A stretch of 33,189 nt of DNA, taken from the NCBI GenBank assembly GCA_030536615.1, contig JAUNPQ010000011.1:6888-40076 (forward strand), in the 5' to 3' direction. The DNA comes from Bacteroidales bacterium. Lineage in GTDB: Bacteria > Bacteroidota > Bacteroidia > Bacteroidales > Muribaculaceae. The notes below the pieces were generated by a model. It saw nothing but the letters and a program-made list of their open reading frames with translations. It was not told the DNA's origin and did no database searches. Position numbers and translations under genes: made by a program. Positions within the stretch are counted from its first letter, which is position 1, and each line of letters starts with the position of its first letter. Below are positions 1-33,189 of the stretch, in pieces.

Positions 1-2
1 CA

Positions 3-356
3 TACTACTGGAGGTCCTTCAATGTCGTGGCCTACTGGGTCAATAGAGAATCCAAACTCACACAGAATTCAAATATCATTATCCGCGGACGCAACTCATA
101 CGGACTGTCTCTGGGCTGGGGCAACGGGACATGGGTCATCAATCTTTCCGCCCGGAATTTCCTCAGACATAACTGGCGAACAACAACATGGCATAAAGAT
201 ACGCCGCTCTACTCTGAAATGCAGACGTACTATAATCCATCCGCACATGCAAACCTCAATCTCTCCGTGACATATACCATAGGATACGGTAAAAAGATAC
301 ATCACAGCAATGAAATCGGTGGTGGCGACACTGCGCCGTCAGCAATTCTAAACTGA
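3..356 (+). CDS. Outer-membrane beta-barrel protein, C-terminal end (partial)
   Basis: The reading frame is open from the left edge to a TGA at 354-356 and gives 117 residues, so the true start lies outside the window. Alternating hydrophobic and polar residues and many aromatics fit outer-membrane beta strands. The end, a GYGKK motif followed by NE, glycines and a short Ala/Ser-rich tail, resembles the last strand of the TonB-dependent-receptor-like beta-barrel family common in Bacteroidales. It probably sits in the outer membrane; the substrate cannot be told from this fragment. The GTG at 27 and the ATG at 22 (another frame) are internal or spurious. Confidence 0.6.
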   Translation, partial: YYWRSFNVVAYWVNRESKLTQNSNIIIRGRNSYGLSLGWGNGTWVINLSARNFLRHNWRTTTWHKDTPLYSEMQTYYNPSAHANLNLSVTYTIGYGKKIHHSNEIGGGDTAPSAILN

Positions 357-358
357 CC

Positions 359-423
359 TGCACTTGCACCAAGACCCCACTGTTTATCGCAATTTCCATT
401 CAGAAGTGCAATGAACCGTGGGG
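359..423 (+). other. Possible pseudoknot between the barrel gene and kup
   Basis: TGCACTT at 359-365 can pair with AAGTGCA at 404-410, and CCCCAC at 375-380 can pair with GTGGGG at 418-423. The two stems interleave, which is an H-type pseudoknot topology. There is no U-tract after it, so it is not a standard terminator. It lies 64 nt before the kup ATG and could be a leader element, but two short stems can occur by chance. Confidence 0.25.
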
Positions 424-486
424 CGCAAGCAGATGTTTGTATGTCGTAAACCCGAATTATGACATACTCCCGGTTTGAACGCGCAT

Positions 487-2448
487 ATGACACCTGCTTG
501 TAATACATCGCATCAGTCCGAGCTGCGACGCCTCTCCCTGATGGGCGTCCTGGTGACACTTGGCATTGTTTTCGGCGATATCGGCACCTCACCGCTATAC
601 GTCATGAAGGCCATCACCGGCGTAAATCCAGGTTATGATCCGGATTATATCATCGGAGCGGTGTCGTGCGTGATCTGGACTCTGACCCTGCAGACCACTG
701 TAAAATACATCCTGATCGCACTGAATGCCAGCAACAAGGGTGAAGGCGGAATTCTGGCACTCTTTGCATTGCTGAGGAAACGCCATCGCAAATGGCTCTA
801 TATCATAGCCGCCACAGGAGCGGCAGCGCTCATTGCCGACGGTGTCATCACCCCCGCCATAACAGTGACGTCGGCCATCGAGGGGCTGGGCATCATAAAT
901 CCCAGCATACCGGTTGTCCCCATCGTCATAGCCATAATACTCTTTATCTTTATTCTGCAACAGGCCGGGACAAAAAAAATAGGACGATGTTTCGGCCCAT
1001 TCATGCTCCTGTGGTTTCTTATGCTGGGTGTCCTCGGCGCAGCCAACATAGGCAACAGCCCCATCATTCTCAAGGCCTTCAACCCATGGTATGCAGTCAG
1101 ACTCCTTGTGAGCTATCCCGGATGGTTCCTTGTACTCGGGGCTGTGTTCCTATGCACAACCGGTGCCGAAGCGCTTTATTCCGATCTGGGACATTGCGGC
1201 AGAAAGAACATCTCTGTCAGTTGGATATTTGTGAAAGTTATGCTGATCCTGAACTATCTGGGTCAGGGAGCATGGCTTGTAGCACACACAGGCACACCCC
1301 TCCCGGACACAAATCCATTCTATGCCATCATGCCGCACAGCATGGTGATAATAGGCGTGATAATGTCCACCGAAGCCGCCATAATAGCCAGTCAGGCATT
1401 GCTCAGCGGTTCATTCACCATATTTTCAGAGGCAATAAACCTCGGACTATGGCCATATCTGAAAATCAAATATCCCAGCAACGAAAAAGGACAGCTCTAC
1501 ATACCCGCCGTCAACTGGACTCTTTTGGCCGGCTGCCTTATAACCGTGGCCGTTTTCCGCGATTCAACCCGCATGGAAGCCGCCTATGGCCTGGCGATAA
1601 CAGTGGCCATGCTCATGACAACGGTGCTCCTGACTCTTTGGCTGCGCACACGAGGCTTGTCACGTACCGTATGCGGTCTCTTTCTTGTGTTCTTCACAAC
1701 GCTTGAGGGCATCTTCTTCGCAGCCAACATGTTCAAGTTCGTACATGGCGGATGGTTCTCCATCCTCATCACCGGTCTGGTGGGCGCCGTCATGATCATA
1801 TGGTTCAACGCCACAAAAGTACGTTCCCGCCTGCTGAAATACCGGCCACTGGCAGACTGCACAGACATGATCCGTGCCATCAGCAATGACACGGAAATAC
1901 CCAAGTATGCCTCAAACCTGATATACTTCAGCCGCTCACCGGAACCGGATCTTGTAGAGAGCAAGATCATATATTCCATTGTCAACAAACAGCCCAAACG
2001 TGCCGACCATTATTTCATCATCCGTCTCATCAGTGATGACGCTCCTGACACGCTCCAATATAACGTGAAAGACGTGGTGCCCGGTACAATATATCTTGTC
2101 ACCATGCGTTTCGGATTCAGAGTCAGTCCATTGATCAATATATATTTCAGACAGATTGTTGAAGACCTGGTTGCCGCCGGCAGACTTGACCTCACAAGCA
2201 CCTATCCCTCACTGAAAGCGAAACACATTCCGGGCGATTTCCGTTTTATCATCATCCGCAGGGTTTTCTCAACATCAAGCATCTGCAATCGCAGAGTCAC
2301 CATGCTCATGCAACTGCACAACATGCTCAGACACCTCGGCATCACAGATCAGGCAGCCATGTGCCTGGACACAAGTGTGGTGACCCAGGAAACCGTTCCG
2401 CTCATCATCAACACATCATCACCGCGCCGCATCACCCCTACGCCATAA
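487..2448 (+). CDS. kup: Potassium uptake protein Kup (KUP/HAK/KT family)
   Basis: This is a K+ importer of the inner membrane, taken to be a K+/H+ symporter as in the family. The family signature GDIGTSPLY is at about residues 30-38, and a conserved NKGEGGILALFALL stretch follows at about 84-97. About twelve hydrophobic segments fill the first 440 residues, followed by a soluble C-terminal domain, as in E. coli Kup. At 653 residues it is near family length. I chose the ATG at 487; a TTG four codons upstream at 475 is also in frame, but ATG is preferred and no Shine-Dalgarno is expected in this phylum. The gene stands alone between the barrel protein and a small acidic protein. I found no clear promoter match directly upstream. 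Confidence 0.95.
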   Translation: MTPACNTSHQSELRRLSLMGVLVTLGIVFGDIGTSPLYVMKAITGVNPGYDPDYIIGAVSCVIWTLTLQTTVKYILIALNASNKGEGGILALFALLRKRHRKWLYIIAATGAAALIADGVITPAITVTSAIEGLGIINPSIPVVPIVIAIILFIFILQQAGTKKIGRCFGPFMLLWFLMLGVLGAANIGNSPIILKAFNPWYAVRLLVSYPGWFLVLGAVFLCTTGAEALYSDLGHCGRKNISVSWIFVKVMLILNYLGQGAWLVAHTGTPLPDTNPFYAIMPHSMVIIGVIMSTEAAIIASQALLSGSFTIFSEAINLGLWPYLKIKYPSNEKGQLYIPAVNWTLLAGCLITVAVFRDSTRMEAAYGLAITVAMLMTTVLLTLWLRTRGLSRTVCGLFLVFFTTLEGIFFAANMFKFVHGGWFSILITGLVGAVMIIWFNATKVRSRLLKYRPLADCTDMIRAISNDTEIPKYASNLIYFSRSPEPDLVESKIIYSIVNKQPKRADHYFIIRLISDDAPDTLQYNVKDVVPGTIYLVTMRFGFRVSPLINIYFRQIVEDLVAAGRLDLTSTYPSLKAKHIPGDFRFIIIRRVFSTSSICNRRVTMLMQLHNMLRHLGITDQAAMCLDTSVVTQETVPLIINTSSPRRITPTP

Positions 2449-2499
2449 CTTCCTGCTGCGGCTTTTACGAAAACGTCATGAAGGTTTTGAAAAAATCAT

Positions 2500-2507
2500 T
2501 ATATTTG
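2500..2507 (+). promoter_or_regulatory. Bacteroidota -7 box for the small acidic gene
   Basis: TATATTTG matches the TAnnTTTG -7 consensus. The only nearby TTTG (2486-2489) is only 10 nt upstream, too close for a proper -33 box, so this is a half-match. Initiation about 7 nt downstream would leave a short leader before the ATG at 2529 and would exclude the in-frame ATG at 2478. Confidence 0.45.
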
Positions 2508-2528
2508 TGCATTATAAACCACATCACG

Positions 2529-2834
2529 ATGACAAAAAAAAGCAGAAGCAACAACATGCGGCAACATCCCGGCAATATAGATTCCACCAAACTTATGTTC
2601 ATGACAGCCATGTATGAAATGGGCATCAGTGCAGAAGATTATGCCGTTTTTCTTAAAACCTCCATTGACGAGCATCCCTTAAAAGAATTTTTGCCCATTG
2701 AATCATGCCCGGACAATAATTTTGATGACGAGGACAAGGATGATTGCTATCTGCCGTCAAGACCGCGCCGGAACATTATTGAATACGTCAATGAGATACT
2801 TGCGGAAATTCCCGACGAATGGCACGGCATGTAA
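2529..2834 (+). CDS. Small acidic hypothetical protein
   Basis: I do not recognise this 101-residue protein. It has a basic N terminus (MTKKSRSNN), a mid part that looks helical (about residues 18-45), a strongly acidic run DDEDKDD near residue 66, and a C-terminal helix-like end closing with EIPDEWHGM. No signal peptide or membrane segment is visible, so it is probably cytoplasmic. The frame stays open upstream into kup, but the ATG at 2529 is preferred because a TATATTTG -7 box lies 22 nt before it. ATG 2478 would give 17 more residues. Codon use looks like that of neighbouring genes, which supports a real gene. Function unknown. Confidence 0.6.
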   Translation: MTKKSRSNNMRQHPGNIDSTKLMFMTAMYEMGISAEDYAVFLKTSIDEHPLKEFLPIESCPDNNFDDEDKDDCYLPSRPRRNIIEYVNEILAEIPDEWHGM

Positions 2835-3071
2835 TATCTGACATCAACCTACAGCCCCACAAATATTTCTACAACTGACCCCGCACAACAGACAAACTAA
2901 ACCGGATATATTTAATTACGCAATAAAGTCATGGCCATGTCTCTTGATCTCGAGATACTGCTACAGGACGTTGAATCGTTATTTTGTAAAAATCAGGAGG
3001 CATTATTATGATTTTATGAAAATCGCAGCTCCGGAACAGGTTAAACTTATGGATAATTGATTCTTTTCATT

Positions 3072-3203
3072 ATGGATATCAAGACACTCGAATTTGTGAC
3101 ATATTGCATAAGCAAACTCGCGCAGGTGTTGAAAATGAGCTAGCGGGAAGTTTACAGGAGGCCATCATACATCTGCCTCTTGAATTTCAAGGTGCAAAAT
3201 TAA
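3072..3203 (+). pseudogene. DUF3791-like gene remnant
   Basis: The frame from ATG 3072 begins MDIKTLEFVTYCISKLAQVL, which from memory closely resembles the N terminus of Bacteroidales DUF3791 proteins. It is cut by an in-frame TAG at 3141-3143, where the family often has Gln before REVYRR; CAG to TAG is a one-base change. REVYRR is still readable after the stop, then PSY follows at once, as if about a dozen residues were deleted before the family's usual PSYDVLHTF stretch. The frame ends at TAA 3201-3203, about half the normal length of around 70 residues. DUF3791 genes often sit beside DUF3990 genes; no intact DUF3990 is present. Confidence 0.55.
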
Positions 3204-3283
3204 AAAGAAATCCACAATCATACGCCATACCATTATCACAATTCTTCCGGAAACTTTGTACGTTCTGATTTGTAATCTGCCAC

Positions 3284-3314
3284 TTGTCAGATTCGCCATT
3301 TTCCATTAACTTTG
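3284..3314 (+). promoter_or_regulatory. Bacteroidota promoter upstream of the efflux operon
   Basis: TTG at 3284-3286 and TAACTTTG at 3307-3314 are 20 nt apart, matching the phylum's -33/-7 pattern. Initiation near 3321 would give about 300 nt of leader before tolC at 3620, or would serve the 48-codon ORF at 3368. No better match was seen nearer tolC. Confidence 0.6.
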
Positions 3315-3367
3315 CACTCGGATTTGACGATGCAGTATGCTGAAAATGCCTGCGGAAAGTCAAGATT

Positions 3368-3514
3368 ATGATGTATAAATCACTAACAGACACCTCTGAT
3401 TTAGATATTCTTATAGTGTATAATGGGAACATGACAGCGTTTCGGGATGAAAGGCCGGCCTATTATTCTATTGCTCTGATATACCCTACTGATTTCTGGA
3501 ATACCGTTCAGTGA
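3368..3514 (+). CDS. Doubtful 48-codon ORF, possible regulator remnant
   Basis: ATG 3368 to TGA 3512-3514 lies about 47 nt after the predicted start of transcription from the promoter at 3284-3314. The product runs MMYKSLTDTSDLDILIVYNG and later contains FRDERPAYYSIALIY. It has no signal peptide. The composition is protein-like, and the sequence faintly recalls the N-terminal part of AraC-type regulators that often neighbour such efflux operons in Bacteroidota, but that is a weak guess. It may be a leader peptide, a truncated regulator or noise. Confidence 0.25.
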   Translation: MMYKSLTDTSDLDILIVYNGNMTAFRDERPAYYSIALIYPTDFWNTVQ

Positions 3515-3563
3515 TTTAACGCTGAACGCAGTATAGCAATGCGCCATACCCTTATCCGGGTAT
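3505..3563 (+). promoter_or_regulatory. Two hairpins in the efflux-operon leader
   Basis: CGTTCAG (3505-3511) pairs with CTGAACG about 10 nt later. ATACCC (3546-3551) pairs with GGGTAT (3558-3563) around a 6-nt loop. Neither is followed by a U-tract. They could be operators for a DNA-binding regulator or leader stems; no regulator gene is next to them. Confidence 0.3.
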
Positions 3564-3619
3564 CGGAGCTGCTTTTCGTGTACCTATACAGACAATACTC
3601 ATAAAATCATATAACACAA

Positions 3620-4939
3620 ATGACAAAGACAATCAGATTGTTAATGGCATTTGTCCTGTTGTCGACACCATGCACACATGGTCAGGAAATACGACAAATG
3701 TCAATGGCGGAATTGTTCACACTCGCCAACCGACAAAACCCCGACATCGGAGCCGCAGATGCTAAAATCGCCGCTGCGCGGCAAGGTGAAGCAGTAGCTA
3801 AAAACGCCCTGCTTCCACAAATCAGCGCATCGCTCACATTGAGCTATCTCGGTGACGGAACCGTTCTTGACCGTGATTTTGGCAACGCTATGCGTGACAG
3901 ACTTCCACATTTCAGCAACTCTCTCTCAGTGGAGTTGTATCAGCCGTTATATACAGGCGGAGCCATATCATCAGGTGTCCGCCTTGCGGAAAAAGACACG
4001 GAAATGGCTATTAACAACCGCACAAACTCAGTGAATTCAATCAGAATGGCCATTGCCACAAACTATCTCGAACTTGCCAAACACCGCAATCTCATACAAG
4101 TCTATGAAGAGAACATAAGGCTTACCGAGAAACTGCTTGCTGCAATGAAAGCAAAACATTCACAAGGTATAGTCTTGAAAAATGACATCACGAGATACGA
4201 GTTGCGCCGGTCCTCCCTTTCGTATGACAGTCTTGCCACTGCAAATGCCATAAGAATATTCAACAAAAATCTTGTTTCCCTGCTCGGACTTGAAGCTGCC
4301 ACCGAGATTATTCCGGATATTGAAGCCGACGGCAGCCTAATTATTGCCGGAGATGCAAACACATGGATTGAATCGGCCGTTGCCAATTCTCCGTCATTAA
4401 AATCACTCGACATTCTTACGGGCATGTCAAGTCTGAATCGCAAAATCGCCCACTCGGAGTATATCCCTAAAATCGGGCTGGTTGCCGGAGATAATTTTCT
4501 CGGACCGGTGACATTCGAGGTCCCAGCTCTGAACAAAAATTACAACGCATGGTTTGTCGGGGTCAACGTGAAATGGAATATCTCATCTTTGTTTACAACT
4601 CCAAAATCAACACGGAAACACGACCTTGAACTCGCAAGGATACAGCGCGATACGGAATCTGTGACAGCAGAAATAGAGAGGCGTATCAGCGAGGCTGCCA
4701 CACTCTATCGGCAATCGATAGAGCGGCTTGAGATTGAGCGCAAAAATGTGCAGCTTGCAGAGGGAAATTACGCCGTAGTATCAAACCGATTCAATAACCA
4801 GCTCTCATTACTCACCGATATGCTTGACGCCTCAAACGCACGGCTTGATGCAGGTGTGAGGCTCGTAAACGCTGAAATATCAACAAGATTTTACTATTAC
4901 CAACTTCACTACATAGCAGGAACACTCTCTACATTATGA
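3620..4939 (+). CDS. TolC-family outer-membrane efflux protein
   Basis: This is the outer-membrane exit channel of a tripartite efflux or secretion pump. The first 21 residues form a Sec signal peptide ending around THG-QE. The rest (439 residues in total) shows two OEP-type repeats rich in long amphipathic helices: the first around 25-220 with a GxxLLPQISASLTLSY-like strand and a QPLYTGGAISSG turn, the second around 245-435. No lipobox cysteine is present, so it is not a lipoprotein. It overlaps the next gene by 4 bp (ATGA), which indicates translational coupling with the adaptor and pump. The substrate cannot be inferred. Confidence 0.9.
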   Translation: MTKTIRLLMAFVLLSTPCTHGQEIRQMSMAELFTLANRQNPDIGAADAKIAAARQGEAVAKNALLPQISASLTLSYLGDGTVLDRDFGNAMRDRLPHFSNSLSVELYQPLYTGGAISSGVRLAEKDTEMAINNRTNSVNSIRMAIATNYLELAKHRNLIQVYEENIRLTEKLLAAMKAKHSQGIVLKNDITRYELRRSSLSYDSLATANAIRIFNKNLVSLLGLEAATEIIPDIEADGSLIIAGDANTWIESAVANSPSLKSLDILTGMSSLNRKIAHSEYIPKIGLVAGDNFLGPVTFEVPALNKNYNAWFVGVNVKWNISSLFTTPKSTRKHDLELARIQRDTESVTAEIERRISEAATLYRQSIERLEIERKNVQLAEGNYAVVSNRFNNQLSLLTDMLDASNARLDAGVRLVNAEISTRFYYYQLHYIAGTLSTL

Positions 4940-5970
4940 AACAGAAAACTCGCCGCCGGCTCCAGAATGCCGGAGTCATCATCCTCATACTTGCCGGATT
5001 TGCATGGATAGCCTCTAAATTCATCGGATTCTCATCATCCACATTCACCGACAATGCCCAGGTATATCAGCGTATTGTGCCGGTAAACAGCCGTGTTCAG
5101 GGGTTCGTGAAAGAAATACGCTTTGATGACTATACACCCGTACACAAAGGTGATACGCTTGCAATAATCGAGGATGCGGATTTTCGTCTGCAACTCGCAC
5201 AGGCAAAAGCCAATCTGCAAAATGCGATGTCCGGTAAAGATGTGGCTACATCAGCCGTATCCACTTCCACAAATGATATCACCGTGACAGAATCCGCCCT
5301 TGCCGAAGTGGAGACATTGCTGAGAAACGCAAAACGTGACCTCGACCGTTATTCGGCACTTCTGCAGCAGGAAGCTGTCACACAACAACAATATGACGCG
5401 GTTGAAACCAATTATCTCGCACTTGAAGCCAAACGAAACACACTTGTGAGGCAAAAAAACTCCACCGGATTTGTGGCACAGCAGCAGCGTCACCGCCTCG
5501 GACAGAATGATGCCGGGATAGAATTGGCGATGGCTGCCGTAAGCCTTGCCGAACTCAACTTGTCATATACCGTCATACTCGCCCCGTGCAACGGCTTCAC
5601 CTCGCGTCGCAACATACAGCCGGGACAACTTATCCAGCCCGGACAGACAATCGTTTCAGTTGTCGACACCGGGGATACTTGGATCATCGCCAATTACAAG
5701 GAAACTCAAACTGCGGGAATGACAATCGGAGACAGTGTGAAGATAGAGGTTGATGCAATTCCGGGAGTGAAATACATTGGCGTGATAGAGGCAATATCCA
5801 ATGCCACAGGAGCAAAATACTCCCCTCTGCCGCAGGATAACGCAACCGGTAATTTTGTAAAGGTCGAGCAGCGCATACCAGTCAAAATACGGTTTTCCTC
5901 AAATACGCCTGAAAAAGATATGACACGGTTACGGTCAGGCATGAATGTTGAATGTAAAGTTATCAAATGA
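4936..5970 (+). CDS. HlyD/EmrA-family periplasmic adaptor subunit
   Basis: This membrane-fusion protein links the inner-membrane pump to the TolC-type channel. One N-terminal membrane anchor lies at about residues 12-31. Then come the first half of a lipoyl-like domain (NSRVQGFVKEIRFDDYTPVHKGD), a coiled-coil hairpin of roughly 120 residues, the second lipoyl half (APCNGFTSRRNIQPGQLIQPGQ in short pieces) and a beta-barrel part. The 344-residue length and the domain order fit EmrA rather than RND adaptors such as AcrA, which are lipoproteins. It is the middle gene of the operon, with 4-bp overlaps on both sides. Confidence 0.9.
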   Translation: MKQKTRRRLQNAGVIILILAGFAWIASKFIGFSSSTFTDNAQVYQRIVPVNSRVQGFVKEIRFDDYTPVHKGDTLAIIEDADFRLQLAQAKANLQNAMSGKDVATSAVSTSTNDITVTESALAEVETLLRNAKRDLDRYSALLQQEAVTQQQYDAVETNYLALEAKRNTLVRQKNSTGFVAQQQRHRLGQNDAGIELAMAAVSLAELNLSYTVILAPCNGFTSRRNIQPGQLIQPGQTIVSVVDTGDTWIIANYKETQTAGMTIGDSVKIEVDAIPGVKYIGVIEAISNATGAKYSPLPQDNATGNFVKVEQRIPVKIRFSSNTPEKDMTRLRSGMNVECKVIK

Positions 5971-7562
5971 TGGGACACGGACCAAGCCCATTCACCAACA
6001 ACCGCCTTCTGGTATATAAACCGTGGGTGCCTCGACAGTTGCGTTTCTGGCTGATTATCATGTTCGCCTTTTTCTACCAATTGTCGGGAGGCGTGTATCT
6101 CGCTGCTCTGAGCCAGATGGTTGGTGAACTTTCCTTTATCAGCGAGGATGTGACTATGGCGGGTTATTGTTCACTCATCGGACTGAATATGATATTCCCG
6201 GTACTTTTCAGATGGAAATTCTACTTTTACAGCCGCCAGATGTGGTTCGTGTCCAGCATCGGTTCCATTATCTGTGCAATAGCCGCTCCATACTCCACAA
6301 TCCCATGGATTTTGTGGCTCGTATGCCTTTTCGCCGGATATTTCAAGATGATGGGAATGTTCGGGTGTATGAGTACAATTCAGTTGAATATCACGCCTAC
6401 CCGCAATTACGGCGTGTTCTTCCCCGTGGTATATATACTCGTCTGCGGGGCTATCCAGATTTCGGGATTGATGACGGCTTACATTTCATATGCTTACAAC
6501 TGGAAATATGTCTACCTCGTAATCGTGGGGCTTATGCTGGTTATAGACCTTATCGTTTATTTAATGATGAGTCATGACCACCGTGGCGCGCCGTTCATTC
6601 CGCTCAAGGGAGTGGACTGGACCGGACATATCCTATGGATTGCCACATGCTGCATCGCAACATGGATATTCAATTTCGGTGAGCATTACGACTGGTGGGA
6701 TAGCCGTGAGATCTGGTATGCGACATGGCTTTTCATTGCGGTGTTTGCCCTGACATTAATTGAATCGCACTATAAGAAAGAACCATTTATCTCGTTGAAG
6801 GCTTTTTGTTATCCCATAACATGGAAAGTCACGTTTGTGCTGTTGGGAATAGCAATTCTTCAGGCGTCGGCCCATGTATTGCAGCCCGTATTTATGAACG
6901 CGGTTGCCGGATACGACTGTTTCACCATCGTAAACTTCAATTATCCTGAGATTTACGGCATAATCATTGGGGCGGTGCTGACTTACTTCGCCCTTGTCAG
7001 ATGGAAATGGCGAATGAAAATATTTTTCTTCACCTGCTTTCTTCTGACCACATTCTACATTGTCGCATCCTATTTCCTTATCGACCCTTCAACGGATGCA
7101 TGGCAGTTTTATATCCCCTTGTTTGCTTTCGGGGCCGGCGAAGTAATGATGGAGGCAGGAGCCACTTATATTGTATGCCGCAACATTCCGTTTCAGTACA
7201 TGTTTATGAATATAGCCATTATCGGGTTTGCCCGCTGTGGTGTAGGGACAGCAGCTGCCGGTGCATTGGTGGAACGTATGTTCGCATGGGCTATGGATAA
7301 GAATGTAATGCTGACTTCTTCCGACATGACTCATTTAGGCAGCAATGGTGCCTCATGGTTCACGGAGTATTTCACCATGCAGAATATCATGCTTGCCGTC
7401 AAGGAATGTTACGGATATCTGATATTATTCGGCATATTGATGATGCTGACAATACTATTCGCACGCTTCAGCCCTTCCATGAACAGGATTTTGCCAACTA
7501 TGAGTGCTGCGGCACGTTGGATCCGCAATCCGCATGGCACAACAGACCCCACCCTCGGATAG
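5967..7562 (+). CDS. MFS efflux transporter, EmrB/DHA2-like, 14 membrane helices
   Basis: This inner-membrane drug/H+ antiporter-like pump has 531 residues and about fourteen hydrophobic segments, matching the 14-helix DHA2 arrangement that works with EmrA-type adaptors. The signature motifs of classical EmrB are weak: I do not see a clear GxLaDrxGrkxxl loop after helix 2, where the sequence reads FPVLFRWKFYFYSRQ. It looks like the divergent Bacteroidota branch of the family. A long soluble loop is present near residues 440-475. It starts in the ATGA overlap with the adaptor and ends the operon. The substrate is unknown; assignment to drugs, bile salts or fatty acids would be a guess. Confidence 0.85.
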   Translation: MMGHGPSPFTNNRLLVYKPWVPRQLRFWLIIMFAFFYQLSGGVYLAALSQMVGELSFISEDVTMAGYCSLIGLNMIFPVLFRWKFYFYSRQMWFVSSIGSIICAIAAPYSTIPWILWLVCLFAGYFKMMGMFGCMSTIQLNITPTRNYGVFFPVVYILVCGAIQISGLMTAYISYAYNWKYVYLVIVGLMLVIDLIVYLMMSHDHRGAPFIPLKGVDWTGHILWIATCCIATWIFNFGEHYDWWDSREIWYATWLFIAVFALTLIESHYKKEPFISLKAFCYPITWKVTFVLLGIAILQASAHVLQPVFMNAVAGYDCFTIVNFNYPEIYGIIIGAVLTYFALVRWKWRMKIFFFTCFLLTTFYIVASYFLIDPSTDAWQFYIPLFAFGAGEVMMEAGATYIVCRNIPFQYMFMNIAIIGFARCGVGTAAAGALVERMFAWAMDKNVMLTSSDMTHLGSNGASWFTEYFTMQNIMLAVKECYGYLILFGILMMLTILFARFSPSMNRILPTMSAAARWIRNPHGTTDPTLG

Positions 7563-7624
7563 ATGGAACGCCATAATCATACAACCTATAAAGAAACATA
7601 TTATGCTATAGTTTTGAATTTTTG

Positions 7625-7655
7625 TTTGCGGATTCACAGACATTTGCTAATTTTG
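7625..7655 (+). promoter_or_regulatory. Strong Bacteroidota promoter before the structured RNA
   Basis: TTTG at 7625-7628 and TAATTTTG at 7648-7655 are separated by 19 nt, a complete match to the phylum consensus. Predicted initiation is near 7662. This is the only good promoter between the efflux operon and the surface-protein genes. Confidence 0.75.
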
Positions 7656-7661
7656 CATTTG

Positions 7662-7975
7662 CAGACCGCAACGCAGAGGCCCGGTCAGGGTTGAAGCGGG
7701 AGGGCTCTGCAAAGACATTTTGAAAAGCGTTACTTGACGCTCTTTCTTGACTCTCAGAAATCTGGTAAATTTCACGCTTGGTCAGGACAAGAGACAGAGT
7801 GGACGTCTTTATGTGGATATGACTATACATGGTTGGTCCGGCACGCGAGTGTCGGATTTGACCGGATTATTCATATTCCGCGTGAGGCCTCTGCCTGTCC
7901 ATTCTACCAAGCATGGCATACCAGAGCCTCTGAGAGTGAGAACGGACAGAAAGTACGGCTCTCACGCTTTTTTCT
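7662..7975 (+). ncRNA. Probable structured RNA or long leader (about 310 nt)
   Basis: Between a full promoter and a U-tract this stretch is packed with hairpins. GCAGAG+CCC (7673-7682) pairs with GGG+CTCTGC (7702-7710). AGCGT (7726-7730) pairs with ACGCT (7737-7741). TCCGGCAC (7837-7844) pairs with GTGTCGGA (7849-7856) around a GCGA tetraloop of the GNRA type. GAGGC+TCTG (7884-7893) pairs with CAGA+GCCTC (7922-7930) with one bulged C. GCGTGAGG (7880-7887) can pair with TCTCACGC (7960-7967) just before TTTTTTCTTTT. Two overlapping ORFs (7734-7991 and 7747-8013, the latter from TTG) cross it, but both read through the stem and U-tract and look incidental. It could be a free small RNA or a cis leader for the gene at 8025. 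I cannot name an RNA family; it does not fit tmRNA or RNase P. Confidence 0.55.
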
Positions 7976-7977
7976 TT
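7880..7977 (+). terminator. Intrinsic terminator or attenuator of the structured RNA
   Basis: An 8-bp stem, GCGTGAGG (7880-7887) with TCTCACGC (7960-7967), or a shorter local stem, GTGAGA (7936-7941) with TCTCAC (7960-7965), is followed directly by a run of ten U with one C. The two stems share the same 3' strand and exclude each other. The next gene starts 48 nt after the U-tract, so it may act as an attenuator. Confidence 0.5.
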
Positions 7978-8024
7978 TATTCGCCTCGTAAGGGAGCACA
8001 GAGGTGCATTTAGTAATTGCCCGT

Positions 8025-8561
8025 ATGACGATTGATACGCACTCTTTCAGACCCCGCTGGCTGATCCCTGTTTTTTTGCTGTGTGTGCCAGCGCTGTGCG
8101 CTGCCGAGAATCCCGGGGAAATTCCCTGCATTGTGTTTTCCGGAAATTCCGAAAAGGAGCACAACTTTGACCTCTCCAAGTACAACCGCATCTATCTTAA
8201 TGAATCATCATTTTCAGTCACATCATCATCGCCTGATGCTGAGACGGTTGAATTGCTCTATGACCTTGTCCATCACATTGAATTCAAACAGGCCATTCCC
8301 TCTTTTTCTATGATAGCCGATGTCACAGCCGATGCTGTATCAAGCCTGCAGTATCATGATGACAGCCGTTCACTGGTGGTGAGAAGTGATGAAGATTCAG
8401 AATTTACCGTCGGTGTGTTTGGGGTGTCTGGCCAACTTATGGCATCAACAAATGTAAGAACCGATGAGGCTTTCAGACTTGAATCCCTGATGCCCGGAAT
8501 ATATGTGGCTGTGGCCACTGATGGTAAAACAAAACTCACTTTAAAATTCATCCTGTCATGA
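8025..8561 (+). CDS. Small exported protein with T9SS-like C-terminal tail
   Basis: This 178-residue protein begins with a Sec signal peptide (MTIDTHSFRPRW, then a hydrophobic stretch ending near CAA-ENPGE). The middle has alternating short strands such as IPCIVFSGN and VELLYDLVHHIEF, a pattern I associate with short Bacteroidales surface proteins. The last 70 residues (FTVGVFGVSGQLMAS, then LMPGIYVAVATDGKTKLTLKF in part) resemble a type A sorting domain of the type IX secretion system, ending KLTLKFILS. I chose ATG 8025 over the upstream GTG 8004 because it places the signal peptide correctly. It overlaps the next gene by 4 bp (ATGA), so the two are probably co-expressed and act at the cell surface. 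Exact role unknown. Confidence 0.65.
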   Translation: MTIDTHSFRPRWLIPVFLLCVPALCAAENPGEIPCIVFSGNSEKEHNFDLSKYNRIYLNESSFSVTSSSPDAETVELLYDLVHHIEFKQAIPSFSMIADVTADAVSSLQYHDDSRSLVVRSDEDSEFTVGVFGVSGQLMASTNVRTDEAFRLESLMPGIYVAVATDGKTKLTLKFILS

Positions 8562-11500
8562 AAAAATCAACAGTCAACAAACTTGTCATATGCTGTCTTT
8601 TGTCCATGAGCGCCATTTTTGCGACAGCAATGCAGGACAAAGTCCTGCAGATATTCAAAGACGGCAAGGTTATCAAGGAATATCCTGTTTCCGAAATAGA
8701 CTATATAGAAGTCAACAACACCGTGGAAGCGCCCACGGGAATAAATGCGGTTGTTGACCGTAATCAGATCACAATTTCCTGGACCGGAGTTGACAATGCC
8801 ACCTACAACGTCTATCGGTCAGCCGACAACGTGAATTTCGAATTGCTTGCATCAGGACTTGACGAAACGGAATACACAGACACCAAACCGTTTGCCGGCG
8901 CAAATTACTATAAAGTCTCCGCCTGCATCAACGGTATGGAGAGCAACTGCTCATCAACCGTAGCCGGCACCGTAATCGCTGACGGGTCCGACCATGGATT
9001 CTACCTTGGAATCATAGGTTTCAACAATGAACTCTATACCTACCCGATCAGATATCTCTCTGAAAGTTCGGCACAAGGATATTATTCCTTTATCGACGGC
9101 CTTACAACAGAAAACGGAACAGTGTTGTATTATGGCGTGGACAAATCAATTGACAATCTTCAGGCAGCCGCATATCCGGACAATCTGCACGATGTGGCCA
9201 TACTGACGTTCACTGACGGACTTGATGAAGGTTCTTTGGATGAGACATCCTACCTGACCCTACCTGAATATCTGACAGCATTGAACAAACGTCTGACAAC
9301 AGAAACTGTTTCAGAGCAGAAAATGACCTCATACACCATTGGCCTGATAGGTAAAAGCGTCACCAACCTCACCCAGTTCAAGAAAAACCTCAGAGATCTG
9401 GCCACCTCGCCCGACAATGTGTTTGAAGTGTCGAACATGGCGGAAGTGAACGAAGTGTTCCAGAAAATCGCCGATTTCCTGAGCGAGACAAAATACGTCC
9501 AGAAATTCCTACTGACAATCAAAGGTCCCTCGCATAATGAGAAATGTCGCTTTACATTTGATAATGTCACTTCCTATAGTTCATCGCGCCAATACATTGA
9601 AGGAACTTTCAACCGCATAGACAAAACTCTGACCGATATAAAATATGTGGGACTCACTTCAACTTCAGGCTCTGTTGTCCCCGGAGTTTTTGACGAAAAA
9701 AAATTCTATAATTTCACCTTTGAAGGTCTGCAGTCTCTGGACGGGGAAAAAATCCCCATTGACCACGTACAGCACTGGCGTACAGAGGGAGGTGTCTGGG
9801 AAAAAGATATAGAGTATACTTTTGACCCCGGAAAAGCAGGAATTGAGAAAATCAAGCGCTCGGCAGCCATCATGCTCAACCTTGACTGCTCAAGCTCACT
9901 GGGTGACAAGGATTTCGCCCTATTGAAAGAGAACGCCAAGACATTTATCAGGAAATTGATTGAAAACGCGGTTGATCCTTCAGAGGTCGCATCCATAAGC
10001 CTTGACAGAACAGCGGTTTCACTGGCCGTCGGCAATACCGTGACACTGAAAGCCACTGTCCTCCCCGTTACAGCCAAACTGAAAGATGTGCAATGGTCAT
10101 CAACCAATCCGGAAGTAGCGACTGTTGATGAAAAAAGCGGCATTGTCACGGCCCATAAACCCGGAAGCGCGACGATCATCGCCCGGACGGTTGACGGCGG
10201 ATATACCGCCTCGTGCCAGATATCAGTGATCATTCCCGTGTCAACGATAACATTAAACAGCGCATCTGAAGCTGCCTACATTGGCGAGACACTCACACTC
10301 GCCGCGACAGTCCACCCTGAGAATGCCACAGACAAAAGTCTTATATGGACAAGTTCAAACACATCAGTCGCAACAGTAACCAAAAACGGCAAAATCATCC
10401 CCCTCTCAGCCGGCCAGACCGTCATAAAGGCAACTGCCAATGATGGCCACGGTGCAAATGCCACATGCACTGTCAGGATATTACAACATGTGGGCTCAGT
10501 AGACCTTGACCACAAAGCGCTTACACTGAACATCGGAGCCTCCCGACAACTCAAAGCAACCGTAAGCCCTGATAACGCCTCAGATAAAACTGTGACCTGG
10601 TCTTCTTCAGACACCCGTGTCGCGACCGTTGACAACAACGGCCTTGTCAAAGCCATTTCCAGAGGCAGCGCACGCATAACTGCAACAAGCAAGGAGGGCA
10701 ACAAAACCGCAGCGTGTGAGGTTGAAGTCAGACAATTTGTCGAAAAAATAGTCATTGACAAACCGACGGCATCCCTGAACATCGGCGAATCCCTCCAACT
10801 CACAGCGGCTATAAATCCCGCAGATGCTGACAACAAAACCATCAAATGGTCAATTTCCGATCCATCAATAGCCTCCGTCAGTCAGAATGGCCTTGTTCAG
10901 GGCGTGACTCCCGGCTCCGCAACTATTACCGTTGCGGCTCAGGACGGTTCAGGAGTGAAAGCCACAAGCACCGTTACTGTCAGACGGCCCGTCACAGCTA
11001 TCAGCTTGAATTCCAGCTCTCTTAACCTTGATTTGGGAAATACCGGCACATTGTCAGTGGTGCTGACACCTGAAAATGCATCAAACACCGATTTCGCCGT
11101 CGAGAGTTCAAACACATCAGTCGCAACAGTAACCAAAAACGGCAGAACAATATCTGTAAAAACTGTCGGCATAGGGACATCAACCATCACAGTCTCCTCT
11201 CAGGACGGCAATCACACAGCGACATGCAATGTCACAGTCTCACTTTCCCGGACACCCGCAAATTTAGCGCTGGCCATTAAAAAAGGCGGGGTCAGGTACT
11301 ATATCCCTGAATCTGTCTACAGCTCCGACATCATGCCTGTCGGATACACCAAAGAAGGTGTCACGGTCAGCAACGGTACAACCACCTTTGTTTTGGCGCT
11401 CAATGACGCCACAAGCGCAACAAAAACATTCAGTGAGGCCAACGCCCTCGGCACATTGCCCACCAATACGCAGGGGAATGTGATTTCTCAATACTGGTCA

Positions 11501-11668
11501 GCAATATCCGCCGCAGCAACCAAGTACGGAGGCACAGCACTGAAATCAAGCAATTACTGGACAAGCACTTCCAGTGGCACCGGCAGCACCGCATATGTCT
11601 ACCACCCGGGAGGAGTCGGCAGCGTCCACACCTCCAGAACCTACTACGTCCGCTGCATAGTCCGCTAA
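8558..11668 (+). CDS. Large surface protein: FN3, VWA-like, five Big_2 repeats, FISUMP-like end
   Basis: This 1036-residue protein has a Sec signal peptide (about 1-24), then a short VLQIFKDGKVIKEYPVSEIDY motif region typical of Bacteroidales surface proteins. An FN3-like domain covers about 54-135. A VWA-like domain begins near 147 with GFYLGIIGFNNEL in place of the usual DxSxS, continues with a Thr-containing ENGTVLYYGVD near 186 and FTDGLDEGS near 218, and is followed by a beta-rich part. A separate DCSSSLG motif, like a metal-site strand, appears near 445. Five Big_2 Ig-like domains of about 84 residues cover about 476-895. The end contains NYWTSTSSG and YYVRCIVR, as in FISUMP/DUF1566-like domains. 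No lipobox is seen. It is likely an exported adhesin-like or structural protein; the ligand is unknown. It is coupled to the gene before it by a 4-bp overlap. Confidence 0.75.
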   Translation: MKKSTVNKLVICCLLSMSAIFATAMQDKVLQIFKDGKVIKEYPVSEIDYIEVNNTVEAPTGINAVVDRNQITISWTGVDNATYNVYRSADNVNFELLASGLDETEYTDTKPFAGANYYKVSACINGMESNCSSTVAGTVIADGSDHGFYLGIIGFNNELYTYPIRYLSESSAQGYYSFIDGLTTENGTVLYYGVDKSIDNLQAAAYPDNLHDVAILTFTDGLDEGSLDETSYLTLPEYLTALNKRLTTETVSEQKMTSYTIGLIGKSVTNLTQFKKNLRDLATSPDNVFEVSNMAEVNEVFQKIADFLSETKYVQKFLLTIKGPSHNEKCRFTFDNVTSYSSSRQYIEGTFNRIDKTLTDIKYVGLTSTSGSVVPGVFDEKKFYNFTFEGLQSLDGEKIPIDHVQHWRTEGGVWEKDIEYTFDPGKAGIEKIKRSAAIMLNLDCSSSLGDKDFALLKENAKTFIRKLIENAVDPSEVASISLDRTAVSLAVGNTVTLKATVLPVTAKLKDVQWSSTNPEVATVDEKSGIVTAHKPGSATIIARTVDGGYTASCQISVIIPVSTITLNSASEAAYIGETLTLAATVHPENATDKSLIWTSSNTSVATVTKNGKIIPLSAGQTVIKATANDGHGANATCTVRILQHVGSVDLDHKALTLNIGASRQLKATVSPDNASDKTVTWSSSDTRVATVDNNGLVKAISRGSARITATSKEGNKTAACEVEVRQFVEKIVIDKPTASLNIGESLQLTAAINPADADNKTIKWSISDPSIASVSQNGLVQGVTPGSATITVAAQDGSGVKATSTVTVRRPVTAISLNSSSLNLDLGNTGTLSVVLTPENASNTDFAVESSNTSVATVTKNGRTISVKTVGIGTSTITVSSQDGNHTATCNVTVSLSRTPANLALAIKKGGVRYYIPESVYSSDIMPVGYTKEGVTVSNGTTTFVLALNDATSATKTFSEANALGTLPTNTQGNVISQYWSAISAAATKYGGTALKSSNYWTSTSSGTGSTAYVYHPGGVGSVHTSRTYYVRCIVR
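9986..11241 (+). repeat. Five Big_2-coding direct repeats of about 250 bp
   Basis: Units begin at about 9986, 10238, 10491, 10738 and 10990. Each encodes a domain starting V-x-x-I-x-L/I, with a central W/V-x-S-S-x-x-x-VATV core and a C-A/E-V-x-V end. Most units are diverged at DNA level, but 40 nt are identical between unit 2 (10352-10391) and unit 5 (11105-11144). Confidence 0.8.
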
Positions 11669-11702
11669 ACTACGACATCCTAATACTTTCAGACACAGTC
11701 AG

Positions 11703-11740
11703 CCGTGGCGTCCGCGACATGTCGACGCCACGGTTTTATA
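11703..11740 (+). terminator. Rho-independent terminator after the Big_2 protein gene
   Basis: CCGTGGCGTC (11703-11712) pairs perfectly with GACGCCACGG (11724-11733), a 10-bp GC-rich stem with an 11-nt loop, followed by TTTTATAC. It lies 35 nt after the stop codon. Confidence 0.8.
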
Positions 11741-11779
11741 CTTATCATTTTAATTTTTTTAGCCCCACAATAAAAATAT

Positions 11780-11810
11780 TTTGCATTTTGCCCACTTATT
11801 TGTATTTTTG
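11780..11810 (+). promoter_or_regulatory. Promoter of the secreted nuclease gene
   Basis: TTTG (11780-11783) and TATTTTTG (11803-11810) are 19 nt apart. Initiation near 11817 leaves about 34 nt before the ATG at 11851. With the terminator just upstream, this makes the nuclease gene its own transcription unit. Confidence 0.75.
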
Positions 11811-11850
11811 TTGCCCATTCTTCAAAAATAACTTAAAATTATAATCCTGA

Positions 11851-14800
11851 ATGAGACTAATACCAAAAATACTTGCCTTCATAGCACTGTCACTGGCCGG
11901 AAACGCCTCGGCAGCAACACTGACAGAAGGCTTCGAGACCAAAACCACCAACGGCTACAACGATACCTCCGTGCAGGGCGATGCCTGCGCATGGAGTCTT
12001 TCAAACGCCGGAGTGTACAAATCAGAACCTAATTCAGGCACCAACTCGTTGCGCTTCGGCAACACAGCCACCAGCATCGCCACAATGAGCACCGACAAAA
12101 GCGGCGGTGCCGGACAGATAAAATTCTATGGACGCACATGGTCAGCCGCCGACGGCACAGCCACCGTTGCAGTTGAATATTCCACTGACTCAGGCTCATC
12201 ATGGAAGAGCGCAGGCACAGCCACATTGTCGGCCACAACCTACTCTCTGTTCACTTACTCACCTGCCGTGGGCGGCAACGTACGCGTGCGTCTGCGCCAG
12301 ACAGCCGGCAAACGCTGCATTTTTGATGACATCACAGTCACAGACCACACATCGGCAGCCGCAATCAGCAGCCCGGCCAACAACTCGACCGTTGACTTCG
12401 GAACCACTACCGCAGGAACGTCAGTGCAGAAATCAATCACCGTCAAAGGTACCGGACTCACCGAGGCTTGCTCTGTCAGCATCTCAGGCACAGGCTTCAG
12501 CGTAAACGCCACAACACTCTCCGCATCAAAGGTCAATTCCACCGCCGGCGCTACTCTTCAGGTTAACTTCAAGGGCACCAACGGAGGCACCTATACAGGC
12601 ACACTCACCCTCAAGACCGGCACTACCACCGTCAAAGTCACATTGAAAGCCACCGTCAGCGGCAGCACGGCCACCACGGCAATAACATCGCCCGCAAACA
12701 ACTCCACGGTTGACTTCGGCACCACCACAGCGTCCAAAAGCGTTGTCATGCCCGTTGTGGTGAAAGGCACAGGGCTGACATCAGCCACAACCGTTGCCGT
12801 CAGCGGCACAGGCTTCACCGCCAACACCACATCGCTGACCGCCGCAAAGGTTAATTCCGCCGCAGGCGCAACCGTGCAGCTCACATTCAAATCGGCAAAC
12901 GGAGGGGGATACTCCGGCAAACTCACTCTCAAAAACGGAACAACAACAATCACCGTCAATCTCAAGGCAACTGTCAGCGCCGGCACATCGACTGCCACTG
13001 CCACCTATACATCGCCGGCAGCCGGCTCAACAGTGAACTTCAACACCGTCACAGCCTCCAAAACCGCCACATCCACAATCGTTGTCAAAGGCACAGGACT
13101 CACCGCGGCCACCACGGTGACGGTCAGTGGTACAGGATTCAGCGCAGGCGCCACAACCCTCAGCGCCGCCAAAGTCAACTCCGATGCCGGCGCACAGCTC
13201 CAGATCAATTTCAAGGCCTCAGCCACAGGCACATACAGCGGTACAGTGCTCCTGACATCAGGCTCAATGAGCCGGACCGTAACACTGAAAGCCACAATCG
13301 GATCATCAACAGGTACCAGCGATGACAATTCAGGCAGTGTAACGCCCTCAGGCCCTGATACCGGAACCGGCAACAACCCCGGTGTCAGCATCGGCAACGA
13401 ACCTTCCGGCTACTACTCCACCTGCGAAGGGAAATCAGGCAAAGAACTCCTCGCCGCCCTAAAAACAAAAATAACATCGCACACATCCGTCTCCTACGCC
13501 AAACTTTGGACATCATACAAGACCACAGACACATATGCCAACGGCAAAATCTGGGACATGTACTCATCCCGGCAGTTCACCTACTCCACTGACCAATGCG
13601 GAAACTACACCCGCATAGGTGACTGCTACAATCGCGAACACTCGTTCCCAAAAAGCTGGTTCAAAGAGGCCACGCCAATGTACACAGACCTCTTCCATGT
13701 AATTCCCACTGACGGCTTTGTCAACAACCAGCGCGCCAACTATCCTTTCGGCGAATGCTCGGCCGGAACATACGTGGCCTCAAACGGCACCGTCAAAGCG
13801 CGCGGCAAACTCGGCAAATCAACCTATCCCGGCTACACCGGCACAGTCTGGGAGCCTGATGATGAGTATAAAGGTGACTTTGCCCGTGCCTACTTCTATA
13901 TGGTGACCGCCTACAATGACAAAGTCAGCTCATGGTCATCGCCCATGCTTGCCGGCAACGCCTACCCGGCATTCACCACATGGGCCATGAACATGCTCCT
14001 TGAATGGAACGAACTTGACCCCGTGTCACAGAAAGAAGCAGACCGTCAGGAAGCCGTCTACGCCATCCAGAAAAACCGCAACCCGTTCATTGACCACCCC
14101 GAACTGGCCGCATACATCTGGGGCGCGTCCAACTCCACCGCATGGAATCCGCAGGATGCCACAACGGCGGCATCCATCTCCTACCCCACCAACGGCAGCA
14201 CCATTAATTTCGGCACCGTGGCCACAAACGCCACAAATGAAAAAATAATCCAGGTAACAGGCAGAAACGTCACTGACAATGTCAGCGTCAGCATTGACGG
14301 CGAAGGCTTCAATGCCTCGGCACAATGGCTTGACGCCTCACAGGTAAACACAGGCAGCCCCGCTGCCGGAGCACCGCGACGCACAGTTGCCGCCACATCA
14401 ACAGCTGCTGACGATGCCGCATGGCTGAAAATAACATTCAGCGTTGCCGCCGACAGCCCCTACGAAGGCATTCTCACCCTCACAACCGGCAATGTCACAA
14501 ACAAAGTGACCCTGAAAGGCCGTGCCCGTGACGGCCTGCCGGCTGCCGATGCCGAGCGCATCACCGATACCTCGTTCGATGCCGTCTGGGTGAACGTGGG
14601 CGATGCCACCGACGGGAAAACCTACCGTCTTGATGTCTCTGACAGCAACGGACCCCTCGAGGGCTATCCGGTCAATGTCGATGCCGCGGCACTGCGCCAC
14701 ACCGTCACCGGCCTCCAGCCTGACACACGCTACTACTATTCACTCACCTCCGAGACCATGCAGAGCAACATAGTGGAGACAGTCACCGCCCCGGCAGTGC

Positions 14801-15798
14801 CTGAGGTCATATTCACCTATCTGACCGGAGCAACTGACTTCCGCTGCGCACCCGGCCAGGCGTCAGACCCCATTGAGATACAGCTTGAAGCTGACAACCT
14901 TGACGGCGCGCTGACTCTTTCCGTAACAGCACCTTTCCAGATCAGCGAGAACCGTACCGACTGGAGTCTCACCACCACCATTGACCCTGATCTCACTGAC
15001 CGCATATATCTCCGCGCGGGAGCCACCGCCGCCGGGCTCTACCATACAGCTCTCCGCGCCGTTGCCGCAAACTACTACAACGACGCCCTCATGGCACACG
15101 CCACAGTGGCCTCTCCCGATCAAATTGTCGAAGACTTTGAGGCCGATGCCTCCGGAATGGCCAATTACGCCACAAAGACCTACACCGGCACAGCTGCAAT
15201 GTGGAACCTTGACGATGCAGGAATGTGGAAATCAGCCTATGACCATCCCCGCAACGGTGACTATGCCCTGCGCATGGGAAACACCTCTGCCTCGTGCCTC
15301 ACAACCGCCGATGAACTGCCATCCATAGGCCGGATAGAGTTCCACGTGCGCAAATGGAACGACAAAGAAGCCAACGCAACCCTCGCCGTTGAATACTCCA
15401 CTGACTCAGGCGCCTCATGGCAGACAGCAGGCAACACCGACATCACCACTGCCGAGTATACCGCCTGCACTTTCACCCCCAACGTCGGCAAGCCGGCTCT
15501 GCTGCGACTGCGCCAGACCGCCGGTGCACGCTTCTTCATAGATGACATTGCAGTGACACTCCCGCAGACATCTGTCAGCGCACCCTCGGCCATTGACACG
15601 TGGGATGCTTTCTCCCCCGCATGCGGACAGATCCGCATAGAGGCATCTGAGAATCTGCCATACAACATCTACGGCATTGACGGCATCACCTATGCCACAG
15701 GAAACACATCGGGCAGCGGTGACACCGTCACAGTCCCCGGTCCGCAGCTCTACATAGTTGTTGTCAATGGCCAGTCACGCCGCGTGCTGGTGAAATAA
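11851..15798 (+). CDS. Secreted multidomain endonuclease I with T9SS sorting domain
   Basis: This 1315-residue exported protein probably cuts DNA or RNA outside the cell. The signal peptide covers about 1-21 (ending ASA-ATL). A jelly-roll domain of the choice-of-anchor J type lies at about 26-165. Three repeats of about 100 residues follow (about 170, 277 and 386), each with a SPAxxSTVxFxT start and a SGTGF core. A Gly/Ser/Thr-rich linker (about 484-515) leads to the endonuclease I domain (about 520-760) with the motif NREHSFPKSW at 594-603, where His597 is the expected catalytic base and the nearby Asn residues bind metal. A fourth, diverged repeat (about 775), an FN3-like domain (about 896), a further beta domain (about 986) and a second anchor-J domain (about 1092-1238) follow. 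The C terminus (about 1250-1315, ending QSRRVLVK) fits a type A T9SS sorting domain. Confidence 0.85.
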   Translation: MRLIPKILAFIALSLAGNASAATLTEGFETKTTNGYNDTSVQGDACAWSLSNAGVYKSEPNSGTNSLRFGNTATSIATMSTDKSGGAGQIKFYGRTWSAADGTATVAVEYSTDSGSSWKSAGTATLSATTYSLFTYSPAVGGNVRVRLRQTAGKRCIFDDITVTDHTSAAAISSPANNSTVDFGTTTAGTSVQKSITVKGTGLTEACSVSISGTGFSVNATTLSASKVNSTAGATLQVNFKGTNGGTYTGTLTLKTGTTTVKVTLKATVSGSTATTAITSPANNSTVDFGTTTASKSVVMPVVVKGTGLTSATTVAVSGTGFTANTTSLTAAKVNSAAGATVQLTFKSANGGGYSGKLTLKNGTTTITVNLKATVSAGTSTATATYTSPAAGSTVNFNTVTASKTATSTIVVKGTGLTAATTVTVSGTGFSAGATTLSAAKVNSDAGAQLQINFKASATGTYSGTVLLTSGSMSRTVTLKATIGSSTGTSDDNSGSVTPSGPDTGTGNNPGVSIGNEPSGYYSTCEGKSGKELLAALKTKITSHTSVSYAKLWTSYKTTDTYANGKIWDMYSSRQFTYSTDQCGNYTRIGDCYNREHSFPKSWFKEATPMYTDLFHVIPTDGFVNNQRANYPFGECSAGTYVASNGTVKARGKLGKSTYPGYTGTVWEPDDEYKGDFARAYFYMVTAYNDKVSSWSSPMLAGNAYPAFTTWAMNMLLEWNELDPVSQKEADRQEAVYAIQKNRNPFIDHPELAAYIWGASNSTAWNPQDATTAASISYPTNGSTINFGTVATNATNEKIIQVTGRNVTDNVSVSIDGEGFNASAQWLDASQVNTGSPAAGAPRRTVAATSTAADDAAWLKITFSVAADSPYEGILTLTTGNVTNKVTLKGRARDGLPAADAERITDTSFDAVWVNVGDATDGKTYRLDVSDSNGPLEGYPVNVDAAALRHTVTGLQPDTRYYYSLTSETMQSNIVETVTAPAVPEVIFTYLTGATDFRCAPGQASDPIEIQLEADNLDGALTLSVTAPFQISENRTDWSLTTTIDPDLTDRIYLRAGATAAGLYHTALRAVAANYYNDALMAHATVASPDQIVEDFEADASGMANYATKTYTGTAAMWNLDDAGMWKSAYDHPRNGDYALRMGNTSASCLTTADELPSIGRIEFHVRKWNDKEANATLAVEYSTDSGASWQTAGNTDITTAEYTACTFTPNVGKPALLRLRQTAGARFFIDDIAVTLPQTSVSAPSAIDTWDAFSPACGQIRIEASENLPYNIYGIDGITYATGNTSGSGDTVTVPGPQLYIVVVNGQSRRVLVK
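12361..13300 (+). repeat. Three direct repeats of about 310-330 bp inside the nuclease gene
   Basis: Units start at about 12361, 12679 and 13006. Each encodes a beta-sandwich-like module with SPA near the start, VVKGTGLT/ITVKGTGLT, SGTGF and a closing VTLKATV. DNA-level similarity is visible, for example repeated forms of aaaggcacaggactcacc. A fourth, diverged copy lies after the nuclease domain at about 14173-14520. Confidence 0.8.
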
Positions 15799-15823
15799 AC
15801 CGCCGTAGATCCCACACACACCA

Positions 15824-15860
15824 CAGCGCCGCAGGCAAATGCCTGCGGCGCTGATTTTAT
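15824..15860 (+). terminator. Rho-independent terminator after the nuclease gene
   Basis: CAGCGCCGCAGGC (15824-15836) pairs perfectly with GCCTGCGGCGCTG (15841-15853) around the loop AAAT, followed by ATTTTAT. It is 26 nt after the stop codon and separates the plus-strand nuclease from the minus-strand peroxiredoxin gene. Confidence 0.85.
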
Positions 15861-15907
15861 ATGCTACTTGTGTGATGTGCGGTTATTACCCGCGCGGGCC
15901 TGACTGA

Positions 15908-16366
15908 TCACTCCGCCAGAATCTGCTCGGCATGAATCTTGGTCTTAACCTCCTTGGGCGTGATAACGCGCACTATCTCAGCCGTATCAGCGTCAATAAT
16001 GAACGTTGTGCGGAACATCCCCATATACTTGCGTCCATACATACTCTTCTCACCCCACACGCCAAATGTCTCCGCCAGAGTGTGGTCTGTATCCGCTATC
16101 AACGGAAACGGAAGCTCATGCTTAGCCTTGAACCTGAGGTGCGAGGCCGCCGAGTCGGCGCTGACACCCACCACGCGATATCCGGCAGCCATGAGAGCGC
16201 CATAGCCGTCGCGCAGACTGCACGCCTGAGCCGTGCAACCCGAAGTCATATCCTTAGGATAGAAATACAAGGCTATCTTCTCTCCTGCAAAATCACTCAG
16301 ACGCAGCAGATGTCCGTTCTCGTCCATCCCCAGAACCTCCGGGGCCTTATCTCCTTTTGTCAGCAT
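15908..16366 (-). CDS. bcp: Thioredoxin-dependent thiol peroxidase (BCP/PrxQ)
   Basis: This peroxiredoxin reduces hydrogen peroxide and organic peroxides in the cytoplasm with electrons from thioredoxin. From ATG 16366 it has 152 residues, the usual BCP length. The active site reads YPKDMTSGCTAQACSLRD: peroxidatic Cys44 and resolving Cys49 in the CxxxxC spacing of PrxQ. The frame extends to a TTG at 16387, but the -7 box CAAAGATA (minus-strand TATCTTTG, 16385-16392) covers that TTG, so the ATG is the real start and the leader is short. It is transcribed alone, away from the zinc-ribbon gene behind it. Confidence 0.95.
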   Translation of the reverse strand: MLTKGDKAPEVLGMDENGHLLRLSDFAGEKIALYFYPKDMTSGCTAQACSLRDGYGALMAAGYRVVGVSADSAASHLRFKAKHELPFPLIADTDHTLAETFGVWGEKSMYGRKYMGMFRTTFIIDADTAEIVRVITPKEVKTKIHAEQILAE

Positions 16367-16384
16367 AATCAATACTTTTTCCTG

Positions 16385-16416
16385 CAAAGATAATCAACCC
16401 CGGCCACCTGCACAAA
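16385..16416 (-). promoter_or_regulatory. bcp promoter
   Basis: On the minus strand TTTG (16416-16413) and TATCTTTG (16392-16385) are 20 nt apart, a full match to the phylum consensus. Initiation is expected about 7 nt downstream, roughly 12 nt before the ATG at 16366. Confidence 0.8.
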
Positions 16417-16453
16417 TCATATTTGCACAATCCAAATCAACCTCTAACGCAAA

Positions 16454-16507
16454 CAGCCCTGAACTCACGTTCAAGGCTGCCCATCATAATAAATATATTA
16501 TATTTAT
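16454..16507 (-). terminator. Hairpins ending the aspS-Nif3-zinc-ribbon operon
   Basis: On the minus strand an AT-rich 9-bp inverted repeat (16489-16507, ATAAATATA/TATATTTAT) follows the zinc-ribbon stop. Then comes a hairpin, CAGCC-T-TGAAC / GTTCA-G-GGCTG with a GTGA loop (16454-16479), followed by only a short TTT. The stem is good but the U-tract is weak, so termination is likely rather than certain. Confidence 0.5.
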
Positions 16508-16521
16508 GAAATATTCCTTTA

Positions 16522-17289
16522 TCAGCTACGGGGTTCAACGCCGGCAAGTTCGGGATCGATCATGATGCGTCCGCAATACTCGCATACAATCACTTTCTTG
16601 TGCATCTTGATCTCTGCCTGACGCTGTGGCGGTATCCGGTTGAAGCAGCCGCCGCATGCATTGCGCTCCACATAGACAATGCCCAGGCCGTTGCGGGCAT
16701 TCTTACGTATGCGTTTGAAAGCGGTCAGTGTACGCTCGTCTATCTTGGGCTCAAGAGCCTTGGCTTTGTCGCGCAGGCTGTCCTCCTGCTCACGTGTCTC
16801 GGAAACAATCTCGCTGAGTTCCTCTTTTTTCTCGCCAAGAGTGTGGTTGCGGTCGGCAAGCGTCTCACGGGTCGAGGCAATATCAGCTTTCTTGTTCTCT
16901 ATGGCACGGCCATACTCGTTGATGTGCTTCTCGCACAATTCTATTTCAAGATTCTGGAATTCTATTTCTTTGGTCAGAAGATCAAACTCGCGGTTATTGC
17001 GCACATTGTCAAGCTGTTCCTTGTAGCGTGCTATGAGCGTTCCGGCCTGTCCTATCTTCTCTTTCTCGGCATTGAGTGCTGTGCTGAGTTCTTCAATCTC
17101 ATGGGTATATTTCTCAATACGGGTGTTCAGACCGGCTATCTCGTCCTCCAGATCCTTGACCTCACGGGGAAGCTCGCCGCGGATCTGTTTGATGCGGTCA
17201 ATCTCACTCAGTATTGTCTGCAGCTGGTAGAGCGACTGGAGGCGCTGCTCCACCGATGCCATCTGCTCATTTTTGCTGTCGTTTGCCAT
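16522..17289 (-). CDS. C4-type zinc-ribbon coiled-coil protein
   Basis: This 255-residue cytoplasmic protein has a long antiparallel coiled coil (about residues 8-185, rich in E, K, L and R with heptad spacing), then a C-terminal zinc ribbon with CGGC and CEYC pairs about 20 residues apart. This layout matches the C4-type zinc-ribbon family (zf-RING_7), found near Nif3 genes in many bacteria and thought to bind nucleic acid or act as a scaffold; its function is not settled. I chose ATG 17289 over the TTG at 17295. It begins 7 nt after the stop of the Nif3-family gene, so the two are in one operon. Confidence 0.85.
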   Translation of the reverse strand: MANDSKNEQMASVEQRLQSLYQLQTILSEIDRIKQIRGELPREVKDLEDEIAGLNTRIEKYTHEIEELSTALNAEKEKIGQAGTLIARYKEQLDNVRNNREFDLLTKEIEFQNLEIELCEKHINEYGRAIENKKADIASTRETLADRNHTLGEKKEELSEIVSETREQEDSLRDKAKALEPKIDERTLTAFKRIRKNARNGLGIVYVERNACGGCFNRIPPQRQAEIKMHKKVIVCEYCGRIMIDPELAGVEPRS

Positions 17290-17296
17290 TGTCAAC

Positions 17297-18412
17297 TCAG
17301 ATATAGTTTATGGGGTTGTTTTCTAACTTTGACTTATAGACTGCAAAGTTAGTGAATTTCTGTGTAATAATCTGATAAAATATCTGTTTTGTGCACTGCT
17401 CGCTCTCAAAATGGCCTATGTCCACCAGAAAAATGCGGTCGGCATAGTCCACAAAGTCATGATAGCGTATGTCTGAGGACACGTATGCCTGAGCGCCTGC
17501 ACGCACAGCATCGGCAATCATTGAGCCTCCTGAGCCTCCGCACATGGCCACACGCAGCAGCCGGGGATCATCGCCATAGGCATCTTTCTCCGGAAACGGC
17601 GTGCAGCGGGCCACCGGCGTACCGAACACCGCTTTCACACGGTCAACGAACTGCCGGGCCGTCAGACGCTCCCTGAGAACACCCACCACGCCTGTACCGA
17701 TGCTGTCAGGTCCTGACACGGGCATCATGAACTCATAAGCGGGCATCTCATAAGGATGCACCTGCCGCAGTGTGTCCTCAACCTTGCCACGAAGCCACGA
17801 GGGCAACATCACCTCTATGCGCGTCTCCGCCTCATGATGTATCTCGCCCTGCTCACCGACAAAAGGATGTGAGCCGTCAAGAGCGCGGAATGTCCCGGTG
17901 CCCTCAACATTGTACGAGCAGCAGTCATAAGTGCCGAAACTACCCGCGCCGGCATCAAAAAGAGCCATCCGCACACTCTCGGCATGCGCCTCGGGAACCA
18001 TCGTCACCAACTTCAGAAAACGCGGCGGCAAGGGCGCAAGGGTGCTTTTCACTTCAACACCCAGCATCCCGGCCATGGTGTATGACACCCCGCCGGGAGT
18101 GTTGTCCACAGCCGTATGGTTTGAGTAGACGCTTATACCGGCTGCTATGGCGTTCATCACCGACACCTCAACCGGCGTAGAACCAGTGAGATGCTTCAGC
18201 CCCTTGAAAATCAGGGGATGATGTGACACTATCAGATTGCAGCCCAACGATATGGCCTCGTCAACAATCTTCGGTGTGACATCCACGCAGATCAGCACGC
18301 CGGTACATTCAGTGGCACCGTTGCCAACCTGAAGACCGGTGTTGTCCCAGTCCTCCTGAAACGCACGGGGGGCGAACGCCTCGATAGCCTGTATTATCTC
18401 AGCAATGCGCAT
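17297..18412 (-). CDS. Nif3-like dinuclear metal-centre protein
   Basis: This protein belongs to the Nif3/YbgI/YqfO family of toroidal hexamers with a two-metal site; it is often labelled GTP cyclohydrolase I type 2 homologue, though the cell role is unclear. Metal-ligand motifs are VSHHPLIFKG near residues 62-71, SNHTAVDNTPGG near 97-108 and DIGHFESE near 333-340. The middle part (about 125-235), with VHPYEMPAYEF, is the PII-like insert found in the longer family members such as B. subtilis YqfO, matching the 371-residue length. It starts 14 nt after aspS and is 7 nt from the zinc-ribbon gene, giving an operon aspS, Nif3 gene, zinc-ribbon gene. Confidence 0.9.
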   Translation of the reverse strand: MRIAEIIQAIEAFAPRAFQEDWDNTGLQVGNGATECTGVLICVDVTPKIVDEAISLGCNLIVSHHPLIFKGLKHLTGSTPVEVSVMNAIAAGISVYSNHTAVDNTPGGVSYTMAGMLGVEVKSTLAPLPPRFLKLVTMVPEAHAESVRMALFDAGAGSFGTYDCCSYNVEGTGTFRALDGSHPFVGEQGEIHHEAETRIEVMLPSWLRGKVEDTLRQVHPYEMPAYEFMMPVSGPDSIGTGVVGVLRERLTARQFVDRVKAVFGTPVARCTPFPEKDAYGDDPRLLRVAMCGGSGGSMIADAVRAGAQAYVSSDIRYHDFVDYADRIFLVDIGHFESEQCTKQIFYQIITQKFTNFAVYKSKLENNPINYI

Positions 18413-18426
18413 TGTCAGACATTCTA

Positions 18427-20187
18427 TTATTTCTCCTTGACATCCAGTTTCAGTGCCAGTTCATCAAGCTGCTTGTCATCAAGGGCAGCCGGAGCGTCAA
18501 GCATCACATCGCGACCGGAATTGTTCTTGGGGAAAGCAATGCAGTCACGTATAGAGTCAAGGCCGGCAAAGAGGCTCACCCAACGGTCCAGACCATAGGC
18601 AAGACCGCCATGAGGAGGCGCGCCGTATTTGAAAGCGTTCATCAGGAAGCCGAACTGTTCCTGAGCTTTTTCAGGCGTAAAGCCAAGTATCTCGAACATC
18701 TTGGCCTGCAGTGCGCTGTCATGTATACGGATCGAGCCACCGCCCACTTCAACGCCGTTCACAACCATGTCATAGGCATCGGCGCGCACAGCGGCAGGGT
18801 CAGTGTCAAGCATCGGAATATCCTCGTCTTTGGGGTGTGTGAACGGATGGTGCATGGCCATCAGACGCTGCTCCTCGTCGCTCCACTCAAACATCGGGAA
18901 ATCAACCACCCACAGACAGGCAAACTTGTTCTTGTCACGAAGTCCAAGCTGATTGCCCATTTCCAGACGCAGTTCACAGAGCTGTTTGCGTGTACGCATG
19001 GCATCATCACCGCTCAGAATCAGAATCAGATCGCCCGGTTCAGCATCCATTGCCTTGCGGAGTTCCTGAAGCTGCTCCTGCGTATAGAACTTGTCGACCG
19101 ATGATTTCACGGTGCCGTCCTCGCCCACACGTGCATAGACCATACCTTTTGCGCCTATCTGCGGACGTTTCACAAACTCGGTCAGTGCGTCAAGCTGCTT
19201 GCGCGTGTAGCCGGCAGCGCCCTTGGCGCATATGCCGCCTATGTATTCCGCATTGTCAAACACACTGAAACCATGACCTTTGAGCACATCCATAAGTTCA
19301 ACAAAACGCATTCCGAAACGCAGGTCAGGCTTGTCAGATCCATAATATTTCATGGCATCGGCCCACGGCATGCGCATGAACGGCTCTGTCAGTTCAACTC
19401 CGCGCAGCTCCTTGAAAAGATGCTTGGCCATGCCCTCAAAAAGTTCTATTATATCATTCTGCTCCACAAAACTCATCTCACAGTCTATCTGTGTGAACTC
19501 GGGCTGACGGTCGGCACGGAGATCCTCATCACGGAAACATTTCACAATCTGGAAGTACCGGTCCATGCCTGACACCATCAGGAGCTGCTTGAGGGTCTGC
19601 GGTGACTGCGGAAGGGCATAGAACTGTCCCGGATTCATGCGCGACGGCACCACGAAGTCACGTGCACCTTCAGGCGTAGATCCCACAAGCATCGGCGTCT
19701 CTATCTCCAGAAAACCTTTTGAGTCAAGGTAGCGGCGTACCTCCATGGTCATGCGGTGGCGCAGTTCCAGATTGCGGCGCACAGCCCCGCGGCGCAGATC
19801 CAGATAACGGTATTTCATGCGCAGGTCATCGCCGCCGTCGGTATTGTCCTCAATGGTAAACGGAGGCACCTCTGATGCGTTCAGCACTTTCAGGCCATCG
19901 GCAATGATCTCTATGTCGCCCGTATCAAGATGGCTGTTCTTGCTCGAGCGCTCGGCCACTGTACCCGTGACCTGCACAACGAACTCACGGCCAAGATGAT
20001 TGGCCGCATCGTTGAGCTGAGCATTGTCGGCGTCATTGAAAACAACCTGCGTAATGCCGTAACGGTCACGCAGATCCATGAATGTCATGCCACCCATCCG
20101 GCGTGTGCGCTGCACCCATCCGGCAAGAGTGACGTGTCTGCCCACATCAGACAGACGCAGTTCTCCACACGTGTTGCTTCTATACAT
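18427..20187 (-). CDS. aspS: Aspartyl-tRNA synthetase
   Basis: This class II synthetase charges tRNA-Asp in the cytoplasm. At 586 residues it is the bacterial type: an N-terminal OB-fold anticodon-binding domain (about 1-105), a catalytic core with FLEIETPML (motif 1 region), [18 protein letters not shown] (motif 2 region) and [10 protein letters not shown] (motif 3), and the GAD insertion between motifs 2 and 3. All key motifs are intact. The start ATG 20187 follows a leader of about 75 nt from the promoter at 20270-20299. It is the first gene of the operon with the Nif3-family and zinc-ribbon genes. Confidence 0.97.
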
Positions 20188-20269
20188 ATCGTTTTGTGTT
20201 AATGTTCTATATCATAGGCGCATACACACCATTTGCAGCATACGGCACATCCGCGCCGACGCCACACTA

Positions 20270-20299
20270 CAAAGTTACAGAAAAAACTTCTAACAGCAA
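20270..20299 (-). promoter_or_regulatory. aspS operon promoter
   Basis: On the minus strand TTG (20299-20297) and TAACTTTG (20277-20270) are 19 nt apart. Initiation near 20263 gives a leader of about 75 nt before aspS. Confidence 0.7.
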
Positions 20300-20431
20300 T
20301 CATTCAGGCTCTTGTTTTTCCACACCGTCAAAACAACAGACAGGACACATATTTTGCCCTACCCCATTCTCACTATAAGAGACTGTTTAAAACATCTTCT
20401 TATAATGCAGCCGGAGTTTTTTATAACACAA

Positions 20432-20461
20432 CAGAGGCCTGCCGTTACCGGCAGACCTCTG
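20432..20461 (-). terminator. Terminator of the rpoBC operon
   Basis: On the minus strand CAGAGG-T-CTGCCG pairs with CGGCAG-G-CCTCTG around a GTAA loop (20461-20432), 12 bp plus one mismatch, about 28 nt after the rpoC stop. The following bases (TTGTGTTATAAAAAAC) are a weak U-tract. Confidence 0.65.
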
Positions 20462-20488
20462 CTGAAACTATTGTTGCCTCGCTATTTA

Positions 20489-23400
20489 TCAGTCGTTGAT
20501 AACCTCGGCGTGTTCAACGTCAATGACGTCATTGCCGTCATAGCTGAGCTGCGCGTCAATGTCATCTTTCGATGTCACCACCAGACGCTGGTACTGGCGC
20601 AGACCGGTACCGGCGGGGATAAGGTGTCCGCAGATAACGTTCTCCTTCATGCCCTCAAGCGAGTCTGATTTGCCGTTGATGGCTGCCTCATTGAGCACCT
20701 TGGTGGTCTCCTGGAATGAAGCCGCCGACATGAAGCTTGATGTCTGCAATGCGGCACGTGTTATGCCCTGCAGAATCTGCTCGGATGTAGCAGGCACGGC
20801 ATCGCGGGCGGTGATGGTACGCAGGTCGCGGCGTTTCAGGGCCGAGTTCTCGTCGCGGAGCTTGCGGGCGGTGATGATCATACCCGGCTGCACTGTCTCG
20901 GAGTCTCCGGCATCGGTAACCACTTTCTTGCCCCAGATGCGGTCATTCTCGTCCATAAAGTCGCGCTTGTCAACAATCTGCTGCTCAAGGAAGTTGGTAT
21001 CACCCGGATCAAGAATATTGACTTTGCGCATCATCTGGCGCACAATCACCTCAAAGTGCTTGTCGTTGATCTTCACACCCTGCATGCGGTACACGTCCTG
21101 AACCTCATTGACAATGTACTCCTGCACGGCCGTCGGACCCATGATGTTGAGGATGTCCGCCGGGGTGATGGAACCGTCAGAGAGCGGTGTGCCGGCGCGC
21201 ACATAGTCGTTTTCCTGCACAAGCATCTGCTTGGACAGCGGAATGAGATATTTCTTGACTTCGCCGAGTTTGCTTGTCACTGAGATCTCACGGTTACCGC
21301 GTTTCACCTTGCCGAATTTCACCTCACCGTCAATCTCGGAGACAATGGCGGGATTCGACGGGTTACGGGCCTCGAACAGCTCTGTCACACGCGGCAGACC
21401 GCCGGTGATGTCACCGGCACCTCCGGTGGCACGCGGAATCTTGATGACAAGATCACCGGGCTTGATCTCCTGACCTTCCTCAAGAAGCAGGTGGGCGCCC
21501 ACAGGCAACGAGTAGGTCTTGACAATTGTGCCGTCGTTGTCGGTGATGTTCACTTCGGGGTTCTTGGCACGGTCACGGCTCTCAATGATAACGCGGTCCT
21601 CAAGGCCTGACTGCTCGTCGACATCGGTGCGGAATGTCACACCCTCTATGAGGTTGCTGTATTTTATCTTGCCACCAACTTCGCTGACAATCACAGCATT
21701 GAAGGGGTCCCATTCGCAGATCACATCGCCTTTCACAACCTTATCGCCGTTGTTGAAATACAGTTTGGCGCCATAAGGGATGTTGGCGTTGGTGAGCATC
21801 ATGCCCGTGTTGGGATCAGTGATGCGCATCTCGGCCAGACGGCCGATGACAACCTGCACGGGGCGTCCGTTGCTGCCTATCTCCTCGGTGGCGACGGTGC
21901 GGAGCTCGTCAATTTCCAGATTACCTTCATAGCGTGAGGTCACTGAGTTCACGGCAGCCACGTTGCTGGCCACACCGCCCACGTGGAATGTACGCAGCGT
22001 CAGCTGGGTTCCGGGCTCACCGATTGACTGTGCCGCTATCACGCCCACAGCCTCACCCTGCTGAACCAGACGGTTGTTGGAGAGGTTGCGGCCATAACAC
22101 TTGGCGCACACGCCTTTCTTGCTCTCACAGGTGAGAACGGAGCGTATCTCAACGCTCTCTATCGGAGAAGCGTCTATACGGTCAGCGGCGGCATCGTTGA
22201 TCTCTTCGCCGGCGGCAACTATGATCTCGCCGTTTGTGGGGTCAACAATGTCATGCACCGATACACGGCCCAGAATGCGCTCGCCAAGTGAGGCTATCAC
22301 CTCGTCGTTCTTCTTGATGGCCGTGCACACAAGGCCGCGGAGAGTGCCGCAATCCTCCTCATTGATGATCACATCATGTGCAACGTCAACAAGACGGCGT
22401 GTCAGATAACCGGCGTCGGCAGTCTTCAGGGCCGTATCGGCAAGACCCTTGCGGGCACCATGCGTCGAAATGAAGTACTCAAGCACTGACAGACCCTCCT
22501 TGAAGTTTGCAAGAATCGGGTTCTCGATGATCTGACCGCCCTCGGCACCTGCCTTCTGCGGCTTGGCCATAAGGCCGCGCATGCCCGCAAGCTGACGGAT
22601 CTGGTCCTTTGATCCACGGGCACCGGAGTCAAGCATCATGAACACTGAGTTGAAGCCCTTGTTGGCCTCTGTCATCTGTTTCATGAGCACATCGGTAAGC
22701 TTGGAGTTGACATGTGTCCAGATATCAATGATCTGGTTGTAACGCTCTGTGTTGGTGATGAAGCCCATGGCATAGTTGTTCATCACCTCCTCAACCTGTG
22801 CGTAGCCCTCGGAGACAATCGCCTCTTTCTCGGCAGGGATGATCACATCGCCGAGATTGAATGACAGTCCTCCGCGGAAGGCCATATAGTAACCCAGGTT
22901 CTTGATATCGTCCAGGAACTGGGCCGAACGCGGAATACCGCATTTCTTGATGACACGCGATATGATGTTGCGCAATGATTTCTTTGAGAGAATCTCATTG
23001 ACATAGCCTATCTCGGAGGGCACATACTGGTTCACAAGCACACGTCCCACAGATGTGTTCTCCACAAGATGTGTTATGTGGTTGCCTTCGGCATCAACAT
23101 CGTCCACCATCACACTCACCGGAGCATGCAGTGTCACTTTGCCTTCGTTATATGCAATCTGAGCCTCCTCGGGACCGTAGAAAACGGTTCCCTCGCCCTT
23201 GTCGCCGGGACGAAGTTTGGTGATATAGTAAAGTCCAAGTACCATGTCCTGCGACGGCACGGTTATAGGAGCGCCGTTGGCAGGATTGAGGATATTGTGG
23301 GCACCCAGCATCAGCATCTGTGCCTCAAGGATAGCCTCATTGCCAAGGGGAAGGTGCACAGCCATCTGGTCACCGTCAAAGTCGGCGTTGAATGCCGTAC

Positions 23401-24787
23401 ATGCCAGCGGGTGCAGCTGTATGGCCTTGCCCTCGATCATCTTGGGCTGGAATGCCTGGATACCCAGACGGTGAAGTGTCGGGGCACGGTTCAGAAGCAC
23501 CGGATGTCCTTTCATCACATATTCCAGGATGTCCCATACAACCGGTTCCTTGCGGTCAACGATCTTCTTGGCGCTCTTCACTGTCTTCACAATGCCGCGC
23601 TCAATGAGTTTGCGGATCACAAAGGGCTTGTAAAGCTCGGCAGCCATATATTTGGGGATACCGCACTCATGCATCTTCAACTCGGGGCCTACCACAATCA
23701 CGGAACGTGCCGAGTAGTCCACACGCTTACCAAGAAGATTCTGACGGAAGCGGCCCTGCTTTCCTTTCAGCGAGTCTGAAAGTGACTTGAGGGGACGGTT
23801 GGCATCGCTCTTGACAGCTGATGACTTGCGCGAGTTGTCAAGCAGAGAGTCAACTGCCTCCTGAAGCATACGCTTCTCATTGCGCAGAATCACATCCGGA
23901 GCTTTGATCTCGATGAGACGTTTCAGACGGTTGTTGCGGATGATGACACGACGATACAGATCATTGAGGTCGGAAGTGGCGAAACGTCCGCCATCAAGCG
24001 GCACAAGAGGACGCAGTTCCGGCGGAATCACAGGCACCGCCTGGAGTATCATCCACTCAGGCTTGTTGCGGTGACGCGACGCACGGAAGCTCTCAACAAC
24101 CTGAAGGCGCTTGAGGGCCTCGGTCTTGCGCTGCTGTGAACCGTCAGTGTCGGCCTGATGGCGCAACTGATAGCTCAGTGAGTCCAGATCAAGCTGGGTC
24201 AGAAGCGTATAGATAGCCTCTGCACCCATCTTGGCCACAAACTTGTTGGGATCATTATCATCAAGCGACGCATTGTCGGGAAGACTGTCTATGATGTTGA
24301 AGTACTCATCCTCAGTGAGCAGGTCAAGACGCTCAACACCTTCCACAGTGCCGGGGTTGATGACAATATAACGCTCATAATAGATGACAGAGTCAAGTTT
24401 CTTGGAGGGGAGTCCCAGCAGATAACCTATCTTGTTGGGCAGCGAGCGGAAATACCATATGTGTGCCACAGGAACCACAAGCTTGATGTGTCCCATGCGC
24501 TCACGGCGCACTTTCTTCTCCGTAACCTCCACACCGCAGCGGTCGCAGACAATGCCTTTGTAACGGATACGCTTGTATTTGCCGCAATGGCACTCATAGT
24601 CCTTCACCGGACCGAAGATGCGCTCACAGAACAGTCCGTCGCGCTCAGGCTTGTAGGTACGGTAGTTGATGGTTTCGGGTTTGAGGACCTCGCCGCTCGA
24701 TTTCTCCAGAATCTCCTCGGGCGAAGCAAGCCCGATGGTGATCTTTGAGAAACCGTTCTTTTGTTTGTTGTCTTTTCTAAAAGCCAT
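20489..24787 (-). CDS. rpoC: RNA polymerase beta' subunit
   Basis: This is the catalytic subunit of RNA polymerase, 1432 residues, normal for Bacteroidota. The N-terminal zinc site uses Cys66, Cys68, Cys81 and Cys84. The catalytic Mg motif NADFDGDQM lies near 465-473. The second zinc cluster (ending CAKCYGR) is followed by the bridge/trigger region [20 protein letters not shown]. The C terminus is acidic. It follows rpoB by 45 nt in the same operon and ends it. The region between the trigger helix and the C terminus (TFHVGG to [13 protein letters not shown]) holds the lineage insert with a beta-rich hybrid-like fold typical of this phylum (from family knowledge). No damage seen. Confidence 0.98.
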
Positions 24788-24832
24788 ATTTGGAAAAAAG
24801 TCTTTGCTTGGAGTAAGATGAGTGTGCTATGA

Positions 24833-27800
24833 TTATTGTTCAAGGTTGATGCTCAGACCCAGTCCGCGGAGCTCATGCAGCAACACATTCAAGCTCTCCG
24901 GAATGCCGGGTGTAGGCATCGAGTCACCTTTAACTATGGCCTCATACGCTTTGCTGCGGCCATTCACATCGTCACTCTTGATGGTAAGAATCTCCTGAAG
25001 TATATGTGAGGCTCCGAAAGCTTCAAGAGCCCACACCTCCATCTCTCCGAAACGCTGGCCGCCGAACTGGGCTTTACCGCCAAGAGGCTGCTGCGTGATC
25101 AGCGAGTACGGGCCAATGGAACGGGCATGCATCTTGTCCTCGACCATGTGACCAAGCTTCAGCATATAGATCACACCCACGGTGGCCGGCTGGTCAAAGC
25201 GCTCGCCGGTGCCGCCGTCATAGAGGTATGTCTTGCCGTAGCGCGGCAGTCCGGCCTTGTCAGTCCACTCGTTGAGGTCATCAAGGGTGGCACCGTCAAA
25301 AATCGGAGTGGCGAATTTCTCACCAAGTTCACGGCCTGCCCAGCCAAGAACAGTCTCGAAGATCTGTCCCAGGTTCATACGCGAGGGCACACCCAGCGGG
25401 TTAAGCACGATGTCGACAGGTGTTCCGTCGGCCAGGAAAGGCATATCCTCCTGACGCACAATGCGGCTCACAATACCCTTGTTACCGTGACGTCCGGCCA
25501 TCTTGTCACCCACGCTGATCTTACGCTTCTTGGCAATGTAGACCTTGGCTATCTGCATGATGCCTGAGGGCAGCTCATCGCCTATGCTTATATCAAACTT
25601 CTTGCGGCGAAGCTGGGCGTCAAGTTCCTTGGCCTTGCGCAGATAGTTCTGTATGGTGCGGCTTATAAGCTCATTCTTGTGGGCGTCAGAGGTCCACTTG
25701 CTCAGGTTCACCGTGTCATAGTCAATGTCCTTGAGCACAGCAGCCGTGAAACGGGCGCCCTTAGGGATGATCTCGCTGCCGATAAAGTCTTTCACACCCT
25801 GCGATGTTTTGCCCGATGTGAGTGTCATCAGCTTGCTGACCAGAAGATCCTTCAAAGCGTTGATCTTCTCCTCGAACTCGGCATCCAGAATAGGCAGTTG
25901 GGCCTGTGCGGCCTTGTTCTTGCCCTTCTTCATTATGCGTGTGAACAGATTGGTGCCTATCACAACACCTTTCAGCGACGGCGAAGCCTTCAGCGACGCA
26001 TCCTTGACATCGCCGGCTTTGTCACCGAAGATGGCGCGCAGCAGCTTCTCCTCAGGGGTGGGATCGCTCTCGCCCTTGGGCGTGATCTTACCTATCATGA
26101 TATCGCCCGGCACAACATGTGCGCCCACACGGATTATACCGCCCTCGTTGAGGTCCTTGGTGGCATCCTCGCTGACATTGGGGATATCATTGGTCAGCTC
26201 CTCCATGCCACGCTTTGTCTCTCGCACCTCAAGGGCATATTCGTCAACATGCACGGATGTGAGTATATCCTCGCGCACAACACGCTCATTGAGCACAATG
26301 GCATCCTCATAGTTATAACCCTTCCAGGGCATGAATGCCACTTTCAGGTTGCGGCCCAGGGCAAGCTCGCCGTTCTCGGTTGAATAGCCCTCGGTGAGTA
26401 TATCGCCACGCTCCACACGCTGTCCTTTCACACAGATAGGACGCAGGTCAATGGTCGTGCTCTGGTTGGTCTTGCGGAATTTGGGGATGGAGTATTCCTT
26501 GACAGCATCGTCAAAAGCCACAAACTCCTCATCCTCGGTACGGTCATAGCGCACCACAATCCTGGTGGCATCAACAAACTCAACAACGCCCGGGCCCTCG
26601 GCCATGATCTGGGTGCGTGAGTCGCGGATCAGCTGACCCTCGATGCCCGTGCCCACAATCGGAGCCTCGCTGCGCAGCAGAGGCACAGCCTGACGCATCA
26701 TGTTTGATCCCATGAGCGCACGGTTGGCGTCATCATGCTCCAGGAACGGAATCAGTGAAGCCGCTATTGACGCTATCTGCGCCGGTGACACATCCATCAG
26801 CTGAACATCGCCCGGGGCAACAACAGGGAAATCGGCGTCAAGACGCGCTTTCACCTTGTCACGCACAAATGTGCCGTCAGCATTCAGCGGTGCATTGCCC
26901 TGAGCAATCACCTTGCCCTCCTCGATCTCGGCGGTCAGATAGACAACCTCATCGTTGTTGAGGTCAACCTTGGCATTCTCCACCTTGCGGTAAGGCGTCT
27001 CTATGAAACCAAGATCATTTATCTTGGCATACACACACAGCGAACTGATAAGACCGATGTTCGGGCCTTCAGGAGTCTCGATGGGGCACAGACGGCCATA
27101 GTGCGTATAGTGCACGTCGCGCACCTCGAAACCGGCACGCTCACGCGACAGTCCGCCCGGGCCAAGAGCCGACAGACGGCGCTTGTGGGTGATCTCGGCC
27201 AGAGGATTCGTCTGGTCCATGAACTGCGACAGCGCATTGGTGCCGAAATATGTATTGATCACTGACGAGATGGTCTTGGCATTGATCAGATCAATGGGCG
27301 TGAACGTCTCATTGTCACGGACATTCATGCGCTCACGGATTGTGCGCGACATACGTGCCAGACCCACGGCGAACTGATTGTAGAGCTGCTCGCCGACAGT
27401 GCGGACACGACGGTTGCTCAGATGGTCAATGTCATCAACATCCGTCTTGGAATTTATAAGTTCAATCAGATACTTGATGATGGCGATGATATCCTCGCGG
27501 GTCAGCACCTTCACATCCATCGATGTGCCCAGATCAAGTTTCTTGTTTATGCGGTAGCGGCCAACCTCGCCAAGGTCATAGCGCTTTTCAGAGAAGAAAA
27601 GATTGGTGATGACCTCGCGCGCCGACGCATCATCCGGTGGCTCGGCGTTGCGCAGCTGCCTGTAGATATATTGTATGGCCTCCTTCTCTGAGTTGGTCGG
27701 GTCCTTGTGCAGAGTGTTGGAGATGATTGAATAGTCACTGGCATTGGCATCCTCCTTGTGGATGAGGATTGAAGCCACACCACTCTCAATGATCTCATCT

Positions 27801-28645
27801 ATATGACTCTCGTCAAGCACGCTCTCACGCTCCAGAACAACCTCATTGCGCTCAATGGTGGTCACCTCGCCGGTATCCTGATCCACAAAGTCCTCATTCC
27901 AGGTCTTCAACACACGGGCAGCAAGAGTGCGGCCCACAGCCTTCTTGAGATTGGTCTTGTTGACCTTGATCTCCTCGGCCAGGCCAAAGATCTCGATGAT
28001 ATCCTTGTCACTCTCAAGACCTATGGCACGCAGAAGCGTGGTTACAGGCAATTTCTTCTTGCGGTCAATGTAGGCATACATCACATTGTTGATGTCCGTG
28101 GCAAACTCAATCCAGCTGCCGCGGAACGGAATGATGCGCGCCGAATAAAGTTTCGTGCCGTTGGCATGCGTGCTCTGACCAAAGAAAACACCCGGTGAAC
28201 GGTGCAGCTGCGACACAACGACACGCTCCGCGCCATTGATCACAAACGTGCCCTTCTCAGTCATATAAGGGATCGGACCCAGATACACATCCTGTATCAC
28301 AGTGTCAAAATCCTCATGGTCCGGGTCGGTGCAATAAAGTTTTAACTTCGCCTTGAGAGGCACGCTGTACGTAAGGCCGCGCTCCAGACACTCCTCGATG
28401 GTATATCGCGGAGGATCTATATAATAGTCCAGAAATTCAAGGACAAAACTGTTGCGAGGATCCACAATGGGGAAATTCTCGGCAAACACCTTGTAGAGGC
28501 CTTCGTTGTTTCGTTGTTCAGGAGGGGTGTCAAGCTGCAGAAAGTCATGAAACGACTTCAGCTGAACCTCCAGAAAGTCGGGATAAGGAAGAGGATTCTT
28601 TACCGACGCAAAATTGACACGAGGTTTTGATACAGGAACTGACAT
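24833..28645 (-). CDS. rpoB: RNA polymerase beta subunit
   Basis: The 1270-residue beta subunit completes the RNA polymerase active centre and holds the rifampicin pocket. The start is [12 protein letters not shown] and the end [10 protein letters not shown], both normal. The rifampicin region (about 465-510) reads [20 protein letters not shown] then [20 protein letters not shown]; the Asp, His and Ser positions that usually mutate in resistance carry the wild-type residues, so the sequence suggests a rifampicin-sensitive target. It follows a 373-nt spacer after rplL, much longer than the other gaps in the operon (15-125 nt). Confidence 0.98.
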
Positions 28646-29018
28646 CTATTGATATTAGTTATTTAGTGAAGGAAGTGTATCACTCCATAACGGCGGCTGT
28701 GTCATCTTTTTCCGACACTGTCTCCCGATTCCCTGAGACGCTGCACATCCGCGGTTCATAATCCGCTCCGGCACGCCTTCTACGGTAGGAAGAAACATTT
28801 CCATCCATGCCGCCCGGCTGTCTATGGAGATACTGATGATATGGTTGTTGGTGGCAGGCATTGTGTTCTTGTATGTCAGTTACGGCCTGCCGCCGGAAAA
28901 ACGCACGCACATGCCCCGGTCAGGGACTACGCATACGTGAAAATTATGATAGACACGAAAGGTTAAGAATGACCCTCATCGGGCATTCTTAACCTAACAT
29001 CCTGTCTATCAGGATTTA
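28646..29018 (-). other. Long rplL-rpoB spacer
   Basis: This 373-nt spacer has a large hairpin next to rplL and then about 300 nt with no clear promoter: no TAnnTTTG was found on the minus strand. Two overlapping minus-strand ORFs (68 and 76 codons, 28655-28861 and 28680-28910) have odd composition and no recognisable features, so I do not call them genes. The 68-codon ORF stays open up to 10 nt before rpoB and could at most be a leader peptide. Confidence 0.5.
28948..29010 (-). promoter_or_regulatory. Large hairpin in the rplL-rpoB spacer (attenuator or processing site)
   Basis: Outer stem GATAGACA (28948-28955) / TGTCTATC (29003-29010), inner stem AGGTTAAGAATG (28960-28971) / CATTCTTAACCT (28984-28995), and a CCC/GGG top (28973-28975, 28981-28983) make one long, nearly continuous hairpin 9 nt after the rplL stop. 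On the minus strand it is followed by ATAATTTTC, a weak U-tract. The position matches the attenuator and RNase III site known between rplL and rpoB in E. coli. Confidence 0.6.
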
Positions 29019-29393
29019 TTATTTGAGCTCAACCTCAGCGCCGGCTTCTTCGAGTTCCTTTTTCAGGTTCTCGGCCTCAGCTTTGGGAAGACCTTCCTTG
29101 ACTACTGAAGGTGCATTGTCTACCATCTCCTTAGCCTCTTTCAGACCAAGACCGGTGAGTTCTTTAACCTTCTTGACAACCTGCAGCTTGGCAGCGCCGG
29201 CAGCCTTGAGGACTACATCGAAGTTTGTTTTCTCTTCAGCACCTTCACCACCTGCGGCGGGAGCAGCGGCAACAGCAACAGCTGCAGCAGCGGGTTCAAT
29301 TCCGTATTCGTCCTTGAGGATCTGGGCCAGTTCGTTGACTTCCTTAACGGTGAGGTTAACAAGTTGTTCAGCAAAAGCTTTTAAATCTGCCAT
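29019..29393 (-). CDS. rplL: Ribosomal protein L7/L12
   Basis: This is the stalk protein that recruits translation GTPases, 124 residues. The N-terminal dimerisation part (1-33) is followed by an Ala/Gly/Pro-rich hinge ([15 protein letters not shown]) and the C-terminal factor-binding domain with the conserved [18 protein letters not shown]. It is 48 nt downstream of rplJ and precedes the long spacer. In many bacteria L7/L12 is made in excess over RNA polymerase, which fits the hairpin just after it. Confidence 0.98.
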
Positions 29394-29441
29394 TGTAGTA
29401 AGTATTTATTTGTTTGTTTTTTCTTGTTGGATAAAATGGAT

Positions 29442-29963
29442 TTATTCTTTGTTGGAGAGAGTTTCCAGAATGCCGTGGAGTTTGGTGGCACCGCTCTGAA
29501 GAGCGCTGACAACATTCTTGGCCGGTGACTGCAGCAAGGCAACAACGTCGGCAATAAGCTCGTTCTTGCTCTTGATGGAAGCCAGCGCGTCAAGCTGATC
29601 GGCACCCATATAGACAGTCTCTTCAACATAGGCGGCCTTGAGAGCCGGGAGTGTGTCGCCTTTCTTCACAAAGTCCTTGAGAAGTTTGGCGGGCGCATTG
29701 CCCACATTGGTGCACATCAGAGAGGTGGATCCCTTCAGAGCCGGATACAGCTCCGTAAAGTCTCCGTCAAGGCTCTCAAGTGCCTTGTGAAGCAACGTGT
29801 TCTTGACAACCAGAAGCTTGATGTCAGCACCAAAGCAGGCACGACGCAGCGCCGATGTCTTCTCGGCGTCAAGTCCGGCAGTCTCTACCAGATAAAAACC
29901 ATTGTACTCTTTGAGAGTATTGGCTATATTTTCGATTACTAAAGCCTTATCTTCTTTTTTCAT
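29442..29963 (-). CDS. rplJ: Ribosomal protein L10
   Basis: L10 is the stalk base that anchors L7/L12 dimers on 23S rRNA. It has 173 residues. The N-terminal rRNA-binding domain shows the family pattern (MKKEDKALVIENI, then GFYLVETAGLDAEKTSALRR in part), and the C-terminal helix (about 135-170) binds L7/L12. It starts 23 nt after rplA. In E. coli L10 with L12 represses its own mRNA through the rplJ leader; no such leader fits in this 23-nt gap, so control would have to act elsewhere. Confidence 0.97.
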   Translation of the reverse strand: MKKEDKALVIENIANTLKEYNGFYLVETAGLDAEKTSALRRACFGADIKLLVVKNTLLHKALESLDGDFTELYPALKGSTSLMCTNVGNAPAKLLKDFVKKGDTLPALKAAYVEETVYMGADQLDALASIKSKNELIADVVALLQSPAKNVVSALQSGATKLHGILETLSNKE

Positions 29964-29986
29964 GTCTGTGCGGTTTTAAGAGAGGA

Positions 29987-30682
29987 TTAAGCGTCAACGC
30001 TCTTGGTGTCCACCTTGACACCCGGGCTCATAGTTGTCGAAAGATAGATACTCTTCAGATACGTTCCTTTGGCAGTGGCGGGTTTGAGCTTGATGAGAGT
30101 GTTCACAAACTCACGGGCATTGTCGCGGATCTGATCCGGTGTGAATGACACCTTGCCGATAGACGAGTGAACGATACCGTTCTTGTCCACCTTGAAGTCA
30201 ATCTTACCCTTTTTCACTTCCTCCACAGCCTTGGCAACATCCATTGTCACCGTGCCGCTCTTGGGGTTAGGCATCAGGCCGCGCGGACCAAGTATACGTC
30301 CAAGCGCACCTATCTTACCCATGATAGCCGGCTGTGTGATGATGACATCAACATCTGTCCAGCCACCTTTGATTTTCTCTATGTACTCGTCAAGACCAAC
30401 ATAGTCGGCGCCGGCTGCCTTGGCGGCCTCCTCGGCGTCTGAGTTGCAGAGAACAAGCACGCGGACAACCTTTCCGGTTCCGTGAGGCAGGGTAACGACA
30501 CCGCGCACCATCTGGTTGGCTTTACGCGGATCCACACCCAGGCGCACATCAATGTCAACAGAAGCGTCAAACTTTGCATAGTTCACTTCCTTGACCTTCT
30601 CCGAGGCCTCGGGCAAGGTGTAGGATTTCCCGGCTTCAATCTTCTCTAAAGCAATCTTCTGATTTTTGGTAAGTTTACTCAT
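29987..30682 (-). CDS. rplA: Ribosomal protein L1
   Basis: L1 forms the mobile L1 stalk near the ribosomal E site and in many bacteria represses its own operon. Its 231 residues are the normal length. Conserved stretches include [20 protein letters not shown], the [12 protein letters not shown] motif and the [14 protein letters not shown] region. It follows rplK by 15 nt, as usual for the L11-L1 pair. A regulatory site could lie in the 125-nt spacer before rplK. Confidence 0.98.
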
Positions 30683-30697
30683 CGCGATTGAATTTTA

Positions 30698-31141
30698 TTA
30701 GTTTTTTCCAGGGAATTCACCTGATACTGTGATACCCATACTTCTGGCTGTTCCGGCAACCATACGCATTGCCGACTCGACGGTGAAGCAGTTCAAATCG
30801 GGCATTTTGTCGGTAGCGATTTCCTTTACCTGCTCCCAGCTCACCGTGCCAACCTTGTTACGGTTGGGCTGTGCTGATCCGCTCTTGAGCTTTGTAGCCT
30901 CTTTGAGCTGGATGGCCACCGGCGGAGTCTTTACAACAAAGTCAAAGCTCTTGTCCGTGTAATACGTGATCACAACCGGAAGCACTTTACCTGCCTTGTC
31001 CTGGGTGCGGGCATTGAATTGCTTGCAAAACTCCATTATATTGATACCCTTTGAACCGAGAGCCGGTCCAACGGGAGGCGAGGGGTTTGCCGCTCCGCCT
31101 TTTATTTGCAGTTTAATCTGTCCAGCAATTTCTTTAGCCAT
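30698..31141 (-). CDS. rplK: Ribosomal protein L11
   Basis: L11 belongs to the GTPase-associated centre of the 50S subunit and is needed for the RelA response in other bacteria. It has 147 residues. The N-terminal domain has the Pro-rich factor-binding motif [15 protein letters not shown], and the C-terminal rRNA-binding domain ends with [15 protein letters not shown]. It follows nusG after 125 nt and is 15 nt before rplA. Confidence 0.98.
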
Positions 31142-31189
31142 TGTGTTTAAACTTTAATTAATATAAAACAGGGCGAGAGACCACGCACA

Positions 31190-31257
31190 TTCCGCCGTAG
31201 AGCAATCCCCCGCTTCCGGCCCGTAACAGCCTTCCGTGGGAAACACCGCGGCGCGGA
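31190..31257 (-). promoter_or_regulatory. Structured rplK leader, possible L1 target
   Basis: In the 125-nt nusG-rplK spacer, TTCCGC (31257-31252, minus strand) can pair with GCGGAA (31195-31190), closing a GC-rich region with further small stems. L1 autoregulation through the rplK leader is established in E. coli; whether this fold holds an L1 site cannot be read directly. No -7 box was seen here. Confidence 0.3.
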
Positions 31258-31266
31258 ACACACATA

Positions 31267-31848
31267 TCACTCTCTTTCCACTTGCGAAGTGGTCAACTCC
31301 ATCGGGGTCTTGCGGCCAAAAATCTTGACGGAAACCTTGAGCTTTTTCTTCTCAGGATAAACCTCCTCAATAACAGCCGAAAAACCGCTGAACGCACCAT
31401 CGTTGACCTTCACCGTCTCACCCACAATGTAGTCATTGACCGCATCATCGGTGGGATTGGCAAACTGGTCAGCCGTGCCGAGCATACGCATCACCTCTGC
31501 CTCGCGCAGACGCTCAGGGGCTGCCCCCTTCTCGCGGCCACGGAGAAAATCAATGACATTGCTCGTGTTGGTGAGCTCCATGATGACTTCGCCGGTGAGA
31601 ATGGCATCAACAAACACGTAGCCGCTGTACAGGTTGCGCTCTTTCACAACCTTCTTGCCGCCACGCACTGCCAGAACCTTCTCAGTAGGGATCAGAACCT
31701 GGAAAACATAGTTACCGAGATTCGTATTGGCGCAAACCGCGTCAAGAACCTCTTTCACCTTGGCTTCCTTGCCGGAAATGGCACGCAGAACGTACCAACC
31801 CCGGCGGGGCGCTGACTGAACGGATTGTGTCTCTGTCTTGTCTGCCAT
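31267..31848 (-). CDS. nusG: Transcription elongation/antitermination factor NusG
   Basis: NusG binds the RNA polymerase clamp and links it to Rho or the ribosome. It has 193 residues. The NGN domain (about 15-125) begins with RGWYVLRAISGKE and contains the LYSGYVFVDA strand; the C-terminal KOW domain (about 140-193) has VGETVKVNDGAFSGFSAVIEEV followed by KVSVKIFGRKTPMELTTSQVE in part. It lies 9 nt after secE, the classic secE-nusG pair. Confidence 0.97.
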   Translation of the reverse strand: MADKTETQSVQSAPRRGWYVLRAISGKEAKVKEVLDAVCANTNLGNYVFQVLIPTEKVLAVRGGKKVVKERNLYSGYVFVDAILTGEVIMELTNTSNVIDFLRGREKGAAPERLREAEVMRMLGTADQFANPTDDAVNDYIVGETVKVNDGAFSGFSAVIEEVYPEKKKLKVSVKIFGRKTPMELTTSQVERE

Positions 31849-31857
31849 TCCGATTCC

Positions 31858-32070
31858 TTACTTTTTAGCCGAGTCACCGACCGTATAGACAAACTCCATG
31901 ATATTGCTCAGCACTTGGTCCATGATAAATATGATCAGAGCGATCATAACGGAAGCAACCAGGACTATCATCGCTGACTTCAGAAGCTGTTTCTTTGTTG
32001 GCCATGAAGTCTTATAACGAAGCTCGTCATAAGACTCCTCTATATTCGTAAGCAGTTTTAATTTCTTCAT
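31858..32070 (-). CDS. secE: Preprotein translocase subunit SecE
   Basis: SecE is the small essential partner of SecY in the Sec translocon of the inner membrane. From ATG 32070 it has 70 residues, the size of single-span SecE. An amphipathic helix with the conserved SWPTKKQLL precedes one membrane helix (about 33-51, AMIVLVASVMIALIIFIM). The frame extends upstream to 32226, but that part overlaps the tRNA-Trp gene on the same strand and is not coding; ATG 32070 lies 17 nt after the tRNA end. Confidence 0.95.
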   Translation of the reverse strand: MKKLKLLTNIEESYDELRYKTSWPTKKQLLKSAMIVLVASVMIALIIFIMDQVLSNIMEFVYTVGDSAKK

Positions 32071-32086
32071 TGCTATTTCTTTTTTG

Positions 32087-32159
32087 CACGGGACGAGAGG
32101 CTCGAACTCCCGACACCTGGTTTTGGAGACCAGTGCTCTACCGACTGAGCTAGTCCCGT
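32087..32159 (-). tRNA. tRNA-Trp (anticodon CCA)
   Basis: This 73-nt cloverleaf has the acceptor stem ACGGGAC/GTCCCGT, the D arm GCTC...GAGC, the anticodon stem CTGGT/ACCAG with loop CTCCAAA (anticodon CCA, forward-strand tgg at 32124-32126), a 5-nt variable region, and the T arm GGGAG-TTCGAGC-CTCTC. The discriminator base is G, as expected for tRNA-Trp. The 3' CCA is not encoded (CAA follows). It lies between tuf and secE, a usual place in Bacteroidota, and must be cut from the shared transcript. Confidence 0.97.
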
Positions 32160-32164
32160 GTGTA

Positions 32165-32213
32165 AGACCCGGCACGCGGCCTGTGTCTGAGGCATCTGCC
32201 CCGCACCGGGTCT
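32165..32213 (-). other. Spacer hairpin between tuf and tRNA-Trp
   Basis: AGACCCGG (32165-32172) pairs perfectly with CCGGGTCT (32206-32213), with an inner GCGG (32176-32179) / CCGC (32201-32204) stem. There is no U-tract on the minus strand, so it is not a typical terminator. It sits 6 nt before the tRNA 5' end and may guide RNase processing. Confidence 0.4.
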
Positions 32214-32249
32214 GTTCGGCTATCAAGTTACGCCGCGCTGTAGCGGGTA

Positions 32250-33189
32250 TTACTCAATGATCTCTGTGATCTGGCCTGAACCTACGGTGCGGCCGCCTTC
32301 ACGGATGGCGAAACGCAGACCCTGATCGCATGCAACGGGGTTGATCAGTTTCACCTTGATCTCAACGTGGTCACCGGGCATAACCATTTCAACACCCTCC
32401 GGAAGAGTGATCTCACCGGTCACGTCAAGTGTGCGGATGTAGAATTGGGGACGGTATTTGTTGTGGAACGGAGTGTGACGGCCACCTTCCTCTTTCTTGA
32501 GGATATAGACAGAAGCCTTGAACTCATCGTGGGGTTTCACAACACCCGGGTGGCAGATAACCATACCGCGCTTAACATCTTTCTTGTCGATACCGCGCAG
32601 AAGCAGACCTACGTTGTCACCGGCTTCACCTTCATCAAGAAGCTTGCGGAACATCTCCACACCGGTAACGGTTGATTTCAGGTTTGCACCCAGACCCATG
32701 ATCTGCACTTCATCACCAACCTTGACAATACCTGTCTCGATACGGCCGGTGGCAACAGTTCCACGACCTGTGATTGAGAACACGTCCTCAACAGGCATCA
32801 GGAAGGGTTTGTCCACGTCACGCGGGGGCAGGGGAATCCAGTTGTCAACAGCATCCATCAGCTCAACAACCTTCTCTTCCCACTGGGGCTCGCCGTTGAG
32901 GGCACCGAGGGCAGAACCGCGGATGATGGGAGTGTTGTCGCCATCATACTCATACTGGTCGAGAAGTTCGCGCATGTCCATTTCTACGAGCTCAAGCATT
33001 TCCTCGTCATCAACCATGTCACATTTGTTCAGGAAGACAACAATGCGGGGCACGTTCACCTGACGGGCAAGCAGGATGTGCTCGCGGGTCTGGGGCATCG
33101 GACCGTCTGTAGCAGCCACAACGATGATAGCACCGTCCATCTGGGCAGCACCGGTAACCATGTTCTTCACATAGTCAGCGTGACCCGGG
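32250..33189 (-). CDS. tuf: Elongation factor Tu (partial, N terminus outside window)
   Basis: EF-Tu brings aminoacyl-tRNA to the ribosome as a GTPase. The visible 312 codons begin with [10 protein letters not shown] (the G3 motif region, lacking the initial D) and contain the G4 motif NKCD, then GSALGALNG (G5 region), the domain 2 start [16 protein letters not shown] and the domain 3 end [11 protein letters not shown]. The P-loop and about the first 80 residues lie beyond the right edge. The GTG at 33170 is an internal Val, not a start. It leads into tRNA-Trp and secE. Confidence 0.98.

What the first reader, a model, noticed from the sequence alone, without database searches (positions are those of the whole stretch)
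7625..7977. Candidate structured RNA between a full promoter and a U-tract
At least five hairpins, one with a GNRA tetraloop on an 8-bp stem and one 9-bp stem with a single bulge, are packed into about 310 nt with a consensus promoter and a terminator-like end. No convincing protein is encoded. It sits directly before a cell-surface operon. This is the strongest non-coding signal in the window.
Basis: partly seen in the sequence, partly recalled or inferred. Interest (0 to 1): 0.75.

Follow-up and report, generated by a model that had tools for sequence, protein, structure and literature searches.

The report
Unlisted phylum-wide gene-leader RNA switch
The stretch encodes a large folded RNA, found in front of many unrelated, often exported, proteins across the Bacteroidota, that appears able to switch between two shapes and so decide whether the gene behind it is expressed; it matched no family in the public RNA library.

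Summary
No Rfam 15 family matches. It is a family: 111 of 118 genomes of the window's family (Muribaculaceae, inferred), 73 of 295 of the order and, in a short form, 64 of 392 of the phylum. Covariation supports it: 98.4% of 2818 cells paired, 463 double changes against 145 shuffled. The tail before the U-tract has three competing partners: the rod base, an upstream block that makes an intrinsic-terminator hairpin, and the downstream loop. The nearest downstream ORF within 330 nt is co-directional in 65 of 68 copies, the nearest upstream one in 27 of 54. Best reading: a cis-acting leader switching between terminator and rod+pseudoknot, controlling read-through and/or translation. Signal unknown; no transcript data.

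The parts
7625..7655 (+). Bacteroidota-type promoter TTTG-N19-TAnnTTTG
   Evidence: sequence; TAnnTTTG before the domain in 55 of 59 copies, shuffled 0.9; -7 box TAnnTTTG named in PMC9723704 (passage); the TTTG-N19 part is recalled
7661..7706 (+). 5' domain: helix GACCG 7664-7668 : CGGTC 7682-7686, with CCC 7680-7682 : GGG 7688-7690 as a possible pseudoknot
   Evidence: other copies show GCATATCG...CGATATG and CGTCG...CGACG at the same place; seen by eye, not counted; not seen by eye in the short forms
7722..7729 (+). 5' strand of the rod base (GAAAAGCG), pairs with 7965-7972
   Evidence: 92.2% of cells paired; column pair 5-308 AU 54 / UA 9
7750..7782 (+). S1, 5' strands of the rod (7750-7758, 7761-7767, 7772-7773, 7777-7782)
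   Evidence: 94.6-100% of cells paired; 15 of 24 pairs with double changes
7786..7796 (+). a5: 5' partner of segment b in the rod state
   Evidence: 96.0% paired; 20 double changes at each of two pairs
7837..7856 (+). apical hairpin with GNRA tetraloop GCGA (7845-7848)
   Evidence: GNRA in 46 of 69 copies
7880..7886 (+). X block GCGTGAG: 5' strand of the terminator helix T; faces 5' rod sequence in the other state
   Evidence: T helix 592 of 595 pairs in 85 long copies, best shuffle 585; 99.4% of cells
7895..7904 (+). segment b, pairs either with b' (terminator state) or with a5 (rod state)
   Evidence: 98.8% with b', 96.0% with a5, three-way table
7906..7937 (+). S1, 3' strands of the rod
7940..7949 (+). 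segment b'
7957..7967 (+). tail GGCTCTCACGC: 3' strand of T helix (7961-7967), of the rod base (7965-7967) and of the pseudoknot PK2 (7958-7963)
7968..7977 (+). U-tract
   Evidence: at least 5 of 8 U in 66 of 69 copies
7983..8005 (+). P3 hairpin (7983-7987 : 8001-8005) whose loop GGGAGC (7992-7997) can pair with the tail (PK2)
   Evidence: window pairing read by eye; in copies with variant tails own loop fits own tail better than swapped loops (15.80 against 12.29, 0 of 300); the stem itself is by eye, a loose stem count did not clearly exceed shuffles
8025..8561 (+). first downstream gene (178 aa from ATG 8025), signal-peptide-like start by eye, no Pfam family
   Evidence: RNA upstream of homologues in 3 of 7 non-self places
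8558..11668 (+). second gene of the operon, Big_2 and VWA domains

Best explanation
A cis-acting regulatory leader RNA, in a family not found in Rfam. It is transcribed from its own promoter ahead of the downstream gene. Shown by comparison of sequences: (1) a rod built from S1, (2) an alternative hairpin X+b : b'+tail ending directly in a U-tract, that is, an intrinsic-terminator shape, (3) a pseudoknot between the tail and the loop of a hairpin just after the U-tract. The tail and segment b each serve more than one partner, so the shapes compete. Inferred: in one state the terminator hairpin forms and transcription stops at about 7977; in the other the rod forms first (its 5' arm is made first), b and tail are held, polymerase reads on, and the pseudoknot closes about 20-30 nt before the start codon, where it can also set translation. 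A shared but unknown signal (ligand, protein or ribosome state) shifts the balance and so sets the dose of a scattered set of often exported or accessory proteins. That the RNA is a real conserved structured leader I put at about 0.95; the terminator/rod switch as its mechanism at 0.6.
For: Covariation of S1, T and b on 69 copies: 98.4% of 2818 cells paired (shuffled 83.0), 463 double changes (shuffled 145.5), slid versions at most 43.8% paired. Competing rod pairings also covary: 93.1% of 3065 cells (shuffled 90.7), 86 double changes (shuffled 32.5). b, a5 and b' change together: 25 copies AG/CT/AG, 13 GA/TC/GG, 8 AG/CT/GG, 5 GA/TC/GA, the other 18 in rarer combinations. PK2: 50 long copies with variant tails, own 15.80, swapped 12.29, best of 300 swaps 13.25; 13 short copies 16.02 against 13.56, 0 of 300; in distant members, grouped by eye, PK2 is found where the start codon is near (11 of 15 analysed, 16.44 against 13.04, 0 of 300) and not where the first sizeable ORF is far (10 of 14 analysed, 11.44 against 11.21, 72 of 300). 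G-U against A-C cells 186: 8. Position: nearest downstream ORF within 330 nt is + in 65, - in 3, none in 8 of 76 copies; nearest upstream ORF + in 27, - in 27, none in 22; of 67 first + ORFs 43 start 42-65 nt from the match end; PK2 to ATG 18-31 nt in 42 of the 57 copies that passed the filter. Linkage: homologues of the downstream gene at 47, 44 and 34% identity have the RNA upstream.
Against: No transcript, termination or expression data. The minimum-energy fold has S1 in 68 of 69 copies and the rod beats the terminator fold by a median 13.1 kcal/mol, range -21.1 to 36.2, so the terminator would need kinetics or a factor. PK2 lies after the U-tract, so it cannot decide termination itself. 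In the 40 long copies with the commonest tail PK2 does not beat swaps (15.83 against 15.93, 256 of 300), as expected when tails are alike, but it adds no support there. T is weaker in the 19 copies under 250 nt: 122 of 133 pairs, best shuffle 122, 8 of 2000 as high; among 10 distinct combinations 14 of 2000. One measure (further pair types, 65 against 66.6) does not exceed shuffles. Some U-tracts are interrupted. S1 with T+b might coexist as one knotted fold instead of alternating. Of the 7 non-self homologues of the window gene 4 have no RNA match, among them one at 38% identity with an E-value like the third best; in one of the 4 the contig ends too early to tell. The 80 named loci came from a pattern that fixed part of the 5' arm, so S1 counts there are partly selected; the 26-copy set found by blastn is free of that.
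Confidence: 0.6

Rival explanations
1. A stand-alone ~310-nt noncoding RNA, ended at the U-tract and acting in trans.
For: Own promoter, terminator-like end, stable rod; in ten distant members analysed the next sizeable ORF is far and PK2 is not found.
Against: PK2 crosses the U-tract; gene spacing is near-constant and co-directional; leader and gene stay linked in some diverged homologues.
Confidence: 0.15
2. A ligand riboswitch: the conserved internal region and 5' domain bind one small molecule or second messenger and set the same switch.
For: Expression-platform anatomy; many copies per genome before diverse, often exported genes, which resembles the gene spread recalled for c-di-GMP riboswitches.
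Confidence: 0.3
3. A processive-antitermination RNA (like EAR or put, recalled) that modifies polymerase so that the long surface-protein operons are read to the end.
For: Large structured leader before operons of large exported proteins.
Against: Several targets are short genes without a close co-directional second gene; the terminator and the PK2 next to the start codon are not needed for it.
Confidence: 0.1
4. A mobile DNA hairpin (MITE, attC-like site) that captures diverse genes.
For: Multi-copy, long inverted repeat, diverse neighbours; one copy on a viral-collection fragment beside a tyrosine-recombinase-like ORF.
Against: G-U over A-C bias 186: 8, conserved promoter, fixed start-codon spacing and direction, linkage kept.
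Confidence: 0.05

Closest known systems
Transcription-attenuation leaders and riboswitch expression platforms (terminator/antiterminator)
   Same: 5' leader with alternative pairings, one of them an intrinsic-terminator hairpin; covarying in both shapes
   Different: Core of about 226-306 nt in the long form, GNRA-capped rod, a pseudoknot reaching across the terminator towards the start codon, diverse targets, no known ligand; a leader peptide was not looked for beyond the two frames
Translational pseudoknot riboswitches (preQ1-II, SAM-II; recalled)
   Same: A pseudoknot placed just upstream of the start codon
   Different: Here the pseudoknot partner is the tail of a terminator-like hairpin; Bacteroidota are recalled to lack Shine-Dalgarno sites (one passage says so for Flavobacterium psychrophilum, PMC9723704), so masking such a site is not the obvious mechanism; no Rfam match
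Bacteroidetes candidate motifs of Weinberg 2010 (Bacteroidales-1, Bacteroides-1, Flavo-1, Bacteroid-trp, 6S-flavo)
   Same: Structured RNAs of the same phylum
   Different: All five have Rfam accessions in that paper's Table 1 (passage), and none reached the threshold at the loci scanned
Large ornate RNAs (OLE, ROOL, GOLLD)
   Same: Long, highly structured, poorly understood
   Different: Those are recalled as stand-alone RNAs and form multimers (start of abstract of PMC12286853); ours looks like a cis leader; no match to any Rfam family at the loci scanned other than tRNA and a neighbouring DUF805 RNA

Membership tests
Any Rfam 15 family | match at the family's gathering score | tested here: not met
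   window and 52 loci scanned (two places occur twice among the 52 and one locus, L160, holds only a weak copy): only tRNA and, beside the copy in L180, DUF805 RNA (RF03081); at 7500-8100 up to E 10 four sub-threshold matches, best 15.2 bits; 7 loci up to E 0.5 none
Attenuator / terminator-antiterminator leader | intrinsic-terminator hairpin with U-tract | tested here: met
   T helix 99.4%, b helix 98.8%; at least 5 U of 8 in 66 of 69; hairpin -36.9 kcal/mol in the window
Attenuator / terminator-antiterminator leader | mutually exclusive alternative pairing that covaries too | tested here: met
   that the two exclude each other in space is inferred
Attenuator / terminator-antiterminator leader | termination changes with a signal | not testable with these tools
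   no expression data
Riboswitch | binds a specific small molecule or ion | not testable with these tools
   no binding assay available
Stand-alone small RNA | separate transcript ended before the next gene | not testable with these tools
   pairing across the U-tract argues against
Mobile DNA hairpin | selection on DNA, not on one RNA strand | tested here: not met
   G-U: A-C cells 186: 8
Weinberg motifs without an Rfam accession in that table (Bacteroides-2, GUCCY-hairpin) | match to their models | not tested
   models not held; Bacteroides-2 is said to occur in only one sequenced organism (passage)

The most novel reading that the evidence does not exclude
A phylum-wide class of signal-sensing RNA that couples two layers of control in one molecule: a terminator/rod switch sets transcription, and a pseudoknot that reaches over the terminator towards the start codon sets translation, so that one shared signal tunes a scattered, fast-changing set of exported and accessory proteins in most Muribaculaceae and many other Bacteroidota.
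Probability: 0.35. Interest if true: 0.93.

Novelty: new variant of a known kind. Interest (0 to 1): 0.82.

Why it matters
A leader RNA of this size and spread, in nearly every genome sampled of a major gut family and often in several copies, would be a regulatory layer missing from current annotation. It gives a ready list of co-regulated surface proteins in bacteria that are hard to study, and a testable entry to how Bacteroidota, recalled to lack Shine-Dalgarno initiation, control gene expression by RNA shape.

Tried and rejected
Protein-coding reading of 7734-7991 and 7747-8013: no Pfam family, long-core lengths spread over all classes modulo 3. Known RNA: Rfam at gathering and at loose thresholds. 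Phage or plasmid origin: no match at E 1e-5 in the phage and plasmid collections; of two viral-contig pattern scans one hit, once. Marinifilum flexuosum pattern hit (L097): no RNA there even with filters off, chance match. A local 5' hairpin (TTCTTGAC:GTCAAGAA) is 97.5% paired but not above shuffles (60 of 500 as high), and the tiny hairpin AGCGT:ACGCT shows no double change; both are left out of the claim; the scan pattern had fixed most bases of the first one's 5' strand. P3 stem: with a loose rule 37 of 57 real copies have a stem of 5 or more against 630 of 1140 shuffled, so the stem is argued from the aligned GCC...GGC and from distant copies by eye only. Literature: six searches (listings) and term look-ups in PMC8040213, PMC9723704, PMC11109978 and PMC2864571 (passages) and PMC8632094 (no occurrence of the terms) show no description of this RNA; supplements could not be read, so unnamed candidates in their tables (for instance the 64 structured 5' regions of PMC9723704) may include members.

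Full report
What is there. Its promoter TTTG-N19-TAnnTTTG lies at 7625-7655, the 317 nt 7661-7977 fold far better than shuffles (z -7.42, 0 of 100), and no Rfam family matches at gathering; up to E 10 there are four weak sub-threshold matches. The two open frames have no Pfam match.

It is a family. blastn found relatives in 44 of 99 genomes (own included), all but one in the window's own family. 26 of these copies gave an alignment with 79 predicted pairs, 31 of them with compensating changes, and a covariance model, R1. That the window's family is Muribaculaceae is inferred from two unnamed own-family genomes whose hits agree in place with titled records (G139 with L093, G053 with L114). R1 finds 111 of 118 genomes of that family of at least 95% completeness (own included), in all 20 genera, with 1 to 16 matches each; at most 16 candidates were scored per genome, so high counts are lower bounds. 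Across the order it finds 73 of 295 genomes, 5 of them of the window's family, with only 6 candidates scored per genome; they include a short form of 171-192 nt. A model of the short form, R2, finds 64 of 392 genomes drawn from the phylum. At the 52 loci scanned Rfam shows only tRNA and one neighbouring DUF805 RNA, and nothing up to E 0.5 at 7 of them. The window's genome has two clear copies and one weak match of 23.5 bits, with 150 of 464 candidates scored.

Structure. On 69 long copies (7 of 76 dropped) the rod S1 together with two helices that cross it, T (X block with tail) and b (b with b'), are 98.4% paired with 463 double changes against 145.5 in shuffles, and slid versions fall to at most 43.8%; one of five measures, further pair types, does not exceed shuffles. 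T alone: 714 of 728 pairs in 104 copies, best of 2000 shuffles 695; 592 of 595 in 85 long copies, best shuffle 585; 122 of 133 in 19 shorter ones, where 8 of 2000 shuffles do as well. The pairings that complete the rod are weaker but real: 93.1% paired against 90.7, 86 double changes against 32.5, with covariation at the rod base and between a5 and b. So b changes in step with both a5 and b', the signature of two alternative shapes. The T+b hairpin runs straight into a U-tract (at least 5 U of 8 in 66 of 69) and is worth -36.9 kcal/mol in the window; the rod is in the minimum-energy fold of 68 of 69 copies and is favoured by a median of 13.1 kcal/mol. G-U cells outnumber A-C cells 186 to 8 in S1, T and b, which places the selection on the + strand RNA.

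Across the U-tract. The tail GGCTCTC can pair with the loop of a hairpin usually some 15-35 nt further on. In 50 long copies with variant tails the copy's own loop fits far better than swapped loops (15.80 against 12.29, 0 of 300); the 13 short copies agree (16.02 against 13.56, 0 of 300); the 40 copies with the commonest tail cannot tell (15.83 against 15.93). Of 30 distant members, grouped by eye, the pairing is found where a start codon follows closely (11 of 15 analysed) and not where the first sizeable ORF is far, many of these before TonB/SusC-like receptors by eye (10 of 14 analysed); for 9 of the 30 the script found no tail. The pairing therefore seems to go with a near start codon.

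Genes. The nearest downstream ORF within 330 nt is co-directional in 65 copies, opposite in 3 and absent in 8 of 76, while the nearest upstream ORF is + in 27, - in 27 and absent in 22. Of 67 first + ORFs 43 start 42-65 nt from the match end. In the 57 copies that passed the filter the distance from the pseudoknot strand to the start codon is 18-31 nt in 42. The genes are diverse: of 55 first genes scanned (of 67), 10 match BspA-type leucine-rich repeats, 2 a PD-(D/E)XK family, and the other matches are mostly single; of 31 second genes scanned (of 38), 8 match LRR_5 and 5 Big_2. By a crude rule 37 of 61 first genes and 23 of 36 second genes look exported, against 96 of 292 other ORFs in the same loci (Fisher p 7e-5 for the first genes). 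Homologues of the window's first gene were found in 7 other places; the best three by E-value (47, 44 and 34% identity) have the RNA just upstream, the other four have no match, one of them at 38% identity, and in one the contig ends too early to tell. For the second copy in the window's genome, one of the two other genomes with a homologue of its gene has the RNA upstream.

How it most likely works. As the leader is made, the 5' arm of S1 is ready when its 3' strands appear, so the rod can form first and hold b and the X block; polymerase then passes the U-tract and the mRNA gains the pseudoknot just before its start codon. If the rod is delayed or melted by a signal, b, b', X and tail form the terminator and only a short RNA is made. 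The existence of the competing helices is shown by covariation; the order of events, the termination itself, the effect on translation and the signal are inference. The two shapes could also be parts of one knotted fold, which I hold less likely because S1 and T+b leave very short linkers between them (my reading of the alignment, not modelled).

Comparison and novelty. It works like a terminator/antiterminator leader and may be a riboswitch, but neither ligand binding nor termination was testable. It is not a member of any Rfam 15 family tested, and no paper found in six searches describes it, within an open-access library and without supplements. I rate it a new variant of a known kind: a new RNA family with an unusual three-way competition for one strand.

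Noticed in passing
L180 1001-1280: A copy of this RNA (1001-1176) is followed within 40 nt by an Rfam DUF805 RNA (1215-1280), with a second DUF805 RNA at 2179-2247; the two families may share a leader.
   Followed up: no
L059 after the RNA (core on the - strand, 1820-2089): Instead of hairpin and gene, an opposite-strand 352-aa ORF that looks like an IS110-type transposase (recalled from its start, not searched) begins 34 nt after the core.
   Followed up: no
L062 about 6842-7015 and L099 about 2456-2494: Only the 5' arm of the RNA is recognisable, followed by other sequence: truncated or rearranged copies.
   Followed up: partly
L082 2023-2293 and 6141-6411: Two very similar copies in the same direction 4 kb apart; a third (L104) lies on the same contig: probably a duplicated leader-plus-gene unit.
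   Followed up: no
L225 27-58 and 230-1183: A viral-collection contig carries the pattern at its edge beside a tyrosine-recombinase-like ORF (by eye), so the leader may travel on integrating elements.
   Followed up: partly
L070, L077, L091 and L108 (record titles): Records titled Lachnospiraceae and Pseudoflavonifractor carry copies of the long form; these assemblies may be mislabelled.
   Followed up: no
A6 columns 42-48 with 255-261: S1 comes in a few paired types (such as TCTGGTA/TACCAGA, CCTGGAA/TTCCAGG, CTTCGCA/TGCGAAG) shared between genomes, as if whole modules are swapped (by eye).
   Followed up: no
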